DNA of 64,000 nucleotides from a virus, in the IMG/VR virus record IMGVR_UViG_3300017917_002401, positions 25,128 through 89,127 of that record; one strand, written 5' to 3'. Under the pieces are notes generated by a model. The model made no database searches. It had not been told where the DNA came from and was given only the letters and a program-made list of their open reading frames with translations. A program made the translations under genes and the position numbers. Positions 1 to 64,000 of this stretch are shown here, one piece after another. Position 1 is the first letter of the stretch; each line of letters starts with the position of its first letter.

Positions 1-122
1 CAGAACTCTTAGACGTGAACCTAGAGCTACTAGAATCGCTGGAAAAGGTAAACAAAGGCGTACTCAAGTTAATCGAAGATAAATTGCGAGAAACTGACCC
101 TAAACCGCACCAGGCAGCGTAA
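1..122 (+). CDS. C-terminal fragment of HTH-like small regulator (paralog 1 of 4)
   Basis: Open reading frame entering from the left edge and stopping at TAA 120-122; 39 residues are visible. The visible part carries the LLESLEKVNKGVLKLIEDKL stretch, matching the C-terminal ESLxKANxxxLxxI motif of three complete small proteins at 1502-1804, 2716-3048 and 7050-7373 (minus strand). I therefore read it as the end of a fourth member of that family. The N-terminal HTH-like part lies outside the window. It is the only member on the plus strand and is followed by a clear terminator at 141-176. Function is inferred only through its relatives, which look like DNA-binding regulators. Confidence 0.7.
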   Translation, partial: ELLDVNLELLESLEKVNKGVLKLIEDKLRETDPKPHQAA

Positions 123-140
123 ATTGCACTTAATTCGACA

Positions 141-176
141 AAAGCCCACATAATTTCGGTTATGTGGGCTTTTTTG
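141..176 (+). terminator. Rho-independent terminator after the HTH-like fragment
   Basis: Arms AAAGCCCACATAA (141-153) and TTATGTGGGCTTT (160-172) pair over 13 bp around a TTTCGG loop, followed by a T run. It lies 19 bases after the stop codon at 122. Confidence 0.9.
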
Positions 177-265
177 CGTGTGTGTACGTGGTTTGTATAA
201 ATTGCTACAGTTTAGGAACACCGACCGTGTTTTGGCAGTTTAGGGTCAGTGTCTAGAAAAAGCAC

Positions 266-295
266 TTGACAAAACCGGTTTGGCACTGGTAAAAT
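266..295 (+). promoter_or_regulatory. Candidate plus-strand promoter
   Basis: TTGACA (266-271), 18-base spacer, TAAAAT (290-295), then TGGCGC. The downstream GGCGC and the 18-base spacer resemble the plus-strand modules further right. No gene follows; a transcript would meet the hairpin at 346-378 within about 50 bases. Confidence 0.55.
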
Positions 296-345
296 GGCGC
301 AGGCCGGGTGTGGAATTTCCCATGTGGGCTTTTTTAAGGCAAAAC

Positions 346-378
346 AAAGCCCCCACAGCATGCCTGCTTGGGGGCTTT
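346..378. terminator. Bidirectional terminator at the left end of the non-coding segment
   Basis: AAAGCCCCCA (346-355) pairs with TGGGGGCTTT (369-378). On the minus strand the stem is followed by TTTGTTTTG, a usable U-rich tail. It would end a minus-strand transcript coming through 379-1436 and also the short plus transcript from 266. Confidence 0.7.
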
Positions 379-1436
379 GAACGGATTGTGTTGTTGGGGA
401 TCCCTCCGTTTTTAGTGCTCGCTTCACGACTTACCGAGGGGCACCACCCCTGCTGACTGCATGACCCTAAACCGTGGCACCTTGGACCCCGACTAGGTTA
501 TTGGGGTTGTAGCCACTGGTAGGTGAGACTGTTTGGTTATCTGGGGCACCACCCACTGATGGAGGATTGTTAACGTACAACGCCCTAAACGACTACTTGA
601 GGTTTAACGACCACTGCAGTTTAGGGTCGGGCAGGGTATACCGCACTGCCATGCTTTTAACGACTTAGGGTCGGACAGGGTATACCGCACTGCCATGCTT
701 TTAACGACTTAGGGTCGGATTGGTAGTGGGTTATCTCCCAGGTTTCTTAAAGTCAACCACTCTAGAGCCAAGACCATTTAACGTCTGGTACCAGGTACGA
801 CGGTTCGGATATAGGCATTGCACGCCTTGGGTTACTCATTTCCAGCGGGCCGTGGCCGCGTGCTGGGTTTTCATCCAGACCCCAAGGTGTTGCTGGCTGA
901 GAAGGTGGGTCTAAGTCTTCTCGAACGCCAGCACTGCGTGCCTTGGAGTTTCGTGCCATTGCAGGCTACTCATCAGTGGATTTTGGTATCCGATATGGGT
1001 TACGATCCCATCTAGCCACCTTGAAAGGGTGGTGACCTCACCAGAAGTCGAATCGGACATTGTAGGTTGGGCGGTGACTAGAGAATTCGGTCACCATTAA
1101 GTTGTTATCTGCCTAATTGCATACTCATAACACCCATTGATTAAAGCTGTCTCTAATCAATGGAGGCTAAGGGCTGTGGCTCGGTATTCCCCACAATTAA
1201 GACGTATCACGTAGCAGTAGTATATCGCTGTGACCGCTGTCACCCTGTCTAACTAATATATAATAATTATACAGTATTTAAAGTAGTAAATCAAGAGAGA
1301 AATTAGACAGGCGTTGCAATCAGACTAGCACTACAGGTGAGACGTCATTCAGTGACTGGTTTGCGTGGTAGGCTGCTGTTGCACAAGGGGCCGGCAACTC
1401 GTTTGCCATTCATTAAGGCCCTTCCCGACTGTCTAA
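379..1436 (-). ncRNA. Candidate large structured RNA (about 1.1 kb)
   Basis: No open frame here has a ribosome site, family resemblance or plausible composition, yet the stretch is clearly GC-richer than the genes beside it. It holds many local hairpins: a perfect 10-bp stem CCATTGATTA/TAATCAATGG (1134-1143/1154-1163), CCTGTCTAA/TTAGACAGG (1244-1252/1303-1311), GTGAC/GTCAC (1230-1234/1239-1243), nested GGGCC/GGCCC with GGCAA/TTGCC (1388-1421), GGTGAC/GTCACC (1073-1095), and a G-run/C-run stem at 992-1012. A minus promoter sits at 1443-1471 and a terminator at 346-378, so minus is the likely strand. This pattern fits the ornate large RNAs known from phages (GOLLD, ROOL), but I cannot assign it to any. 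Alternatives are a replication origin or decayed DNA. Confidence 0.45.
623..718. repeat. 44-bp tandem repeat, 2.2 copies
   Basis: Copies start with AGGGTCGG at 623, 667 and 711, exactly 44 bases apart; the first two are nearly identical and the third stops after 8 bases. The unit contains GGGTATACC and ends TTTTAACGACTT. It lies inside the structured non-coding segment. Confidence 0.9.
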
Positions 1437-1442
1437 GATATT

Positions 1443-1471
1443 ATTATACACTGAATGGGGTCGAAGATCAA
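1443..1471 (-). promoter_or_regulatory. Minus-strand promoter of the structured non-coding segment
   Basis: Read on minus: TTGATC (1466-1471), 17-base spacer, perfect TATAAT (1443-1448). The same -35 word and spacing occur in the late promoter at 8226-8254. Transcription would begin near 1436 and run left into the non-coding segment. It lies just after the stop of the HTH-like gene 1502-1804, with no terminator between. Confidence 0.6.
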
Positions 1472-1501
1472 GTACGAATTTCCTGACCCTCAACCGCAGC
1501 A

Positions 1502-1804
1502 TCAAAGGTTAGCTGCCAAAACCTCCAGCACTTCGTGGTTGGCCTTTTCCAGAGACTCAAACAGCTCTGGGGGGACGCCACAAGCCTGTGCCAGTTTGTC
1601 CACCAGCTCACTCTTACGCACACGGGCAACACCCTTGGCACGAGTTTTGGGGGTGTACACACCCTCACGACTCAGTTTAGCAACCACGCTTCGCACCGAT
1701 TTGCCCAGCTTTTCTGCGAGCATTTCAGGGGTTGCGCCCGCCTTGTACTCGTTAACGAGTTCCAGGGTTTGGGCTTCGGTATAGTTTACAGTACGCTCAG
1801 TCAT
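1502..1804 (-). CDS. HTH-like small regulator (paralog 2 of 4)
   Basis: Protein of 100 residues starting MTERTVNYTEAQ. The family core VNYTxxQTxxxVxxYxxG is followed by a predicted helix-turn-helix (LAEKLGKSVRSVVAKLSREG) ending in GVY, then a basic linker and a C-terminal ESLEKANxxVLxVL helix. Relatives of this type are common hypothetical proteins in aquatic phages; I know of no proven function, and a DNA-binding regulator is my inference. Two ATGs are adjacent (1807 and 1804); AAGGA 6 bases before the second favours 1804. It has its own promoter at 1847-1875. The C-terminal half diverges from paralogs 3 and 4. Confidence 0.85.
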   Translation of the reverse strand: MTERTVNYTEAQTLELVNEYKAGATPEMLAEKLGKSVRSVVAKLSREGVYTPKTRAKGVARVRKSELVDKLAQACGVPPELFESLEKANHEVLEVLAANL

Positions 1805-1846
1805 CATATGTCCTTTCAGTTGGTTTCTGCGCCGATTAAAGATTAT

Positions 1847-1875
1847 ATTATACACTCACAAAGGAACATCGTCAA
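1847..1875 (-). promoter_or_regulatory. Promoter of the HTH-like gene 1502-1804
   Basis: On minus: TTGACG (1870-1875), 17-base spacer, TATAAT (1847-1852). The -35 and spacer overlap the last codons of the small gene 1856-1990. Confidence 0.8.
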
Positions 1876-1990
1876 ATTCAAAAAATTCGCTGTGACTGTT
1901 GGTAGCTTGGCGAATTTCGCGGACCTCGTGGTCTACAAATTCCGCATACCACGCTTCCTGATCAAATTTGAAAAATTCACTGTCTGCCAT
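1856..1990 (-). CDS. Small acidic protein, 44 aa, unknown
   Basis: Frame MADSEFFKFDQEAW..., ending EFFEFDDVPL. ATG 1990 is chosen because AAGGA stands 7 bases upstream; the frame stays open to 2200, but a longer product would cross the divergent promoter at 2090-2118 and a low-complexity stretch. The product is rich in Asp, Glu and Phe and contains SEFFKFD near its start and SEFFEFD near its end, an internal duplication of about seven residues. No family is recognised. Acidic micro-proteins in phage early regions often bind host proteins, but nothing here shows a target. Its 3' end carries the promoter of the next gene. Confidence 0.55.
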   Translation of the reverse strand: MADSEFFKFDQEAWYAEFVDHEVREIRQATNSHSEFFEFDDVPL

Positions 1991-2017
1991 TTGCCATTCC
2001 TTGTAATCAATATAAAT

Positions 2018-2046
2018 ATTATAGCCGAGACAACTCCACAACACAA
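2018..2046 (-). promoter_or_regulatory. Weak promoter of the 44-aa gene
   Basis: On minus: TTGTGT (2041-2046), 17-base spacer, perfect TATAAT (2018-2023). The -35 matches the consensus at only three positions. It is divergent from the plus promoter at 2090. Confidence 0.5.
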
Positions 2047-2089
2047 GACCCGATTTCTGCGCGTGTGTGAACACAAATTGAAAATACAC

Positions 2090-2118
2090 TTGACAAACTA
2101 GGTTTCGCACTGTATAAT
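2090..2118 (+). promoter_or_regulatory. Plus-strand promoter divergent from the 44-aa gene
   Basis: TTGACA (2090-2095), 17-base spacer, TATAAT (2113-2118), then GGGCGC. Unlike the six repeat modules it lacks the AT-rich palindrome and has a 17-base spacer. Downstream are a direct repeat (AAGGTTTTGCACT twice) and CCACCA/TGGTGG arms before TCTTTTGTTTTC, possibly ending a roughly 80-nt RNA. No gene follows on plus. Confidence 0.65.
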
Positions 2119-2292
2119 GGGCGCGGCCACCATCAAGGTTTTGCACTTGAAGGTTTTGCACTGGCGCAGCGCGCTTGGTGGTGTGGTCTTTTGTTTTCAA
2201 ATTTCAAAAAATGTGAGAATTGAATACAAAAGTAGTACGTGTTGTTTTTTAACCACAAAAGTGTAACAGTTTGTAAAATTTGCAGAAAACGC

Positions 2293-2380
2293 TTGACACG
2301 CGCGCCAATATTATGATATAATTTTGGCGCAGCCATGTAATACTTTTGTTTTCAATTTTACCTGAAAACAAAAGTATTAC
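2293..2380 (+). promoter_or_regulatory. Palindrome-promoter-hairpin module 1
   Basis: TTGACA (2293-2298), 18-base spacer, TATAAT (2317-2322). An imperfect palindrome GCGCCAATATTAT...ATATAATTTTGGCGC spans the spacer and -10. Downstream GTAATACTTTTGTTTTC (2337-2353) pairs perfectly with GAAAACAAAAGTATTAC (2364-2380). The module points toward the 3' end of the minus-strand gene 2428-2667. Confidence 0.85.
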
Positions 2381-2427
2381 ACCTGATTTTGGGCAAAAAT
2401 AAACCCCGATTATCTCGGGGTTTTGGT
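2329..2427 (+). ncRNA. Candidate ~100-nt hairpin RNA from module 1
   Basis: Expected start about 7 bases after the -10. The RNA would contain the 17-bp hairpin (2337-2380) and end at the terminator stem 2401-2423. There is no open frame of note, and convergent transcription with gene 2428-2667 is avoided by the shared terminator. Confidence 0.5.
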
Positions 2428-2430
2428 TTA
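2401..2430. terminator. Bidirectional terminator, module 1 / gene 2428
   Basis: AAACCCCGA (2401-2409), loop TTATC, TCGGGGTTT (2415-2423), with TTGGTTT on plus and TTATTTTT on minus. An almost identical stem occurs at 4045-4067. Confidence 0.85.
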
Positions 2431-2667
2431 ATGATATTCTGGAGTTATAACCAGCGCCGAATCGGGAATATCTACAAAACGCTGTACAATATCAACAGGC
2501 CAGTTATAGTGATAAAAACAATCTTCGTCTAGATAATCGCCCATGCCATAAAGGGTTTTATAATATTCAGCGGCACGATCTATAATAATCGCATTAATAG
2601 AATCAATCCGCATACCATTATATTCAGGCATGAAAATGCCCAATTCAACAAAATCAAAACGAATCAT
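2428..2667 (-). CDS. Hypothetical early protein, 79 aa
   Basis: Start MIRFDFVELGIF at 2667 is set by GGAG 6 bases upstream; a longer in-frame start at 2712 would overlap the hairpin 2691-2715. No family is recognised. The product is acidic and aromatic (several Tyr, a DYLDEDCFYHYNW stretch) with no membrane segment or signal. It is the second gene after the HTH-like gene 2716-3048 and is probably translated from the same transcript, begun at 3100-3129 and ended at 2401-2430. An 11-bp hairpin separates the two genes. Confidence 0.75.
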   Translation of the reverse strand: MIRFDFVELGIFMPEYNGMRIDSINAIIIDRAAEYYKTLYGMGDYLDEDCFYHYNWPVDIVQRFVDIPDSALVITPEYH

Positions 2668-2690
2668 ATTATCTCCAGTTAATCGGGTTG

Positions 2691-2715
2691 ATAATGGGGC
2701 AATATGCCCCATTAT
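2691..2715. other. Intercistronic 11-bp stem-loop
   Basis: ATAATGGGGCA (2691-2701), loop ATA, TGCCCCATTAT (2705-2715). It sits directly after the stop codon of gene 2716-3048 and has no U-tract, so it fits RNA processing or stability better than termination. Confidence 0.8.
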
Positions 2716-3048
2716 TTACAGTGGCTTTGAATTAGCCAGTGCATCAAAAATCGCTTTCAGTGCCGATTTATTGGCTTTTGTCAGCGATTCAATATCATTT
2801 TCGGGCAATCGCAAAATTGCGCCGATTGCATCGGCATGAGCATCTTTTTTCACAACCGGCTCACCAGTCTTGGAAACATAAGTTTTCTTTTTGTAGACGC
2901 CTTCGCGCGACAGTTTCGCAACAACCGACCGAACAGATTTACCGACAGTTTCAGCGATTTGGTCAACACCAACACCAGCGACATAATCGGACACCATTTT
3001 AGCCGTTTGTTCTGCGGTATAATTGACAGGTTTGCTAGTCTTTTCCAT
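2716..3048 (-). CDS. HTH-like small regulator (paralog 3 of 4)
   Basis: Protein of 110 residues starting MEKTSKPVNYTAEQTAKMV. The HTH-like core (IAETVGKSVRSVVAKLSREG, ending VYKKKTY) is followed by a KTGEPVVKK linker and the C-terminal ESLTKANKSALKAI helix. It is closest to paralog 4 (7050-7373), sharing long identical runs over the HTH. The frame extends upstream to 3177, but ATG 3048 has AAAGG 8 bases before it and lies after the promoter, so it is preferred. First gene of a two-gene operon with 2428-2667. A sequence-specific regulator is my inference; no function is demonstrated for the family. Confidence 0.85.
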   Translation of the reverse strand: MEKTSKPVNYTAEQTAKMVSDYVAGVGVDQIAETVGKSVRSVVAKLSREGVYKKKTYVSKTGEPVVKKDAHADAIGAILRLPENDIESLTKANKSALKAIFDALANSKPL

Positions 3049-3099
3049 GGTATTACCTTTCAGGTTTTCCGCTTGCCCCATTGCTTGCGGTATGTGTCT

Positions 3100-3129
3100 A
3101 TTATAGCGGGTTTTGGGCAAAAAAGTCAA
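3100..3129 (-). promoter_or_regulatory. Promoter of HTH-like gene 2716-3048
   Basis: On minus: TTGACT (3124-3129), 18-base spacer, TATAAT (3100-3105), followed in the leader by CATACCGCA, a word shared with the leaders at 5218 and 6098. It lies back-to-back with the plus promoter of module 2; the two -35 boxes are 34 bases apart. Confidence 0.85.
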
Positions 3130-3133
3130 GTGT

Positions 3134-3251
3134 GCAAAAATACAACATAGGGACAAACACCTATTGACACGAGCCAAAATTATGTGGTATAATTTTGGCG
3201 CAGCCTTGTAATACTTTTGTTTTCAATTTTAATCAGAAACAAAAGTATTAC
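3134..3251 (+). promoter_or_regulatory. Palindrome-promoter-hairpin module 2
   Basis: Starts with a conserved box (AAAATACAACATAGGG...) whose TAGGG and CCTA form an inverted repeat abutting the -35. TTGACA (3164-3169), 18-base spacer, TATAAT (3188-3193). Palindrome GCCAAAATTAT (3173-3183) / ATAATTTTGGC (3189-3199). Hairpin GTAATACTTTTGTTT (3208-3222) / AAACAAAAGTATTAC (3237-3251). No terminator works in the plus direction before gene 3282-3494, so antisense read-through is possible. Confidence 0.85.
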
Positions 3252-3260
3252 ACCGGGGCA

Positions 3261-3283
3261 AAATAAAAAGGGCCGAAGCCCTT
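3261..3283 (-). terminator. Terminator of the SprT-like / membrane protein operon
   Basis: On minus: AAGGGC, UUCG loop, GCCCTT, then TTTATTTT. The stem (3268-3283) overlaps the stop codon of gene 3282-3494. The plus strand has A's, not T's, after the stem, so it acts on minus only. Confidence 0.85.
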
Positions 3284-3494
3284 AAAAAAAGTTAATCAAT
3301 CCGATTACATTGGCAACAAAAAACGTGCCATTAAGTACACCAAGCGCACGATCCTTACGCTTAAAGGCCACAAAAAGCCAGCTTAGTGAACCCAAAGTAA
3401 ACAGCACATAACCAATTTGAAACATTTTGGTTGCAACAGCAAATGAACCCAAAATGCTAGTAAAAGTGCCAAACCAAGAAACAAAAGTAATCAT
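3282..3494 (-). CDS. Small membrane protein, 70 aa
   Basis: Hydrophobic protein with two to three predicted transmembrane segments: about residues 5-20, 26-44 (ending FKRKDR, a positive cytoplasmic turn) and 50-68. I do not recognise a named family; the layout (helix, helix, KRKD turn, GLLNG-like helix) recalls small phage membrane proteins and half-transporters. ATG overlaps the TGA of the SprT-like gene (ATGA at 3491-3494), so the two are translationally coupled. It ends on a UUCG terminator. Confidence 0.7.
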   Translation of the reverse strand: MITFVSWFGTFTSILGSFAVATKMFQIGYVLFTLGSLSWLFVAFKRKDRALGVLNGTFFVANVIGLINFF

Positions 3495-3871
3495 TTTCGG
3501 GGAATCTCCATTGAATGAAATTTATCAGCGGGTAAACCGTAGTTTACCATAATTTCGCACCATTTGCTACCATGTCCACAACTTTTTTCGCTAGGCCCGA
3601 ACAAATTCCAGTCAGCCTGATGAATAATTTCATGCGGAAGTATTACATCTATCATTGTGTTAAATGTTTTGTTTCCGTGTTTGAAAAATTTGTAACCCAA
3701 TTCGATTACATTATCTTCTTGAAAACATTGCCCTGCACAACGCCAAAAGTAAGGATTCAGTTTTACTTTTGGCACATCGTATGCCATTAAAGTAGGATAA
3801 ATTTCAATAAGTGTATCCCAAATCATTACAGATTCGCGTTCGATCAGGGTTAACAGTTTTTTCTTGTCCAT
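3491..3871 (-). CDS. SprT-like zinc metalloprotease domain protein, 126 aa
   Basis: The zinc-binding HExxH motif is His80-Glu81-Ile-Ile-His84, and the third ligand is likely His100 in CGHGSKWCEIM, the typical SprT-like GHGxxW arrangement. The family (SprT/Spartan-like) includes proteases acting on DNA-protein crosslinks in eukaryotes; bacterial and phage members are mostly uncharacterised, so the substrate is unknown. The ATG lies only 7 bases downstream of a TATAAT with no convincing ribosome site, suggesting leaderless or unusual initiation. It is coupled to the membrane protein downstream. A second, distinct SprT-like gene is at 6246-6578. Confidence 0.85.
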   Translation of the reverse strand: MDKKKLLTLIERESVMIWDTLIEIYPTLMAYDVPKVKLNPYFWRCAGQCFQEDNVIELGYKFFKHGNKTFNTMIDVILPHEIIHQADWNLFGPSEKSCGHGSKWCEIMVNYGLPADKFHSMEIPRK

Positions 3872-3878
3872 AGCCTAC

Positions 3879-3884
3879 ATTATA
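3879..3884 (-). promoter_or_regulatory. -10 box abutting the SprT-like start codon
   Basis: TATAAT on minus, 7 bases before ATG 3871, with no good -35. The upstream stretch GTCTGGTTTTG resembles that before the -10 at 6876-6881 (GTCTGGTGTTTTG), whose ATG is equally close. This suggests a second promoter class in the early region. Confidence 0.55.
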
Positions 3885-3913
3885 CACGCAAAACCAGACC
3901 ACACACGCCAAGT

Positions 3914-4030
3914 GCAAAAATACAACATAGGGGAAAACACCTATTGACACGGGCACAATTTTAATGATAAAATTGGCGCCCGGAATGTAATACTTTTGTT
4001 TTCAATTTTAATCCAAAACAAAAGTATTAC
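3914..4030 (+). promoter_or_regulatory. Palindrome-promoter-hairpin module 3
   Basis: Conserved upstream box (AAAATACAACATAGGGG), TTGACA (3944-3949), 18-base spacer, TAAAAT (3968-3973). Palindrome CAATTTTA...TAAAATTG with GGGC/GCCC flanks. Hairpin GTAATACTTTTGTTTT (3987-4002) / AAAACAAAAGTATTAC (4015-4030), 16 bp. Confidence 0.85.
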
Positions 4031-4075
4031 ATTGTGGTAAAATAAAACCCCGATTATCTCGGGGTTTTTTATTTT
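3980..4075 (+). ncRNA. Candidate ~95-nt hairpin RNA from module 3
   Basis: It would start about 7 bases after the -10, contain the 16-bp AT-rich hairpin and end at a strong terminator (stem 4045-4067, then TTTATTTTCTTTT on plus). This is the clearest stand-alone RNA gene of the set. Its hairpin is nearly identical to that of module 1. Confidence 0.55.
4045..4075. terminator. Bidirectional terminator, module 3 / SemiSWEET gene
   Basis: AAACCCCGA (4045-4053), loop TTATC, TCGGGGTTT (4059-4067), with a T-rich tail on plus; on minus the tail is TTATTTTA. It overlaps the last codons of gene 4069-4323. Confidence 0.9.
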
Positions 4076-4323
4076 CTTTTCGGAGCCAGTTTATAATAAA
4101 TGATAACAGCCAAAAAGATAATATTAGTTGTGTAATTAAGCAACAGCGGCAAATCCATTTTGGGCATAATATAAATAAATGTAAAGATTTCGCCAAACGA
4201 CCATAATAGCAAAAATCCCCAAGTTAATCCTGCCGATGATTTTGTTTTCCAAGATTCTATTGCCTGCGGTAATCCGCATAATGCTAGCATAATAGAGCCA
4301 AGCCAACCAATATTATCCATCAT
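4069..4323 (-). CDS. SemiSWEET / PQ-loop family membrane protein, 84 aa
   Basis: Three predicted transmembrane helices (about 5-22, 34-52, 60-77). Helix 1 ends in the PQ-loop signature GLPQAIESWKTKSSAGLTW, with Pro19-Gln20. Length and layout match bacterial SemiSWEETs, which are three-helix half-transporters that dimerise to move sugars. The phage substrate is unknown. ATG 4323 has GGAG 8 bases upstream, and its ATGA overlaps the stop of a 38-aa frame (4320-4436), implying translational coupling. It ends at a bidirectional terminator. Confidence 0.8.
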   Translation of the reverse strand: MMDNIGWLGSIMLALCGLPQAIESWKTKSSAGLTWGFLLLWSFGEIFTFIYIMPKMDLPLLLNYTTNIIFLAVIIYYKLAPKRK

Positions 4324-4436
4324 TTTAAAATCTCCGTTTCAGTTTGAATAATAAAAGGCTTTTTCTCAATTTCAGATTCTAGCCTTTTATCATTATATAA
4401 ATGCAAACAGAGGGCGATTATCCAAAGCGTTTTCAT
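4320..4436 (-). CDS. Micro-protein, 38 aa, coupled to the SemiSWEET gene
   Basis: ATG 4436 to TGA 4320-4322, starting MKTLWIIALCLHLYND and continuing with a charged tail (KRLESEIEKK). The N-terminus is a short hydrophobic segment, either a membrane anchor or a weak signal. The stop overlaps the SemiSWEET start (ATGA). A GGGGGCG ribosome site lies 5 bases before the ATG but inside the hairpin 4412-4446. It could encode a small partner of the transporter or be a leader peptide controlling it. Confidence 0.5.
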   Translation of the reverse strand: MKTLWIIALCLHLYNDKRLESEIEKKPFIIQTETEILK

Positions 4437-4446
4437 ATAATCGCCC
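4412..4446 (-). promoter_or_regulatory. Stem-loop enclosing the start of the 38-aa frame
   Basis: On minus GGGCGATTAT (4446-4437) pairs perfectly with ATAATCGCCC (4421-4412). The arm contains the G-rich ribosome site and the ATG (4436-4434) opens the loop, so the structure could block translation of the 38-aa frame and, by coupling, the SemiSWEET gene. Confidence 0.6.
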
Positions 4447-4452
4447 CCGTTA

Positions 4453-5151
4453 TTATTTAGCGGTAAAATTATTTTTTACCTGAAAATCACGCCAGTTATA
4501 AGGGATGATTTTCTCGCGCCAATCGCGTTTTTTAAGAATATTAACCAAAATCGGCAATTCAAAATCTCGCGCATCTTCAAGAGCCGTATGAGGTTCGTCA
4601 ATAATTTGATTATTGATAAAACCCGCAACAATTTCGGCATTAGTTTGATAGGTCATATTGCCATTATCTGTAGCCTTATTGAATGCGTGATTTTCAAGGG
4701 CAAATTGACGATATTTGCGAGAATGGCAGATATTACCAACAGCCGCTTGCCAAAGGCAAAAACGATTATTAAACCCTGAAAGGTCAATATCAGTATTTGC
4801 ACATTTTGCAGTATCAAAAGCCAGATTATATGCGGTAAGTGTTGGATTATATTTGCCGATTGCTTGATTAAGCCATTTATTAATGGCATTAACAGAGGCA
4901 AGCAAACGTGTGCCATTATTCAACATATCATTATATTTTGCTTTTTTGGATTGTGCATATTCAAAAGACCAAATACCCTTAGCATTTTTATCATAGAATA
5001 AATCCATAGAATCAAAATGATTTTTGACCAGAACAGCGCAACTATTAAAAATCTGGCCTTCACGGTCGCAGATAATAGCGGCAAAATCAGCGACAGTATC
5101 GCCAATTGTGGTTTCAGTGTCAACGATACAGAAATATTGTTTTTTAGCCAT
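4453..5151 (-). CDS. DnaQ-like DEDDh 3'-5' exonuclease, 232 aa
   Basis: Exonuclease motifs are in order: Exo I Asp11-Thr-Glu13 (VDTETT), Exo II in TAYNLAFD (Asp113), and Exo III HTALED with His188 and Asp193, the DEDDh arrangement of DnaQ/RNase T-type enzymes. It likely degrades single-stranded DNA or RNA 3'-5'. A proofreading role is doubtful because the phage polymerase at the right end is family A and this gene lies in the early accessory region. ATG 5151 (MAKKQYF) is preferred over upstream frames because the promoter (5218-5247) and a leader hairpin lie between. The ribosome site is weak. Confidence 0.88.
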   Translation of the reverse strand: MAKKQYFCIVDTETTIGDTVADFAAIICDREGQIFNSCAVLVKNHFDSMDLFYDKNAKGIWSFEYAQSKKAKYNDMLNNGTRLLASVNAINKWLNQAIGKYNPTLTAYNLAFDTAKCANTDIDLSGFNNRFCLWQAAVGNICHSRKYRQFALENHAFNKATDNGNMTYQTNAEIVAGFINNQIIDEPHTALEDARDFELPILVNILKKRDWREKIIPYNWRDFQVKNNFTAK

Positions 5152-5188
5152 TTTGTTTTCAATTACCGGAAACCGCCGGAATTCGCGG

Positions 5189-5247
5189 ATACCGCATAAC
5201 GTCTGCGGTATGAGTGTATTATAACGGGTTTTTGCCCATTGTGCCAA
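5189..5247 (-). promoter_or_regulatory. Promoter and leader hairpin of the DnaQ-like gene
   Basis: On minus: TTGGCA (5242-5247), 18-base spacer, TATAAT (5218-5223). The leader contains ATACCGCA/TGCGGTAT arms (5204-5211/5189-5196), an 8-bp hairpin. CATACCGCA recurs in the leaders of 2716-3048 and 5588-6064. Confidence 0.8.
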
Positions 5248-5310
5248 AATAAAGTGTAACAGTCAGACCAGATTGTTACAAATTTTTTGTTGTATTTTTC
5301 GCAAAACCCC

Positions 5311-5386
5311 TTGACACGGCCCAAAATTATATGTTATAATTTTGGCGCAAGTTTTGCAAACAAAAGTATTCATTTTTGTTTGCAAA
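5311..5386 (+). promoter_or_regulatory. Palindrome-promoter-hairpin module 4
   Basis: TTGACA (5311-5316), 18-base spacer, TATAAT (5335-5340). Perfect palindrome CCAAAATTATA/TATAATTTTGG around TGT. The hairpin differs in sequence from modules 1-3: TTTGCAAACAAAA (5353-5365) / TTTTGTTTGCAAA (5374-5386). Upstream, GTTGTATTTTT is the reverse complement of the box found before modules 2, 3, 5 and 6. Confidence 0.8.
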
Positions 5387-5394
5387 CCAAAGTG

Positions 5395-5586
5395 TTACAA
5401 GTTATTTTCTTTAATAAAATCGTCAATGGCATTTTCTAGAGTTTTACCAGAATACCAATAACCGCCTATTTTATTAGAAAATATAGAATAATATGGGTCA
5501 AATTCATTTTCCTCCTCATCTTCATCTATATTATGATAATCAATTTTTAATTGATATTCTTTAATAATTGCAAAATAATCTCTCAT
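5395..5586 (-). CDS. Hypothetical early protein, 63 aa
   Basis: Starts MRDYFAIIKEYQ at 5586, with AAGG 8 bases upstream; the next gene's stop codon ends one base before this ATG. A strongly acidic centre (IDEDEEENEFD) is followed by a basic-aromatic turn (KIGGYWYSGKTLENAIDDFIKE), resembling small single-domain phage proteins. No family is recognised. Second gene of an operon with the HAD phosphatase. Confidence 0.75.
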   Translation of the reverse strand: MRDYFAIIKEYQLKIDYHNIDEDEEENEFDPYYSIFSNKIGGYWYSGKTLENAIDDFIKENNL

Positions 5587-5587
5587 T

Positions 5588-6064
5588 TTAGTGGCCTTGT
5601 TTTGAGGGAACATAAACCCCACGGATATTAAACCGATCGCAAACAGCTTTCAAATATTGGACATTATCCTCATAAAATGTAAATTCAGCATTTGCAAATG
5701 GTTTCAGATTAAAGAATTTAGTTAATCCTGCGATTTTGAGTTTACCGCCTGAAATAGTATCACCATCAATACGGGAAATAATATAATCAGGTTCACCGAG
5801 AATATTGCGGATAAATGCATTATCAGCATCCCGCAAAACGCGGGCAGTAGCAATAATAACAAAACAATTTTCATCTTTTAAATCCGCTTTATATTGTTCG
5901 GCCAATGGCAGCAGAGAATCATCTTCTGCACGATATTCATTTTCGCGCCAATAGTTCAAGTCGATTCGTTCACCATTATCATCAACAATTGTACGGTAAC
6001 GGTGAAGGCTACAAACGATTGTACCATCCATGTCATAAATTGAAACCCGTTTGATCTTTGCCAT
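5588..6064 (-). CDS. HAD-superfamily hydrolase (phosphatase-like), 158 aa
   Basis: Motif I is Asp11-Met-Asp13-Gly-Thr in IYDMDGT, motif II is the Thr of IIATAR, and a late acidic motif lies in FYEDN. This is the HAD fold using an aspartyl-phosphate intermediate. Size and the ATAR motif recall phage polynucleotide 3'-phosphatase or 5' nucleotidase domains, but no kinase domain is present and the substrate is unknown. ATG 6064 has GAGGA 7 bases upstream; the frame runs further but crosses the promoter 6098-6126. It is followed directly by the 63-aa gene. Confidence 0.85.
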   Translation of the reverse strand: MAKIKRVSIYDMDGTIVCSLHRYRTIVDDNGERIDLNYWRENEYRAEDDSLLPLAEQYKADLKDENCFVIIATARVLRDADNAFIRNILGEPDYIISRIDGDTISGGKLKIAGLTKFFNLKPFANAEFTFYEDNVQYLKAVCDRFNIRGVYVPSKQGH

Positions 6065-6097
6065 TTTGCAATCCTCTGTTTGTTGCGGTATGTCTAG

Positions 6098-6126
6098 ATT
6101 ATACCCCAGTTTTCCCCGATTGACAC
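6098..6126 (-). promoter_or_regulatory. Promoter of the HAD gene
   Basis: On minus: GTGTCA (6121-6126), 17-base spacer, TATAAT (6098-6103), with CATACCGCA in the leader. Divergent from module 5; the -35 boxes are about 36 bases apart. Confidence 0.75.
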
Positions 6127-6132
6127 ACATTT

Positions 6133-6227
6133 GCGAAAATACAACATAGGGATAAACCCCTATTGACACGCCCCAAAATTATATGCTATAATTTTGGCGC
6201 AAAATTGAATACCTGAGTATTCAATTT
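6133..6227 (+). promoter_or_regulatory. Palindrome-promoter-hairpin module 5
   Basis: Upstream box with ATAGGG...CCCCTAT inverted repeat. TTGACA (6163-6168), 18-base spacer, TATAAT (6187-6192). Palindrome CCAAAATTATA (6173-6183) / TATAATTTTGG (6187-6197). The hairpin sequence is again different: AAATTGAATAC (6202-6212), CTGA loop, GTATTCAATTT (6217-6227), followed by GTTTTGC, so it may itself act as a weak terminator. Confidence 0.85.
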
Positions 6228-6245
6228 GTTTTGCAAACAAAGGTA

Positions 6246-6578
6246 TTATTCTTCGTCAACGTCTGGTAAGTAAACCTCACGCAAACCAAAATGCTTTTCC
6301 ATTTTGCGCGCATATTTAATAAATTGTGGGCCGTGGGTTTCGGTTAATTTATTTTCTTCTTGCCATGCATGAATCAACTCATGGGCAACAAGTGTATCAA
6401 AATCACGGGTATTATCTTTATAAAAGATCGTGATATTATGTTCCTTTAGTTTACCCGTTTTATCTGAATATTCAGGTTCATATTCAGCATCAGCCCATTT
6501 ATTTTTACGGGTAACAATCCGCAAATTAACGGGTTTCTTCAAGCCCAAATAATGGATAAATTCATAAAGGTTTTTCAT
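6246..6578 (-). CDS. SprT-like zinc metalloprotease domain protein, 110 aa
   Basis: The zinc motif is His66-Glu67-Leu-Ile-His70 (AHELIHAW) with a downstream His82 in THGPQF as likely third ligand, the compact SprT-like form. It shares fold motifs but little sequence with the other SprT-like gene (3491-3871), so the two are not recent duplicates. The substrate is unknown. It is the last gene of a tight three-gene operon: its ATG starts one base after the TGA of the 43-aa gene. The stop codon lies about 20 bases from the module 5 hairpin. Confidence 0.85.
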   Translation of the reverse strand: MKNLYEFIHYLGLKKPVNLRIVTRKNKWADAEYEPEYSDKTGKLKEHNITIFYKDNTRDFDTLVAHELIHAWQEENKLTETHGPQFIKYARKMEKHFGLREVYLPDVDEE

Positions 6579-6579
6579 A

Positions 6580-6711
6580 TCATGCCCCAGTCATCATTTG
6601 AAAATAATCATTAAATTCTTCGTCAGTCCAAACCCATGCAGGGCACATATTCATAAGCGCATCATAATATGTGCCCGACATATTCCAAACAATATAATTG
6701 TTTTTGTTCAT
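6580..6711 (-). CDS. Micro-protein, 43 aa
   Basis: Starts MNKNNYIVWNMSGTYYDAL and ends DYFQMMTGA. The ATG overlaps the TGA of the upstream 53-aa gene (ATGA, 6708-6711), and its own stop is one base from the SprT-like ATG, so it sits in a coupled operon. Rich in Tyr, Trp and Met with an acidic WTDEEFNDYF helix. No family is recognised. The tight coupling on both sides is the main evidence that it is translated. Confidence 0.65.
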   Translation of the reverse strand: MNKNNYIVWNMSGTYYDALMNMCPAWVWTDEEFNDYFQMMTGA

Positions 6712-6866
6712 CGGTCTGCAAGCCTTTTCAAAACGTCGATGTTATCCCAGAGTATAGCATAAAGCATCTCTTGGCACAAGTCGTAAAATTCTTTTTTCTC
6801 GGCATCGGTGGCCACGTCCTCACGCATGAGGCAGAGCAGGAATTGGTAACGGTCTTTGTTTGTCAT
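6708..6866 (-). CDS. Micro-protein, 52 aa
   Basis: Starts MTNKDRYQFLLCLMRED and ends KRLADR; it looks like a small helical domain with mixed charge. Two ATGs are adjacent (6869, 6866); GAGG suits the second. A TATAAT lies only 6 bases before the first ATG, so this is another gene with almost no leader, like 3491-3871. First gene of the operon 52 aa, 43 aa, SprT-like. No family is recognised. Confidence 0.65.
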   Translation of the reverse strand: MTNKDRYQFLLCLMREDVATDAEKKEFYDLCQEMLYAILWDNIDVLKRLADR

Positions 6867-6875
6867 CATGCCTCT

Positions 6876-6881
6876 ATTATA
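6876..6881 (-). promoter_or_regulatory. -10 box abutting the 52-aa gene
   Basis: TATAAT on minus, 6 bases before ATG 6869. The -35 is poor, and the upstream GTCTGGTGTTTTG resembles the stretch before the -10 at 3879. Confidence 0.55.
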
Positions 6882-6910
6882 TCACAAAACACCAGACACG
6901 CGCACGTTTG

Positions 6911-7028
6911 TAAAAATACAACATAGGGATAAACCCCTATTGACACGCGCTCCAATATTATGGTATAATATTGGCGCCTGCGCTGTAATACCTTTGTTTT
7001 CAATTTGTGTTGAAAACAAAGGTATTAC
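6911..7028 (+). promoter_or_regulatory. Palindrome-promoter-hairpin module 6
   Basis: Upstream box (AAAATACAACATAGGG), TTGACA (6940-6945), 18-base spacer, TATAAT (6964-6969). Palindrome CCAATATTAT (6952-6961) / ATAATATTGG (6965-6974). Hairpin of 19 perfect base pairs, GTAATACCTTTGTTTTCAA (6985-7003) / TTGAAAACAAAGGTATTAC (7010-7028). Compared with modules 1-3, one T-A pair of the stem is replaced by C-G on both arms. Confidence 0.88.
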
Positions 7029-7029
7029 A

Positions 7030-7045
7030 AGGGGCTTTCGCCCCT
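7030..7045. terminator. Short GC stem after the HTH-like gene 7050-7373
   Basis: AGGGGC (7030-7035), TTTC loop, GCCCCT (7040-7045). No strong U-tract on either strand; on minus the next bases are TGTAATACC. A weak terminator or processing stem. Confidence 0.5.
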
Positions 7046-7049
7046 GTAA

Positions 7050-7373
7050 TCAGGCTTTCTCAGCCTTGATAAAATCGGCAATCTTTGCCAATGCCGTTTT
7101 GTTAGCTTTGGTCAGTGATTCCGTATCGGCCTCAGTCAGGCCCAGAGCAGAACCGATGTAATCGGCCCATTCGTCTTTTTTCACAACAGCCTCACCAGTT
7201 TTAGTGGTGTAGGTTTTCTTTTTGTAAACACCCTCACGCGACAGTTTAGCAACAACAGAACGAACCGATTTGCCCAGTGTTTCAGCAATAGCCTCTACAG
7301 TCACGCCAGTGGTATAGTCTCCTACCATCTTGGCAGTTTGTTCCGGGGTGTAATTCACAGTTTTAGCAGTCAT
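7050..7373 (-). CDS. HTH-like small regulator (paralog 4 of 4)
   Basis: Protein of 107 residues starting MTAKTVNYTPEQTAKMVGDY. The predicted HTH (VEAIAETLGKSVRSVVAKL, then SREGVYKKKTY) is almost identical to paralog 3, followed by a KTGEAVVKK linker, a variable stretch, and ESLTKANKTALAKI. ATG 7373 has AGGAG 8 bases before it. Last gene of a minus operon (53 aa, 30 aa, 68 aa, this gene) started near 7901. Conservation is strongest in the HTH-like core, so the paralogs may bind the same sites; this is inference. Confidence 0.88.
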   Translation of the reverse strand: MTAKTVNYTPEQTAKMVGDYTTGVTVEAIAETLGKSVRSVVAKLSREGVYKKKTYTTKTGEAVVKKDEWADYIGSALGLTEADTESLTKANKTALAKIADFIKAEKA

Positions 7374-7406
7374 TTAAAAATCTCCTGAAAAGTCAAGGTT
7401 AAAAAA

Positions 7407-7613
7407 TCAATCAAGTTTGTTAAGACGTTCAGCCTTATCAAGTTCCATATCATACACCATTTTAACAAGATATGCAAGCATCAAGACACAAGCGCCAATG
7501 CCTACATTCACAGGGCCAAACAGTGTAAGTAGCTTAGCGATAACAAAGCCAGATACAATGGCAGTGCCAATGAGCCAAGCAACATTAAACAGTGCAGTTT
7601 GTTTCGGGGTCAT
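7407..7613 (-). CDS. Small two-helix membrane protein, 68 aa
   Basis: Two hydrophobic helices, about residues 8-30 (NVAWLIGTAIVSGFVIAKLL) and 36-54, then a charged tail (DMELDKAERLNKLD). Start ATG 7613 has AAAGGA 7-8 bases upstream. No family is recognised; it could be a small inner-membrane modifier. It lies between a 30-aa membrane peptide and the HTH-like gene, with short gaps of 12 and 33 bases. Confidence 0.75.
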   Translation of the reverse strand: MTPKQTALFNVAWLIGTAIVSGFVIAKLLTLFGPVNVGIGACVLMLAYLVKMVYDMELDKAERLNKLD

Positions 7614-7625
7614 GGTTTCATCCTT

Positions 7626-7718
7626 TCAAGGTTTCATCACAAAAACAAAGTATAACACAAAGGGCAAGGCAATGCAAGCGGCAAAACCCAGTGCATCAAA
7701 AAATTCTCGCTTATTCAT
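7626..7718 (-). CDS. Membrane micro-protein, 30 aa
   Basis: MNKREFFDALGFAACIALPF then VLYFVFVMKP: one hydrophobic helix after a short charged start. Its ATG overlaps the stop of the upstream 53-aa gene (TATGAATAA), and GGAG lies 9 bases before it, so coupled translation is likely. Another frame of 69 residues covers the same bases but lacks a start signal. Function unknown. Confidence 0.55.
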   Translation of the reverse strand: MNKREFFDALGFAACIALPFVLYFVFVMKP

Positions 7719-7872
7719 ACCAAATATCTCCAACAATTTTTCCATCAACAAACACAAAATAAATTGTACAATAACCAGAACGTGCAGAATAGTTATTGTT
7801 GCCATGATGCACAACATCGTATGCGCCCATGTCACGCTTAAGAATCGCTACCAGTGCATCAACGTGTTGCAT
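7711..7872 (-). CDS. Hypothetical early protein, 53 aa
   Basis: MQHVDALVAILKRDMGAYDV and so on, ending VFVDGKIVGDIWYE. AAGGA stands 7 bases before ATG 7872; an earlier in-frame ATG (7893) lies 7 bases after a TATAAT, too close for a leader. It looks like a small alpha/beta domain (helix, then strands YCTIYFVFVDGK). First gene of the four-gene operon ending with HTH-like paralog 4. No family is recognised. Confidence 0.65.
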   Translation of the reverse strand: MQHVDALVAILKRDMGAYDVVHHGNNNYSARSGYCTIYFVFVDGKIVGDIWYE

Positions 7873-7900
7873 TTGTGTTTCCTTGTTGTCCATGTGCTCA

Positions 7901-7929
7901 ATTATACATGGATTATGCGCTAGTGCAAG
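7901..7929 (-). promoter_or_regulatory. Promoter of the 53-aa to HTH-like operon
   Basis: TATAAT on minus (7901-7906) with a weak -35 (CTTGCA at 17 bases). It is the rightmost minus promoter of the early region. Confidence 0.55.
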
Positions 7930-8162
7930 CATTTTTCTAGAATTTTTACAAATTGTTACATCTTAGCTAGTTGGTTCACAATTTACTTAGGAAACAAAAG
8001 TACACAGACCAGGGGCGGTTAGTAGACCAAAGTTTACACACATGCCTGGGGACCCACCGGCACGGAAACTATATGGGATTTTTTCAACATTCAATAAGGT
8101 GCCAAATCTGCTCAGGCACAGCCTGACCCTAAACTGCAACAAGCTATCACAAGCCGTCGTAA
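7930..8162. other. Divergent intergenic region between early and late blocks
   Basis: No credible gene. The left part is AT-rich (AATTTTTACAAATTGTTACATC). It contains one AACAAAAGTA word like the hairpin modules (near 7992) and one copy of the TGACCCTAAACTGCA motif (near 8122). An open frame across 8042-8224 encodes only Pro/His/Asn low complexity at its end and is not believed. Confidence 0.6.
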
Positions 8163-8213
8163 CCCACCCAACCACCCCCAACCACCCCAACCACCCCCAC
8201 CCCAAGCAGCCAC
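8163..8213 (-). other. C-rich tract; G-quadruplex motif on the minus strand
   Basis: Built of CCCAACCACCCC-like units on plus. The minus strand has at least six runs of three to five G separated by one to five bases, fitting the G3+N1-7 quadruplex rule. It ends 12 bases before the -35 of the late promoter. Confidence 0.75.
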
Positions 8214-8225
8214 AAAATTTTTGAC

Positions 8226-8254
8226 TTGATCCACACATCCTAACCTGTTATAAT
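8226..8254 (+). promoter_or_regulatory. Late operon promoter
   Basis: TTGATC (8226-8231), 17-base spacer, TATAAT (8249-8254), followed by AGAGGAG and the first packaging gene. The -35 is non-consensus, which would suit activated late transcription. Confidence 0.75.
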
Positions 8255-8276
8255 TGCCCAAGAGGAGACCAATTTT

Positions 8277-8753
8277 ATGAGTACCCATTTACCTGCGGAG
8301 GTTGTCAATATCTCCCCCGAGGCACTGGAAGTGTCTAACTGCTACCTACAACTACAAGACGCCCGACAAGTAGCCGATGAATTAGGCTTACCTATTGAAC
8401 AAGTTACCGATATTCTTGGCCGTCGTGAGGTCAAGCGTTATATTGACCAAGTTTTCTTTGATACCGGCTACAACAATCGTTTTTTAATGCGTCGTGCAAT
8501 GGACGCACTTATTAAAAAGAAATTTAGTGAGCTTGATGAGTCGGATACTGGTTCGTCAAAAGACATTGCCGAATTATTGGCCATGTCGCATAAAATGTCA
8601 ATGGACCTCTTAGACCGTGAGATTCAGCTTGAGAAAATTCGTAGCGGTCCTGGTGGCCCACAGAAGCAAGTTAACGTACAAATCAACGAAGGCCTAGACG
8701 GGTCGAAATACTCGCAACTTGTACAACGCCTGGTCAGTGGAGAAGGAATTTAA
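8277..8753 (+). CDS. terS: Terminase small subunit
   Basis: Protein of 158 residues directly before the large terminase, the usual place of the DNA-recognition subunit. The N-terminal third holds a predicted helix-turn-helix (DARQVADELGLPIEQVTDIL); the middle is helical with a KKKFSELDESD stretch, and the C-terminus (GPGGPQKQVNVQIN) looks like a short strand and flexible tail, as in other small subunits. AGGAG lies 9 bases before ATG 8277. The stop overlaps the next ATG (TAATG). It would bind the packaging site and deliver DNA to the motor. The assignment rests on position and HTH rather than strong sequence likeness. Confidence 0.8.
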   Translation: MSTHLPAEVVNISPEALEVSNCYLQLQDARQVADELGLPIEQVTDILGRREVKRYIDQVFFDTGYNNRFLMRRAMDALIKKKFSELDESDTGSSKDIAELLAMSHKMSMDLLDREIQLEKIRSGPGGPQKQVNVQINEGLDGSKYSQLVQRLVSGEGI

Positions 8754-10054
8754 TGCTGCTAATATCTCGTTCGGACATAGATCGTGATGCTATAACTGAG
8801 TTTGATGCTAGTCGCCGATTTATTAAACTACCTATTGTTAACTACTTAAAGCTGCTAGATATCTGGGACACGGTAAACCGTCCACAAATGGCCCTAATCA
8901 ACGCGGTGAATTCACCCAAGTACCGTTTCATTTGCGCCGCGCTAGCGCGCCGTCTAGGAAAAACTTATATAGCCAACGTAATCGGCCAGTTAGTGACACT
9001 GGTCCCGGGGTCGAATGTACTTATTATTTCACCCAACTATAACCTTTCGTCAATTTCATTCGACTTGCAACGTAAGCTGATCCGTCACTTTGACCTAGAA
9101 GTTGCGCGCGATAACCTAAAAGATAAAATAATTGAGCTGGAAAATGGAAGTACCATTCGCATGGGTAGTTTGTCAACGGTAGATAGTTGTGTTGGTCGCA
9201 GCTACGACTTGATTATTTTTGATGAAGCTGCACTAGGTGAGGGCGGTGAGGCTGCGTTTAACGTTGCGCTACGTCCTACTCTGGACAAGCCCAATGCAAA
9301 AGCCATTTTTATTAGTACACCCCGTGGTAAGCAGAACTGGTTTAGTCAATTTTGGAATCGCGGCTTTGACCCTAACTTTCCGGAGTGGGTTAGCCTGCAA
9401 GCTGATTATACTGAAAACACTCGCATGGCTGAGTCAGACGTGGCAGAAGCTCGTCGTGCTATGTCGCGAGCAGAATTTGAGCAAGAGTACATGGCTTCGT
9501 TTACCACATATGAGGGTCAGATTTTTAATCTAGCCGAATCAGATGTAATCGAAGACTTGCCTGAACACGTTATTAGTGGCAATAGTTGTGAATACATTGC
9601 TGGTTGTGACCCTGGCTATCGCGACTATACTGCGTTTGTGGTATTAGCATATTCGTGGATTGATGACTGCTTTTATGTACTAGACGAATACTTGGATAAT
9701 GAAAAAACCACATCAGGGCATGCTGAAGAGTTTCAGAAGCTGGTAGGCAAGTGGGGTGTTGAGATTGTGTTTATTGATAGTGCTGCTGCACAGTTTGCTG
9801 CTGACCTTGCCTATACCTACAATATTGCAACAACCAAAGCCAAAAAAGATGTGCTACCTGGAATTGCTTATGCTCAAACACTTGTGGGTCAAGGTCGCCT
9901 GAAAATCGCCAAGCACTGTACTCATGTACTAGCAATGATGGATCAGTATCGCTGGGATGACAAAGAAGGGCTACAGCGTGAGCGTCCAAAACACGATGAC
10001 TATTCGCACATGGCAGACGCACTGCGATATGCTCTCTATAGTTATACCATTTAA
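8753..10054 (+). CDS. terL: Terminase large subunit
   Basis: ATPase and nuclease of the packaging motor, 433 residues, full length. The ATPase part has the terminase-type Walker A ALARRLGKT (about 63-71), Walker B LIIFDE (153-158) and a coupling motif ISTPRG (187-192). The RNase H-like nuclease has Asp286 (GCDPG), Asp342 (IDSAAA) and Asp422 (SHMADALRYA) as likely metal ligands. Start overlaps the stop of the small subunit. It is followed by a stem-loop and an HNH gene rather than directly by the portal. Confidence 0.96.
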   Translation: MLLISRSDIDRDAITEFDASRRFIKLPIVNYLKLLDIWDTVNRPQMALINAVNSPKYRFICAALARRLGKTYIANVIGQLVTLVPGSNVLIISPNYNLSSISFDLQRKLIRHFDLEVARDNLKDKIIELENGSTIRMGSLSTVDSCVGRSYDLIIFDEAALGEGGEAAFNVALRPTLDKPNAKAIFISTPRGKQNWFSQFWNRGFDPNFPEWVSLQADYTENTRMAESDVAEARRAMSRAEFEQEYMASFTTYEGQIFNLAESDVIEDLPEHVISGNSCEYIAGCDPGYRDYTAFVVLAYSWIDDCFYVLDEYLDNEKTTSGHAEEFQKLVGKWGVEIVFIDSAAAQFAADLAYTYNIATTKAKKDVLPGIAYAQTLVGQGRLKIAKHCTHVLAMMDQYRWDDKEGLQRERPKHDDYSHMADALRYALYSYTI

Positions 10055-10065
10055 TTGTTTATTTT

Positions 10066-10084
10066 AGCACAGTCGAACTGTGCT
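10066..10084. terminator. Stem-loop after the terminase genes
   Basis: AGCACAGT (10066-10073), CGA loop, ACTGTGCT (10077-10084). No U-tract follows, so termination is uncertain. The next promoter starts 38 bases later. Confidence 0.5.
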
Positions 10085-10121
10085 GTCAAGTCAACCAGTT
10101 ATGGTATAAAAAATTTTATCA

Positions 10122-10150
10122 TTGACTATTTGCTGCTCTTAGAGTATAAT
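10122..10150 (+). promoter_or_regulatory. Promoter before the HNH gene
   Basis: TTGACT (10122-10127), 17-base spacer, TATAAT (10145-10150). It gives the HNH gene, and perhaps the head genes, transcription independent of the late promoter. Confidence 0.8.
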
Positions 10151-10173
10151 ACTAGGAATGCACAGGTACATGT

Positions 10174-10605
10174 ATGGCCAAAAACACCAATAAAAGAATC
10201 CCTGTAAAATGGGTTCGAGACAGGGCAAAAAAAGCCTATGAAACTCGTGACTGTTGCGATATCTGTGGAACAGATAAAGATCTGGAGCTCCACCACACAC
10301 ATTCTATCACTATTTTACTTGAATCATGGGCTACTCGTCAAGGTTACGACATTTCCACTGATGAAGGCATTTTAGCTGTTCGTGATGAGTTTATAGCGGA
10401 GCACCATAAAGAACTGTATGAAGACGTGTATACCTTGTGTAATTTCCATCACGTCAAACTACATGGTGTATATGGTAAAGCCCCGCCTCCAGGCTCTGAA
10501 TCCAAGCAAGCACGCTGGGTTGCGTTACAGCGAGAAAAGTTTCTATCGGGTGGGCGTGAAATACCACAACAAAGTCATGGTTCGTCTTTTAGTGAATTCT
10601 ACTAG
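10174..10605 (+). CDS. HNH endonuclease
   Basis: Protein of 143 residues. A zinc-ribbon-like CDIC pair precedes the HNH core LELHHTHS, and the second half has YTLCNFHHVKLHG, the N and last H of the motif; Cys residues in both halves suggest a bound zinc. In HK97-like phages an HNH protein next to terminase stimulates cos cleavage and packaging, so that role is likely; a free-standing homing nuclease is the alternative. Its own promoter and the gap after terminase favour some independence. The N-terminal 15 residues are very basic. The ribosome site is weak. Confidence 0.9.
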   Translation: MAKNTNKRIPVKWVRDRAKKAYETRDCCDICGTDKDLELHHTHSITILLESWATRQGYDISTDEGILAVRDEFIAEHHKELYEDVYTLCNFHHVKLHGVYGKAPPPGSESKQARWVALQREKFLSGGREIPQQSHGSSFSEFY

Positions 10606-10614
10606 GAACGAATA

Positions 10615-11799
10615 ATGAATTGGTTTACCAAAAGTTACGACTGGATGCGCGAAAAGCTTAATCCAGCACAAGATCGTATTGCCTATCAAGAAGGTTTGTA
10701 CATAGGCAGTACACAAAAGATTACTTACCAACAAGCTTTTCAAAAGCTTGAGGTTGTTAACCGCAGCGTATCAATGCTGGTTAACGCATGCGCTAGTCTA
10801 GACTACGATGTAAAAGACAAACAAAATGATGGAGTTGTTGTAGGTGTTCGTCAAAAGACCCTAAACAACTTACTTAATTTCAAACCAAACCCATATCAAT
10901 CAATACAAGAATTTCGTCAAGCAATTTTCCAAGACTTGGTAATTGAGGGTAACGTATTTGTTTATTTTGATGGTACTTTTATGTACCACTTGCCGGCACA
11001 AAACGTACAAATTCTAACAGATACCAAAACGTTTATCCGCGGATATCGTTACATGGGTACTATTGATTTCAAAGAAGAAGACGTATTTCACTTCCGTGAT
11101 TTACACGCACAATCTATCTACCGTGGCAGCAGCCGCTTAGAAAGTGCACAGCGTAGTATTGATATACTATACGCCATGGAAGATTTCCAGGAAAAATTCT
11201 TTGATAATGGTGCGATTTTTGGTTTAGTGCTAACAAGTGATAATACATTATCACAAGTTGCCAAAGAAAAAACAATATCCAACTGGGTACAGCGTTATAA
11301 CGCTAAGAATGGTGGCAAGCGTCCAATCATTCTTGACAGCGGTTTAAAACCTACTCAAGTTGGTCAAGGCACGTTTAAAGATCTGGACTTTGACGAGTCT
11401 ATTAAAACGCATAATGATCGTATTGCGGTAAGTGTAGGCGTTCCACCAATCCTTCTAGACGGTGGTAATAACGCTAACATTAGTCCTAACCTACGATTGT
11501 TTTATCTGGAAACTGTAATGCCAATTGTTAGAAAATATGTTTCTAGCCTTGAGCGTTATTTCGGATATGATATTGAGGCAATTACTGCTAATGTATCAGC
11601 TTTACAGCCTGATATCAAAGAAATTGCACAATATCACGCAACTCTTGTAAATGGCGGCATTATCACTCCAAATGAAGCCAGAAAAGAACTTCGTTATGAG
11701 CCTATACCGGGCAATGACGACTTAAGAGTACCTGCTAATATTGCGGGTAGTGCTGCAGATCCATCGCAAGGTGGAAAACCGCCGCAACCAAAGGAGTAA
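10615..11799 (+). CDS. Portal protein (HK97 type)
   Basis: Protein of 394 residues, normal for the HK97 portal family. Family traits visible are the N-terminal membrane-proximal helices, FRQAIFQDLVIEGNVFVYF, the VFHFRDLHAQSIYRGSSRLES stretch in the middle, PPILLDGGNNANIS, and the C-terminal NEARKELRYEPIPGNDDLRVPANI, which is diagnostic. Forms the dodecameric ring at the head vertex through which DNA passes and to which the connectors attach. It starts 10 bases after the HNH gene and is followed one base later by the protease-capsid gene. Confidence 0.95.
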   Translation: MNWFTKSYDWMREKLNPAQDRIAYQEGLYIGSTQKITYQQAFQKLEVVNRSVSMLVNACASLDYDVKDKQNDGVVVGVRQKTLNNLLNFKPNPYQSIQEFRQAIFQDLVIEGNVFVYFDGTFMYHLPAQNVQILTDTKTFIRGYRYMGTIDFKEEDVFHFRDLHAQSIYRGSSRLESAQRSIDILYAMEDFQEKFFDNGAIFGLVLTSDNTLSQVAKEKTISNWVQRYNAKNGGKRPIILDSGLKPTQVGQGTFKDLDFDESIKTHNDRIAVSVGVPPILLDGGNNANISPNLRLFYLETVMPIVRKYVSSLERYFGYDIEAITANVSALQPDIKEIAQYHATLVNGGIITPNEARKELRYEPIPGNDDLRVPANIAGSAADPSQGGKPPQPKE

Positions 11800-11800
11800 T

Positions 11801-13747
11801 ATGGTAGATAAAAATAAAATCCTTTACGTGAACTCTGCGTTCAGTGTAAAGGCACTACCAAGCGACTCAGGTGATGGTACCGGATCGGTTACTATCGAAG
11901 GCTACGCAAGTACCAACGATGTTGACCGTCAAGGTGACGTTGTACCAACAGGTGTATGGGAAAAAGGTTTAACGAATTACTTAAATAATCCAGTAATTCT
12001 TGCTTACCACGACCATAGTATGCCTGTGGGTAGAATGATTGAACACAAGATCGATAAAAAAGGTCTATGGATCAAAGCAACTATCTCCGAAGCTGCTGGT
12101 AATGTTTACAATTTAGTTAAAAACGGTATTCTAACCGCGTTTAGTATTGGCTTCCGTGTTATGGATGCCGAATATAAAAGTGATGCAGAAGTATTCTTAA
12201 TCAAAGATCTAGAACTACATGAAATTAGTGTCGTGTCAGTTCCTGCTAATCAAAACACTTTATTTAGTCTTTCTAAGGCATTTGAGACAGCCGAAGATTA
12301 TCAGTCATTTAAAATGCAGTTTGCAACCAGTAGCGACTCAGCTAAAGGGCTAGAAGCCTCCGGTACCGCAAAAAGCGATATTACAAAGGAATGGAACATG
12401 GATCCAAAAGATTTAGAAAAAATGTTAGCTGATGCTGCTGCCAAGGCTGCTCAAGCTGTTGTTGAAAAACAAGCTGCTGAAAAAGCTGCTGCTGACAAAG
12501 CTGCTGCTGAACAAGCTGAATTTGATGCTCGCGTTAAGGCTGCCGTTGCTCAGGTAACAGTTGGTCAAAGCGGTGCAGAAAAGCTACTAGCTGACGTAGA
12601 AAAGAAATTAGCTGATGCTCAAGCTGAACAAGCCAAAGCCCTAGAAGGCCTACAAGCCGAACTAAAGGCCAAGTCTGTTGAACTAGAAGCTATCACAAAG
12701 AGCCGTATGCAATTTGGCGATACAAAGCCAGGCGAAATGGCTTATGCAGAAAAAGAAAAGGCAGTTCTATTAGCTAAGGCTATGGGCCGCCGTGTTGAAG
12801 ATACCAAGTTTGGTGCCGAAATGGTCCAAAAGTATGGTCAACACTTACCAAGCGCTACATGGGAACTAGAAGTTAATCTAAACCTAGAAGCTGAAGTTCG
12901 TCGTCGTTTAGTTGTTGCTCCTCTGCTACGTCAGATCACAATGCAAACTAACGTTATGACAATCCCAGTAAACCCAGAAGCAGGCGTTGCATCTTGGGTT
13001 ACTAACGCTCAGTTTGGTAGCTCTAACAGTTCCGGTGGTTCTAGTTCTACAACTGGTTTCACACCAGGCGTTGGTTCTCCGCATGCATTAAAAGAAATTA
13101 CCCTAAACGCTTACAAAGTAGCTACAAACGAATACCTAGCATACGAAGAAGAAGAAGATTCTCTAATCGCTCTAATGCCAGTTATCCGTGAAGCTATGGT
13201 ACGTCGTTTAGCACGTGCTGTTGACCGCGCATTCCTACGTGGTGCAGGTTCTGGTAGCGACCCAGTTAAAGGTCTAGCAGGTTACGACGCAGTTGCTGAC
13301 GTAACTCCAAGCGCAGCTAGCGGTGTTGTTACCGTTGCTAATATGCGCGCTATGCGTAAGAGCCTAGGCGGTTGGGGTCTAGATCCAGCTGAAATCGTTT
13401 ATGTTGTTTCTCAAGACGTATACTACGATCTATTAGAAGATACAACATTCCAGACAATGAACCAAGTTGGTCCAGCTGCTACTTTACTAACTGGTCAAAT
13501 CGGTTCTATCGGTAACAGCCCAGTTCTAGTATCTGCTGAATTCGACAGCAAGGCTAGCGGTGCTCTAGGTGCTATCGCCTTTGCTCCAGCTAACTTCATC
13601 GTTGGTTCTCAGCGTGGTATCCGTGTTGATACACAAGAGCTAGTAGAAACTCAGCGCCGTGTATTCGTAGCAAGCCTACGTACAGGTATGACACAACTAA
13701 CTACTAACCTAGGTAGTGGTGTTGGCAAGCTAGTTTACGCTGCTTAA
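11801..13747 (+). CDS. Fused prohead protease, scaffold and major capsid protein
   Basis: 648 residues from ATG 11801 (AAGGAG 5 bases before). Residues 1-160 are an HK97-family serine prohead protease: ILAYHDH with candidate catalytic His70/72, AFSIGF with Ser115, and ELHEISVVSVPANQN. Residues about 200-300 are an Ala/Lys/Glu-rich coiled coil like the HK97 delta scaffold. Residues about 301-648 are the HK97-fold capsid (WELEVNLNLEAEVRRRL..., C-terminal RRVFVASLRTGMTQL). An internal AAAGGA and in-frame ATG at 12398 (Met200) would make scaffold-capsid alone. Codon use becomes strongly biased (CTA for Leu) over the capsid part. A strong stem-loop follows. Confidence 0.95.
   Translation: MVDKNKILYVNSAFSVKALPSDSGDGTGSVTIEGYASTNDVDRQGDVVPTGVWEKGLTNYLNNPVILAYHDHSMPVGRMIEHKIDKKGLWIKATISEAAGNVYNLVKNGILTAFSIGFRVMDAEYKSDAEVFLIKDLELHEISVVSVPANQNTLFSLSKAFETAEDYQSFKMQFATSSDSAKGLEASGTAKSDITKEWNMDPKDLEKMLADAAAKAAQAVVEKQAAEKAAADKAAAEQAEFDARVKAAVAQVTVGQSGAEKLLADVEKKLADAQAEQAKALEGLQAELKAKSVELEAITKSRMQFGDTKPGEMAYAEKEKAVLLAKAMGRRVEDTKFGAEMVQKYGQHLPSATWELEVNLNLEAEVRRRLVVAPLLRQITMQTNVMTIPVNPEAGVASWVTNAQFGSSNSSGGSSSTTGFTPGVGSPHALKEITLNAYKVATNEYLAYEEEEDSLIALMPVIREAMVRRLARAVDRAFLRGAGSGSDPVKGLAGYDAVADVTPSAASGVVTVANMRAMRKSLGGWGLDPAEIVYVVSQDVYYDLLEDTTFQTMNQVGPAATLLTGQIGSIGNSPVLVSAEFDSKASGALGAIAFAPANFIVGSQRGIRVDTQELVETQRRVFVASLRTGMTQLTTNLGSGVGKLVYAA
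12385..12400 (+). promoter_or_regulatory. Internal ribosome site and start codon for the capsid precursor
   Basis: AAAGGA (12385-12390), 7 bases, ATG 12398-12400, in frame with the long gene (codon 200) and exactly at the protease/scaffold junction. Predicted product is 449 residues beginning MDPKDLEKML. Confidence 0.65.
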
Positions 13748-13766
13748 TTTTAACATAAGTTAAACT

Positions 13767-13824
13767 GACAAGGATCGAAAGATCCTTGTCTTTTAATAGG
13801 ATTCTTAGAGTCTTATTAAAAGAC
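13767..13824 (+). terminator. Terminator overlapping an alternative hairpin after the capsid gene
   Basis: GACAAGGATC (13767-13776), GAAA loop, GATCCTTGTC (13781-13790), then TTTT: a compact terminator. A second stem, GTCTTTTAATA (13788-13798) / TATTAAAAGAC (13814-13824), reuses GTC and the T-tract, so the two are mutually exclusive. Confidence 0.8.
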
Positions 13825-13838
13825 AATGAAAGGGTGCT

Positions 13839-14405
13839 ATGGGTGCAAATTTAGTAACACTACAAGAATACAAAACACATACCGGCATCACTAGTACTAA
13901 TCAAGATGCTGAGTTAAATGCAATAATTCCACAAGTTTCGGAATTAGTAAAAACTTATTGCCGTCGTAGTTTTATTGATTACTATGACGAAGCAAAAACT
14001 GAAATTTTTAATGGTGGATTCAAAGAACTACTACTAAAAGAAGTTCCAGTTGTACAAATTATTAGTGTTTCACAAAGCCAAAATTATGGTCAAACCTATG
14101 AAAAGTTAGTAAAATTTACTGACTGGGTACAAAAAGATGATCAAATCATTAGTTTGAGTCCACAAGGTTTTCCGGAAAAAATAAATGGTTACAAGGTAGA
14201 TTATTTTGCAGGATATGAAACAGTGCCTGCTGATTTAAAAATTGCTATCCTTGATTTAATGTACTATTATATGCGTAGCGACAGTGCAGTTCATAGCACA
14301 AAGTCTATTAGTCCAAATACTATGCAAGTAGAATACATTACCAATACAGGCTTTCCAGCGCATATTAAGCGCATCTTAGATATGTATATGGTGGATTATC
14401 TATAA
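13839..14405 (+). CDS. Head-tail connector (gp6-like)
   Basis: Protein of 188 residues starting MGANLVTLQEYKTHTGI. The opening (LQEYKxHxGI, DAELNAIIPQVSELVKTYCRR) and the strand-rich centre (VDYFAGYETVPADLKIAILDLMYYYMRSD) are typical of HK97 gp6 / SPP1 gp15-type adaptors, which form a ring under the portal. Located between capsid and neck genes, as in HK97-like phages. Stop overlaps the next ATG (TAATGG). Low-GC codons; no odd features. Confidence 0.85.
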   Translation: MGANLVTLQEYKTHTGITSTNQDAELNAIIPQVSELVKTYCRRSFIDYYDEAKTEIFNGGFKELLLKEVPVVQIISVSQSQNYGQTYEKLVKFTDWVQKDDQIISLSPQGFPEKINGYKVDYFAGYETVPADLKIAILDLMYYYMRSDSAVHSTKSISPNTMQVEYITNTGFPAHIKRILDMYMVDYL

Positions 14406-16024
14406 TGGCCCGTAAGCTGCATTTTTCAAGATTATTAGATATTATTAGCGGCAGTGCTTTAGCTGGTGCAAATACTAAAGTGCAGCGCAGTGCGTTATAT
14501 AAAGATTTTGATGTAGCTAAGTTGGAATCAAAAAAGCTTCGAGACTTGATTGATTCGAACTTGCCTACATTCTATATAGTAAATTTAGATACTATAGTAG
14601 AAGAATTAAGTAACGGATTAGGCATTGATACATTCAAAGAGAATGAAATGTATGTCAAAGCCCAAATGCCTACTAAAAAAGAATTAAAAACGTTTCTATT
14701 AAAAACTTTAACTAATACTATTAACAAACTCCCTAAAAAAGAGTTCATGGTTTCCTACCAGCAAGTAGTAAAAGAATATAATAAACTAATAGACGCGCTA
14801 GCAAACAGATCTAGTTATGTTGGCTACAGAAATGCTGCAACTAGATTTGGTGCGGACATAAGAAGATTATTAAAAACCAGTGGAGTATATGTTGCCACTG
14901 ATGGACCAAATATTGTAGCAAATTTACAGCCTAACTCTTTTGTAGTTATCGGCCCTACATTTAATGCTGCTGTAGAAAATGTTAATAAATTAATTAATAC
15001 AGATCTAAGAGCTGCATTTGTAAAAACATACGATATAAACCTTAAAGAATATAATGCTGACCCAAAGAATAGATTTACTATTGGTGATATCATAAACGCA
15101 GGCCATACAGCAGCATACTCTGAAAAAGGTAGCTTAATTGGCGTTAATATGCCCTTCGCCCAAGAGCGACAGTTCTTGCTAGCTGGTACAGAAAAAGCAG
15201 TAGGTATAGATGCGGCAGTGTCCGATTTATACTTAGACGCAGGTTACGCAATAAAGTTTAATCAAAACTATACAGATACTGCAACTAATTTATTAGATAT
15301 GCAATTTAGTTTTGTTATAACTATGCCTGCAAAATATAACACAGCTACTTTACGTACTCAAGAATTACAAAGAATTAAAGAGTATATTGGTTCCACAATA
15401 GTACCTACTATTGCTGAACAAGCCAAGAAAAAATTCACAGGTGGATTGCTAGAAGATATCGCTCTTAATACTTCGGCATCACCAACTTTACCAGAATTTA
15501 TAAAAGACGCTATTATAGCAGGTATTTCTGGTAAACCTATAAAAAAGACTGTAAAATCTTCTACTGCCAAAGCAAAGGGTAATATAAAGACCCATGTAAT
15601 AGTTAAAGACCCTAAACCGTCAAAATTAACAGCAAAATCTGGTGGTACAAATATACAGTCGCAAAAATTAAACTATTCCCAGCAAATAACCTATGATTTT
15701 AGTTTAACTAGTTTGCAGAAATTGATCTCTGAAAAACTATTTGAAACAGTTAAAAGAAACATGGGTACTGGAGATAGGCGTGATGTTCTAAATTACAGAA
15801 CAGGAAGATTTGCAGAATCGGTTAAATTAGAGCGTCTTACTCAAACCAAAAGCGATATGATAACGGCATTTTACAGTTATATGAAAAATCCGTATGCAAC
15901 TTTCAGTGATGGTGGAGCACAACAATTTCCTAGATCAAGAGACCCAAAAGCCCTTATTTCTAAATCTATACGAGAAATAGCTGCTTTAGAAGTCTCTAAT
16001 AAATTAAGGGCTGTATCGGTATGA
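14405..16024 (+). CDS. Neck or head-tail joining protein, unknown family, 539 aa
   Basis: Long protein between the connector and the tail terminator, overlapping both neighbours, so almost certainly part of the neck module. The N-terminal 350 residues are mixed helix and strand with no family I know. Residues about 360-420 are a Lys/Thr/Ser-rich linker. The last 110 (NYRTGRFAESVKLERL, NPYATFSDGGAQQFPRSRD, ISKSIREIAA) resemble the gp10-like tail-completion proteins that carry an RTGxF motif. It may therefore be a fusion of an unknown domain with a tail-completion domain. The first half could also be a virion enzyme or minor head protein. Confidence 0.6.
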   Translation: MARKLHFSRLLDIISGSALAGANTKVQRSALYKDFDVAKLESKKLRDLIDSNLPTFYIVNLDTIVEELSNGLGIDTFKENEMYVKAQMPTKKELKTFLLKTLTNTINKLPKKEFMVSYQQVVKEYNKLIDALANRSSYVGYRNAATRFGADIRRLLKTSGVYVATDGPNIVANLQPNSFVVIGPTFNAAVENVNKLINTDLRAAFVKTYDINLKEYNADPKNRFTIGDIINAGHTAAYSEKGSLIGVNMPFAQERQFLLAGTEKAVGIDAAVSDLYLDAGYAIKFNQNYTDTATNLLDMQFSFVITMPAKYNTATLRTQELQRIKEYIGSTIVPTIAEQAKKKFTGGLLEDIALNTSASPTLPEFIKDAIIAGISGKPIKKTVKSSTAKAKGNIKTHVIVKDPKPSKLTAKSGGTNIQSQKLNYSQQITYDFSLTSLQKLISEKLFETVKRNMGTGDRRDVLNYRTGRFAESVKLERLTQTKSDMITAFYSYMKNPYATFSDGGAQQFPRSRDPKALISKSIREIAALEVSNKLRAVSV

Positions 16025-16461
16025 GCAGAAGAACAAGTATAGTAAAAGCCCTGGCAGAAAAGTTTAAAGAAATAGACGGAACCAATGGGTATAATGTAAA
16101 TCTATTTGGTAACGTCTATCCAAAATTAAAGTTCTGGGATGAGGTAAACGATTTCCCAGCAGTATATATGGTAGCAGGTAGTGAGCAACGAGAATATCAC
16201 CCAGCTAACTTTACATGGGCATATTTAGGAGTATCGGTCAAGGTCTATGTTCGGGGCGAAGACGACCCACAGACTACACTAGAGTTATTATTAGAAGATT
16301 TAGAAAAATGCGTTAATAATAATAGAGTCCTTACCTATGATAAAGACAATAGTTATGATACTACCGAAATATTGGTTCAGTCTATAACTACCGACGAAGG
16401 CTTATTGCATCCATATGCCGTGGGTGAAATAAACCTACAAGTGCGTTATGCACTAATGTAA
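16021..16461 (+). CDS. Tail terminator / tail completion protein
   Basis: Protein of 146 residues starting MSRRTSIVKALAEKFKEIDG. The pattern of an N-terminal helix, VYPKLKFWDEVNDFPAVYMVAGSE, and strands containing LGVSVKVYVRGEDDPQTTLELLLEDLEKCV is that of lambda gpU / HK97 gp10-like tail terminators, which cap the tail tube and join it to the neck. It overlaps the previous gene by four bases and precedes the tube protein. Confidence 0.75.
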   Translation: MSRRTSIVKALAEKFKEIDGTNGYNVNLFGNVYPKLKFWDEVNDFPAVYMVAGSEQREYHPANFTWAYLGVSVKVYVRGEDDPQTTLELLLEDLEKCVNNNRVLTYDKDNSYDTTEILVQSITTDEGLLHPYAVGEINLQVRYALM

Positions 16462-16541
16462 CAAAATAGAGTATTAGCGCATTAATACAGATAAATGTCT
16501 AGTAACAGTGCTTATAATACCAAAATCATAAAGGAAAGATT

Positions 16542-17729
16542 ATGGCATTAAATTTAGTACGTAATAGTAAGGTATTCTTTACTACAAACGTTGACACATT
16601 AGGTAAGGTGTTAGCTAGTGGCTTTGATGCCGCTAACACCCATGAGATCCAAGTTCTAGACGGTTTCACATTCTCTCAGAATACAAACAGTGATACAGTT
16701 ACTATTAGTGAAGGCGGTGCTGCTCCAGTTCGTGGACAACGCTCTTTCAACACTAGTTTAGCTCCAGTGGATTTCTCTTTTTCTAGTTATATCCGCCCAG
16801 CTTTTGATGATGCAAACAGTGTAGTTATTGCTGAAGAAGACGTTTTATGGAACGCTATCAGTGGTACTGCTGTAATTGGTCAAACTAATGCAGGTTGGGT
16901 AGCTGGTCAAAGTTATAGTTCTGCTAATTTTGCTCACAGTAATGCTCACCAGCTACTAAAGTTTGGTATGATCTTTATTGTTGACCAAGTTGCTTATGCT
17001 GTTGATAACTGCTCCCTAAACCAAGTTACAATCGACTTTGGACTAGATGCTATCGCTACAGGTGCATGGACTGGCCAAGGTACTACACTACGTCAACTAG
17101 GTAATGGTATTACTGCAGTAGGCGGAACATTTGGTGGTACAGGTGTTGCTGGTGCTTACAAAGTCAAGAATACAACTGCTAATTACATTACCAACAAGCT
17201 ATCTACAGTCGCTTTAAGTTTAGTTAAAGATCTAAAAGATGCCGCAGGTACTACAGTTGCCGCAGCTGGAGCTAGTTACACAGTTGCTATTACTGGTGGT
17301 TCTATTACTATTAATAACAATATCAACTATATCACACCAGCTAACCTAGGAACAGTTAACCTACCTGTTACTTACTACACAGGTCAACGAGCAATTACTG
17401 GTACAGTGAATGCTTACCTAAAAACAGGTGCTAGCGAAACTGGTACTGGTAAACTTCTAGCAGATATGTTAACAGCAGCTACAGTTACTGTTGAGCCAAT
17501 GTTTGCTATGGCTATTTCTGTTGGTGGCGGTGCTAACTCTGTGAAAGTTGTTCTAGACATGCCAAGTGCAGTTCTAACAATTCCTACAGTTGATGTTCAG
17601 CAAGTTATTTCTACTGCTATTAACTTCACAGCTCAGGGCAGTACAGGTACTGGAAACAGCGCTGTTTACGATCTAACACAAACTAACGATCTAACAGTTA
17701 AGTACTACTCTCCAGATCTAACCGTTTAA
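16542..17729 (+). CDS. Major tail (tube) protein
   Basis: 395 residues starting MALNLVRNSKVFFTTNVDTLG. Rich in beta strands, Gly, Thr and Ala, with biased codons like the capsid gene, as expected for an abundant structural protein. The opening and the TVTISEGGAAPVRGQRSFNTSLAPVDFSFSSYIRP region match long-tailed-phage tube proteins. It is longer than lambda gpV; the C-terminal 170 residues (from about 225) may be an extra surface domain. An AAAGGA ribosome site precedes the ATG and a strong terminator follows, so its level is set apart from the genes around it. Confidence 0.85.
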   Translation: MALNLVRNSKVFFTTNVDTLGKVLASGFDAANTHEIQVLDGFTFSQNTNSDTVTISEGGAAPVRGQRSFNTSLAPVDFSFSSYIRPAFDDANSVVIAEEDVLWNAISGTAVIGQTNAGWVAGQSYSSANFAHSNAHQLLKFGMIFIVDQVAYAVDNCSLNQVTIDFGLDAIATGAWTGQGTTLRQLGNGITAVGGTFGGTGVAGAYKVKNTTANYITNKLSTVALSLVKDLKDAAGTTVAAAGASYTVAITGGSITINNNINYITPANLGTVNLPVTYYTGQRAITGTVNAYLKTGASETGTGKLLADMLTAATVTVEPMFAMAISVGGGANSVKVVLDMPSAVLTIPTVDVQQVISTAINFTAQGSTGTGNSAVYDLTQTNDLTVKYYSPDLTV

Positions 17730-17742
17730 TCTAAAGTTTCAA

Positions 17743-17770
17743 GGGGTGGCTTGATCACCACCCCGCTTTT
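17743..17770 (+). terminator. Terminator after the major tail protein
   Basis: GGGGTGG (17743-17749), 8-base loop, CCACCCC (17758-17764), then GCTTTTTAAT. It lowers expression of the tail chaperones relative to the tube protein. Confidence 0.9.
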
Positions 17771-17797
17771 TAATAATATAACAGGATACTAAATCCA

Positions 17798-18208
17798 ATG
17801 TCAGAAATTTCGTTAAAATCGCTACTGGTACCATCAAAAACAGTTGATGTAGAGTATCCAGGACTACCTGGTTTTACAGTTACCTTATCTTTCTTAACTC
17901 GTGAAACGCTGCTTAATATTCGTAAAAAGTCTACAAAGACTGTTTTCAAAAATCGTCAGCCGCAAGAAGAATTCGACGAGCACTTATTCTTAGACCTATA
18001 TACTAAAGCTGCTGTAAAAAGCTGGAAAGGCTTAAAACTAGCTTATCTAGAACAACTAGCTCCAGTAGATCTAACGGGTCAAGATTTAGATAATACTCTT
18101 GCATACTCAGAAGAAAATGCCGTTTATCTAATGAAAGAAAGCTCAAACTTTGACGCTTTTGTTAGCGAGAAAGTATCTGACTTGGGAAACTTTTCGAGCA
18201 GCAAATAA
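17798..18208 (+). CDS. Tail assembly chaperone G
   Basis: 136 residues, MSEISLKSLLVPSKTVDVEYPG..., ending SDLGNFSSSK. Position between the tube and tape measure genes, size, and the frameshift site near its end identify it as the gpG-like chaperone that coats the tape measure during tail assembly and is absent from virions. Close to its 3' end is the slippery heptamer GGGAAAC (18184-18190), placed in frame as G-GGA-AAC, allowing a -1 shift to make the longer GT protein. Confidence 0.9.
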   Translation: MSEISLKSLLVPSKTVDVEYPGLPGFTVTLSFLTRETLLNIRKKSTKTVFKNRQPQEEFDEHLFLDLYTKAAVKSWKGLKLAYLEQLAPVDLTGQDLDNTLAYSEENAVYLMKESSNFDAFVSEKVSDLGNFSSSK

Positions 18209-18576
18209 GTCGAATAGAGCCAATGTTGGTTTCCTTTATTCAAAATAGCGGCGTTAAAATGACAAAGCAGATGTATTTTGAAATGTGTGAAGCTCTTGGC
18301 AATGAGCCTGTTGAAAGCGAAATACCCGTTGATTTAGAAGATTTTCCTGTTGAAATACAAGAAGTCTTAGAACTGTATAAGTTTTTAAAAGATGATTGGG
18401 AACCCATGAGTGGTTCTTATATGGGTAAACACTTTATAGGTATCCTAGACATACTTGACTTATTTGAAATAGATAGCAGAGATAGAAAGATATATTTATC
18501 TCTGTTATACATGATCGACTCGATAAGATCCAAAGAAATTAAAAAGCAGCAAGCTGCAACTAAGCCTCAGTCTTAA
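17798..18576 (+). CDS. Tail assembly chaperone GT (product of -1 frameshift)
   Basis: Reading 0 frame to AAC 18188-18190 (131 codons) and then -1 frame from C18190 gives LFEQQISRIEPMLVSFIQNS and continues open to the stop at 18574-18576, 259 residues in all. The -1 frame (visible alone from ATG 18223) has no ribosome site of its own and encodes an acidic helical T domain (DFPVEIQEVLELYKFLKDDWE). In lambda the GT form recruits the tube protein to the tape measure. A terminator overlaps the last codons. The shift is deduced from sequence, not observed. Confidence 0.88.
18184..18190 (+). promoter_or_regulatory. -1 ribosomal frameshift slippery site
   Basis: GGGAAAC, an X-XXY-YYZ heptamer read G GGA AAC in the G frame; lambda uses the closely related GGGAAAG at the same place. 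Confidence 0.88.
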
Positions 18577-18594
18577 TAAACTGAGGCTTTTTTA
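18562..18594 (+). terminator. Terminator at the end of the chaperone gene
   Basis: AAGCCTCAGT (18562-18571), 8-base loop, ACTGAGGCTT (18580-18589), then TTTTATT. It overlaps the GT stop codon and is followed by a new promoter. Confidence 0.92.
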
Positions 18595-18614
18595 TTGTCC
18601 AAAAATTTTTAGTA

Positions 18615-18643
18615 TTGACAGAAATTAGCTAATCTGTTATAAT
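18615..18643 (+). promoter_or_regulatory. Promoter of the tape measure gene
   Basis: TTGACA (18615-18620), 17-base spacer, TATAAT (18638-18643): full consensus in all three elements. A GTTTCAAA/TTGAAAC hairpin lies in the leader. Confidence 0.92.
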
Positions 18644-18711
18644 GGTACAAATTAGTATTATGTTTCAAATTTTTTGAAACCAGCCACATAAATTCCCAGA
18701 TTGGAGGAAAA

Positions 18712-21700
18712 ATGGCAGACATTGAAGTTTCCTTTAGTTTATCAGACAATGGTACAATTAAAGATAAGGTTAAAAGTGCCCGTGACCTTAATCACGAATT
18801 AGATAAACAAGGTAAAATTTTATCAAAACTAAATTCACCACGTTCTAGCTACAAGCAATCAATGGGCGAAGGCGAAGGTGTTGAATATGGTGTTGCGCGT
18901 GGAGCTGTGGGTACTGGAGCTGCTGGTCGCGATTTCGCTAAACAGGCACAAGGTCTAGGTGGTTTAGTTCACGTTTACGCTACCTTTGCAGCTAACCTTT
19001 TCGCCGTTGGCGCAGCATTTCGTGCATTAAGCGACGCAGCCGATACTACCAATATGATTAAAGGTATGGATCAGCTAGGTGCCGCTACAGGTAAATCGCT
19101 TGGCACAATTGCTAAAAGACTAGTAGAAACTACAGATGGTGCAATTTCTTTTAGAGACGCTATTGAAGCTACTACTAAAGGTGCTGCTGCTGGTTTAAGC
19201 TCCGTCCAAATGAATCAAATGGCCGAGGTAGCCAAAAAAGCATCTCAGTCTCTTGGCATATCTATGCCTGACGCTCTAAGTCGTCTAAGTCGTGGTATCT
19301 CTAAACTAGAGCCCGAATTACTAGATGAATTGGGCTTATATACAAAAATAGATAAAGCCACACAAGATTACGCTAGAACTATTGGTAAAACTGCGACTAC
19401 TCTAACCGATTTTGAAAAGCGTCAAGCCTTTGCTAACGCTGTACTAAAAGAAGGTCTTGACAAATTTGCAGCTATAGATTTAGCTGCTAATCCTTACGAC
19501 AAGCTATTGGCTAGCTTAAAGAATGTAGGCCAACAAGCTCTAGAAATGGTAAACGTAATTTTAGGTCCTTTAGTAACCTTACTAGCAGCAAGCCCTAGTG
19601 GTTTAATGGCGGTGTTAACTGGCATCAGTGTTTTACTATTAAAACAAGCCATCCCAGCCCTAGGCCAGTATCGTGAAAGTTTAGCTAGAACAGCAGAATC
19701 AAGTCGTTTACAATTTACTAAAATCTATAAAGATCAACAAGCTTCTATAGGTGAAATGGCAGGAAGTGCTGCTGTAAGTGCAGAAGCCGCATACAGAAGT
19801 TCTAGCAGAGTATTAAATAAAACAAAAGAATTAGCTAGATCAGCAGCACAGTTTGAAGATACCGCTAAAATGAAGTGGTCAGAGCTAGCTGCAAAAGATC
19901 CTTTTGAGCTAACTCCTCAAGAGTTAAAGTCTTTAGATAATAGAGTAAAAACACTTGCAAGAAGTAACAAAGACCAAGCAGATTTATTAAGAGCACATAT
20001 TAAAGAGATAAAAACATTAAGAGCAGAAGCTACAAAAGCTGGTGATATAGCCCAGGAACGTATAGAACGAAAAGCTTCAGGGCCTTTGTCTACTGTTGGT
20101 GCTAATGAGATTATTTATCGTAGAGAAATGACGAATGCTGTTGCAGCAAGTATTAAAAGTACTGTTGCTGAAACTCAGGCACTTTATGGTGCAAGAGCCG
20201 CTTTTGCTCAATTAAGTGATGAGCTTAATAAAGCTAAAGCAGGTATGCAAAAAGTACAAGTTGGTACTGACGAAGCTGGTAATGCTATAATGGAAACGGC
20301 CCCTAAGATGGGCAAAGTTAAAGCAGGTTTAACAGGTTTATCAGCAGCTTTCGGTATTGTAACTACTAAAATCGGCACAACATTAAATGCTCTTAGTCCT
20401 TGGTTAGTAGGTTTAGGTTTAGCAGCAGAAGCTTTAAGTTTATTTGACTCTTGGATGTCAAAAACAGCCCGTGAACAGGAAGCATTTAGTAAAGCTCTTG
20501 CTGGTATCTCTGATAGCGTAGATAATGCAACTAGAACTATAGATATCTTACGAAAGAAAGGTGCAGTAGAATCTGCAACTATTTCTGGGGTATTTGCACT
20601 ATCCAATGCTATGAGTGAGCTAACTACTTCGGTAGAATTAGCTTTATACGCAAATCAGCAACTTAAATCTGTTATGGAAGGCAGCTGGTGGGATACAGCA
20701 AAGAATAACGTATTAAAATTATTCGGTGCTGATATAGACACTAAATTAGCAGAAAATCTTACAAAAAGCTTAGAGTCTAGTCTACAAATATTTGCTCAAT
20801 CTGGTAAATACGAAAAAGCTAGTGCAGCGTTTAAAAAAGCTTTAGGACTAGAAACTTTAGATACTACTTCTGTAACTAAAGCATTTAAAAATAGTACCGA
20901 AGCTCAAAAAGCATTTGAACAAGCACAAAAAGAATTAAATGGTGAATTAGCTGCATCTAACGGCCGATTACAGTCATTTAAAACAGCTACAGAAAATTCT
21001 ACCAAAGCTTATCAAGAATTTATACAAAGTACAGCAAATAATAATCCTTTATTTAAACTAGGTGCTGCTTTAGAAGATGTAGCAAACTCTATGCAAGGAG
21101 TTTTAAAAGGCGGACTAGAGGATGTTAATGCCGCTTTTGATGATTTAGTTAAACACCCTGAAAAGTTTACTTTATTCGGTCAGAAATTCGTAGAACAGTT
21201 TGTAGAGATCAGAGGTGAATTTGCCAAAACTTATGAAGCTCAGCAGCGTTATATTGCTAATGTAGCAAAATTAGATCAACAAGCTGAGCAAGTGCGTGCC
21301 CGACTAATAGAAGCTCAAGCCAGAAAAGATGCTGGTAAAGCGGGTAGCCGTACTAATGTATTTATTTCTAATGCTCAACAAGAGCTAGAAAACATAAATC
21401 GACAAAAACAAAGTTTAAATGCTCCTGATACTCAAGTAATTGTTCGTACTACAGAGTTATTTAGAGAAGGTGCAATTGAAGCCTTTACTCGTGGTGCAGA
21501 TCTTATTAATAAGGCACTTGGCCAAGCGTCTGAACGTGCAGCTATTACTATTGCTCAAGCAAAATTAGGCGGTTTAACTGGTGAAAGACAGGCTCAAGAA
21601 GCAACAAGATTAAAACAACAAGAATTACAACTTCAATTAAGTGCTATTAATACAAATATAGACTTAATTAGAAGTCAGGAAGAATTAAAAGCTACGATAG

Positions 21701-23412
21701 ATTTAAGTAATGCTATTGCAATGGCTTCTGATAAAGAAGGTAAAACCGGCGAACAAGCTAACATGGCACAGGCCGAGTTAGTAGCTGCTGCTACTTTCAA
21801 GAAAATGTTGTCTGAAGGCGGCAGAGGTAAACTAGAGTTTAAAACTACAGGTAACGAACTTGCTGATGCTCTATTAAAACTAAAACTAGTCGGAACAAAT
21901 AGACAGATTGCTCAACAAGAGGCTTCTGCTATTAAAGTTCGAGGTGAGCAAGCTGCGGAAACGATTGCTGGCAGACGCGCTATTAGAGAAGGTCAGTTAA
22001 AAGACTTAGAAAAGATAGTTAGTATTAACAGTGACATTATACAGCAAGAAGTAGCTAAGTATAATATTATTCAGAGTATAAACGGTGCAGCTACAGTAGA
22101 AACAGCACAACGCGCAATTATTCTAGAAAATGATATTTTAGAAACTAAGCAAATGTTGGAAAGACAGGCTGTTCAAGTAGCAATACGGAATGCAACTGAA
22201 GCAGGAAATGCCAAAGAAATTGCTTTTCAAAAGGATTATTTAGCTAAGGTTATTGAACGACAGGCAGGTGAACGCGATAATAAAGGTATTCAAGATAGAA
22301 ATAAACTAATTGAAATACAGCTTGATACTGAAACTAAACTTAAGCAGTTAAAATTTGAACAAAATGACTTAGTTCTAAAAGGTACTGGTGAAGAAATAGC
22401 AAGAAATCAAGATATTCTTGGTATTAAGAATTCTTTATATTTAATTAGTTCACAAGAATACGAGCAAGAAAGAAATCGTTTAACAGTTCAAGCTGCTTTA
22501 AACAGTTTTGCACGCGAAGAACTAAAGCTACAAAAAGATAAAGCCGCAGCAATCAGCGAAGTACAGTCTAGAATTGATAAAGCTGCTTCTGATCCATCTG
22601 CTTTAAATAGATTAAACCTTGAAAAAGAAGGTATTGAGAAAAGATTTAAGTTAGAAGAAGAAGGATTGGCAAAAGCCAAACAAGGAAAACTAGAAGCTAT
22701 AGCCCTAGATCAGTCTATGTCTGATAAAATGAAGGGATATTCTAATATAGTAGAGAATGCTTTTGTAAGTATGGGTGATGCTATTGCTGAATTCGCAAAA
22801 ACAGGTAAACTAAACTTCAAAGGTTTAGTAGACAGCATGATTGCTGACCTAATAAGATTTGAACTGCAGCAGCAAATGAAATCTTTATACGGTGGCTTAG
22901 GCGGTCTGGGAGGATTAACTGGTCTAATAGGTGGATGGTTAAATCCTACAGGTGCTGCTAATGCTCCTGGAGGTAGTAAATTTGGTATGGATCTTGGTTT
23001 TGATACAGTCAATGCTAAGGGTGCTGTATACAATGCGGGCTTGCAAATGTTTGCAAAAGGTGGTGCATTCACTAATAGCATTGTAAACGACCCTACTGTG
23101 TTTAAGTTTGCACAAGGCACAGGCATAATGGGTGAAGCAGGACCCGAAGCCATCGTGCCCCTAAAGCGCGACAGCAACGGCAACCTAGGTGTTCGCACAA
23201 ATCAGCAACAAGCACCTCAAACTAGCGTAGTTGTTAATAACTATGGTAGCGAGAAGGCAACTACTCGTGAAACTACCGATAGCAACGGAAATCGTAAGAT
23301 TGAAGTTATTATTGGAGATATGGTAGCTCAAGAAGTAGGACGCACAGGAAGTAATACACAACAAGCACTGGGCAGTACTTTTGGAACGAGACCTGCACTA
23401 GCAAGGAGATAA
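18712..23412 (+). CDS. Tail tape measure protein
   Basis: 1566 residues, mostly helical, starting MADIEVSFSLSDNGTIKDKV. Hydrophobic segments at about 80-105, 280-312 and 555-580 are the usual putative membrane-crossing parts for DNA injection; the middle (about 820-1390) is long coiled coil rich in Gln, Lys and Glu. The C-terminus has the lambda gpH signature (GTGIMGEAGPEAIVPLKRDSNG...). In the tail tube it sets length and helps DNA passage. At about 1.5 A per residue the tail would be roughly 230 nm. It has its own consensus promoter and a GGAGG ribosome site. No lytic transglycosylase domain is evident. Confidence 0.96.
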   Translation: MADIEVSFSLSDNGTIKDKVKSARDLNHELDKQGKILSKLNSPRSSYKQSMGEGEGVEYGVARGAVGTGAAGRDFAKQAQGLGGLVHVYATFAANLFAVGAAFRALSDAADTTNMIKGMDQLGAATGKSLGTIAKRLVETTDGAISFRDAIEATTKGAAAGLSSVQMNQMAEVAKKASQSLGISMPDALSRLSRGISKLEPELLDELGLYTKIDKATQDYARTIGKTATTLTDFEKRQAFANAVLKEGLDKFAAIDLAANPYDKLLASLKNVGQQALEMVNVILGPLVTLLAASPSGLMAVLTGISVLLLKQAIPALGQYRESLARTAESSRLQFTKIYKDQQASIGEMAGSAAVSAEAAYRSSSRVLNKTKELARSAAQFEDTAKMKWSELAAKDPFELTPQELKSLDNRVKTLARSNKDQADLLRAHIKEIKTLRAEATKAGDIAQERIERKASGPLSTVGANEIIYRREMTNAVAASIKSTVAETQALYGARAAFAQLSDELNKAKAGMQKVQVGTDEAGNAIMETAPKMGKVKAGLTGLSAAFGIVTTKIGTTLNALSPWLVGLGLAAEALSLFDSWMSKTAREQEAFSKALAGISDSVDNATRTIDILRKKGAVESATISGVFALSNAMSELTTSVELALYANQQLKSVMEGSWWDTAKNNVLKLFGADIDTKLAENLTKSLESSLQIFAQSGKYEKASAAFKKALGLETLDTTSVTKAFKNSTEAQKAFEQAQKELNGELAASNGRLQSFKTATENSTKAYQEFIQSTANNNPLFKLGAALEDVANSMQGVLKGGLEDVNAAFDDLVKHPEKFTLFGQKFVEQFVEIRGEFAKTYEAQQRYIANVAKLDQQAEQVRARLIEAQARKDAGKAGSRTNVFISNAQQELENINRQKQSLNAPDTQVIVRTTELFREGAIEAFTRGADLINKALGQASERAAITIAQAKLGGLTGERQAQEATRLKQQELQLQLSAINTNIDLIRSQEELKATIDLSNAIAMASDKEGKTGEQANMAQAELVAAATFKKMLSEGGRGKLEFKTTGNELADALLKLKLVGTNRQIAQQEASAIKVRGEQAAETIAGRRAIREGQLKDLEKIVSINSDIIQQEVAKYNIIQSINGAATVETAQRAIILENDILETKQMLERQAVQVAIRNATEAGNAKEIAFQKDYLAKVIERQAGERDNKGIQDRNKLIEIQLDTETKLKQLKFEQNDLVLKGTGEEIARNQDILGIKNSLYLISSQEYEQERNRLTVQAALNSFAREELKLQKDKAAAISEVQSRIDKAASDPSALNRLNLEKEGIEKRFKLEEEGLAKAKQGKLEAIALDQSMSDKMKGYSNIVENAFVSMGDAIAEFAKTGKLNFKGLVDSMIADLIRFELQQQMKSLYGGLGGLGGLTGLIGGWLNPTGAANAPGGSKFGMDLGFDTVNAKGAVYNAGLQMFAKGGAFTNSIVNDPTVFKFAQGTGIMGEAGPEAIVPLKRDSNGNLGVRTNQQQAPQTSVVVNNYGSEKATTRETTDSNGNRKIEVIIGDMVAQEVGRTGSNTQQALGSTFGTRPALARR

Positions 23413-23415
23413 AAT

Positions 23416-23775
23416 ATGGCTTTACCAGTATGGCCTACAAGCCTACCACAAGCTCCGCAAAAAGGTTTCAATGAATCCCTGGGAATGAATATAATTCGTT
23501 CCCAGACGGATTTAGGGCCTGCTAAGCAGCGCAGACGTGGTGTCAGTCCTAATACTATGGACGTATCATTTATTTTAACAACAGACCAAGCCCAGACCTT
23601 AGAGACCTTTATCCTAGATACTCTAAGTGGAGTTAAGCGATTTATATTTAAACATCCACGAACTACTCAAAACGTAGAAGTACGTGTGGTTAATCAAAGT
23701 GGTAATTTATATAAGTTGCAATACTTAGCTCCTGGGTATTGGACTGCCAATATGGTTTTTGAAATACTGCCATGA
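23416..23775 (+). CDS. Minor tail protein, lambda gpM-like
   Basis: 119 residues: MALPVWPTSLPQAPQKGFNE, RRRGVSPNTMDVSFILTTDQAQTLETF, and a final strand-rich GNLYKLQYLAPGYWTANMVFEIL. This is the pattern of the phage minor tail (gpM / HK97 gp19-like) distal-tail family. It is the first tip protein after the tape measure and is overlapped by the next gene (ATGA). It joins the tube end to the tip complex. Confidence 0.85.
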   Translation: MALPVWPTSLPQAPQKGFNESLGMNIIRSQTDLGPAKQRRRGVSPNTMDVSFILTTDQAQTLETFILDTLSGVKRFIFKHPRTTQNVEVRVVNQSGNLYKLQYLAPGYWTANMVFEILP

Positions 23776-24341
23776 GTAGATTAAGCACATTATCAGCAGC
23801 CGCTATTAAAGCGATGTTTTCGTCAGAAACTGACGATAGATTAATAATGCTTATTACTATATATGATCCAAATGATCCGAGCCAGCCTATAATTAGACTG
23901 GCTGATGGATTTACTCAACGATTAATTAGTAATAATGCAGGAGATATTTCTGGTCAGCCAATTACAACAGATGATGAAGTAATATATGGCGTAGTATCCA
24001 GAAATCATAATTATGTATTTATTCCTATGCAAATACAAACTCCTGGAGAACAGGAGACTGGCGTTAGTAATTGTTCTTTAACAATTAATTATGTAACTCC
24101 TGAAATGATTGAGTTAATTCGATCATATGTGCATAGTCCCGCAAAAGTAAATATAGAACTAGTATTAGCAGGCAGTACTACTAGTCCAGATACTGTAGAG
24201 GCACAGTTTTCTGGATTTTATGCTACTAATATATCGTATAATGCGGAGTCCATTAATGTGGAGCTAACTATGATAGACTATACAAGGGAACCTTTTCCTT
24301 GTTATAGTTTTATTCCAAGCTATTTTCCGGGATTATTCTAA
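23772..24341 (+). CDS. Minor tail protein, gpL-like (DUF1833 type)
   Basis: 189 residues: LITIYDPNDPSQPIIRLADG, YFIPM-like strands (NYVFIPMQIQTPGEQETGVSN), then SLTINYVTPEMIELIRSYVHSP and a final ELTMIDYTREPFPCYSF. The strand pattern and closing motif match the DUF1833/gpL group of tail-tip proteins. Lambda gpL carries a C-terminal iron-sulphur domain; here only one Cys lies near the end (PCYSF), so that domain is absent. Overlaps both neighbours. Confidence 0.8.
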   Translation: MSRLSTLSAAAIKAMFSSETDDRLIMLITIYDPNDPSQPIIRLADGFTQRLISNNAGDISGQPITTDDEVIYGVVSRNHNYVFIPMQIQTPGEQETGVSNCSLTINYVTPEMIELIRSYVHSPAKVNIELVLAGSTTSPDTVEAQFSGFYATNISYNAESINVELTMIDYTREPFPCYSFIPSYFPGLF

Positions 24342-27300
24342 TGAATTACGAAAAGTATATAGGTTTACCTTATAAAGAATTAGGCAGAGATGTAACTGGT
24401 ATTGATTGTTGGGGATTAGTACGCCTATTCTATAAACAAGAATTAGGTATAGATTTACCTAGCTATGCTGACCTGTATACAAGCAGTAGAGACCCAGATC
24501 TTCCGGCTACAATAGAATCTCATAAAGATTCGTGGCTTCTATCTGATACTGCTGATATTGGTGATGTATGTTTATTTAATATATATGGCGAACCACTACA
24601 TGTAGGCATATATATTGGCAATAATAAGTTTATTCACGCACGCGATGGCAAAGACTCCGTCGTAGAAAGCTTAGATAGCACTCAATGGTCAAAAAGATTT
24701 CAAGGGTTTTATAAGTACACCCCAAAATTATTAGAATTAGTTGGATCGCCACACCCACTGAAAACCTCTGTAGTACATGAAAAGGCTGTTGTAGGTGATA
24801 CAGTATTAGAACTAACAAAATATATTAAGCAAAAATATACTATAAGTGACAAAATAGAGAGTCGTTTGGTAGTTTTAATTAATGGCAACCATGTTCCTCA
24901 AGACCAATGGGCACAAACAAAACTAAATGCCGGAGATTCAGTAGCGTATAAAATTTTAGCTGAAGGTAACGGTGGCAGGATGTTGCTTATGGCAGCTGTA
25001 ATGATTGCTGCTGTAATGACTGGTCAAATATATGGTGCTGAAATCGCCACTGCTCTTGGTACTTCTCAGGCAGTAGGTACAGCTCTGGTAACAATGACGG
25101 TTAATATGGTTGGTATGGCTTTGGTTAATGCCATTGCTCCAATCCGTACACCTGACCCTAATGCTGCAGGAACTCCACGAGGCTTAAATCTTTTTTCAGG
25201 TTCCAGCAACCAAATCAATCGTTTTGGATCTATTCCAGTTGTCCTAGGTCGTATGCGTGTAACAGGCGTGCATGGTGCTACGCCTTATATTGACACACTA
25301 ACAGATACAACACTAATGAATATGTTAATTGTATGGGGTTTTGGTCCTCTTACAATTGAAGACTTACGCATTGGCGTGAATCCAATACAAAACTATTACG
25401 ATAAAGAATTTGCACAAAATATTCCAGGACCCGTACACTTGTATGGTTATGCTGGTGAAGATGATACTGAATTTAATAAAATCTATGGTGGTGACGTAGA
25501 ACAAGCCAATGTATCTGCCGTAGAACTGGTAAATAATACAGAAGATGGTAATCCTTGGCAAAACGTTGCTTTAGCTAATCCTTGTAGTGAACTAGGAATT
25601 GCCTTTTCTTTTCCCGAAGGCATGCGCCAGTTAGTAACTAGTGGTGAAGGTGCCGGTAATATAAATACTGCTACAGCTTATGTAGAAGTACAAGTACGCA
25701 AGTATGATACAGATCCAGCTACAAATGAGTATGCTTGGGAATCTGCAACACCATATAACTTATTGTCTTATAACAACACTGCTCAAAGTGGTGTGGTCTA
25801 TGGTATTGATAAAATACTGGGTAAATTATCTATTCGTAGAACCGGTTATGTTGTAGATACTCCGCTATATAAAGACTATGCAATCTGTTTAACACCAGGT
25901 GGCGGCTATGCTGTCCTAGAAGGTGCTGGTTACGATACTTACGGCGAAGCAATTGCCGACGATATCCTAGAACTTTACCATAATAATACATACGGTAGCT
26001 TAATTGGTACAGATAATAATTTTAGTAAAACACCAGTAATTCCTGCTAGTTATATTAAAATGTATAGTTTTACTATGTATGAGGGAGCTATATACCAGAT
26101 ACCTCAGTATGGTAATCAAGAAGACCCAAATCTCGTAACCAGTTATGTAACTACATTGGTTAGTTACTTATCTAGTTACGACCACATTGGCTTAGAGTTT
26201 GAATCTACTCAAAAAACTGATGGTGGGACAGTATATGCCACCCAAATAAAAGTAAAAACCGGCAGAATTTATAATACACTACTAGATAATAATGCACAAG
26301 GTACTGTGGAAGCAGTATTTGATAGCAGAGAGTTATTAAGCAGCTCTGTTATTGTGCCTGGATCATATAGTGGCTGGAGTGGTATCCTTAAAACTTTTGG
26401 CGTCTGGGCAGCAGACGTTGCAGGACAAGCACCACTTACTTTTTCAGCTGTTAAAAATAATGTAGTTTTTAAATATAGTGGATATTACCTAATCACAGGC
26501 TCAGCTGATGATGAGGGTGCCGTGTATATTGATAACCGTCCCGCACTGTTAATGAGTAATCCTGCATATGCATCAGAAATGACTAATATGATGTATGTAG
26601 AAGCAGGTACTTATCCTGTGCGCGTTACTGGTAAAAATAGTGGTGGTTTAGCTGCCGTAGCTGCTAAAATTACTTATCAATCTACCGGAGGTCTAAACAA
26701 CTTACCAAAGCCAAGTACTATTTTAGCATTTGGTGAGCCTGGATTCTATAATAAGCGTCGCGATGCTTTTAACTTTGTGTATCGCATCAAAAATCTTCCA
26801 AGAGCAAAGTACGAAATACGTGTTCGCCGAATTAACTCGGATGTTATTGAGCCTACAAACAATGTGCGAAACTTCCACAAAGTTCAGTTATTCTCAGTAA
26901 CTGGTTACGACTATAACTATGTAGAAGCAGATGGTACAATTGTTCCAATTCGACCAATTAAAGATCTACCTGGAAGCGGTACTAACAAAGCTTATTTAGC
27001 TAGAACCGCTATTCGTATCCAAAGTACCAATAAAGCCAATGGCACTGTAGACGGCGTAAACGCTGTTGTACAGACTATGTGTAAAGTTTGGGACAGCAGT
27101 ACACAGACTTGGAAACCAAATACTGCAACAAGTAATCCAGCTGCATTATTCCGATATGTGTTAACCCACCCTGCAAATGCATATCGCATAGAAGAAAGCG
27201 AAGTGGCTAGCAGAATAGATTTAGTTGCTATTCAAGAGTGGTATGAGTTTTGCCGAACACATAATCCGCCGCTGGAGTATAACAGTGTAATGACTAATAC

Positions 27301-28846
27301 TCAGAGTGTAATGGATGTTCTGCGCGATATTTGTGCCGCCGGTCTAGCTAGTCCAAATTATGTAGACGGTAAGTGGACTGTGGTTGTTGATAAGCCTCGC
27401 AGTTATGTAACACAATACTTTACTCCACATAACAGCTGGGGATTTGAAGCTACAAAACTATTGCCACGTATTCCACACGCATTCCGTGTAAGTTTTGCGA
27501 ATAAAAATAAAGCATATCAACCAGATGAGCGTATAGTTTATAATTACGGATATAACTCCTCAACTGCTTCTGTGTTTGAAGAATTACATTTACCTGGTGT
27601 AACAGATCCTGACCAAGCTGTATTTATGGCTCGCTGGCACCTTGCACAGATTAAACTACGTCCTGAACGTTACACTATTAATACCGATTTCGAATACTTA
27701 GTATGTAATCGAGGTGATTTAGTACGAGTTACTCACGATGTTCCACTATGGGGCACTGGCAGTGGTCGTATAAAGTCTATTAGTGGTAATGTGCTAGAGT
27801 TAACTGAACCAGTACAATTAAATCCTGCAAAACAATATCAAATTCGTATTCGTACTAATACTGGCAGTTCTGTGGTACTAGCCATTGCAAGTGTAAATAC
27901 TGCAGGCTTATACGATACTATAACAGCAACTGTTTCTATTCCATTAAGTGTTGAGTCCGATAACTTATTTATGCTTGGTGAAGTTGGGCATGAAACTCAA
28001 CAATTAGTGGTTTTAAGTATTGAAACTTCTTCAAACACTTCTGCCAGAATCACGTTAATGGATTATTCCAGTGAGATTTATACAGCTGATCTAACAGACT
28101 TATTAATATTTGATCCCAATATTAGTGGTGTAAGTAATCCTATAGTTCGTAGTACTATTACCAAAGCTCCTACAATTACAGGCGTTACAACAGATGACGC
28201 ACTAAGTGAAGAAATCTCTAGTGGAACATATCAAAACGTAACTATAGTTAGTTTTGCTAATAGTCCGAACTTGACTGTTGAAGCTACCAGAGTTCAGCTA
28301 CAATGCGTAGTAGGCAATTCCGAGTTAGAAGACAGCAGCCCAGCTTCTACTGTTTATACTAATAAAGAGTCCGGAAGTTTTACAGTCACAGGTCTAAGAT
28401 CTATGACTATGTATAAGTTCCGAGCTAGATACGTTAACTCAACTGGTACTATTGTTGGTCCTTGGTCTGATATTTTTTACGCAACAGTTACAGGTAAAAC
28501 AATAAATAGAGCAATTGTAAATACAGTAGATCTATCTATGGATAGTACTTATTTAATTGCAAAAGTAACCGATATGTCTAATAAGCCAACAAACTTTAAG
28601 ACATACGAATACAGGTTCTATAAAGATACTGGTACTGAAGATTTCTGGGACTTAGATCCTGTAACTAATAATATCTACATAGTACAAAGCTTAGCTGAAG
28701 CTAGACTTAATCTGTTGGATATACCTCAACCTAGAATATCCGCAGCAGGCATAACTTATCGTGTAGCTTGCAGAGCTTTAGATACAAATAATAATTATAG
28801 TAGTGATAGCGCATTAGGTACTATCGTGGTAACTACAATAACTTAA
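24341..28846 (+). CDS. Fused NlpC/P60 peptidase, gpI-like and central tail tip protein (gpJ-like)
   Basis: 1501 residues. Residues 1-125 are an NlpC/P60 cysteine peptidase: GIDCWGLV with Cys23, HVGIYIGNNKFIHA with His87 and His99. Residues about 140-215 look like the ubiquitin-like domain of lambda gpI, followed by a hydrophobic Ala/Met/Gly stretch (about 215-260). From about 275 (GSIPVVLGRMRVTG) to the end is the gpJ-type hub with fibronectin-like repeats at the C-terminus. In lambda these are three genes, K, I and J. The enzyme part probably cuts peptidoglycan during DNA entry. The gene starts on the stop codon of the previous one. Confidence 0.92.
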   Translation: MNYEKYIGLPYKELGRDVTGIDCWGLVRLFYKQELGIDLPSYADLYTSSRDPDLPATIESHKDSWLLSDTADIGDVCLFNIYGEPLHVGIYIGNNKFIHARDGKDSVVESLDSTQWSKRFQGFYKYTPKLLELVGSPHPLKTSVVHEKAVVGDTVLELTKYIKQKYTISDKIESRLVVLINGNHVPQDQWAQTKLNAGDSVAYKILAEGNGGRMLLMAAVMIAAVMTGQIYGAEIATALGTSQAVGTALVTMTVNMVGMALVNAIAPIRTPDPNAAGTPRGLNLFSGSSNQINRFGSIPVVLGRMRVTGVHGATPYIDTLTDTTLMNMLIVWGFGPLTIEDLRIGVNPIQNYYDKEFAQNIPGPVHLYGYAGEDDTEFNKIYGGDVEQANVSAVELVNNTEDGNPWQNVALANPCSELGIAFSFPEGMRQLVTSGEGAGNINTATAYVEVQVRKYDTDPATNEYAWESATPYNLLSYNNTAQSGVVYGIDKILGKLSIRRTGYVVDTPLYKDYAICLTPGGGYAVLEGAGYDTYGEAIADDILELYHNNTYGSLIGTDNNFSKTPVIPASYIKMYSFTMYEGAIYQIPQYGNQEDPNLVTSYVTTLVSYLSSYDHIGLEFESTQKTDGGTVYATQIKVKTGRIYNTLLDNNAQGTVEAVFDSRELLSSSVIVPGSYSGWSGILKTFGVWAADVAGQAPLTFSAVKNNVVFKYSGYYLITGSADDEGAVYIDNRPALLMSNPAYASEMTNMMYVEAGTYPVRVTGKNSGGLAAVAAKITYQSTGGLNNLPKPSTILAFGEPGFYNKRRDAFNFVYRIKNLPRAKYEIRVRRINSDVIEPTNNVRNFHKVQLFSVTGYDYNYVEADGTIVPIRPIKDLPGSGTNKAYLARTAIRIQSTNKANGTVDGVNAVVQTMCKVWDSSTQTWKPNTATSNPAALFRYVLTHPANAYRIEESEVASRIDLVAIQEWYEFCRTHNPPLEYNSVMTNTQSVMDVLRDICAAGLASPNYVDGKWTVVVDKPRSYVTQYFTPHNSWGFEATKLLPRIPHAFRVSFANKNKAYQPDERIVYNYGYNSSTASVFEELHLPGVTDPDQAVFMARWHLAQIKLRPERYTINTDFEYLVCNRGDLVRVTHDVPLWGTGSGRIKSISGNVLELTEPVQLNPAKQYQIRIRTNTGSSVVLAIASVNTAGLYDTITATVSIPLSVESDNLFMLGEVGHETQQLVVLSIETSSNTSARITLMDYSSEIYTADLTDLLIFDPNISGVSNPIVRSTITKAPTITGVTTDDALSEEISSGTYQNVTIVSFANSPNLTVEATRVQLQCVVGNSELEDSSPASTVYTNKESGSFTVTGLRSMTMYKFRARYVNSTGTIVGPWSDIFYATVTGKTINRAIVNTVDLSMDSTYLIAKVTDMSNKPTNFKTYEYRFYKDTGTEDFWDLDPVTNNIYIVQSLAEARLNLLDIPQPRISAAGITYRVACRALDTNNNYSSDSALGTIVVTTIT

Positions 28847-28854
28847 GGAAACTT

Positions 28855-31800
28855 ATGACAACATCAGCAGTTCTATCCCCAGGTGTAAAATCTTTACACT
28901 TAAGCTTAGATACTCCCGTTGATGCTATTACCGGAAAGATCAGAAATGACCTTTCCGGTATTCGTGTTTGGTATTCTACTCAAAGTGGTTTTAATCCAAA
29001 TAATAGCGAAGGCACACTAGTATTTGACGGAATAAGTTCTAATATTACAATTCCTAATTTATCTGATAGTACACAATATTATGTAAGATATGCCTTTATT
29101 AGTGCTATTGATCCTACAGTATATACCATTTCATCACAGCTTGGAGAAATCACATACGATACAAATGTATCAGTATATGGTAATCTAACTAATCCTAGTC
29201 AGATTGTTGCGACTGCTACCGATGGTAGTGGAGGAGATTATACTACTGCTAGTGGTACTTATAGGGTATATAGCTATAGTACTGAAGTAACTGGACAAGG
29301 TGTTACTTATGCTATTCAAACTGGTTCTATTACCGGCGGATTAAGCGTATCTATTAATAGTACCACAGGTGTTTATACAGTTACTGACTTAACTAGTGAT
29401 TTTGGTTCTGTACAGTTTAACGCTACTTACAATGGTATTACAATATCAGCTGTTTTAAGTGTTATTAAAGCCAAAGCTGGTGTAGATGGTACTAATGCTA
29501 TGTTATTAACATTAATAGCAACAGGCACAGTATTTGTATTCAAAGATGCAAATGAAAGTACCAGTGATACTAGTAGCATACAATTAACGGCTAATAGGCA
29601 AAATTTTACAGGCAGTATAACATGGACAGCCAAAGCCTATACAGCAACAAGTACACTACTAGGTGATATTGAATTTACAACTGTAGATAATAAGATTACA
29701 ATTACTAATTCGCAATTCAATCCTACAGGATATAATAATCAAGTAGCGTATGTTATTGTAACAGCCTCACATGATTTAGTAAGTGATACTATAACATTAT
29801 ATCGTATCAATAATGGCACTGATCAAATTATTGTCGAATTTACAAATGAATCTCATACAATTCCAGCATATTATGACGGTACTGTAGTATCCTCTGGTTA
29901 TGTTGGTAGTGGTACTCAAATACGTGTTAAACAAGGCAATCAGTATCTTAGTGTAGATAATTCAGCACCTTATGCCAAAGGTACATGGACTGTAACAAAT
30001 ACAACTGCAGACAATATTACACCAGATACTACTCCTGGAGTATATTCTAACTATATCGATTACGATACCCATAGCAATATGACTGCTAACAGAGCGTATA
30101 TTGACTATACTATTAGTGGTACTAGTTTAAGTGGTGCAGCTTTTTCTATTGTTCGTCGTCAAAGTTTCGCCAAAAGTGTTGCAGGCCAGCCAGGGGCTAC
30201 AGCCAGCTTAGTAAGTTTAACTACTACTCAACTGGTATTTATCAAGTATAAAGATGGTACTTATAGTAGCAATAGTGTTACTATTTATGCAAATGTTCAA
30301 AATATTCCAACTCCTGTTTATACTTGGAGTGATGGTACAAATACTGTTGTAAAAGATAGTACTACTACTGCCAATGCCGATCAATATGTTTTTAACAGAC
30401 CAGCTAATTTAGGCGTATATACTATTAGTGTATCCGTGTCAGATAAAAATCTTACTTCTTTAAATACTGCAGTTGATACCATATCTATTGCATTTATTGA
30501 AGAAGGTAGTGATGCTTATAATTTTATATTTAAAGACCCTAATGCATTCTATAGTGCAAATGCTTCAGGTATACTTGAAGGAAGTATAACTTCGATTACC
30601 AATCATATTATTGGCGCCAAGGGTATTGCCTTACTAACTCCTGGTACAAATATTGTATATACCATAGATAGTACTGAAAACTGTACTGCTACACTGGGTT
30701 CTGTAACAGGCACTTGGAATCAAGAATTTACAATAAGTGGTAGCTTTTTTAATACTGGGTCAATAACAACAGCAAAAGTTGTAGTCAAATGCTCCGTGCC
30801 AAATACTACTACATATTTTTTAATGACCTGTTATTTGACCAAAGTAAGAAAGGGCGATACGGGAACAAGTGGTACAAGTGCAAGAACTGTTGATCTAACC
30901 ATGACAGCCCAAGCATTTGCATATAATGCAGCAGGAACTACTCCTAGCCCATCTACAAGTACGGTAACAGCTACAGCACAAAACACTTCTGGCACAGTTT
31001 ATTACGAGTTTATACTTGCAGGAATAACTGTTCAAAATACTACTACTAATACTTACACCTATACTCCGGCGGCTAACTTTAGCTCAATGCCACAGCAGAT
31101 AAAAGTTAATATTCGAGAGGGAGCTAATACAGGTACAGTTTTAGCTTCAGATGTTATGTCTCTTATCGGTATTAAACCAGGTACTGACGGAGCTAATGCA
31201 GTAAGTGGTTTATTAACGAATGAAGCAGCTGTAGTTTCTGCGGATGCTGCAGGAACTGTTGGAAGCTTTTCTTCTGCTGGTGGTACTTTTAAAGTTTTTG
31301 ATGGAATTACTGATAAAACTACTAGTGGTTCAGTTACTTATAGTGTAGCTACTTCATCAAACGTAACTATTAGTATTAATAGCAGTGGTGTATACACTAT
31401 AACAGCTATGTCTGCAGATACTGCTATAGCTACTTTAAGAGCTGTTTATGGTTCTGTAACTATTGATAAAATATATAGTATTGCTAAAAGTAAAACTGGA
31501 GCTACAGGAGCTACTGGATCAAGTGGTAGTAACGGTACAAATGGTATAAATGCAGTAAAATCTACTTCCGGATATATTTATTATACTAGTTCAACAGGAT
31601 TACAGCCTGCAACTCCAACAGCTACTTATTTTTATTTTAGTACTGGTACTTTTGTTGGACTTAGCTCTGGTTGGTCAACTACCGTTACTATGACAGGCAA
31701 TGGCACATACTGGGCAGCAAGGTATGTAGTTACTGAATCAGCTTATGGAACTGATTATGGTACGCCTACTTTTAGTGCACCATTCAATCATCAGAACTTT

Positions 31801-32946
31801 AGTAGCTTAGTCACTTTTAGCAACCTATCAAACAGCGGACAAACCAGTATTCATGGCGGCAGTATTATAACTGGTACTATAAGTGTAGATTCCATATCTA
31901 GTTCACTTAGCTCTAACTTATACGGAACTCAGTTCGGTTTTGGTAATGGTACAGCCGTTTCTGGAACTATTGCAACGGTAGGCTATTTCCGTAGTACACG
32001 AAATGATACTCTTGGCTTAGGTGTTCTATCCTCAAGCAACATGGCTTTTGCAGCATCCACTGTATGGTCTAGTTGGGCAGGTGGTTTTGGTAATCGCTAT
32101 GGTTATGGTATTGATGACCTTGCTACAGGTAATAACCGTACAAATGCTCTGTTCTGTGCATACAACGTAGCAGGTTATTTAAACCATAGAGACACTGGAT
32201 ACTATACATACTTAGCTACAGATAGTTACGCGATTAATGCCAATGGTCCAGTTAATATAACAAACGGATCACTAACACTTAATGGTTCGTCAGTAATAAC
32301 AACTGGGTCAAGCCCATCTTTTGGCAACATATATTCTTCTACACTAACTACTACAGGTAATATTGGTATAGCAGGTAGTATTTATGTTGGTAGTAATAAT
32401 TCGCTTATTACTGGCACATATTCCGTAACCAATTATCCTTCCAGCTCAATTCCTTATTTCAGTGGTGTAACAATTGCTGCAAATAATGGAAGTATAGGAA
32501 TTAATGGGGCATTTGTAGCTAGAGGTACACCTGGTTTTGTAGGTTATAATGGTAGTATAACTAGTGGTATAAATTACGGTGGAAATGGTTTCTGGACTGA
32601 CGGCTCAACTTATTCTGCTGGCGGATATACCGGTAGTTCTAGAAGACTAAAGGATAGTATAGAGTCAATTGATATTGGACTAGATTTTATCTTATCATTA
32701 GAACCTGTAAAGTTTAACTTAAAGGCGACCAATGCCCCTAAAGTTGGATTCATTGCGGAAGACTTTCCAGATAGTCGCTTTGTTTCTGAAGGTTATATAA
32801 ATCCTGTTGACCCTTCAAAAGGAAAACAAATAGCAGGTTTAGATTATTCTGCTATAACAGCACCTTTAGTAAAAGCAATACACGAACTAAATGCAAAAAT
32901 CATAGAACTTCAACAAGAAGTCCAAACATTAAAACAGGGTTCATAA
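28855..32946 (+). CDS. Long tail fibre with C-terminal S74 chaperone domain
   Basis: 1363 residues. The N-terminal part has fibronectin-like strands; the middle has repeated Ser/Thr/Gly-rich beta modules, some introduced by short collagen-like GxxG runs (GATGATGSSGSNGTNG). The last 104 residues (from about 1260) are a Peptidase S74 intramolecular chaperone: GSSRRLKDSIESIDIGLDFI, with the Ser/Lys dyad near Ser1262 and Lys1266, GFIAEDFPDSRF, and a final coiled coil. This domain trimerises the fibre and cuts itself off. Likely the tip-attached central or side fibre. A strong terminator follows. Confidence 0.92.
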   Translation: MTTSAVLSPGVKSLHLSLDTPVDAITGKIRNDLSGIRVWYSTQSGFNPNNSEGTLVFDGISSNITIPNLSDSTQYYVRYAFISAIDPTVYTISSQLGEITYDTNVSVYGNLTNPSQIVATATDGSGGDYTTASGTYRVYSYSTEVTGQGVTYAIQTGSITGGLSVSINSTTGVYTVTDLTSDFGSVQFNATYNGITISAVLSVIKAKAGVDGTNAMLLTLIATGTVFVFKDANESTSDTSSIQLTANRQNFTGSITWTAKAYTATSTLLGDIEFTTVDNKITITNSQFNPTGYNNQVAYVIVTASHDLVSDTITLYRINNGTDQIIVEFTNESHTIPAYYDGTVVSSGYVGSGTQIRVKQGNQYLSVDNSAPYAKGTWTVTNTTADNITPDTTPGVYSNYIDYDTHSNMTANRAYIDYTISGTSLSGAAFSIVRRQSFAKSVAGQPGATASLVSLTTTQLVFIKYKDGTYSSNSVTIYANVQNIPTPVYTWSDGTNTVVKDSTTTANADQYVFNRPANLGVYTISVSVSDKNLTSLNTAVDTISIAFIEEGSDAYNFIFKDPNAFYSANASGILEGSITSITNHIIGAKGIALLTPGTNIVYTIDSTENCTATLGSVTGTWNQEFTISGSFFNTGSITTAKVVVKCSVPNTTTYFLMTCYLTKVRKGDTGTSGTSARTVDLTMTAQAFAYNAAGTTPSPSTSTVTATAQNTSGTVYYEFILAGITVQNTTTNTYTYTPAANFSSMPQQIKVNIREGANTGTVLASDVMSLIGIKPGTDGANAVSGLLTNEAAVVSADAAGTVGSFSSAGGTFKVFDGITDKTTSGSVTYSVATSSNVTISINSSGVYTITAMSADTAIATLRAVYGSVTIDKIYSIAKSKTGATGATGSSGSNGTNGINAVKSTSGYIYYTSSTGLQPATPTATYFYFSTGTFVGLSSGWSTTVTMTGNGTYWAARYVVTESAYGTDYGTPTFSAPFNHQNFSSLVTFSNLSNSGQTSIHGGSIITGTISVDSISSSLSSNLYGTQFGFGNGTAVSGTIATVGYFRSTRNDTLGLGVLSSSNMAFAASTVWSSWAGGFGNRYGYGIDDLATGNNRTNALFCAYNVAGYLNHRDTGYYTYLATDSYAINANGPVNITNGSLTLNGSSVITTGSSPSFGNIYSSTLTTTGNIGIAGSIYVGSNNSLITGTYSVTNYPSSSIPYFSGVTIAANNGSIGINGAFVARGTPGFVGYNGSITSGINYGGNGFWTDGSTYSAGGYTGSSRRLKDSIESIDIGLDFILSLEPVKFNLKATNAPKVGFIAEDFPDSRFVSEGYINPVDPSKGKQIAGLDYSAITAPLVKAIHELNAKIIELQQEVQTLKQGS

Positions 32947-32955
32947 TCATTACAG

Positions 32956-32990
32956 AAATACCCAGCTTACTCGTAAGCTGGGTATTTTTT
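32956..32990 (+). terminator. Terminator after the S74 fibre gene
   Basis: AAATACCCAGCTTA (32956-32969), CTCG loop, TAAGCTGGGTATTT (32974-32987), then T's: 14 bp, very strong. Confidence 0.95.
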
Positions 32991-32994
32991 TGCA

Positions 32995-33023
32995 TTGACA
33001 AACAGCTGCCCTTGTGGTATAAT
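32995..33023 (+). promoter_or_regulatory. Promoter of the second fibre block
   Basis: TTGACA (32995-33000), 17-base spacer, TATAAT (33018-33023), starting only five bases after the terminator T-run: a terminator-promoter pair that splits the late region. Confidence 0.9.
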
Positions 33024-33093
33024 ATATCAAAATACCCAAAGGTGTAAATATTTTTTCTTGACAAAATAATACTACAACGGAAAGAGAAGTGCG

Positions 33094-33459
33094 ATGGAAC
33101 AGATAGATACTCAAACCTTAGTACAAACACTCTCAGTAGTAGCTTTAGCTGCGATCGCACTAACCGTAGGTGTCCAAAAGTTATTAAAAGACTGGAAATC
33201 AACTACTGCTGAGACTAGCGTAATTACGCTAATGCATCAAGAGCTAGAAAGAATGAGTGGTCAAAACACATTGCTTTCTAAAGAGTTGAATAGACTTCAA
33301 CAAGAGATAATTTTGTTAAATCAACAATTATCAAAGCTTACTATTGAAAATCAAAGACTGCATACAGAAGTTGCGGCACTTACTAACGAGATTAGTAGTG
33401 TGAAAAATATGACTGTAATGCAAAAGAAAGGCAGCGAGGTATATGCAGCAGCCAGCTAA
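33094..33459 (+). CDS. Membrane-anchored coiled-coil protein, 121 aa
   Basis: One hydrophobic helix (about 13-29, VVALAAIALTVGVQKLL) is followed by a long coiled coil (HQELERMSGQNTLLSKELNRL and on to residue 100). The architecture recalls inner-membrane spanins or small chaperones, but a clear spanin pair sits at 43923-44611, so this is left unassigned. First gene after the promoter at 32995; its end overlaps the next start by 17 bases. The ribosome site is weak. Confidence 0.7.
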   Translation: MEQIDTQTLVQTLSVVALAAIALTVGVQKLLKDWKSTTAETSVITLMHQELERMSGQNTLLSKELNRLQQEIILLNQQLSKLTIENQRLHTEVAALTNEISSVKNMTVMQKKGSEVYAAAS

Positions 33460-34048
33460 AATTAATTATAAGATATACCAAGGAAGTACTTTCAGTGAAC
33501 TTTTCAGGTGGGAATCAGAAACAAAAGTTTATGTTCCTATCTCAAGTATATCAAAAAGTGCTCCTTGCGTTGTCACAACAGTTGACAACCCTCAACTGCC
33601 AGCCGGATGGAGGTTCAGAGTAACAGGTGTATCCGGCATGAAAGAAATTAATAGTGGTATTGATAGTTATTATACGGCTACAGATGTTAATGCAAACACT
33701 AAAGCCATTACTATTAATGCTGTAAATAGTTTACAATATTCGAACTATACCAGCGGTGGTGTAGTAGAATTCAATCAACCAGTGGATTTAAGTAGCTATA
33801 GTGGCCGCATGCAAATCAGGGAAACTGTTGATAGTACTACTATTTTACATGAAGCTACTACCACAAATAATCAAATAGTATTAAATAATACTTATAAAAC
33901 TATAGAGATAAATCTTCCAGCATCGGTAACACAGGCATTTACATTTACAACAGCCGTGTACTCACTTGAACTATTTACCTCACAAGATAATCTTGTTGTA
34001 CCATTTTTAATAGGTAACTTAACATTAGTACCGGAGGTTACAAGATGA
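33443..34048 (+). CDS. Probable baseplate or fibre-associated protein, 201 aa
   Basis: MQQPAKINYKIYQGSTFSEL, then beta-rich sequence with a DLSSYSGRMQIRETVDSTTILHEA motif and a closing VYSLELFTSQDNLVVPFLIGNL. The YxxRMQIRE pattern with following strands is common in small tail proteins placed just before fibre genes in many phages; the precise role is unknown to me. It overlaps the next ORF (ATGAG). I infer a virion role from position and composition. Confidence 0.65.
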   Translation: MQQPAKINYKIYQGSTFSELFRWESETKVYVPISSISKSAPCVVTTVDNPQLPAGWRFRVTGVSGMKEINSGIDSYYTATDVNANTKAITINAVNSLQYSNYTSGGVVEFNQPVDLSSYSGRMQIRETVDSTTILHEATTTNNQIVLNNTYKTIEINLPASVTQAFTFTTAVYSLELFTSQDNLVVPFLIGNLTLVPEVTR

Positions 34049-34308
34049 GTGAGATAGTAGTAGTAAATAAAACAAATGCCGTTGTAGTAGAAGATAAGTC
34101 AAGCACTGTTGTAGTAGATACTAAACAGCCTAAAGTCATTGTAACTGGAATAATGGGTCCAGCAGGTGCACGAAACTTCGCAGAAATGTTAGATACGGAT
34201 ATCAGCACTCTAGGAGATGGTAGCATTCTTGTTTACAGTGAATTAACAAATAAATGGACTAGCACAGTACTACTTAATAAACAAACAGTAGACTGTGGCC
34301 AATTCTAA
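34045..34308 (+). CDS. Small fibre-linked protein, 87 aa
   Basis: A Val-rich N-terminal strand region (IVVVNKTNAVVVEDKSSTVVV), then GIMGPAGARN, a short collagen-like turn, and a C-terminal part shared by phage fibre adaptors (LDTDISTLGDGSILVYSELTNKWTS). Such proteins usually sit beside or are fused to tail fibres. It overlaps the previous gene and ends 11 bases before the next fibre. Confidence 0.65.
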   Translation: MSEIVVVNKTNAVVVEDKSSTVVVDTKQPKVIVTGIMGPAGARNFAEMLDTDISTLGDGSILVYSELTNKWTSTVLLNKQTVDCGQF

Positions 34309-34319
34309 AGGAATAAGAG

Positions 34320-35651
34320 ATGTCTTCTACAATTAAGATCAAAAGATCGGAAGTAGCTGGTAATCCTGCGGTACTTGGCGCGGGCGAATTAGCATATAGT
34401 GGTTTATCAGATAACGGTTCCAATGGCGGTGATAGACTGTACATTGGTATGGGTACTGAAACTAATGGTAACGCTGTTAATCACATTATCATTGGTGGTA
34501 AGCGCTACACCGATATGGTGGATGCTGCTACTCACCTAGCGACCGCAAGCACATTAGTAAAACGTGACTCAAACGGAAACATTGAGTTTAATAGTGCCAC
34601 GGGTGCCCTAGTAGGCAACGCGAGTACAGCCACTGCGTGGCTAAATGCGCGTAGTCTTAGCTTAACGGGCGATGCTACAGCTACTTTTAGCAGTGTTGAT
34701 GGTACTCAGAACTTAAGTACAGCCATTACGCTTGCAACAGTTAATAGCAATGTAGGTAGTTTTGGTGGAACTACACAAATTCCAGTACTAACAGTTAATG
34801 CTAAAGGTTTGGTAACTGCTGTAACCACTGTTGATGTAGCCGGCAGTTTAAATATCAGTGGCGGTACAGGTACTGATACAGTTAGTTTACTTACCGATAC
34901 TTTAAACTTTGCTAATGGTACAGGCACAACAACGGCCGTAACTAATAATACTGTTACAATTAACATTGGTCAGCCAGTTGGTACAACAGACAATGTTACT
35001 TTCAACGACGTAACAGTTAATGGCACTTTAAATAGCAACGATATTACAAGTGCTAATATTACAGTTTCTGGTAATGCTACAATTACTGGTAACTTAACTG
35101 TACAAGGTACAACTACCACAGTTAATAGCACAACAGTTGCTATTGGTGATGCAAACATTACCCTAGCCAAAGACGCAGCTAATGCTGCCGAGGCAAATGG
35201 TGCTGGTTTAACTATCTTAGGCCCAACAACTGCAGCTACTTTAACTTATACAAGTACTGACGATCGCTGGAACCTAAACAAAGATTTAAACGTCTCCAAA
35301 GTATATGGCGACTTAATAGGTAATGCCGATACAGCAACAAAATTAAAAACAGCACGAGATCTAGCACTAACTGGTGACGCAACTGCTACTTTTAGCGGTT
35401 TTGATGGCAGCGCAAATATTAGTACAGCTATCACACTTGCAACAGTTAATAGTAACGTAGGAAGTTTTGGAGATGGTACAACAGTTCCAAACTTTACAGT
35501 TAATGCAAAAGGTTTAATAACTGCTGCTGGTTCTACTGCTATTCCTACAGCCTCTACTAGCGTAAAAGGTTTAGCTCAGTTTGATTCAGTAAACTTTAGT
35601 GTTACTTCTGGTACAGTATCCATACTCTTAGTAGACGGTGGTACTTATTAA
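34320..35651 (+). CDS. Tail fibre protein A, 443 aa
   Basis: Starts MSSTIKIKRSEVAGNPAVLGAGELAYS, the attachment-type N-terminus seen in many aquatic-phage fibres (IKIKRS...GELAY). Two copies of a LTGDATATFSxxDGxxNxSTAITLATV module (near residues 110 and 345) flank a central strand-rich spike with NATITGNLTVQGTTTTVNS. The C-terminus (ASTSVKGLAQFDSVNFSV) is a typical fibre ending. Low complexity in Thr, Asn, Gly and Ala. It probably forms part of the adsorption apparatus with genes 35704-37518 and 40845-42677. Confidence 0.85.
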   Translation: MSSTIKIKRSEVAGNPAVLGAGELAYSGLSDNGSNGGDRLYIGMGTETNGNAVNHIIIGGKRYTDMVDAATHLATASTLVKRDSNGNIEFNSATGALVGNASTATAWLNARSLSLTGDATATFSSVDGTQNLSTAITLATVNSNVGSFGGTTQIPVLTVNAKGLVTAVTTVDVAGSLNISGGTGTDTVSLLTDTLNFANGTGTTTAVTNNTVTINIGQPVGTTDNVTFNDVTVNGTLNSNDITSANITVSGNATITGNLTVQGTTTTVNSTTVAIGDANITLAKDAANAAEANGAGLTILGPTTAATLTYTSTDDRWNLNKDLNVSKVYGDLIGNADTATKLKTARDLALTGDATATFSGFDGSANISTAITLATVNSNVGSFGDGTTVPNFTVNAKGLITAAGSTAIPTASTSVKGLAQFDSVNFSVTSGTVSILLVDGGTY

Positions 35652-35703
35652 TTTCGTTCAGGTATATACTTGGACTAATAGCTAAATAGTGAAGGACAGC
35701 CAT

Positions 35704-37518
35704 ATGGCAAGTGATATCCGAGTAAAAAGAAGTTCAGTTCCTGGTAAAGTTCCTACTAATGGTAATCTTGAACTAGGTGAACTGGCAATTAATACCTATG
35801 ACGGTAAATTGTTCTTTAAGAAAACTGACGGTGTAACAGAAAATATTGTTACACTACAGGAAGGTGGCGGTAGTAGTGGTACAGGCACAGGAGCCTTACA
35901 AAATCGTTATACTTATACCGCCACTAATGGCCAAACAACCTTTGCCGCTAGCTATACAAGTCCTTATATTGATGTTAGACTAAATGGTGTTTCACTAACA
36001 GATGGTGAAGATTTTACAGCTTCCAATGGTACTTCTGTAGTTTTAACTGTACCAGCTATTACAGGCGATGTTATTACCATTGTTGGATATAATAGCTTCT
36101 TGGCTTTGGGCGGTATGCCAACAGGAGGTACTCCTGGTCAAGTTCTATCTAAAGTTAGTGGTACTGATTATAATACTACCTGGATAGATAATTTTGCCAC
36201 AGATATTCGTGTACTAGTAAAAAACAGTACTGGAGGTACACTAACCAAAGGCATGGCTGTTTATATCAGCGGCGCTAATGGTACTAATATCTTGGTTAGT
36301 AAAGCGCAAGCCAACACTGAATCCACCTCTAGTAAAACTTTTGGTTTGCTACTACAAGATTTAGCTGCCAATGAAATTGGTTATGTAGTTTGCGAAGGTA
36401 TTATAAGTGGAATAGATACTTCTGCCGCTACTGTTGGCGATGCCGTATGGTTATCAGCTAGTACAGCAGGCGGACTAGTGTTTGGTGTAAGTAATATACC
36501 TTCCGCACCAAACCACATGGTATATATTGGTGTAGTTTCACGTGTAAATGCTAACAACGGTAGTATCCAGGTAAAAATACAAAATGGTTACGAGCTGGAT
36601 GAGCTGCACAATGTACTGTTAACAAATAAAGTAGATAAAGATTTATTAGTATACGAGGCCTCTACAGGTATTTGGAAAAACCAATCTGCTTCCTCAATTA
36701 CATTAACAAGCTCACAAGTTACCACTGCACTAGGCTTTACACCTTATAACTCTACAAATCCAAGTGGATATATTACCAGTTCTGCTTTAACTGGTTATTT
36801 AACTTCTAGTACGGCCGCAAGTACTTACCAAGCTATTCTAGTAAGTGGTACTAATATCAAAACTGTAAATGGTAATAGTATTCTTGGTAGCGGCAATATT
36901 CAAATTGATGGTGGTGTTACCAGCTTTAATACTCGTACAGGTGCTATTACTTTAGGTTCCAATGATGTTACCACTGCCTTAGGTTTTACACCTTATAACT
37001 CTACAAATCCAAGTGGATATATTACCAGTTCAGCTTTAACCGGTTATTTAACTTCTAGTACGGCCGCAAGTACATATCAAGCTATTCTAGTAAGTGGTAC
37101 TAATATCAAAACTGTAAATGGTAATAGTATTCTTGGTAGTGGCAATATTGAAATCAGTGGCGGTGGTGGTGGCAGTGGTCCTACTCCTTATACGGCAACT
37201 ACTACAGACGGCACCGCCACAGCATTAGCCACTATTACAACTAGTGACAATACAGCTTATTTCTTAACCGTAAAAATTATTGCTAAACGTACTGATAGTT
37301 CTGGTGATTATGGTGCTTGGGTTCTTCGTGGAGTTGCAGCTACTACTTCTGGTAGTCCTGTTGATATTGGTAATTTATACGAAGAAGTTATTGTAAAAAC
37401 TGATCCCAACCTTTATGTGGAAGTCTTGTCGTCTAGTAGCGGTATTCAAGTAATGGTAACTGGTGTCGCGGCTAAAACTTTTAACTGGAAAGCTACAGTT
37501 GAAACAATTTCAGTATAA
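35704..37518 (+). CDS. Tail fibre protein B, 604 aa
   Basis: ATG 35704 has AAGGA 8 bases upstream. The N-terminus (MASDIRVKRSSVPGKVPTNG, LELGELAINTYDGKLFFKK) is the same attachment type as fibre A. Two tandem 83-residue repeats (VTTALGFTPYNSTNPSGYI..., NSILGSGNI) lie at about 340-480, encoded by a 249-bp DNA repeat. The C-terminus is a small Gly-led beta domain (GGGGGSGPTPYTATTTDGTA, WVLRGVAATTSGSPV). The same repeat recurs in fibre C at 40845, so the genes have exchanged or duplicated sequence. Confidence 0.88.
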   Translation: MASDIRVKRSSVPGKVPTNGNLELGELAINTYDGKLFFKKTDGVTENIVTLQEGGGSSGTGTGALQNRYTYTATNGQTTFAASYTSPYIDVRLNGVSLTDGEDFTASNGTSVVLTVPAITGDVITIVGYNSFLALGGMPTGGTPGQVLSKVSGTDYNTTWIDNFATDIRVLVKNSTGGTLTKGMAVYISGANGTNILVSKAQANTESTSSKTFGLLLQDLAANEIGYVVCEGIISGIDTSAATVGDAVWLSASTAGGLVFGVSNIPSAPNHMVYIGVVSRVNANNGSIQVKIQNGYELDELHNVLLTNKVDKDLLVYEASTGIWKNQSASSITLTSSQVTTALGFTPYNSTNPSGYITSSALTGYLTSSTAASTYQAILVSGTNIKTVNGNSILGSGNIQIDGGVTSFNTRTGAITLGSNDVTTALGFTPYNSTNPSGYITSSALTGYLTSSTAASTYQAILVSGTNIKTVNGNSILGSGNIEISGGGGGSGPTPYTATTTDGTATALATITTSDNTAYFLTVKIIAKRTDSSGDYGAWVLRGVAATTSGSPVDIGNLYEEVIVKTDPNLYVEVLSSSSGIQVMVTGVAAKTFNWKATVETISV

Positions 37519-37528
37519 GGATTAAACT

Positions 37529-37996
37529 ATGGCAAGAACAAGATCAATTTTAATAGATAATACCATAGGCCGAATTTTTTCAGCAGTAGACAAAAGTACC
37601 AATGCTACTGCTAAAAGTTTAATTGCTGGTGCTGTTCAGCAAAATAGGATATTAAGTCAAGGGCCTTCGGCAGTGGTAATTGCTGCAGTTAATCTAGGCA
37701 AAGGAGTATCACTAGGTCCAGCGGGTGCTGTTGTAAATAGCATTGTAACAAAATTGGGATCGGCAGCTAAAGCTGCATCCGTATTAATTACCGTAAAAAC
37801 CGGTACCGCTTATGCAACAGCTACAACAGTAACAACAATAACTATTCCTGCAAATACGCTAACTGTTACATATAGTACTAGTTTTAGTGTAGTTGCAAAT
37901 GGTTATATTTATTTAGACGTTGCCTATTCAGGAGCGCCTACAACTAAAGCTGTAGGTTTATCTACCACCATTAACTATTTCCAGAATGCATCATGA
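37529..37996 (+). CDS. Hypothetical virion-associated protein, 155 aa
   Basis: MARTRSILIDNTIGRIFSAV, a helical, Ala/Gly-rich first half (SLGPAGAVVNSIVTKLGSAAKAASVL), then a Thr-rich beta half (TATTVTTITIPANTLTVTYS). Position within the fibre block suggests a fibre accessory or tip domain. No named family. It overlaps the next gene by four bases. Confidence 0.6.
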   Translation: MARTRSILIDNTIGRIFSAVDKSTNATAKSLIAGAVQQNRILSQGPSAVVIAAVNLGKGVSLGPAGAVVNSIVTKLGSAAKAASVLITVKTGTAYATATTVTTITIPANTLTVTYSTSFSVVANGYIYLDVAYSGAPTTKAVGLSTTINYFQNAS

Positions 37997-38202
37997 CAGA
38001 ACAAGAAATAAAAGATTATTTTGGTTTAGCCATTATCTATAAATGGGACGGAAACTTGGAGTCCTTGCAGCAAGCTCAAGAAGCCGCACATATCAGCTAT
38101 AACGTAATTCGTACTGGTGGTGTAGTATATTTTTCTTGCGTAACAGCACCTGTAGATAGTCGTGCTACTCTATGGTTCGATAATACTCAGGGAGCTGTTT
38201 AA
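37993..38202 (+). CDS. Hypothetical small protein, 69 aa
   Basis: MTEQEIKDYFGLAIIYKWDG and so on, ending WFDNTQGAV. A compact alpha/beta protein, coupled on both sides (ATGA with the previous gene; its stop overlaps the next start). No family is recognised. It may be a fibre assembly factor, but nothing in it shows this. Confidence 0.6.
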   Translation: MTEQEIKDYFGLAIIYKWDGNLESLQQAQEAAHISYNVIRTGGVVYFSCVTAPVDSRATLWFDNTQGAV

Positions 38203-39236
38203 TGTATGCAAGATTAGTAGTACAATCAACAAATACCACAAGTACACTTACTAGCTGTATCCGCGACATATGCCGTCTGGTTACCTCCGCTTCACCGAGC
38301 ACGGCTAATATCGGCTCGTATGGTTACGACGCAGCATCTTCAGTTGTACTAGACGCTACTCCAGCAGGCTGGACCTATGTTGGTGGTACTAGCGCATCTG
38401 ATAGACCCTCAATTGCAGCAGGTACTACACAAACGGCATTTTCATCAAGTACGGTATTTACTATGGCGATTAAAGCTCCCATGGCCGATTATCCTACTCG
38501 TTGGAAATACGCTGCACTTACTCAAACCAGTACAGCTTCTTCTGGAGGCTATAACTATACAGGTGCATTACTTGGGTGTGTTAGTGCCACTAGTGCCGCC
38601 GCACTAACTTCTCCTAGTGTATACGAACAATCAGGTACAGGTTCTACAGATTTGTTAACCTACTCTTGCCCAGCATTTACAGCCGGAGCAGTTCACCATC
38701 TTATTGCTACTCCTCGCGGTATAGTAATCGTACAAGAAGGTGCAGGTTTCTGCGGTGTTGTGGAAATGACTACTAGCGATGTTAATAATTTCTACGGAAC
38801 AGCTGCTTTTGCGGCATTCTGGAATCCTGCAGGCGGAACTAGTTCTACTACGCTAACTGGGCCTAATGCACTTGGTAATGTATTTGGTGTACAAACTTTT
38901 GACGTAACTGACCCAAATAATGCTACTTACTACGGCGTTTATGATAGCACTGTAGGCGGCACAACTAACGGCTCAAATGCTTATCAAAACACTGCTGTAC
39001 GTGCAATGACACAGGATGCTAGTGGCATGCCTCAGTACATGGTTTCGCCAGTGTATATCCACAATCATTTAATCGGTCACCCAGTTCAATATGTAACAGG
39101 CGTATTTCCTATGTATTGGTGTAAATCTTCCCTGGGATCTACTGGGGATACAGTATTAATAGGTACTGATGAATATACATACTTCCACTGTGGAGCAAAC
39201 ACAGCTGGATATGGTCTGTTAATGAAAACAAACTAA
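38202..39236 (+). CDS. Putative fibre/receptor-binding protein D1, 344 aa
   Basis: Starts MYARLVVQSTNTTSTLTSCI. Homologous to its neighbour D2 (39248-40315) over the full length: shared CIRDIxRLxTSAxPS, LDATPAGWTYVG, IATPRGIVIVQE/LATPRYITIIQE, QYMVSPVYIH/RYQVSPVFFQ, PVQYVTGVFPMYWCK and a closing YGLLMK. Such single-domain proteins occur in fibre regions of several phages and probably sit at the virion surface; I know of no proven role. Cys residues at both ends are conserved between the pair. Confidence 0.7.
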   Translation: MYARLVVQSTNTTSTLTSCIRDICRLVTSASPSTANIGSYGYDAASSVVLDATPAGWTYVGGTSASDRPSIAAGTTQTAFSSSTVFTMAIKAPMADYPTRWKYAALTQTSTASSGGYNYTGALLGCVSATSAAALTSPSVYEQSGTGSTDLLTYSCPAFTAGAVHHLIATPRGIVIVQEGAGFCGVVEMTTSDVNNFYGTAAFAAFWNPAGGTSSTTLTGPNALGNVFGVQTFDVTDPNNATYYGVYDSTVGGTTNGSNAYQNTAVRAMTQDASGMPQYMVSPVYIHNHLIGHPVQYVTGVFPMYWCKSSLGSTGDTVLIGTDEYTYFHCGANTAGYGLLMKTN

Positions 39237-39247
39237 GGAGGCTAATA

Positions 39248-40315
39248 ATGTACGCAAGACTTACTTTATCTGCCGCCGCAAATCCCTTACAGTGTATACG
39301 CGACATTGGTCGACTAATCACGTCAGCAAATCCAAGTATTAGTGATCTTTCAGGTCAGGGATATAGTACATCACTATCACTAATAGTAGATGCTACTCCA
39401 GCAGGCTGGACCTATGTGGGCAGTAATAAAACCAGTGATCAACCTACTATTGGTGATGGTAGTGCTGATGCTACTTGGACTGCTGGACAAACAACATTCT
39501 ATAATTGGGCGTTTAGTGCGCCTTGTGCAGATTCTACAAAACCACTAAAGTACGCACTATTTACACACAATATGACGACTTCAACAGCGTCAACAATGAA
39601 CTATTTTAGTTTAAGTGGTGCTCAAAGCGTAACTTCACTGGGTGTTACAACAAACGAAGGTTACAGAAGCTATACTTCTACAGCTACAACAGCTAACTTT
39701 CAGAATCCAAATATATCGTCTGCAGCTGCAACTACCATACACGTACTTGCTACTCCCAGGTATATTACTATTATTCAAGAAGCTCGTGGCATGGTAGGTA
39801 TCTGGGAAACCACTTCTACACCAATTCATGATCGCTTGAATATTGCACCATTTGTGCAGTATCAAAACATGCAGGCGTCTAACAAGACAACAGCAGCACC
39901 TTCAACCGTAATATTAAGTGTGGCTATACCTAGTACTACGAGTACCGTAGCCAATGTTACCGGAACAGTATTTAACATTACTGACGTTAATACCAGTACT
40001 TATTATGGTACTGCTGATGTTAGCGGCGGAGGTACGCTAAACTGGATGAATTTATTCCAGTATAAAACCAATGCTCGCGCAAATACTATTGATAGTGCAG
40101 GAAATCCACGATACCAAGTATCTCCAGTATTTTTTCAAATGTCAAAATTAGGTTATCCAGTACAGTTTGTAACAGGAATTGTTCCTATCTACTGGTGTAA
40201 AGCTGGATTAGGTAATACGGGTGATACTGTTAATATAGGTGGAGAAACATATTACTATTTCCACACTGGAGCCTACGGTACTGCTACCTATGGCGTTCTA
40301 ATGAAAATAAGTTAA
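39248..40315 (+). CDS. Putative fibre/receptor-binding protein D2, 355 aa
   Basis: Tandem paralog of D1 with the same start (MYARLTLSAA), core motifs and end (YFHTGAYGTATYGVLMKIS). The middle third is the most divergent, as expected if this part contacts different receptors or partners. An AAGGAGG ribosome site precedes it, stronger than that of D1. The pair arose by gene duplication. Confidence 0.7.
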   Translation: MYARLTLSAAANPLQCIRDIGRLITSANPSISDLSGQGYSTSLSLIVDATPAGWTYVGSNKTSDQPTIGDGSADATWTAGQTTFYNWAFSAPCADSTKPLKYALFTHNMTTSTASTMNYFSLSGAQSVTSLGVTTNEGYRSYTSTATTANFQNPNISSAAATTIHVLATPRYITIIQEARGMVGIWETTSTPIHDRLNIAPFVQYQNMQASNKTTAAPSTVILSVAIPSTTSTVANVTGTVFNITDVNTSTYYGTADVSGGGTLNWMNLFQYKTNARANTIDSAGNPRYQVSPVFFQMSKLGYPVQFVTGIVPIYWCKAGLGNTGDTVNIGGETYYYFHTGAYGTATYGVLMKIS

Positions 40316-40322
40316 GGATATT

Positions 40323-40493
40323 ATGGCAGCTTTAACATATACTGTTGTAGCTATTGATGTTACACGTTGGGGCACGTTAACAGCTATTAAGGCTAATTTA
40401 GAAGTTAATGCTTTTAAACAAATAGCTACAGCAATTGATCCATTACTTGATAATAGCCTTATCAATCCTGCTAACGCTTATACAGTTACCTAA
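40323..40493 (+). CDS. Hypothetical micro-protein, 56 aa
   Basis: ATG 40323 to TAA 40491-40493, MAALTYTVVAIDVTRWGTLT and so on, ending NPANAYTVT. AAGGA lies before the start, and it fills the gap between D2 and the next gene on the same strand. Alternating hydrophobic and polar residues suggest strands plus one helix. No family is recognised; probably co-produced with the fibre proteins. Confidence 0.65.
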   Translation: MAALTYTVVAIDVTRWGTLTAIKANLEVNAFKQIATAIDPLLDNSLINPANAYTVT

Positions 40494-40508
40494 TATGAAA
40501 GGTTAATA

Positions 40509-40841
40509 ATGGCCGCAACTTTTACTATAAAAATTAATAAAATCAGTACTGCTACAATAGGTCAACTAACTGGCGTTATTCGCGCTGTTGATTTCACTGT
40601 GATTGGTACAGACTCTGGTCAGACATTTGAGTTACCACAAAATATTGTCTTAAAAGAACCAGAACAAGAAACTTTCATTCAATTAGCTAATTTAACAGAA
40701 GCAGATGTAGTTTCCTTTGTTGAAGCAAGTTATGATAATATGGATGGTTTAAAAACACATATTCAAATTGTGTTAAATCGTGAAATTGAAAAGGCTGGTT
40801 TAACGGATACTCCGTTACCTTGGAATCCTGTAGTGGAGTAA
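40509..40841 (+). CDS. Hypothetical protein, 110 aa, fibre region
   Basis: MAATFTIKINKISTATIGQL, strands with GTDSGQTFELPQNI, then an acidic helical C-terminus (LTEADVVSFVEASYDNMDGL, HIQIVLNREIEKAG). Proteins of this shape are frequent small hypotheticals near fibre genes in long-tailed phages; role unknown. It is followed four bases later by fibre C. AAAGG precedes the ATG. Confidence 0.65.
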   Translation: MAATFTIKINKISTATIGQLTGVIRAVDFTVIGTDSGQTFELPQNIVLKEPEQETFIQLANLTEADVVSFVEASYDNMDGLKTHIQIVLNREIEKAGLTDTPLPWNPVVE

Positions 40842-40844
40842 TTT

Positions 40845-42677
40845 ATGTCAAAGGCAAACACATTAGCACAATTAGTAAGTACCGGCAATGTGCTAGCCGA
40901 TGGGGCGGTAGCCACTTCTGAAGTAACTGGATTAGCAACTTTATTAGCCGATTACTTAACTTCTAGTACGGCCGCAAGTACTTACCAAACTACTCTAGTA
41001 AGTGGTACTAATATCAAAACTGTAAATGGTAATAGTATTCTTGGTAGTGGTAATATTCAAATTGATGGTGGTGTTACCAGCTTTAATACTCGTACAGGTG
41101 CTATTACTTTAGATTCCAATGATGTTACCACTGCCCTAGGTTTTACACCTTATAACTCTACAAATCCAAGTGGATATATTACCAGTTCAGATCTAAGTGG
41201 TTACTTAACTTCTAGTACTGCTGCTAGTACATATCTGCCATTAGCTGGTGGTACACTAACCGGTACAATCTACAATCAAGCTGCATATAGCGCACCAAGT
41301 AGTACTGCAAGTTACGGCTCAAAGGTATTAATCCAAGGCTCTACTGGTGTTGGTCAAGCCAACGCAACAGGCGGTAATGGCCATATTGAAGTTCTTGGTG
41401 GCGGTGCAACTTCTATTTGGACGTCTTTTGTTGGCGGTGTGAACGTTCGCAAGCGCGGAGGTATTCTTCTACTAAGTGGACTTGCACAAGGAGATAGTGG
41501 AGGCACATGGTCCTTTGGTTCTACGATCGAAATTCGTGCTAATAGTGGTACTAATAATGGTACTAATGTTGGTAATGGAGGGCTTGTTTCAATAGGGGCA
41601 GGTAACACAACAACCACTGACTCCTTGATCCAATATGGTTCAGGAATGATATTGTCCGGGGCATCAGCTGGTACTTCGGGTGGTCTTAGTATTAGTGCTG
41701 GGGCTTTCCAAACTTCTCAAGGTATTAATACTGGAGCCAATATAAGTATTGGTGGCTCAACCTCAACCATGGGTGGAAATATTAATCTTACCCCTGGAGG
41801 CGGAGGAATAGCAGGTGCTACAGCAGGCAAAGTATTTATTGCTCGCAGTGCTTTGTTATATGAGGCATTAGATACTGGAAACTACAGTAGTTATGCACCA
41901 ACCCTAACAGGTACAGGAGCTAGTGGCACGTGGGGTATTAGCGTTAGTGGAAATGCAGCTACAGTAACGAATGGTTTAACAACATCGAACTACACTAGCT
42001 ACGCTCCCTCATTAACAGGTAGCGGAGCATCTGGTACTTGGGGTATAAGTATTACCGGAACAGCTAGTTATTCCAATTATCAGGCAGCAACAGGTACAAG
42101 CAATGATTGGGTAACTTCTTTCCAAAATACCCCAGCACATAATACATCTTTCCGTGAAATGTCCGCAAATGGACCTAGCGGAACTTGGTGGTTTATGCAA
42201 AACCTAAGACACAGTAATGGCACTAATTACTGGGGTACACAACTTGCTTGGGGATGGGAAGATAATGCTAACAGATTATTAACTAGAAACATTACTGGTA
42301 ACTCTTGGGGTAGCTGGGTTGAGTATGTTAATAACACAAATTTTAACCGTGTTATTAATCGAGGTACCTGGAGTCGCGAAACAAGCGGCGGCACTATGGT
42401 TTCTGGTAATACGTATTCTGTATATACTGGCGGCGGTGCTTTAACAATGTACTTACCTTCTCGTGCAAATTGCGCAAACGGCGATAAAATTTATATTCAG
42501 AACTTACACTTAACATGGGCAGCAGCTAACTTCACAATTGCTAGATCCGATAGTAATACTTATATTAACTATATAGCTGAAAACTTAGTGTGTAACGTAA
42601 ACGTAGCGAGCATAGTTCTTACTTGTCATTGGAATGATGGTACTAATGCTTTCTGGGGTGTGGCTCCTGGTGGCTAA
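40845..42677 (+). CDS. Tail fibre protein C, 610 aa
   Basis: The N-terminal 140 residues repeat the fibre B module (LTSSTAASTYQTTLVSGTNI, NSILGSGNIQIDGG, ALGFTPYNSTNPSGYI), with a LPLAGGTLTGTI start of a new spike. The middle is a Gly/Ser/Thr-rich beta shaft with AxxLTGTGASGTWGISVSGNA repeats. The C-terminal region has the fibre knob pattern NLRHSNGTNYWGTQLAWG...GNSWGSWVEY and a final 80-residue domain that may bind the receptor. It probably ends in the glycine-rich protein encoded next, as adhesin. Confidence 0.88.
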   Translation: MSKANTLAQLVSTGNVLADGAVATSEVTGLATLLADYLTSSTAASTYQTTLVSGTNIKTVNGNSILGSGNIQIDGGVTSFNTRTGAITLDSNDVTTALGFTPYNSTNPSGYITSSDLSGYLTSSTAASTYLPLAGGTLTGTIYNQAAYSAPSSTASYGSKVLIQGSTGVGQANATGGNGHIEVLGGGATSIWTSFVGGVNVRKRGGILLLSGLAQGDSGGTWSFGSTIEIRANSGTNNGTNVGNGGLVSIGAGNTTTTDSLIQYGSGMILSGASAGTSGGLSISAGAFQTSQGINTGANISIGGSTSTMGGNINLTPGGGGIAGATAGKVFIARSALLYEALDTGNYSSYAPTLTGTGASGTWGISVSGNAATVTNGLTTSNYTSYAPSLTGSGASGTWGISITGTASYSNYQAATGTSNDWVTSFQNTPAHNTSFREMSANGPSGTWWFMQNLRHSNGTNYWGTQLAWGWEDNANRLLTRNITGNSWGSWVEYVNNTNFNRVINRGTWSRETSGGTMVSGNTYSVYTGGGALTMYLPSRANCANGDKIYIQNLHLTWAAANFTIARSDSNTYINYIAENLVCNVNVASIVLTCHWNDGTNAFWGVAPGG

Positions 42678-42696
42678 TTAAATTAAAGGTTTTTAG

Positions 42697-43389
42697 ATGA
42701 GTACTCTTTCTCAATTCGTTCCATTCGTCTCAGGCGGCGGAGGTATAAAGACGTATACACAGTCTGGTGTATATACAAGCACTCAAAGCATATCTATACC
42801 CTCTGGAACCACTCTGCTTGGTGCTTTACTTATTGGCGGAGGCGGTGCAGGCGGTTATGGTCGCGACGGCGGTACTGGTGCTACCGGCGGATTCGGTGGT
42901 GCACAAATATTTCTGATTCCTGTACTTGGTGAAACCACGATGACCCTAACTATAGGGGCAGGCGGAACAGTTACAGCAGGAACAGGAAATGCTGGAGGTA
43001 CCACTATACTGACCCTAGGTTCCGGACTTGTAGCCGCTAAAGTTGGTGGTGGTGGCGGTGGCGGTGATGGTAATAACTGGGACCAACCCCCTACAACTGG
43101 TGGTACTGGCTTTTATGGCGGAGCAGGCGGTGGCGGTGGCAGATCATATCAAGGTTATGCTGGTAGTGGTTCATCGGGTGCGCCTTGGGGTAATGGCACA
43201 CTATTTTGGTCATTAAATGGTCAAAGCTATTCGCCACCCAATAGTGTATTCGGCCAAGGTAGTGGGGCGGGATCGGGTACATATTGGGGTATTAATTTAG
43301 CCTCATACGGTTATGGTGGTGGTGGTGGCTCTTATGGTTATGGAGCCGGTGGTGGGGCTGGTGCAGCTTCGTTTAGATACTATTCTTAA
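42697..43389 (+). CDS. Glycine-rich adhesin-like protein, 230 aa
   Basis: After a short start (MSTLSQFVPFVSGGGG) and a strand region typical of Gly-rich fibre tips (GTTLLGALLIGGGGAGG) come many runs of four to seven Gly mixed with Tyr, Trp and Ser loops. This fits a polyglycine-II sandwich, the architecture of T-even gp38-type adhesins that cap the distal fibre and determine host range. It follows fibre C as gp38 follows gp37 in T2-like phages. Sequence identity to gp38 is not claimed; the match is of composition, size and position. Confidence 0.7.
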   Translation: MSTLSQFVPFVSGGGGIKTYTQSGVYTSTQSISIPSGTTLLGALLIGGGGAGGYGRDGGTGATGGFGGAQIFLIPVLGETTMTLTIGAGGTVTAGTGNAGGTTILTLGSGLVAAKVGGGGGGGDGNNWDQPPTTGGTGFYGGAGGGGGRSYQGYAGSGSSGAPWGNGTLFWSLNGQSYSPPNSVFGQGSGAGSGTYWGINLASYGYGGGGGSYGYGAGGGAGAASFRYYS

Positions 43390-43406
43390 TCAGTAAGGAA
43401 ATTATA

Positions 43407-43919
43407 ATGCAATTTGCACTAATTAACAATAGTGTTGTTGAAAATGTTATCGAAGTTGACGACGAGAAAGTAGTTGAAAACTTCAAAGACGCGTGGCAGT
43501 ATGTAATAGATATTACCTCGACAATCCCTTCTCCCGGCATCGGGTGGAGGTATGAGGATTCTACTTTTATACAGCCCGAAGATCCAGATAAATGGATACT
43601 ATCTGTAAATAATCTACACAAAAGATTTCCAATTACATCTAATGGTATAAGTACAAAATATGATTTAGCAACATTATTTTTAACTGATATTGATTATGCT
43701 AACTCATTAGTAGTTAACGGAGCAGATTTATATAGTATTAAATTACTACTTCTTTCTGCAGCTAAACTTATTTCTGGATATGAAAATATTAACCTGAAAT
43801 CTAATATTCTTTCTGATTATCTGAACATATTTAGTAATGCGTCTTTACCAGAGGCTTTTAGATTAACACAATTAGAAGTAGATTATATTAAAAATACTCC
43901 GGCAAAACAAACAGGATAA
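43407..43919 (+). CDS. Probable tail fibre assembly-like protein, 170 aa
   Basis: The first 55 residues (FALINNSVVENVIEVDDEKV, then GIGWRYEDSTFIQPE) match the small domain found in tail fibre assembly or phage fibre-tip proteins, with the usual GWxY...F.P ending. The rest is an unassigned helical segment with several Leu/Ile and Asn. Position after fibre and adhesin supports a role as fibre chaperone. It ends three bases before the lysis cassette. Confidence 0.65.
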   Translation: MQFALINNSVVENVIEVDDEKVVENFKDAWQYVIDITSTIPSPGIGWRYEDSTFIQPEDPDKWILSVNNLHKRFPITSNGISTKYDLATLFLTDIDYANSLVVNGADLYSIKLLLLSAAKLISGYENINLKSNILSDYLNIFSNASLPEAFRLTQLEVDYIKNTPAKQTG

Positions 43920-43922
43920 TCA

Positions 43923-44345
43923 ATGTTCTGGCTAATAAACCATTTACCTAGTATGCTATTTTATGGCATATTTTTCCTTGGTTTCTCCTTAACTTGTATA
44001 GCACTACTACTACCCAAAATCGCATACACTCGCCAGCTAAAGCTGGCAGGCGTATGCATACTGTTTGTAGGTGTATACCTAAGCGGCTACGCTTTCTGCA
44101 ATGATACGTGGAAAGCAAAAGCTGCTGCACTAGAGGCACGAGCAGCAGCGGTAGAGTCGGAAGCAAAAACTGCTAACACAGTTATACAAGAAAAGCTGGT
44201 AACCAAAATACAAGTTGTTCGTGAACGCGGTCGTGATGTTGTAGAGTATGTAGATCGCGAAGTAGTAAAGTACAACGACCGTTGCGATATACCGCGTGAA
44301 GTAGTTAGCGCACACAATCAAGCAGCTGGAGGTACTAAAAAGTGA
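43923..44345 (+). CDS. Inner-membrane spanin (Rz-like), 140 aa
   Basis: Two hydrophobic helices at about 10-31 and 38-57, then an Ala/Glu-rich coiled coil in the periplasm (KAKAAALEARAAAVESEAKT), and the i-spanin ending YNDRCDIPREVVSAHNQAA. The C-terminal CDIPREV...HNxAA motif is shared by many phage Rz proteins. With the lipoprotein encoded next it would bridge the inner and outer membranes and fuse them in the last step of lysis. Two membrane helices rather than one are unusual; the first may be an uncleaved anchor. Its stop overlaps the GTG start of the o-spanin. Confidence 0.82.
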   Translation: MFWLINHLPSMLFYGIFFLGFSLTCIALLLPKIAYTRQLKLAGVCILFVGVYLSGYAFCNDTWKAKAAALEARAAAVESEAKTANTVIQEKLVTKIQVVRERGRDVVEYVDREVVKYNDRCDIPREVVSAHNQAAGGTKK

Positions 44346-44611
44346 AAGCACTATTAGCGATAATGGCCCTAGGGTTATTATCTGCATGTTCCACAACCGT
44401 ACCTGTTACTGTACGATTTCCAGAAGTTCCACCAGAACTATCTGAACCATGCCCCAGTGACTTAAAACCAGTTCCAGAAGGCGTAAGCCTATCGGACTTA
44501 ACCAAAACTGTGGCAGAAAATTATACCACTTACCACGAGTGTGCTGAAAAAGCCGCTGGTTGGATAGAGTGGTACGAAACCCAACGTTCTATTTACGGTA
44601 AGTTCAAATAA
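44342..44611 (+). CDS. Outer-membrane spanin lipoprotein (Rz1-like), 89 aa
   Basis: Start is GTG 44342, overlapping the stop of the i-spanin gene (GTGA). The signal peptide MKALLAIMALGLLSAC ends in the lipobox LSAC with Cys16 as lipidated residue. The mature part begins with a Pro/Val-rich stretch (STTVPVTVRFPEVPPEL) typical of o-spanins, followed by a helical segment with two more Cys. It partners the gene before it. Placed before the endolysin, opposite to the lambda order. Confidence 0.85.
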   Translation: MKALLAIMALGLLSACSTTVPVTVRFPEVPPELSEPCPSDLKPVPEGVSLSDLTKTVAENYTTYHECAEKAAGWIEWYETQRSIYGKFK

Positions 44612-44612
44612 A

Positions 44613-45350
44613 ATGAAAAACTTATTGATAGTATTAGCCGCAACTTTATCTTTAGCTGGTTGCGCAACTAATCAAGAATACCTAGCCTATAGCGAAGTAC
44701 AAAAAGCTTTTGCAGCTGCTGAAACAGCCCGATTTAAAGCTCTTAGTGAAATTGCTAAACAAGGCGATACAACAGCTAAAGTTGCAGCTACTATGGCCCT
44801 ACAACAAGCCGGCGGTGGTGTACAACAACATCAAGTTGCGGCACCAAAATCAACCGCAGAAGTAGCATTGCAATGGACAAGTTTACTGCTACCTAACCTA
44901 ACACAATTCTATTCGATCAATAGAAACACAGCGGTTGCAATGCGTCAAAGCGACAATGCAACTCAATTAGGTATGCGTCAAAGCGACAACGCTTATTTAC
45001 AAGCTGCTTCAACAAACACAGCTTTTACAACAATGTCACGAGCAGGGTATGCAGCTGCTAGCGACATAGCTAACAGTGGGTTTACAGCAGCAAATCTTAT
45101 TGCTGGTAAAATTCAAGCACCACAACCAAATGTTACCATTACCACTGGTAGTGGAAGTGCTGTTAATGCCGCCAACACTGGTTGGAGCAGCAGTTCTAAC
45201 ACTTACCAACCACTTAATGGAACTGGTGTAATAGGCACTGGCTCTTATACTTTTACAGATAGTAGGAATTTAAGTACAACATCAACAAGTACTACTACAC
45301 TTACTCAGCCACCTATTATACTAGGTAACTGCTCAATCGAACCTTGTTAA
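44613..45350 (+). CDS. Lipoprotein, 245 aa, unknown
   Basis: Signal peptide MKNLLIVLAATLSLAGCA with lipobox LAGC (Cys17). Residues 20-60 are a helical Ala/Gln/Lys region and 110-135 hold two MRQSDNA repeats. The last 70 residues are Thr/Ser/Asn-rich and end in a Cys pair (NCSIEPC). The helical segment with repeats resembles small conserved phage lipoproteins next to endolysins. It may assist lysis, block superinfection or modify the envelope; the sequence does not decide. Confidence 0.75.
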   Translation: MKNLLIVLAATLSLAGCATNQEYLAYSEVQKAFAAAETARFKALSEIAKQGDTTAKVAATMALQQAGGGVQQHQVAAPKSTAEVALQWTSLLLPNLTQFYSINRNTAVAMRQSDNATQLGMRQSDNAYLQAASTNTAFTTMSRAGYAAASDIANSGFTAANLIAGKIQAPQPNVTITTGSGSAVNAANTGWSSSSNTYQPLNGTGVIGTGSYTFTDSRNLSTTSTSTTTLTQPPIILGNCSIEPC

Positions 45351-45360
45351 GGAATAGTCT

Positions 45361-45984
45361 ATGGAATTAACTTTACAGCAATTACGCGAATTGATACCTA
45401 AAAACCCTTATGTAACCTATTGGCATAATGCCCTGCAACAGTTACTTCCAGACTATGGGATTGATACGCCGCAACGAATTGCGGCGTTTATTGCACAATG
45501 TTCTCACGAGTCAGCGGGATTTACTGCACTAAAAGAAAATTTAAATTATCGTGCAGCTACACTTCGTAAAATTTTTCCTAAATACTTTCCCACTGATGAA
45601 ATAGCGCAACAATATGCCTCCAAGTTGAATAAACAAGAAGCTATTGCCAACCGAGTATATGCTAATCGCATGGGCAATGGAGACGAGGCTAGTGGTGATG
45701 GTTATCGATACTGTGGTCGCGGATTAATTCAACTAACTGGTAAAGATAATTATAGTTGGTTTGCCGCTAGTTTAGAAATTGGTGTAGAAGATGCAAGCGA
45801 ATACTTAGAGACTTTTGAAGGTGCTGCTCAAAGCGCCTGTTGGTTTTGGGAAACAAATGGGTTAAATCGTTGGGCTGATGCTGGCGATATTTTAAATTTA
45901 ACTAAACGAATTAATGGCGGTACAATTGGATTAGCCGATAGAGAAAAGCATTATCAACATGCTCTACACGTTTTAGGAGTGTGA
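45361..45984 (+). CDS. Endolysin, GH19 chitinase-like muramidase
   Basis: 207 residues, full-length single domain. GH19 features: SHESAGFTALKENLNY with candidate catalytic Glu50 and Glu59, YANRMGNGDEASGDGYRYCG, RGLIQLTGKDNY, and the C-terminal TKRINGGTIGLADREKHYQ. Phage GH19 enzymes cut the glycan strands of peptidoglycan. No signal peptide, so a holin is needed for release. It follows the spanins and lipoprotein; AAGGA is at 45350-45354. Confidence 0.95.
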   Translation: MELTLQQLRELIPKNPYVTYWHNALQQLLPDYGIDTPQRIAAFIAQCSHESAGFTALKENLNYRAATLRKIFPKYFPTDEIAQQYASKLNKQEAIANRVYANRMGNGDEASGDGYRYCGRGLIQLTGKDNYSWFAASLEIGVEDASEYLETFEGAAQSACWFWETNGLNRWADAGDILNLTKRINGGTIGLADREKHYQHALHVLGV

Positions 45985-45985
45985 T

Positions 45986-47119
45986 ATGAAAAAACTTGTA
46001 TTAGTAGTTGCATTAGTATTTGGCAATGCTGTTGCCCAAACTACTTATGATTCAACAACCTTAGTAGATACAAATAATACCAGTAATTCAACAAGTACTG
46101 TAACCAGTACTAATACTACAAATAGTAACAGTACCAGCACAAGTACTAGTAACGTTACTACAACAAATAATAATACCAGTACCACTTCCAATACTAACTA
46201 CAATGTTAATAGCGGAACCCAAACAGTAAATAACAATAATGTTAATAGTGGTACAATGACGTATAATAACAATAACGTCAATAGTGGTACTATGACCTAC
46301 AACAATAATAATGCCAGTACGTCTTCAAGCGTATCCACTAATAATAATATTAATAGTGGTACAATGACGTATAACAATAACACCACTTCTACTAATACAA
46401 ACTATAACGTCAATACAGGTACTATGACGTATAATAACAATAACGTTAATACAAGTACCTCAACCAGTACTAATACAAATAATAATATTAATACTGGTAC
46501 AATGACGTATAATAATAACAATGCTAGTACAAGTACAAGCACTGCTGTTAATACCAATACTAACACTAACATAAATCAAAGTGCAAGTACCAGTACCAAT
46601 ACTAATATTAATCAGAACCAATCTGTTAATACCAATGTAAATCAAAACATTCAAAGTGGTGAAGTAACAAACAAAAACTTGAATGAAAGTGTTATTACTC
46701 AACGTGTAATTCAACCACCTCCAACCGCGGTAGCGCCTGCTATGTTATCCGGTGGTAATGCTGACTTGTGTTCTACTGGCAGTAGTGGCAGTGTACAAAC
46801 CCAAGTATTTGGTGTTAGCAGTGGCGGTACAATTCGTGATATGAATTGTGAACGACTAAAACTAAGCAAAACACTATACGACATGGGTATGAAAGTTGCG
46901 GCAGTTGCTACAATGTGTCAGGATCGCCGTGTGTTTGATGCTATGATGCAAGCGGGAACACCCTGTCCTTATGAAGGCATGATTGGCGAACAAGCTAAAG
47001 CTGCCTGGGACTCAAATCCTGAGAAGGTTCCTCAGTTAGAGAAGGAAAAGTTAGATGACACGTATAAAAAAGTGGGTATTGGCGCACTGCTTGGCATTAT
47101 TGCTCATAAACTTTTCTAA
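45986..47119 (+). CDS. Exported Asn/Thr-rich repeat protein, 377 aa
   Basis: Signal peptide MKKLVLVVALVFGNAVAQ. Residues about 25-230 are almost pure Asn, Thr and Ser, with at least six NxGTMTYNNNN-type repeats separated by TSTSTN spacers. The C-terminal 130 residues are a normal-looking domain (NADLCSTGSSGSVQTQVFGV, NCERLKLSKTLYDMGMKVAA) with paired Cys and a final hydrophobic helix (IGALLGIIAHKLF). The repeat may form amyloid-like or beta-helical material at the surface; this is a guess. Its end overlaps the next gene by 65 bases. Composition differs from every other gene here. Confidence 0.8.
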   Translation: MKKLVLVVALVFGNAVAQTTYDSTTLVDTNNTSNSTSTVTSTNTTNSNSTSTSTSNVTTTNNNTSTTSNTNYNVNSGTQTVNNNNVNSGTMTYNNNNVNSGTMTYNNNNASTSSSVSTNNNINSGTMTYNNNTTSTNTNYNVNTGTMTYNNNNVNTSTSTSTNTNNNINTGTMTYNNNNASTSTSTAVNTNTNTNINQSASTSTNTNINQNQSVNTNVNQNIQSGEVTNKNLNESVITQRVIQPPPTAVAPAMLSGGNADLCSTGSSGSVQTQVFGVSSGGTIRDMNCERLKLSKTLYDMGMKVAAVATMCQDRRVFDAMMQAGTPCPYEGMIGEQAKAAWDSNPEKVPQLEKEKLDDTYKKVGIGALLGIIAHKLF

Positions 47120-48746
47120 TGCCCAAGAATCTGTAACAGGAAATCTTGTTAACTTTACAGGAACTCCTACTGCTACAACCAGTAATTGGTATAATGCTGG
47201 GCAAGTAGGAGGTTCACTGTCTTGCTGGTCACCTCAAGATGGTTGGTACGGCGCTTATTGCGGCCCTAGACCTTATGTAAATGCCAATGGCTATGGTATG
47301 ATAAACTTTAGCTATGGTTATACAGACTTACATCAAGTTGTAAACATAGCTAATGCATTACCAAATAGCGGAACCGGCCTACAAGTAACCGGCTTTAACT
47401 TTGCTTTTAGAGCTAAAAATGGTAATGGCTGGGACGGAGCCCGACAAGATTACTTAGATGCTTATGTTTTATTTACAGACCCAAGTGGTAAAGTACTAGA
47501 ACATTATGATTACGGTGCTTGGACCAATCGCCGATATGATTGGACAAATTTTTACTTTAGTGAAACTTTTAGTGCGGCAAGACCAACCAAAGACTTGGGC
47601 ACAGCACAGTATGGTTTTATAGGGTATGATACAAATGGTTGGGCAGGCCCTTATGGTCCTGAAGTAACCAATGTTCAATTTAGCTTAAAGTACTCAGTTG
47701 ATATGTGTGCTATGGATGTGCTAAGCTCTCCGACTTGTCCTGGGTATTTAGAAGCTATTTCTAAATTTACGGTACCCACAGCTGCAGCACCAGAGCCTGT
47801 AGTGCAAGCCGCAACTCAACCAACAGAAACTGTTAGCACAAGCTCACCAACTGCTGTAGTTACAACACAACCAGTTGCAAATACAACTGCCCCAACCTCA
47901 GTAACTCCAGCAACAACTACAGCAGCGACCACTAGTTCACAATCAAAACCAGGAGCTAGTTTACAGCAAATACTTGGAATTGTTAGAGCAGAACAAGATA
48001 GAGTAAGCTCTGTGGAAAAACAAACTGTAAGTCAAGCAGTTAGTGCAGCGCTCACCACTTCTAGCAAAGCCAAAGAAGAAGCTGAAACGGTTGCGCTGCA
48101 AGCAGTACAACAGTTAACATCGCAAACAACTTTTCAAGGTGGTAATAGTGTACAAACTAACAGCAAATCAGTCGTTAATGTTTTAGCAAATTCAGGCCCA
48201 CAAGCGGGATCTGCCATTACTAACAGTTTTAAACCAACTGAAATTGCTGCTAGTATTCAACAGCCACAGCCCATACAGATTTTACAAAATATAGCTCCAG
48301 CAGCAAGCATAATTCAGCAAGAACAACCAAGACTGCCCGAACAAATATTTTTTAGCAATACACCTGCAAGTATTGCACCAGTGCCTAAAATTGAGGTACC
48401 GGAACCTACAAAATTAGTAGCAGCCATAAGACCTGGTGAGTTTACGCCGTTCTCATTAACAGATACCACCGAAATAAAACAACCAGAAGTAAACCAAAAT
48501 ACTGGACCTTCTGTTAATAAATCTGTTAGTAATAACGAACTTGCTACTGGAAAAGGCATAGAGCAGTTAGCTACTATACCTAAATCATTCAACCTTTATA
48601 CTCAGGCATTATTACAGGATGCCCAATTTTACAGTGATAAACCCGTTTACAGAAACCAGCGTGTAGTAGATAATCAAAAAGTCTTAAGACAATTATCTTC
48701 TGATAGATTACATCAGCAGCTGGTAGAATTACAATACCAGAAGTGA
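47055..48746 (+). CDS. Exported protein with Pro/Thr/Gln linker, 563 aa
   Basis: Signal peptide MTRIKKWVLAHCLALLLINF followed by SNAQ. Residues about 25-220 form a beta-rich domain with Trp, Tyr and Gly (GGSLSCWSPQDGWYGAYCG, WAGPYGPEVTNVQFSLKYSV) and paired Cys. Then a Thr/Pro/Gln linker, a helical VEKQTVSQAVSAALTTSSKA region and low complexity to the end. AAGGA 9 bases before ATG 47055 supports this start inside the previous gene. No family is recognised. The secreted domain could bind glycans or the envelope. Confidence 0.78.
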   Translation: MTRIKKWVLAHCLALLLINFSNAQESVTGNLVNFTGTPTATTSNWYNAGQVGGSLSCWSPQDGWYGAYCGPRPYVNANGYGMINFSYGYTDLHQVVNIANALPNSGTGLQVTGFNFAFRAKNGNGWDGARQDYLDAYVLFTDPSGKVLEHYDYGAWTNRRYDWTNFYFSETFSAARPTKDLGTAQYGFIGYDTNGWAGPYGPEVTNVQFSLKYSVDMCAMDVLSSPTCPGYLEAISKFTVPTAAAPEPVVQAATQPTETVSTSSPTAVVTTQPVANTTAPTSVTPATTTAATTSSQSKPGASLQQILGIVRAEQDRVSSVEKQTVSQAVSAALTTSSKAKEEAETVALQAVQQLTSQTTFQGGNSVQTNSKSVVNVLANSGPQAGSAITNSFKPTEIAASIQQPQPIQILQNIAPAASIIQQEQPRLPEQIFFSNTPASIAPVPKIEVPEPTKLVAAIRPGEFTPFSLTDTTEIKQPEVNQNTGPSVNKSVSNNELATGKGIEQLATIPKSFNLYTQALLQDAQFYSDKPVYRNQRVVDNQKVLRQLSSDRLHQQLVELQYQK

Positions 48747-48753
48747 GGTACCT

Positions 48754-49317
48754 ATGGCAGATAACAAAGACGTTAATGCTAAGATAGATGCGGCCGAAGC
48801 AGCCGTACATAAATATGCAAGTAAAGATACTGTTATCAGTATTGGCGGATATGAATTTACTCCAGCTAAACTGATGGTAGCCTTTACACTAGTATCTTCA
48901 ATGCTTGGTGGTTTATATGGCACTTTTGAGGTGTATAAAGATTATCAAGGTATGAAGAAGAAAATAGCAGAATATATCTCACCTGATCTCAGCGAGTTTG
49001 ATAAACGATTGGCTGTTATTGAGCAAAACAGTGCGAAAACTTCTGATTATACTCGTGATATAAAGAATGATCTTAAAAATGATTTACGTCGTAATGAAAC
49101 AGTAACTGAACAAATTGAGCGTAGTGTTAAACAAGCTCAACGTGAAACAGATGCTGACTTAAAAACTGTGCAAAAAGATCTTCGCGCAAACTTAGACCGT
49201 AATCGTGATGATATGGATAAACTAAAACGCGACATAGATTCTAAACTGGAAAAGATTAATAGAGACGTAGATACAAAGATTCAAAAAGCTATAGATAATC
49301 CTTTAGCTAATAAGTAA
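48754..49317 (+). CDS. Membrane-anchored coiled-coil protein, 187 aa
   Basis: A cytoplasmic N-terminus (MADNKDVNAKIDAAEAAV), one hydrophobic helix at about 39-56 (LMVAFTLVSSMLGGLYGTF), then a long charged coiled coil to the end (IEQNSAKTSDYTRDIKNDL, ERSVKQAQRETDADL). It opens a block of three such proteins before the holin-like gene. No family is named. It might be part of a membrane complex with 49320-49823 and 49836-50384. Confidence 0.7.
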   Translation: MADNKDVNAKIDAAEAAVHKYASKDTVISIGGYEFTPAKLMVAFTLVSSMLGGLYGTFEVYKDYQGMKKKIAEYISPDLSEFDKRLAVIEQNSAKTSDYTRDIKNDLKNDLRRNETVTEQIERSVKQAQRETDADLKTVQKDLRANLDRNRDDMDKLKRDIDSKLEKINRDVDTKIQKAIDNPLANK

Positions 49318-49319
49318 TC

Positions 49320-49823
49320 ATGATAGATCCTATTAGCATAGGAGCTGCTTTCGTTGCCGCACAAAGTGTTGTTAGTAATATAAAAAGTGCAATGAATACA
49401 TCAAAGGATGTAGTCAGTATTGTTAATGACATTGGTAAGTTCTTTACACTAGAATCAGATATTCAAAAAGCTAATATTCAGTTAAAGCTGAATCTGCTGA
49501 AGAAATCTGATTCGGAATTACAAGCTCAGGCATTGCAAACAGCTTTTATGGCTAATCAAATGATCGAGTATAAAAAGGAATTAAAAAATCTATTATACTG
49601 GTCAGGCAATGCTGAAATCTGGGATAACATGCAAAAAGAGCATATCCGTCTTGTAAAAGAAAAACATCGCTTAGAGCGAGAACAGAAAGAAGCAGAGAGA
49701 AAAAGAAAAGAGCGATTAGCTGAAGTTATATTCAACGGAGTTATTGTCTTTAGTATATTTGTAGTGCTAGGCATATTAGCTTCTGTGCTTTGGATAATCT
49801 TTACCAAAAATTTATCTGTGTAA
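49320..49823 (+). CDS. Membrane protein with C-terminal helix, 167 aa
   Basis: Mostly helical; a charged segment (RLVKEKHRLEREQKEAERKR) precedes a single C-terminal membrane helix at about 138-160 (VIFNGVIVFSIFVVLGILASVLWIIF). It is tail-anchored in design, with the main domain in the cytoplasm. It starts two bases after the previous stop. No family is recognised. Confidence 0.7.
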   Translation: MIDPISIGAAFVAAQSVVSNIKSAMNTSKDVVSIVNDIGKFFTLESDIQKANIQLKLNLLKKSDSELQAQALQTAFMANQMIEYKKELKNLLYWSGNAEIWDNMQKEHIRLVKEKHRLEREQKEAERKRKERLAEVIFNGVIVFSIFVVLGILASVLWIIFTKNLSV

Positions 49824-49835
49824 TTAGGAGAAACA

Positions 49836-50384
49836 ATGGCTGAGGAAAAGAAACCTCTTAGTAGATCAGAGCGAGAAGCTCAAATTAAAGATAAAGCTGG
49901 ATGGGTTATTACTGTTCTTGCTGCTCTTCTGGCCATTAATACTTATATTAGTAGTGGCAATAGTAGTAAGGTTCTTAACAACACAATAAAAGCCAACGAT
50001 ACCTGGAGCTTTTATCAAGCTAAATCTATTAAGCAAACACTAGCTGAAATGGCAAAAGACGATGCTGAATATCGTGGTGAAAAGGCAAAAGTAGAAAAGT
50101 TACAGGCTAAAATAGATCGTTATGAAAGCGATCCAGCTACAGGCGAAGGCAAAAAAGAACTAATGGCAAAAGCCAAGGCTCTAGAAGCTGAGCGTGATCA
50201 GATCAAAAAATCTAATCCATGGTTAACTTTTGCTGGTAGCTTTTTTCAAATCGCAATTGTTTTATTATCCGCTTCTATCTTAGCAGTGAGTATGCCACTA
50301 TTCTGGGCTTCTACAGTTGTAGGAAGTATAGCAACATTATTTATGTCACAAGGTCTATGGCTGTGGCTACCACTAACCCTATGA
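49836..50384 (+). CDS. DUF4337-like membrane protein, 182 aa
   Basis: Hydrophobic helices at about 22-38, 132-150 and 154-176, with a helical hairpin between. The stretch IKANDTWSFYQAKSIKQTLAEMA is characteristic of the DUF4337 membrane protein group, whose function is unknown. AGGAG precedes the start. It lies between the tail-anchored protein and the holin-like gene, so a membrane or lysis-timing role is possible. Confidence 0.78.
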   Translation: MAEEKKPLSRSEREAQIKDKAGWVITVLAALLAINTYISSGNSSKVLNNTIKANDTWSFYQAKSIKQTLAEMAKDDAEYRGEKAKVEKLQAKIDRYESDPATGEGKKELMAKAKALEAERDQIKKSNPWLTFAGSFFQIAIVLLSASILAVSMPLFWASTVVGSIATLFMSQGLWLWLPLTL

Positions 50385-50392
50385 GGTATTAG

Positions 50393-50827
50393 ATGGAAGA
50401 AAAGAAATCCCAAGAAGATTGGATGACCCGAAAGTGGCGTCCAATGATGGCAATTATGTATATGCTAGTATGTTTATGTGATTTTGCCATATTCCCTATT
50501 TTATGGACTCTGGTTCAATTTTATGAAACCGAAGCCGCTAATGATGCATTCCGTCAGTGGGCTCCTATTACCTTACAAGGTGGAGGATTATTCCACGTTG
50601 CAATGGGTGCTGTACTTGGCGTTAGTGCTTGGAGTCGTGGTCAAGAAAAGATTGCAGGGGCTACATCACCTAGCTTGCCAGATCCCGTACCGGCTGCACC
50701 ATCAGTAACAAACTCACTTGCTCAAGGTAGCCCAGGCACAAGTGCACAAGACTTTGCACCCCCAGCACCAAAAGCAGGATTTGGTGGAAAATTAGCTCCT
50801 CCAGCTGCTCCTCAACCTCTAATTTAA
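50393..50827 (+). CDS. Holin-like membrane protein, 144 aa
   Basis: The N-terminus WMTRKWRPMMAIMYMLVCLCDFAIFPILW, one to two more hydrophobic segments (about 35-47, 60-78) and a short positive end after WSRGQEK match the holin group of three-helix proteins (gene transfer agent/HP1 type). The C-terminal 60 residues are a Pro/Ala-rich tail. It would form the membrane lesion that frees the endolysin. No other holin candidate in the window is as good. Confidence 0.75.
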   Translation: MEEKKSQEDWMTRKWRPMMAIMYMLVCLCDFAIFPILWTLVQFYETEAANDAFRQWAPITLQGGGLFHVAMGAVLGVSAWSRGQEKIAGATSPSLPDPVPAAPSVTNSLAQGSPGTSAQDFAPPAPKAGFGGKLAPPAAPQPLI

Positions 50828-50835
50828 GGATTACT

Positions 50836-51012
50836 ATGCGCTATTTAATTTTAACTGTTGCACTAATGTTTGGTACTGCTTATGCAGCAGAACCTCAAAC
50901 TAAAAAGGTTTGCCAAGAAACAAAAGATGCTAAAACTGGCAAAACCAAAGAAGTGTGTAAAACAGTAAAAATACACAAAAAGCTAGAAGGTACCAAAGTT
51001 CCTGCTAAATAA
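50836..51012 (+). CDS. Exported basic micro-protein, 58 aa
   Basis: ATG 50836 with AAGGA upstream, stop TAA 51010-51012. Signal peptide MRYLILTVALMFGTAYAAEP with an AYA cleavage site, then a Lys/Thr-rich mature part of about 40 residues with two Cys (VCQETK, EVCKTV) that could form a disulphide. It is last in the lysis/membrane block, just before the PhoH promoter. No family is recognised. Confidence 0.7.
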   Translation: MRYLILTVALMFGTAYAAEPQTKKVCQETKDAKTGKTKEVCKTVKIHKKLEGTKVPAK

Positions 51013-51020
51013 AATTTGTA

Positions 51021-51063
51021 TTGACCTAACAAGCAGGGCCTGGTATAATATATACTCAGGCCC
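51021..51063 (+). promoter_or_regulatory. Promoter with inverted repeat before phoH
   Basis: TTGACC (51021-51026), 17-base spacer, TATAAT (51044-51049). GGGCCTG (51036-51042) and CAGGCCC (51057-51063) flank the -10 symmetrically, like an operator. Confidence 0.85.
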
Positions 51064-51089
51064 GATTTATTAACCACACAAGGAAGTTT

Positions 51090-51776
51090 ATGGCAAGTGG
51101 TAAAAAAGCTAGACGTGGTAAAGTTGTTTCTGCCAATAGTAATCCGGTAGAATATGGTTTTCGTGATGTAAAACCGTTAAACTTTATTCAAGGCGAATAT
51201 TTAAGAGCTATACAAGAAAATGATATAATTTTCGGAATTGGCTCTGCTGGTACAGGTAAAACTTATGTTGCTGCTACTTATGCAGCGGGTGAGTTGTTTC
51301 ATAGACGCGTAGAGAAAATAATTCTCACAAGACCTAATGTAGAAACAGGTCGCGGCTTAGGATTTTTACCAGGTACTTTGGAAGAAAAATATGCCCCTTA
51401 TCTAGACCCATTTGATCAGGTTTTTACAAAAAGCCTAGGAAAAGGTTTTTATGAGTACGCGCTAAAAAACAGCAATATTGATCCTAAACCGCTGGGATTC
51501 ATGCGAGGGGCAACCTTTGATAATTGCATTGTATTAGTAGACGAAGCTCAAAACGCCACTCGTGAAGAAATGAAAATGCTCTTAAGCCGTATTGGTAAGA
51601 ATTGCAAAATGATTATCAGCGGAGATGTTGACCAGTCGGATATCCCAGATAGCGGGTTAAGTGATGCGGTAAAACGTTTAGAGCATATTGAAGGCATTGA
51701 AGTTGTACGATTTATGGATGATGATATTGTTCGTAGTCGTATGTGTAAACAAATTATTTTAGCATACAAGAATTAA
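51090..51776 (+). CDS. phoH: PhoH-like ATPase
   Basis: 228 residues, the usual length of phage PhoH-like proteins. Walker A GSAGTGKT (51-58), RPNVETGRGLGFLPG with the loop typical of the family, and Walker B IVLVDEAQN (about 147-155). PhoH-like proteins are predicted RNA/DNA-dependent ATPases; the gene is common in aquatic phages and its role in infection is not settled. It has its own promoter with a dyad and an AAGGA ribosome site. Confidence 0.95.
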   Translation: MASGKKARRGKVVSANSNPVEYGFRDVKPLNFIQGEYLRAIQENDIIFGIGSAGTGKTYVAATYAAGELFHRRVEKIILTRPNVETGRGLGFLPGTLEEKYAPYLDPFDQVFTKSLGKGFYEYALKNSNIDPKPLGFMRGATFDNCIVLVDEAQNATREEMKMLLSRIGKNCKMIISGDVDQSDIPDSGLSDAVKRLEHIEGIEVVRFMDDDIVRSRMCKQIILAYKN

Positions 51777-51777
51777 A

Positions 51778-52620
51778 ATGGCTGATTTAAACCTAAAACC
51801 AACGGAAGGCATGGCCTCCGCAGCTCGTAGAGCACTAAAATGGAAAGAAGAAGGTAAGCCAGGAGGTACTGCCGTTGGATTAGCCAGAGCACATCAGCTA
51901 GTTAAACAGGAGACCTTAAGTGAGCGTACAGTTCTTCGTATGTACTCATTTTTCAGCAGACATGAGCCCGACAAACAAGCCACAGGATTTAATAGTGGCG
52001 AAGAAGGTTATCCTAGCAAAGGTAGAGTAGCCTGGGATTTGTGGGGCGGTGATGCAGGGTACAGTTGGAGTAAAACAAAGCGTGATCAAATTATGCGCGC
52101 CAGAGAAGGTAAAGTACTTGTTATTACAAACGCTTTAGCACTAGGAAATACTATGGAAGACTTAATTAATTATTTGAAATCAGCGTTTGCTAGTGAGTAT
52201 GCTTTTGCACTAAAAGCACAAAATTTTCACTGGAACGTAGAGGGCGATGATTTCCCTCAATTGCATGCACTATTTGAGCGTATCTATGACGAAGTATATG
52301 GCAGTATTGATGATTTTGCAGAAAACATTCGCAAGATACAAGCATATACTCCAGCAAGTTTATCAGCACTAAATAAAATCAGTGCTGTAGGTGGAATAGA
52401 TCAAATGCCTATGTATTGTCACGATATGTTACAAAATTTGCTAACAGATAGTGAAAATATGGAACAAATGTTTGCTATTGCCTATGAAAAAGCAGATGCT
52501 AATAAAAAGTACGGTTTAGCTAACTTCTTGGCAGATCGTCAAGATGCTCATGCAAAACACAGCTGGATGCTACGCGCCACATTAGTGGTTGACGAAGATG
52601 AAATGACTGGTAATGACTAA
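51778..52620 (+). CDS. Fusion of a phage domain with a Dps-like ferritin, 280 aa
   Basis: Residues about 1-105 form a domain seen in many phage proteins (GMASAARRALKWKEEGKPGG, RMYSFFSRHEPDKQATGF, GRVAWDLWGGDAGYSWSKTK); I know the sequence type but not a proven function. Residues about 125-275 are a Dps/ferritin-like four-helix domain with ferroxidase residues His151, His163, Asp178 and Glu182, spaced exactly as His51, His63, Asp78 and Glu82 in E. coli Dps. The product may store iron, bind DNA or protect it from oxidation. It follows phoH by one base and ends at the convergent terminator. Confidence 0.9.
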   Translation: MADLNLKPTEGMASAARRALKWKEEGKPGGTAVGLARAHQLVKQETLSERTVLRMYSFFSRHEPDKQATGFNSGEEGYPSKGRVAWDLWGGDAGYSWSKTKRDQIMRAREGKVLVITNALALGNTMEDLINYLKSAFASEYAFALKAQNFHWNVEGDDFPQLHALFERIYDEVYGSIDDFAENIRKIQAYTPASLSALNKISAVGGIDQMPMYCHDMLQNLLTDSENMEQMFAIAYEKADANKKYGLANFLADRQDAHAKHSWMLRATLVVDEDEMTGND

Positions 52621-52622
52621 TA

Positions 52623-52658
52623 AAAAAGCCCCTATAACTTGCGTTATAGGGGCTTTTT
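52623..52658. terminator. Bidirectional terminator between the converging blocks
   Basis: AAAAAGCCCCTATAAC (52623-52638), TTGC loop, GTTATAGGGGCTTTTT (52643-52658): 16 perfect base pairs with T runs on both strands. Confidence 0.97.
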
Positions 52659-52660
52659 GT

Positions 52661-52861
52661 TTATTCAGCTTTTATTTGTTCTTCAGCAGGTGGCTGAGGT
52701 GGCTGAGGTAGCTGAGGCTGAGCCTGATTTCTGATCTTTTCGCTTAGTGGATTACAGATCTTGCCTGGCAGCTCTTGTAAAGCTACTAGAATAGCATTGA
52801 CTTCATCAAGGCTCAGGTCTGTTAAATTAATGCGAATGATTTCGTTTGTTTGTTGTTCCAT
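52661..52861 (-). CDS. Small hypothetical protein, 66 aa
   Basis: MEQQTNEIIRINLTDLSLDE, then VNAILVALQELPGKICNPLSEKI and a Gln/Pro-rich tail (QPQLPQPPQPPAEEQ). The INLxDLSLDEVNxILxAL helix is a frequent small phage protein with no known role. It follows the ribonucleotide reductase by nine bases and ends on the central terminator. Confidence 0.75.
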   Translation of the reverse strand: MEQQTNEIIRINLTDLSLDEVNAILVALQELPGKICNPLSEKIRNQAQPQLPQPPQPPAEEQIKAE

Positions 52862-52870
52862 GATTTTACT

Positions 52871-54835
52871 TTAACGAATAGGACAAGCACCAGTTGCACA
52901 ATCTTCGCCCATAATTTCATCAAAACTATTGGCATCATCAAGCGATACTGGTTTTAAGTTATAAACATACTCTTTGAAAGTTTGTTCATCAACTACTTCT
53001 TGTGGAAGATATAAATAGCCAAGATCTTTGGCAGTTTTTGTAGGATCAGTACGATAAATAAAACTCACGCCTACATAAGTATCCCAATTATCCAGCAACC
53101 AGTCAATAATTGCTGGGACTTCACTAGGATCGTAACTAATAGTTACTGATGTATTTTGCTGAGTCCAGCTATTCTGAATCAGTTTATACTTTTCTAGTTG
53201 ATCAACAGCACTGTCTAAGTTAACTTCTTTTCCTTCTACAATATTAAAAGGAACATCTTCCCATTCTACCGGGAAAGTAACAAGAACGCCGCTATCATCA
53301 GTAGGGTGATTGATAACATTGTAATTTGCTTGACGCAGAACTTCTACAACTGGGTCATATTTACTGAACTGTACGTTGTTGAATATGTACTTGCCCAGGG
53401 GTTTGTGAATACCTTCGGTTGTGTCCATGATTTTAGACAGTGTCCCAGAGGGTTTGACACAAGTAACGTTTTTAGGTCTTGGTAATCCCAGCTCGTCTGC
53501 CATGCCGATGGCAGCACTTGTTGCTGTACGCTTGAGATATTCATAGTCGTATCCTGTCATATCAGGACGTTTAGCGATTCCGGTGAGTCCGACGCCACAT
53601 AAACGTAGGAAATAATTATTGAGGTGCCAACTTTCTTGTAGGATACCATCCAATAAGTTGACGCAAGTCTGGCGATAGTTCGCTCTAGCTGCAAGTCTGA
53701 TAGCTTCGTGGAGTCCAGCTGTATCACCTTTAAACTTGGCGATATCCGTTTCCGTAAGATTGCAGAAGGACTTGTTTCCCAATAAGATTTCCACGCAGGG
53801 ATTGGCTCCCTTAAACCATGGAGCGCGTCTACGTGCTTCAACGGCGTTAATAAATCCAGGCTCACTTCCACCTGCTTTCTGCATCATATCAAAAATCTTT
53901 TCTAGATCTTTGCGTAGAGGCTTTTCATTAAATACCAGACTATTATTACTTTGCTGACGGTGAGCGTTATTGTGTAACCACCAATCTTTCTTTGCTACAG
54001 CAAACTCTTCCCATTCCGGCTGTCCGTAGTCGAAAAGGGCGATCTCAGCACTTCTACGGCTAGATAGAATAGTGCCCAGATGATTAACAATGTCCAGAAT
54101 ATCCATCCTAGTAAGTAAACTATCAGCGCGACCATTAAGTATGTTGGCAATAGCAACATAAGCAGTACTGATAGCACTATCACCCGAACTAATCCAGCCA
54201 TATCCTTTTAACCTTTCACCTGCAGGTCGCAGTTGGCTAAAGTCAAGCACTAACGTATCAGCGGGATACTTTCCAGCAAGTAGCTTTCCAATGGATTTAG
54301 CCCATGCTTCTGCTGAGTCTCCGACACTAATTGTCCAAGTACGGGATTCACTGTCCCAGGTTTCGACATTATGCTCGCGCCCACCTTTTGATGTGCGTGT
54401 GCTTCTAACCACTCGAATGTTCTTGATTGGGTGTGAAAATCCATTTAGGGTACCAACAATTGGTTTAAATCCTACTCCGCAACCCTGTAGTAACAACCAT
54501 AGTACATCTACTACGTCATATACAGTTTCTACATGGGTAAAGCTACAATTAAACTGTGATGCTTCGCGGCTCTTGGCTACGCTAGTGCCGCCCAACCACA
54601 ATGTGCGGCCACTCATTAATACTTTACGATCTAGCATTAGTTGTTCAAGATCGTAGAGTTCTTCATATTCGCGGTCGTTTAGGTCACGACCAACTGCACG
54701 TTCCCACAACCACCCTTGATGGTCGATAACGCGTGCAACCGTTTCTTGCCATGTTTCAAATTGTTTTCCGTCGTCTGAAGTTGGGCGATTGTATGTACGA
54801 CGTGTAATTACTTGCGCTCGTGTTGAAACAGCCAT
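52871..54835 (-). CDS. nrdJ: Class II (B12-dependent) ribonucleoside-triphosphate reductase
   Basis: 654 residues, monomeric Lactobacillus leichmannii type. Expected residues are visible: Cys97 (FNCSF), Cys347 and Glu349 in NPCVEI, Cys358 in SFCNLTETD, and a C-terminal redox pair Cys646/Cys651 (CATGACPIR). KPSGTLSK marks the phosphate-binding loop. It reduces NTPs to dNTPs for phage replication using adenosylcobalamin, so no oxygen or NrdB subunit is needed, but the host must supply B12. AAAGGA precedes ATG 54835. It lies downstream of dUTPase and flap endonuclease. Confidence 0.95.
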   Translation of the reverse strand: MAVSTRAQVITRRTYNRPTSDDGKQFETWQETVARVIDHQGWLWERAVGRDLNDREYEELYDLEQLMLDRKVLMSGRTLWLGGTSVAKSREASQFNCSFTHVETVYDVVDVLWLLLQGCGVGFKPIVGTLNGFSHPIKNIRVVRSTRTSKGGREHNVETWDSESRTWTISVGDSAEAWAKSIGKLLAGKYPADTLVLDFSQLRPAGERLKGYGWISSGDSAISTAYVAIANILNGRADSLLTRMDILDIVNHLGTILSSRRSAEIALFDYGQPEWEEFAVAKKDWWLHNNAHRQQSNNSLVFNEKPLRKDLEKIFDMMQKAGGSEPGFINAVEARRRAPWFKGANPCVEILLGNKSFCNLTETDIAKFKGDTAGLHEAIRLAARANYRQTCVNLLDGILQESWHLNNYFLRLCGVGLTGIAKRPDMTGYDYEYLKRTATSAAIGMADELGLPRPKNVTCVKPSGTLSKIMDTTEGIHKPLGKYIFNNVQFSKYDPVVEVLRQANYNVINHPTDDSGVLVTFPVEWEDVPFNIVEGKEVNLDSAVDQLEKYKLIQNSWTQQNTSVTISYDPSEVPAIIDWLLDNWDTYVGVSFIYRTDPTKTAKDLGYLYLPQEVVDEQTFKEYVYNLKPVSLDDANSFDEIMGEDCATGACPIR

Positions 54836-54844
54836 AATATCCTT

Positions 54845-55312
54845 TTATTTTCCAGTAGAACCAAAACCACCGGTTCCACGCTGTGTATCGTTCCAAATAT
54901 CTATAAAATTCAATAATTCTACTCGCTGAATCACTAACTGGGCAATACGATCACCACGCGTAATTTTATAAGGGTCTTCGCCAAGATTTTTCAAAATCAC
55001 TTTGATATTGCCACGGTAATCCGCATCAATAACGCCTACGCTGTGAGGGATACTAATTCCCTTTTTTCCTTGACTCGATCTGTTAAATACAAACCCGGCG
55101 TAGCCTTGCGGAATTTTGACCGCTACTCCTGTATCAACAAGTTTTTGTTCTCCGGGATAAATTTCCAAAGTTTCGGTGCTCATTAAATCTGCACCAGCAT
55201 CAGTGGGATTAGCTCGACGTGGTAGGAATTCTTTGTCTTCCACTAAACATTGAATTGTTGATCTCACGGTATCAATAGTGCTATTGCTACATATATATTG
55301 ATTAAGATTCAT
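54845..55312 (-). CDS. dut: dUTPase
   Basis: 155 residues, trimeric dUTPase type. All five motifs are present: PTDAGADL, RSSQG, GVIDADYRGNI, RIAQLVIQ, and the C-terminal RGTGGFGSTG, which closes over the active site. It hydrolyses dUTP to dUMP, keeping uracil out of DNA and feeding dTMP synthesis. ATGA overlap with the flap endonuclease upstream. Confidence 0.96.
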   Translation of the reverse strand: MNLNQYICSNSTIDTVRSTIQCLVEDKEFLPRRANPTDAGADLMSTETLEIYPGEQKLVDTGVAVKIPQGYAGFVFNRSSQGKKGISIPHSVGVIDADYRGNIKVILKNLGEDPYKITRGDRIAQLVIQRVELLNFIDIWNDTQRGTGGFGSTGK

Positions 55313-56154
55313 TTTAGGTAATCTTCTAGAATTTGGTCGATTTGTTTACAATTGGTATCACCTAAGGCTTCGCTACAATGAGTAACTAAGTCCATTAGTT
55401 GATAGTTAAGAATTAATTGGTCTTTACACTGATTCAGGGCTTCGATATACTTGTATCTACCACTAATAGGAATGCTAGCAATAATGTCATAGGTACTACC
55501 ATATTCACTAACAAGTGATACGGCTCGTTTAGGTCCAATCCCAGGCACGCCAGCGACATTATCACCAGAGTCACCTGTAAGACACTTAATACTAATATAG
55601 TCCTCTGGAGAAAACTCATAGTGAGTATTCCAGTTTTCGACAGTAATTTCTTTGCGAGTAACATAACTAAATCTTGATACGTGTTCCTGCACCAATAAGT
55701 CCCAGTCACGATCACTTGAGATTAACCAAATGTCATTAATGGGAAGTTTTGATTTTTTATTTACAATATAAGCTGCGATATCATCGGCCTCAACACCAGG
55801 AAATCTGATAACAGGGTAATCTGTTTCGTTTTCGATGTGAATCAGAGTTTTAGTAAAATCTTCAAAGAATAATTCAAACGCAGCTTTTTCAGCGTCTGTT
55901 TGATTTTCAAACTTGTCTTTGCGATTTTGTTTGTATTCTGGATAAATGGCTTTACGATAACTCGATGATCCTTGGTCGCCAGCGATAATCACATATTGTG
56001 CTTTATAGCTTTTCTTGAGACTGTTAACTGTTCGCAGATAATCCTCGGCGAAATCAGTTGCTCCACTGTGCTTATAGCGAAACGCTAAGTTCAGGGAGTC
56101 AACAATCATCAATGTATTTTCTGTTGTTGTAACTTGTTGAAAGGTTTTGCTCAT
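55309..56154 (-). CDS. 5'-3' exonuclease / flap endonuclease (FEN)
   Basis: 281 residues. PIN/FEN fold acidic residues: Asp19 (MIVDSLNLAFRY), AGDQGSSSYRK, GVEADDIAAYIV, SSDRDWDLL, and the H3TH region TGDSGDNVAGVPGIGPKRA. It removes RNA primers and flaps, as T4 RNase H and T5 exonuclease do. Its family A polymerase partner at the right end appears to lack this domain in the visible part. Own promoter at 56182-56210. Confidence 0.93.
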   Translation of the reverse strand: MSKTFQQVTTTENTLMIVDSLNLAFRYKHSGATDFAEDYLRTVNSLKKSYKAQYVIIAGDQGSSSYRKAIYPEYKQNRKDKFENQTDAEKAAFELFFEDFTKTLIHIENETDYPVIRFPGVEADDIAAYIVNKKSKLPINDIWLISSDRDWDLLVQEHVSRFSYVTRKEITVENWNTHYEFSPEDYISIKCLTGDSGDNVAGVPGIGPKRAVSLVSEYGSTYDIIASIPISGRYKYIEALNQCKDQLILNYQLMDLVTHCSEALGDTNCKQIDQILEDYLK

Positions 56155-56181
56155 TTTAATTTATTTTGCAACTAATTCATT

Positions 56182-56210
56182 ATTATACAATAATTAACAA
56201 ACTATTTCAA
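56182..56210 (-). promoter_or_regulatory. Promoter of the FEN-dut-nrdJ operon
   Basis: On minus: TTGAAA (56205-56210), 17-base spacer, TATAAT (56182-56187). It overlaps the stop codon of the resolvase-like gene. Confidence 0.8.
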
Positions 56211-56662
56211 GTTACAAATTGTGGTTGGTCAAATTTGATCCAGTCTTCTAACAATGCTATATAGAAATCGTAACCTTCAATGCTAACCAGAATACATCGA
56301 TATGACATAGTTGCTGGTAAATCTTCAAATGCTACAAATATTTTAGACCTGTCAAATTTAAATATTAATAGTGGTTTTTTGCTTACTTGCTCGCCTTGAC
56401 GAACAGCTTGTTTCCAGAATTCTAATAATTGTGGATTCTTACCAGTTAATAAAGTACTATTTATATGATCTTCTGCGTAGCCTTTAACCTCAACAGCATA
56501 AAGGTTTGTTCGGCCTGGTACATATAAATCACCTTTTAATTGATGCTTGGGATCAAGAGCACCAGATCCTGGTACTCTTTCCCACGTTAATCCTGTAAGC
56601 TTTCTTAAAAGATCACGTACCGTGGTTTCAGTACGCGCTCCTTTAGCTCTTGGGTCAACCAT
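56207..56662 (-). CDS. Holliday junction resolvase-like PD-(D/E)XK nuclease
   Basis: 151 residues: GARTETTVRDLLRKLTG, ERVPGSGALDPKHQLKGDLYV and YAVEVKGY form the archaeal Hjc-like pattern E...GSGA...KGDL...EVK of PD-(D/E)XK nucleases. It probably resolves branched DNA during phage recombination or before packaging. It follows the SbcC-like gene and a 99-aa protein; the start overlaps the stop of the 99-aa gene. Confidence 0.85.
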   Translation of the reverse strand: MVDPRAKGARTETTVRDLLRKLTGLTWERVPGSGALDPKHQLKGDLYVPGRTNLYAVEVKGYAEDHINSTLLTGKNPQLLEFWKQAVRQGEQVSKKPLLIFKFDRSKIFVAFEDLPATMSYRCILVSIEGYDFYIALLEDWIKFDQPQFVT

Positions 56663-56961
56663 TATTTAGCTTTTGTTGTTTTTGCTGCTGGTTGAACGAT
56701 TACAGGTTTTACTTCCTCGGCAGACGCCTCTGTAACTGGAAGTTCTGGCTCTGGGGCAGCCTGTGGAACAGCGGGTGCTGCGTTGCCACTTTTAGTGACA
56801 ACTTCAGTTTCATTAATGCTGTAAACAACATCGCCTCCAGTTACTTCTAAAGAATCTGCTTCTTGATAAGTAATTAGCTGTTTTACAAACACTTCTTGAC
56901 GTACGCCATTACGTAGAATAGTTGCAGCAGCTCCAGGACTGATAATTTCGATTTTTACCAT
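56662..56961 (-). CDS. Hypothetical protein with Ala/Pro/Glu tail, 99 aa
   Basis: The first 60 residues are strand-rich (MVKIEIISPGAAATILRNG, EVTGGDVVYSINETEVVTK); the rest is a flexible tail rich in Ala, Pro, Glu and Lys ending KTTKAK. No family is recognised. It is sandwiched between the SbcC-like and resolvase genes, so an accessory role in recombination is possible. It overlaps the next gene by one base. Confidence 0.72.
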   Translation of the reverse strand: MVKIEIISPGAAATILRNGVRQEVFVKQLITYQEADSLEVTGGDVVYSINETEVVTKSGNAAPAVPQAAPEPELPVTEASAEEVKPVIVQPAAKTTKAK

Positions 56962-56962
56962 A

Positions 56963-58798
56963 TTATACCTCTATCTTGGATATATTATTATGTTTTACCA
57001 CATTTACTTTTTCAAGTAATGGATGTGTAAATCCATGGGATACTAAGAATGTATTCAAGTGTTCTTCTTTTAAGAGCACTTCTACTAGTTTCTCTTTTCC
57101 ATCAACATCCAGAGCCTCAACTGTTTCATCCAAGATAAGCAAGTTAATTCTAGAACTGGAAAGAGTTTGCATTAGCTTTCTGATAGCTAACAAGGTGGCC
57201 ACATTAACTCTGGCTTTTTCGCCACCACTTAATGCTAACATTTCAATATCTTTACCATTATCAGTAATTATAACATTGAGCTTGTCACTAGCATTAATCT
57301 TAAAGCTGATTTGAAATCTACCATCAGATAAATCTACCAAGTAGCTGTTGGTAATATCTTCCAAATCTTTTACTAAACATTCAATCTTATAGGCCACAAG
57401 ACCAGTAGTAGAAAATGTTTTAGTTAACACATTGATAATACTCATTCGCTCACTGAGTTCATGTAGTTTACCACTGTACATTTCCAATTCATCGTTCATT
57501 TCTACCAACTGCTTGCTAAGCAATTCTACTTTGGTGTTATGAGCGATAGCATTAGAGTTATGTTTTTCTGCTGCAGTTATTAGTTTACGAGTATTTGAAA
57601 TACTACGCTTTAGTTCATCTAATTTATCCTGCAATTCTTGTTCTACTAATAATTCTTCAGGCATAAAGGTATCGATCAATTGATGATACTTTTCCCACTC
57701 TTCCTGAGCCTTAGCAGCTTTTTGCCACTCAGCAAAGCTAGTAGAATAAGCCTTTTCTTCAGCACTGATATCTTCTAGTATTTTTGTTAATTCTGCTAGT
57801 CTTGTTTGTGCTGTTTCTTGAATTGTTGTTTGCTCACTTACTAATTCACCAATTTTGTGCGTATCAATAGGTTGCAAACAAGTAGGACAAATACCTTCTA
57901 GTTTAGCAATTTTCTGAACAAATGCTTTGCTGTCTTTTACGGTTTTTTGTAATTCAACAGCTTCAGTATTAACCACCTTGGTTCTGCTAGCAAGTGTATC
58001 GTCTGCTACAGGCTTTGGTGGAATTGGCAATATTTTTAAGTCAGCTTGTAAACGTTTATAGGTATTATTTTGAGAAATTTTTCTGTTAGTAGCTTCAATA
58101 CCACTAATAGTCAATTCTAGTTTGGAAGCTTCGGTAATTATATCAGGATTTACTGTTTCAACCTCTACCAAACTAATAGGACTTAGATCAGTTTTCTCAT
58201 ATTTGTCAAGCCAAGACTTTACAGTATTTACCTGAGATTGGGTACTTGCAATATCTTTGGTAAGCTCTGCGGTAACTTCTTTGAAAACTTCTTGAGCACG
58301 AGTATACTTGCCTAAATTAAGAATTTCAATAAGAAACTTTTTGCGAGCCGTATCAGCCGCAGTTAAAAACTCTAGACTGCTAGCATTACTTTGATATACG
58401 ATCTGTGCAAAAGCTTTGTGATCTATACCAATGATTTCTTCAATCATCTTGTATGTGGCAGTTGCAGTATGAGAACTTACATCTATACCGTCTTTAAACA
58501 ATTTTACTGTTTGTGTACTACCACGATTTGATTTAATCAAATATTCTGTACCGTCACGTTCAAATTCTAGTTCAATAGAATAAGATTTGTCTTTAACATA
58601 ACGATTTAGAATATCTGCTTTTTTAATACCTTTGCTATTTTTATTGAATAGGATTTCTTCAAGAATTAATGCAATAGAGCTTTTACCGTGACCATTGCGA
58701 CCCACAAGTTGAGTAAGCGGAGCACTATAAAAGTCTATTTCATTGTCTTTGCCATAGCTAAAGGCATTAGACCAACGTAATTTTTTAATCGTTATCAT
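56963..58798 (-). CDS. SbcC/Rad50-like recombination ATPase (T4 gp46 type)
   Basis: 611 residues. Walker A GRNGHGKSS (33-41), two long coiled-coil arms around a CPTC zinc hook (near residue 300), the ABC signature LSGGEKARVNVATLLAIRKL and Walker B INLLILDETVEALD near the C-terminus. Shorter than E. coli SbcC, like T4 gp46 and T5 D13. With the SbcD-like protein it would resect DNA ends and feed recombination-driven replication. Its start overlaps the glutaredoxin gene. Confidence 0.95.
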   Translation of the reverse strand: MITIKKLRWSNAFSYGKDNEIDFYSAPLTQLVGRNGHGKSSIALILEEILFNKNSKGIKKADILNRYVKDKSYSIELEFERDGTEYLIKSNRGSTQTVKLFKDGIDVSSHTATATYKMIEEIIGIDHKAFAQIVYQSNASSLEFLTAADTARKKFLIEILNLGKYTRAQEVFKEVTAELTKDIASTQSQVNTVKSWLDKYEKTDLSPISLVEVETVNPDIITEASKLELTISGIEATNRKISQNNTYKRLQADLKILPIPPKPVADDTLASRTKVVNTEAVELQKTVKDSKAFVQKIAKLEGICPTCLQPIDTHKIGELVSEQTTIQETAQTRLAELTKILEDISAEEKAYSTSFAEWQKAAKAQEEWEKYHQLIDTFMPEELLVEQELQDKLDELKRSISNTRKLITAAEKHNSNAIAHNTKVELLSKQLVEMNDELEMYSGKLHELSERMSIINVLTKTFSTTGLVAYKIECLVKDLEDITNSYLVDLSDGRFQISFKINASDKLNVIITDNGKDIEMLALSGGEKARVNVATLLAIRKLMQTLSSSRINLLILDETVEALDVDGKEKLVEVLLKEEHLNTFLVSHGFTHPLLEKVNVVKHNNISKIEV

Positions 58799-59042
58799 TT
58801 GCTAAAACTTGTTTCAACTCTAGCAAACCGCCTATGTGTTTACCATCAAGAAAAATTTGTGGAACACTGCGAGCCTGCGGAACTTTATCAATTAGATCTT
58901 TTTTGGTATAACCATTGATTCCTATCATGCACTCACTATAGCCAATACCATAACGTTCCAGTAACTTTTTTGCTTCGGTGCAGGCTGGACAGTTAGTTTG
59001 AGACCATACTACGGCTTTACTCTGTGAAAATTTTGTTCGCAT
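58785..59042 (-). CDS. Glutaredoxin
   Basis: 85 residues with the active-site CPAC (WSQTNCPACTEAKKLLERYG), the cis-Pro SVPQIF and the GG of IGGLLEL. Probably returns electrons to the C-terminal cysteines of the class II reductase encoded at 52871-54835. Oddly, it is inside the SbcD-SbcC operon and overlaps both genes by 14 and 26 bases. Confidence 0.93.
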   Translation of the reverse strand: MRTKFSQSKAVVWSQTNCPACTEAKKLLERYGIGYSECMIGINGYTKKDLIDKVPQARSVPQIFLDGKHIGGLLELKQVLANDND

Positions 59043-59988
59043 GATTTTGGAACTCCTTTAGTACCGCCTCAATAGTAGGTTCGGGCAAGTCTAAAATATA
59101 GGTTAAATATTCCCTGACTTCTTCTTCAAAAGTCATTTCAGGGGCTAAAATTAGTGCACTATCTGTATCACGTTTTAAGACCTTGCTGGCAATTAGTTCT
59201 GAATCTTCTAAAGCTCCCAGCTCTTGCATATCGCCTTCGACTTCGTAAATTGTATGGTCGAAATCTGTGGGCGGTTTAGGATCTGATGCGGTTACAGTTT
59301 TGCGTATAAGCTGAGGCAGTTGAAACTTTAGCCAAACATGCTCTAAAGTATCACTATCTAGTAGGATGGCCCCAGTATCAACATGATGGCGATGAAAACT
59401 AGTAGTGTACGGACTACCTGGATAAAGAATATTTCTTTGACAGTTTTCATAACTGTGCAAATCTCCTGCTAGTACTACTTGCCAACGGTCCAGCAACTCT
59501 AGCGGTATTTCGGGTTTGACGTGTGGTGGTATTTCACCTCGTATGTGAGTACACAGGATTCTACCATGAAAGTCTAGTGTACTGTAATTGTCCACAAAGT
59601 CTTTTAGTTTAGTGTATGGAATAATATCAATATCACCACCAAGTAGATCATTGCGATAATCATCACACACAGTGACCAATGGATTTAACCTAAAAGTTGC
59701 TTTTTTAAGATAACTCAGAAAGCTTGTGTCCTTCTTAAGCATCTCATGGTTACCTGGATAGATAACTGTGGGTTTAGTGAAACTGGCTACAAAGTCAAAA
59801 TATAGCTCAACTTCGTCCATTGTTGGCAATCGGTCAAACACATCGCCACCAATGATTATTAGATCAGCTTGTTTCTGCATTTCTGCAAACTGTTCAATAA
59901 ACAGCTGGAATCGTTTACGAGCCCATTCGATGGGAACGTTTTTCTGACCTAGTTTAATATGAACGTCTGCTGTGAATAAAATCTTCAT
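59017..59988 (-). CDS. SbcD/Mre11-like nuclease (T4 gp47 type)
   Basis: 323 residues. Calcineurin-like phosphoesterase motifs are in order: ADVHIK, GGDVFDR, GNHEML, CTHIRGE, GDLHSYE. It is the nuclease partner of the SbcC-like ATPase encoded two genes later. The C-terminal third is not well conserved and probably binds SbcC. Only 18 bases separate its ATG from a strong terminator behind the SSB gene, so its own promoter is not obvious. Confidence 0.94.
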   Translation of the reverse strand: MKILFTADVHIKLGQKNVPIEWARKRFQLFIEQFAEMQKQADLIIIGGDVFDRLPTMDEVELYFDFVASFTKPTVIYPGNHEMLKKDTSFLSYLKKATFRLNPLVTVCDDYRNDLLGGDIDIIPYTKLKDFVDNYSTLDFHGRILCTHIRGEIPPHVKPEIPLELLDRWQVVLAGDLHSYENCQRNILYPGSPYTTSFHRHHVDTGAILLDSDTLEHVWLKFQLPQLIRKTVTASDPKPPTDFDHTIYEVEGDMQELGALEDSELIASKVLKRDTDSALILAPEMTFEEEVREYLTYILDLPEPTIEAVLKEFQNHANKIFTE

Positions 59989-60000
59989 TGTTTTACAGAC

Positions 60001-60033
60001 AAAAAAGCCCGCAAAGGTTTTAATTTTGCGGGC
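60001..60033 (-). terminator. Minus-strand terminator after the ssDNA-binding protein gene
   Basis: On minus: GCCCGCAAA (60033-60025), 9-base loop, TTTGCGGGC (60015-60007), then TTTTTTG. Confidence 0.92.
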
Positions 60034-60040
60034 CGTGTTA

Positions 60041-60691
60041 TTAACCTAGTTCCTTAACGGCTTCGCGCTCGGCATCAGTGCCTTCGCCTTCACCTTCTTC
60101 AGGGTCTTGGTTGCTAGTAATCTTTTCCAACAGAGCACGAACATCGGCTTCTGTAGGACGAGGAAACTTCTCGTCAATAGATTTGGCAGCTTCAGCCATT
60201 GCACGCTCTTCGTCTGTTAGTGGGCGTGGCTTGCAACGCAGAACCTGTAGAGTGTATTCAACATTAAAGGCCAGCGGGCCAGTTTTAACACGTTTAAATA
60301 CTACATCCCAACCAGTATCAGGATCTGTAGGATCGCCCAAGTCTTCAGCGGCAGTTACAATCTGCTCAAACAGCTTCTTTTTAAGATTAAGGGCTACAAC
60401 TTTATTCTGTTTAGGGTCAATACAGTTTACGCTGTAGCTCCAGCTGCACTTTGCGTCTGGAAAGTACTCAGGGACAATATCTTTTTCAACGTTGTCGAAT
60501 TTCTCTTTTTCACGACTAAAAGCCAAACATTCAACAGGAATATCCTTGTTGTTAGTACCTTTGAGCCAGTAAATGTATCGTGGAAGAACTCCACCGATCA
60601 AGCGAACAGTGTTCTCACCGTCTTTGTACTCAAAAGATTCTACTTTGTTAGATTGTGCTTTGCCTTTAGTATTTTTGAAGCTAAGTGCCAT
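60041..60691 (-). CDS. Single-stranded DNA-binding protein (gp32-like)
   Basis: 216 residues: MALSFKNTKGKAQSNKVESF, an OB-fold-like core (GENTVRLIGGVLPRYIYWLKG, PEYFPDAKCSWSYSVNCID) and a strongly acidic C-terminus (NQDPEEGEGEGTDAERE), as in phage SSBs whose acidic tail recruits replication partners. Cys in the core could bind zinc, as in T4 gp32, but the full zinc set is not seen. Next to helicase and polymerase genes and followed by a strong terminator, as expected for a highly made protein. Confidence 0.82.
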   Translation of the reverse strand: MALSFKNTKGKAQSNKVESFEYKDGENTVRLIGGVLPRYIYWLKGTNNKDIPVECLAFSREKEKFDNVEKDIVPEYFPDAKCSWSYSVNCIDPKQNKVVALNLKKKLFEQIVTAAEDLGDPTDPDTGWDVVFKRVKTGPLAFNVEYTLQVLRCKPRPLTDEERAMAEAAKSIDEKFPRPTEADVRALLEKITSNQDPEEGEGEGTDAEREAVKELG

Positions 60692-60693
60692 TT

Positions 60694-61074
60694 TTAGTTT
60701 TCCTCGAATTTGAAGTAAATTTTGTTTTCTTTAATTGTTAATAGCGGATTGTGTTTAATTGCGTCTAGGTCAATATCTTGAAAAAATGATAGGTCTAGAT
60801 ATTTGGTACCGTAGTATTTGTAATTTGCGTAGTCTCTACGCCCCGCCAATCGAATATACTGTGCTTTATATATTACATCAGTACTTTTATCTTTAAATAG
60901 TGAAGCTGGATTAAGTAAGAAGCTAGTTCCCAACAAGTTTTTAATAGGTTTTCGGGATCTATGGTTTTTAGGGATAGTCTTTTTACTATAATGCAGCTTC
61001 AACAACTCAACTAATTTTTTAGAATCACACAGTGTTTCAGTCTCTAAAATATTCAGGTTGAATAAAAGAGTCAT
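60694..61074 (-). CDS. Hypothetical protein, 126 aa, replication region
   Basis: MTLLFNLNILETETLCDSKK, a basic stretch (HYSKKTIPKNHRSRKPIKN), then SFLLNPASLFKDKSTDVIYK and a Tyr-rich part (RDYANYKYYGTKYLDLSFF). The basic patch suggests nucleic acid contact, but I recognise no family. First gene after the promoter at 61094-61122, immediately before the SSB gene; a replication accessory protein is likely by position only. Confidence 0.78.
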   Translation of the reverse strand: MTLLFNLNILETETLCDSKKLVELLKLHYSKKTIPKNHRSRKPIKNLLGTSFLLNPASLFKDKSTDVIYKAQYIRLAGRRDYANYKYYGTKYLDLSFFQDIDLDAIKHNPLLTIKENKIYFKFEEN

Positions 61075-61093
61075 AATGTTTAACTCAGACTAT

Positions 61094-61122
61094 ATTATAC
61101 CACTTTGGGACTACTCTGACAA
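61094..61122 (-). promoter_or_regulatory. Promoter of the SSB operon
   Basis: On minus: TTGTCA (61117-61122), 17-base spacer, TATAAT (61094-61099). It lies between the helicase gene and the 126-aa gene. Confidence 0.88.
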
Positions 61123-61131
61123 GTTAAATTT

Positions 61132-62427
61132 TTACATTGCCAGTACTTCCCATCCCTGTTTTAAGTAAAAAGCCATACGATCATTGTTTTGCTTGCGATC
61201 ATTCCGACCAGCAAACTGCATATCTATGACTATAGGGTCTAGTTTATCTTCAAACAAACGTTGAATGCGACCAATAAGCTGTTCAAGTAAACTGTCGTTG
61301 CTCATGGGCTCTGCAAGTATTAAGCAGCTAAGCCTGTTAATAGATATGCCTTCTGAGAAGATCTGCCTTGAACCTGCAATTGCATGTTTTTGTTTGTTGA
61401 GGATCTGTTCTTTTGCAAGTTTTCGTTCCTCAAATTCTGTGTCGCCAGTAACCAGCAAACAGTCATCACCAATATATTCCTTTATTTTCGCCAAAAATTC
61501 TACACGACTAGCTACCAATAATACTGCATGACCCTTAGCCATTTCACGTAGGGCGATTGCAGCAATAGCTTTACGATAGCTTTCATTTTGCATTAAATCA
61601 TTGATTTTTTCTACCCAAGTTGCATCAGGTTTTAGTATAATACCCGTTTTAACAGTGTAGATAGTAGGCATTAAAGTATTAGCTTGTTCTGGTTTTAGAA
61701 TATGGTCGCCAAAATAATCACGAAATAATACGTGTTTTTTGTCTTTGCGAATCATAGTACCACTAAGTGCAATACGATAACGTGCTGGAAAAGCATCTAC
61801 TGTTTCTGCAAATGTAGTGGCAGGACAGTGGTGGGCTTCGTCCATAATAACAGTTCCAAACTCACGTGTGAGTTCTGGCAGCTTTTTTGCAAGTGTTTGA
61901 ATATTTCCGATTACAATAAAGTGATCTTCTATATCAAAACTGCCACTACCTACAATACCTACCGGTGTTCCAAAAAGCAGTTCGGCTTCTTCAATCCACT
62001 GATCTCGCAGTGCCGTGGTGTGCGTGATAACAAGTGTTTTTTGTCCAAATTTCCTTGCAAGGTGTAAAGCAGTGAAAGTTTTACCCCAACCCACTTTAGC
62101 GTTGATAAAGCACGTGTCGTTAACTTTGTCATAAATTTCCTGCTGATCTGCTCTTAGCTCAAATTTAGGGTCTGGAAAAGGTACTGGATTGTAATGCCGC
62201 TTATCTACTATCTCGTAGCCATTAGGTATTAAATCCACCCGACCTTGTGGCATAGAGATAATACCTTTAGCTAATACTTTGTAGTTTTTGATAGTTTCGA
62301 TTGCTTGGAATTGTTTACTGCCAGTATCTTTTTTGATTTTATAAGTTAGTTCTTGCATAACTAACTTGGTGTGCTCTACACCTGGATTATCAATGTAGAT
62401 GCGATTACTTATAATTGCTTTAGACAT
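61132..62427 (-). CDS. SF2 DNA helicase (UvsW-like)
   Basis: 431 residues from ATG 62427 (MSKAIISNR; GGAG 9 bases before, ATG on the stop of the upstream gene). Motif I INAKVGWGKT, motif II IMDEAHH, motif III ALSGTMI, motif VI QLIGRIQR. The N-terminal 75 residues are an extra domain before the helicase core, similar in layout to T4 UvsW. It likely drives branch migration or reverses replication forks. An in-frame start 15 bases upstream (62442) has no ribosome site. Confidence 0.9.
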   Translation of the reverse strand: MSKAIISNRIYIDNPGVEHTKLVMQELTYKIKKDTGSKQFQAIETIKNYKVLAKGIISMPQGRVDLIPNGYEIVDKRHYNPVPFPDPKFELRADQQEIYDKVNDTCFINAKVGWGKTFTALHLARKFGQKTLVITHTTALRDQWIEEAELLFGTPVGIVGSGSFDIEDHFIVIGNIQTLAKKLPELTREFGTVIMDEAHHCPATTFAETVDAFPARYRIALSGTMIRKDKKHVLFRDYFGDHILKPEQANTLMPTIYTVKTGIILKPDATWVEKINDLMQNESYRKAIAAIALREMAKGHAVLLVASRVEFLAKIKEYIGDDCLLVTGDTEFEERKLAKEQILNKQKHAIAGSRQIFSEGISINRLSCLILAEPMSNDSLLEQLIGRIQRLFEDKLDPIVIDMQFAGRNDRKQNNDRMAFYLKQGWEVLAM

Positions 62428-62930
62428 TATACTAGTCTCCAAGTATCTTTTATAGGATGCTCATAGTATCCATACAACATATGACCACCATCCACATATA
62501 AGATACCTGCATACTGTTCCCACGATTCAGGAGTACGCATACTCTTAAACCTAAAAACTAGACTATCTACTTCTAACACACACCCTATGCCACCAACAGG
62601 TAAAATTTGGGTAATCTTGTGTGTTTTTAGTTTGGCGCGTTTGATTTTTTTATGTTGAAAAACTCTACCGTGGCTGTCAATAAACCATGTAGTTGCTTTT
62701 GCCAATTTAATAAGGTCAACTAAAAAATAAACGGCAGAGCCTATTGGATATACGCTCTGCTTTTTATCAATAGCTAATCTTCGTAGCCCTAGAGTAGGCT
62801 TATCAATATTTTTATCATCTACGATTCTGATATTGCGTCGAGTTTGGGCAGTATCTATGTCAGCATATTCTGCCTGATAGAATACTACACCATCTTCAAC
62901 TGTTGGCTTCTTCTCACCTAGCCTGTACAC
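62427..62930 (-). CDS. Hypothetical protein, about 167 aa, between polymerase and helicase
   Basis: Strand-rich protein with VYRLGEKKPTVEDGVVFYQA near the start, RRLAIDKKQSVYPIGSAVYF, GRVFQHKKIKRAKLK and VLEVDSLVFRFKSMRTPESW. The frame is open to ATG 62978 (183 aa), but that start lacks a good ribosome site and overlaps polymerase by 65 bases; GTG 62930 with AAGGA upstream is an alternative that overlaps less. No family is recognised. Small basic replication proteins of this kind are found beside phage polymerases. The start is uncertain. Confidence 0.65.
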   Translation of the reverse strand: MYRLGEKKPTVEDGVVFYQAEYADIDTAQTRRNIRIVDDKNIDKPTLGLRRLAIDKKQSVYPIGSAVYFLVDLIKLAKATTWFIDSHGRVFQHKKIKRAKLKTHKITQILPVGGIGCVLEVDSLVFRFKSMRTPESWEQYAGILYVDGGHMLYGYYEHPIKDTWRLV

Positions 62931-64000
62931 GGGCCAAATCAGATCCTTCAAATGTATAGAATTCGTCCCATTTTCCAAAGCTATAATCGTCCCCTACTTC
63001 TTGGTCAACTCCAATAGGAAATCCAGAAATACTACAACCCCAATCGTGTTGAGTATTGCGTTTTAAGATACCACAGTACTGATCTACTTGATCTTCACGA
63101 ACCAGTGCCACAATCGAGTCGTGTACTAGCATAAAGATTTTAGCGTCTAGGCCTACGGATTTGATTTCGTTTGCAGTTCTAATAGCACCAAGCAAGTTAA
63201 TGTCTGATGCAAGTGACTGAACTTCGGCATTGATGCCGGAACGTACCTCATGAGCTGCAATACCCTTGTCTGAGCTAAATACGTTTGGTAAACGACGCTT
63301 TCTGCCAAAGAAACTATAGGTGTATCCGTTAACTTCAATAAACGATTTTCTATCATCTAGCCATTTCTTTAGTTTACTAAACTTTCCAAAGTATTGTTTA
63401 ATATCCTCGCGTGCTTGTTCTACTGGATAGTATTCGCCAGTTGCTTTCGTAACTGTTTGTGAAACTTTATTAGCACCGCTACCATACAAAATACCAAAGC
63501 TAATTGCTTTGGCGGATTGACGCATACTCTTGTACACGTTTTTAACTTCATCAACGTGACAAGGCAGGTTAAAAACCATTTTAGCAATTGTTGAGTGGAA
63601 GTCGCCACCACTAGAGAAAACTTGTTGTAGATTCTTATCGCCACTTAGTACAGCAGCATAATACATTTCTGCTGTTGTCAAGTCTTGCGATACAATCTTA
63701 TAGCCCGCTGGAGCTTTAATACAACCCTTGATAATAGGGTCGTCACGAGGAATTTGCTGAGCGTTAAACTTGCCACTACTAGACAGGCGACCACTAGTGG
63801 TAAAAGTAAGATTAAAATTGGTACGAATTCTACCATCTCTATCAAGCTCCGGTAGAATCTTTTGGATATAAGTATTTTGAATTTTGCCAAGCTGACGTAC
63901 TTTCAAAATTGCTGCTGGAAGTGGATGTTCTTCCGATAACTGTTCTAGCACTTCAGCATCAGTTGAAATTGCTCCAGTTGCAGTTTTCTTGCCAGTTGGA
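62914..64000 (-). CDS. polA: DNA polymerase I (family A), C-terminal part
   Basis: Runs off the right edge; at least 360 residues of the polymerase domain are visible. Fingers/thumb joint TTSGRLSSSGKFNAQQIPRD; motif A QDLTTAEMYYAA with the catalytic Asp; motif B RQSAKAISFGILYGSG; motif C MLVHDSIVA with the second Asp. The residue equivalent to E. coli Phe762 is Phe (KAISFG). The first visible codons read TATGAISTDAEVLEQL, a typical family A stretch, so the frame continues beyond 64000. It is the replicative polymerase of the phage. Its 3' end overlaps the next gene. Confidence 0.96.
   Translation of the reverse strand, partial: PTGKKTATGAISTDAEVLEQLSEEHPLPAAILKVRQLGKIQNTYIQKILPELDRDGRIRTNFNLTFTTSGRLSSSGKFNAQQIPRDDPIIKGCIKAPAGYKIVSQDLTTAEMYYAAVLSGDKNLQQVFSSGGDFHSTIAKMVFNLPCHVDEVKNVYKSMRQSAKAISFGILYGSGANKVSQTVTKATGEYYPVEQAREDIKQYFGKFSKLKKWLDDRKSFIEVNGYTYSFFGRKRRLPNVFSSDKGIAAHEVRSGINAEVQSLASDINLLGAIRTANEIKSVGLDAKIFMLVHDSIVALVREDQVDQYCGILKRNTQHDWGCSISGFPIGVDQEVGDDYSFGKWDEFYTFEGSDLARVQAR

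What the first reader, a model, noticed from the sequence alone, without database searches (positions are those of the whole stretch)
51778..52620. Phage-encoded Dps ferroxidase fused to a phage-specific domain
The four ferroxidase residues (151, 163, 178, 182) are kept with exact Dps spacing, but the protein has a 105-residue N-terminal domain known only from phages. In the virion-gene operon it could protect packaged or host DNA from oxidation, or sequester iron. Dps bound to DNA is normally compact; the extra domain would change the shell.
Basis: partly seen in the sequence, partly recalled or inferred. Interest (0 to 1): 0.6.

Follow-up and report, generated by a model that had tools for sequence, protein, structure and literature searches.

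The report
Phage Dps iron protein with head-module domain
A freshwater phage carries an iron-oxidising Dps protein joined to a small helical domain that other phages attach to their capsid-building proteins; a large group of other freshwater phages carries the same pair inside the capsid-maturing protease itself, which suggests that phages use iron chemistry to protect their DNA at or near the phage head.

Summary
ORF 51778-52620 (280 aa) is a genuine two-domain protein. Residues 126-270 are a Dps domain with an intact ferroxidase quartet (H151, H163, D178, E182), kept in 166 of 167 phage Dps domains compared. Residues 1-112 are a confidently predicted helical domain (here 'LWGGD') with no PDB fold match.

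Two context claims fail. The domain is not phage-only: it occurs as a free ~105-aa protein on bacterial chromosomes. The gene is not in a virion operon: phoH and this gene have their own conserved sigma70-type promoter and a terminator.

New here: (1) LWGGD and Dps were linked at least three times independently. (2) In about 50 freshwater viral contigs a single ORF reads LWGGD-Dps-HK97 prohead protease, between portal and major capsid genes, with the ferroxidase site intact in all 52 compared. I found no report of this in the papers searched. (3) An invariant internal Met may also yield free Dps.

Best explanation: a Dps ferroxidase tethered by LWGGD to phage DNA or the assembling head, limiting Fenton damage. 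The Dps identity is near certain. The tether target, oligomeric state and iron activity are inferred, not shown.

The parts
51021..51049 (+). sigma70-type promoter TTGACC-17-TATAAT of the phoH / LWGGD-Dps unit
   Evidence: 11 of 12 consensus bases; a match of 11 or 12 bases at nearly the same distance upstream of phoH in 24 of 36 distinct phoH loci; TTGACN-17-TATAAT occurs 6 times in the window against 0.09 expected
51036..51063 (.). inverted repeat GGGCCTG-14-CAGGCCC straddling the -10 hexamer, probable operator
   Evidence: arms change together in relatives (GGTCTGC/GCAGACC and others); not present at the other five consensus promoters of the window
51090..51776 (+). phoH, conserved upstream partner gene
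   Evidence: Pfam PhoH E=1.9e-68; 76 of 80 related phoH loci have an LWGGD gene at once or shortly downstream
51778..52113 (+). LWGGD domain, residues 1-112 (helical, basic, pI 9.8)
   Evidence: PHROG 2859; AlphaFold pLDDT 95.4, pTM 0.86; no PDB fold match, 63 viral matches at E<=0.001; charge
52114..52152 (+). linker, residues 113-125, low confidence in the model
   Evidence: residues 113-121 pLDDT below 50
52143..52146 (+). AGGA, Shine-Dalgarno-like, 6 nt before the internal ATG
   Evidence: duplex energy -4.2, reached by 8% of in-frame internal ATGs in the genes tested
52153..52155 (+). ATG of Met126, possible second start giving free Dps; Met invariant in all fused relatives
52153..52617 (+). 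Dps domain, residues 126-280 (acidic, pI 4.5)
52228..52230 (+). codon of ferroxidase ligand H151
52264..52266 (+). codon of ferroxidase ligand H163
52309..52311 (+). codon of ferroxidase ligand D178
52321..52323 (+). codon of ferroxidase ligand E182
52623..52658 (+). terminator hairpin, 16 pairs, A-rich before and T-rich after, so it could act on both strands

Best explanation
The gene encodes a tethered Dps. SHOWN by sequence and structure prediction: a C-terminal Dps domain with a complete ferroxidase site, joined by a disordered linker to a basic, independently folded LWGGD domain; the two have been joined or placed side by side repeatedly; the gene is a phoH partner with its own promoter. 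INFERRED: the Dps domains assemble into the usual cage and oxidise and store Fe2+, so that Fe2+ and peroxide do not make hydroxyl radicals. LWGGD domains on the outside of the cage hold it to its client, which is phage DNA, either free in the infected cell or as it enters the prohead. The Dps domain is acidic (pI 4.5) and lacks a basic tail of its own, so the basic LWGGD domain would replace the DNA-binding tail of E. coli Dps. An internal start at Met126 may add undecorated subunits, giving mixed cages. Overall role: protection of phage DNA during intracellular replication or packaging.
For: Dps identity and ferroxidase site. Purifying selection on both domains. Same fusion in three close relatives and in a second lineage with a different Dps. 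At least two NTD-only fusions plus a separate protease clade on the Dps tree; the window clade's sister L165 has phoH, Dps and LWGGD as separate neighbouring genes. Unfused pairs on the same strand (L098, L099, L174) or convergent in 12 LWGGD-only loci. LWGGD-Dps inside the prohead protease, between portal and capsid genes, in 49 full-length ORFs. LWGGD on proteases, portals, capsid and XkdF proteins of many phages. Charge split between domains. Internal start.
Against: No biochemical data. LWGGD has no known function and no PDB fold match, and several cellular or protease-linked members are neutral or acidic (pI 4.5-6.9), so DNA binding is not a family-wide property. The phoH partnership could mean that LWGGD serves PhoH rather than DNA or the head. 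The Shine-Dalgarno signal at Met126 is only moderate (8% of in-frame internal ATGs are as strong) and weak in L004 and L009. The promoter does not tell the time of expression.
Confidence: 0.5

Rival explanations
1. Head-targeted ferroxidase: LWGGD is a head-assembly module, so LWGGD-Dps is packed into the prohead as an internal virion protein and guards packaged DNA, or carries iron, in the particle.
For: LWGGD is mainly a module of prohead proteases, portals and capsid polyproteins; LWGGD-Dps is the N-terminal half of the prohead protease in about 50 contigs, with the ferroxidase site intact in 52 of 52.
Against: In the window the gene lies about 38 kb from the portal and protease-capsid genes and shares a unit with phoH, under its own promoter; the window protease-capsid ORF 11741-13747 has no LWGGD, which occurs once in the genome. 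Domains fused to proteases may be cut off and lost. No virion proteome exists.
Confidence: 0.27
2. Host-takeover iron manager: a soluble Dps that lowers free iron and peroxide in the infected cell, with LWGGD serving only to dock it to PhoH or its RNA or protein partners; DNA and virion are not involved.
For: Near-invariant phoH-LWGGD gene pair with a conserved promoter and operator-like repeat. Free phage Dps genes are common in freshwater viral contigs. Published suggestions for gut and Lactobacillus phages that Dps raises host tolerance to oxidative stress (PMC8008677; PMC6669764), and ferritin among freshwater phage ROS defences (PMC6802176).
Against: Does not explain the independent joining of LWGGD and Dps inside head proteases, in a different gene neighbourhood (portal and capsid).
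Confidence: 0.18
3. The fusion has no function of its own: two neighbouring genes lost a stop codon, and the internal start still makes ordinary Dps; LWGGD-Dps is a by-product.
For: Invariant internal Met with Shine-Dalgarno-like sequence in the window clade and in L005/L006; unfused neighbours in L098, L099, L174, L165.
Against: Fusion arose at least twice and once more in the protease group; both domains are under purifying selection in the fused state; the internal signal is weak in L004 and L009.
Confidence: 0.05

Closest known systems
Dps / miniferritin family (PF00210; P. aeruginosa PA0962 8ff9, HP-NAP 1ji4/4evd, S. aureus 2d5k)
   Same: Four-helix bundle with short BC helix, ferroxidase quartet with identical spacing, closest sequence and fold matches.
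   Different: 105-residue folded N-terminal domain in place of a short tail; acidic Dps part; encoded in a phage beside phoH.
Phage-encoded free-standing Dps (PHROG 3636; gut Gratiaviridae and Lactobacillus phages, PMC8008677, PMC6669764; Proteus and Aeromonas phages)
   Same: Same domain, same likely chemistry; hundreds of relatives in viral contigs.
   Different: Those are one-domain proteins; no LWGGD domain and no protease.
LWGGD module, PHROG 2859 (no Pfam family), on prohead proteases, portals, capsid polyproteins, and as a free bacterial protein
   Same: Same domain by sequence and model.
   Different: Here its partner is Dps and its neighbour is phoH; function unknown everywhere.
HK97-type prohead protease S78 (PF04586) carrying LWGGD-Dps, L224, L229, L295-L359; UniProt A0A6J7WVS4 ('DNA-binding protein Dps', 498 aa) may be one
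   Same: Same LWGGD-Dps order in one polypeptide.
   Different: Protease domain follows; gene lies between portal and capsid; the window protein has no protease.
Encapsulated ferritin-like proteins of encapsulins (PMC11202242, title and abstract seen)
   Same: Works-like analogy: ferroxidase delivered into a protein shell.
   Different: Encapsulins are cellular compartments; cargo is not fused to a protease. Kinship not tested.

Membership tests
Dps / miniferritin | Ferroxidase ligands H, H, D, E in helices A and B with Dps spacing | tested here: met
   window and all 10 fused members; 166 of 167 overall
Dps / miniferritin | Four-helix bundle with BC helix and no fifth C-terminal ferritin helix | tested here: met
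   helices 126-153, 159-186, 195-201, 214-241, 245-269, then only a 4-residue turn; Dps structures, rmsd 1.2-1.5
Dps / miniferritin | Dodecameric hollow cage | not testable with these tools
   Only a monomer could be modelled
Dps / miniferritin | Fe2+ oxidation and mineral storage | not testable with these tools
   Needs the purified protein
Dps / miniferritin | DNA binding (in some members, through basic tails) | tested here: inconclusive
   Dps part acidic (pI 4.5), LWGGD part basic (pI 9.8); binding itself not testable
LWGGD module (PHROG 2859) | Conserved R37-A38, R61-H62, D65, G82, W86, W89-G90-G91-D92 | tested here: met
Virion (head) protein | Encoded within the head gene cluster or fused to a head protein | tested here: not met
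   Window gene is 3' of phoH, downstream of the lysis region, with its own promoter; met only in the protease-fused relatives
Virion (head) protein | Present in purified particles | not testable with these tools
   No virion proteome; no cultured phage with the fusion found
HK97 prohead protease | S78 protease domain | tested here: not met
   Window protein has none; relatives L224, L229, L301 and L349 have it

The most novel reading that the evidence does not exclude
Tailed phages build ferroxidase into their heads. LWGGD is a head-entry module, and LWGGD-Dps, either free as in the window or as the front half of the maturation protease, ends up inside the prohead, where Dps removes Fe2+ and peroxide or stores iron next to the packaged genome. 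This would be an encapsulin-like iron compartment in a virus.
Probability: 0.27. Interest if true: 0.85.

Novelty: new variant of a known kind. Interest (0 to 1): 0.62.

Why it matters
Phage Dps proteins are on record as host-stress genes. The repeated joining of Dps to a module of capsid-assembly proteins, and above all an intact Dps inside the prohead protease of many freshwater phages, points to iron and peroxide chemistry at or in the phage head. That would be a new kind of genome protection in a virus and a natural counterpart of ferritin-loaded encapsulins. It also gives a first handle on the LWGGD domain, widespread in phages and bacteria with no known function or fold match.

Tried and rejected
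Chimeric assembly or missed stop: rejected; same fusion in L003, L084, L164 and, with another Dps lineage, in L004-L010. Degenerate Dps: rejected. LWGGD phage-specific: rejected (chromosomal neighbours that look like ruvB, ruvA and purL by eye). Virion operon: rejected for the window. A known fold for LWGGD: none in PDB, no family in Pfam or NCBIfam. The C-terminal part X of the 213-230 aa LWGGD-X proteins as half a ferritin: no Pfam support; probably a tblastn over-extension. Weak Ferritin match at 48754-49314 (16.8 bits, below cut-off): probably a coil artefact. A cultured phage with the fusion: none found; Limnohabitans phage DC31 has LWGGD near its capsid gene, but no Dps match was seen there. 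Literature on phage Dps joined to a protease or to this domain: none in the held library; preprints and most subscription papers were not searchable. HiPIP-like reading of a Cys motif beside LWGGD (L229, L036, L057): no Pfam support, left open.

Full report
OBSERVATION. The ORF 51778-52620 (280 aa) exists as described. Residues 131-270 match Pfam Ferritin at E=1.5e-19, PHROG 3636 at 3.6e-24 and solved Dps proteins (8ff9, E=1.6e-16; HP-NAP and others). The AlphaFold model (53 sequences, mean pLDDT 88.6) shows helices 126-153, 159-186, 195-201, 214-241 and 245-269, the Dps order with its BC helix; Foldseek returns Dps crystal structures, many at rmsd 1.2-1.5. H151, H163, D178 and E182 are present with the stated spacing. 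In 167 phage Dps domains compared, 166 keep all four, at identities to the window down to 22%. Within the window clade, dN is 0.04-0.13 for most pairs while dS is saturated. The site is under selection.

THE N-TERMINAL DOMAIN. Residues 1-112 match PHROG 2859 (unknown function). Modelled alone on 36 sequences it gives pLDDT 95 and pTM 0.86, five helices, no PDB match better than E=3, but 63 viral matches at E<=0.001: prohead proteases, portals, XkdF proteins, a capsid fragment, ParB and TUDOR proteins, and one 'DNA-binding protein Dps'. I call it LWGGD after its most conserved motif. In annotated phages it lies on the protease or capsid polyprotein or the portal and as a free small protein in PaBG beside topoisomerase genes. 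It is not phage-only: a genome scan found it on many bacterial contigs, often as a free protein of 100-140 aa, in Neorhizobium and Arachnia next to an Hva1_TUDOR gene.

LOCUS. The gene follows phoH directly. Of 80 related phoH loci, 76 carry an LWGGD gene downstream: alone (121-130 aa), with an unrelated C-terminal part (about 212-224 aa), or fused to Dps. A consensus promoter TTGACC-17-TATAAT lies 69 nt upstream of phoH. In 36 distinct related loci the best promoter in the 150 nt upstream scores 12 of 12 in 20 and 11 of 12 in 4, nearly all at -69 to -73, against about 8 in shuffled sequence. An inverted repeat straddles the -10 hexamer and its arms change together; none of the other five such promoters of the window has it. 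A 16-pair terminator follows the gene. So phoH and LWGGD-Dps form their own unit after the lysis region. 'Virion operon' is not supported. The timing is unknown: consensus promoters also precede structural genes.

DPS AND LWGGD MEET AGAIN AND AGAIN. Fused: the window, L003, L084, L164; and, with a different Dps, L004, L005, L006/7, L008, L009/10. The second group also has an extra, convergent Dps gene. Unfused: phoH-LWGGD-Dps on one strand with overlapping frames (L098, L099, L174), phoH-Dps-LWGGD (L165, the window clade's sister), and a convergent Dps beside LWGGD in 12 LWGGD-only loci. The Dps tree needs at least two origins of the NTD-only fusion and places the protease-fused group apart.

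DPS IN THE HEAD PROTEASE. Two MAG contigs (L224, L229) hold one ORF reading LWGGD, Dps, Peptidase_S78. A viral scan with L224 gave a set with 49 full ORFs of this kind (L224 and L229 included), 9 LWGGD-Dps ORFs cut by contig ends and 6 Dps-protease ORFs (some cut at a contig start; two, L297 and L299, without a recognisable LWGGD domain). Where both flanks are held, the gene lies between portal and major capsid genes. All 52 of their Dps domains that could be aligned keep the ferroxidase quartet. Longer ones tested also carry Hva1_TUDOR. None was found in cultured phages, and the papers searched do not describe it. Known from papers: free Dps in gut and Lactobacillus phages, ferritin among freshwater phage ROS defences.

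MECHANISM. Shown: Dps identity, intact site, selection, repeated linkage to LWGGD, presence in head proteases. Inferred: cage formation, iron oxidation, tethering. LWGGD of the window is basic (pI 9.8) and the Dps part acidic (pI 4.5), so LWGGD is the better candidate for holding DNA; but several relatives of LWGGD are neutral or acidic, and its association with head proteins makes head docking a serious rival. An internal Met126 is invariant in all fused members, in a variable linker, with AGGA or AAGGA 6-7 nt upstream in the window clade and L005/L006; at the window the internal signal is stronger than that of the first start, which directly follows the phoH stop. It would let one gene make tethered and free subunits. 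This is suggestive only: 8% of in-frame internal ATGs score as well.

VERDICT. The core observation is right, two of its context statements are wrong, and the surroundings are more interesting than the finding: a new combination of known domains, with a wider pattern that makes ferroxidase chemistry at the phage head testable.

Noticed in passing
L224:2543-4123, L229:3542-5257, L295-L359: Single ORFs LWGGD-Dps-prohead protease between portal and capsid genes in about 50 viral contigs, largely freshwater by my reading; longer ones add a TUDOR-like domain and a further ~120-aa domain.
   Followed up: yes
window 51021-51063: Near-perfect sigma70 promoter with an inverted repeat across the -10 whose arms covary among relatives: probably a repressor-controlled phoH cassette.
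   Followed up: partly
window 1847, 2090, 10122, 18615, 32995, 51021: Six TTGACN-17-TATAAT promoters against 0.09 expected: the phage seems to rely on the host's main RNA polymerase for structural genes too.
   Followed up: no
window 11741-13747: Prohead protease and major capsid protein fused in one ORF (S78 and Phage_capsid matches).
   Followed up: no
L229:3542-5257, L036:1163-2011, L057:5539-6327: A Cys-rich segment (C-x2-C ... C ... C-x2-W) beside LWGGD, looking like a high-potential iron-sulfur motif but without a Pfam match; DSL-LC01 annotates such a protein next to an LWGGD protease.
   Followed up: partly
L235:3704-4303, L275:3676-4345: Chromosomal LWGGD genes directly after an Hva1_TUDOR (DUF2945) gene; the same two domains also meet in phage protease polyproteins and a Vibrio phage small gene annotated DUF2945.
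   Followed up: partly
L009:6884-7390 (-): The extra convergent Dps of this contig has Phe in place of the second ferroxidase His, so a phage may pair an active with an inactive Dps.
   Followed up: no
window 45986-47119: Low-complexity protein rich in T, S and N repeats (NVNSGTMTYNNNN) between endolysin and further lysis-region genes.
   Followed up: no
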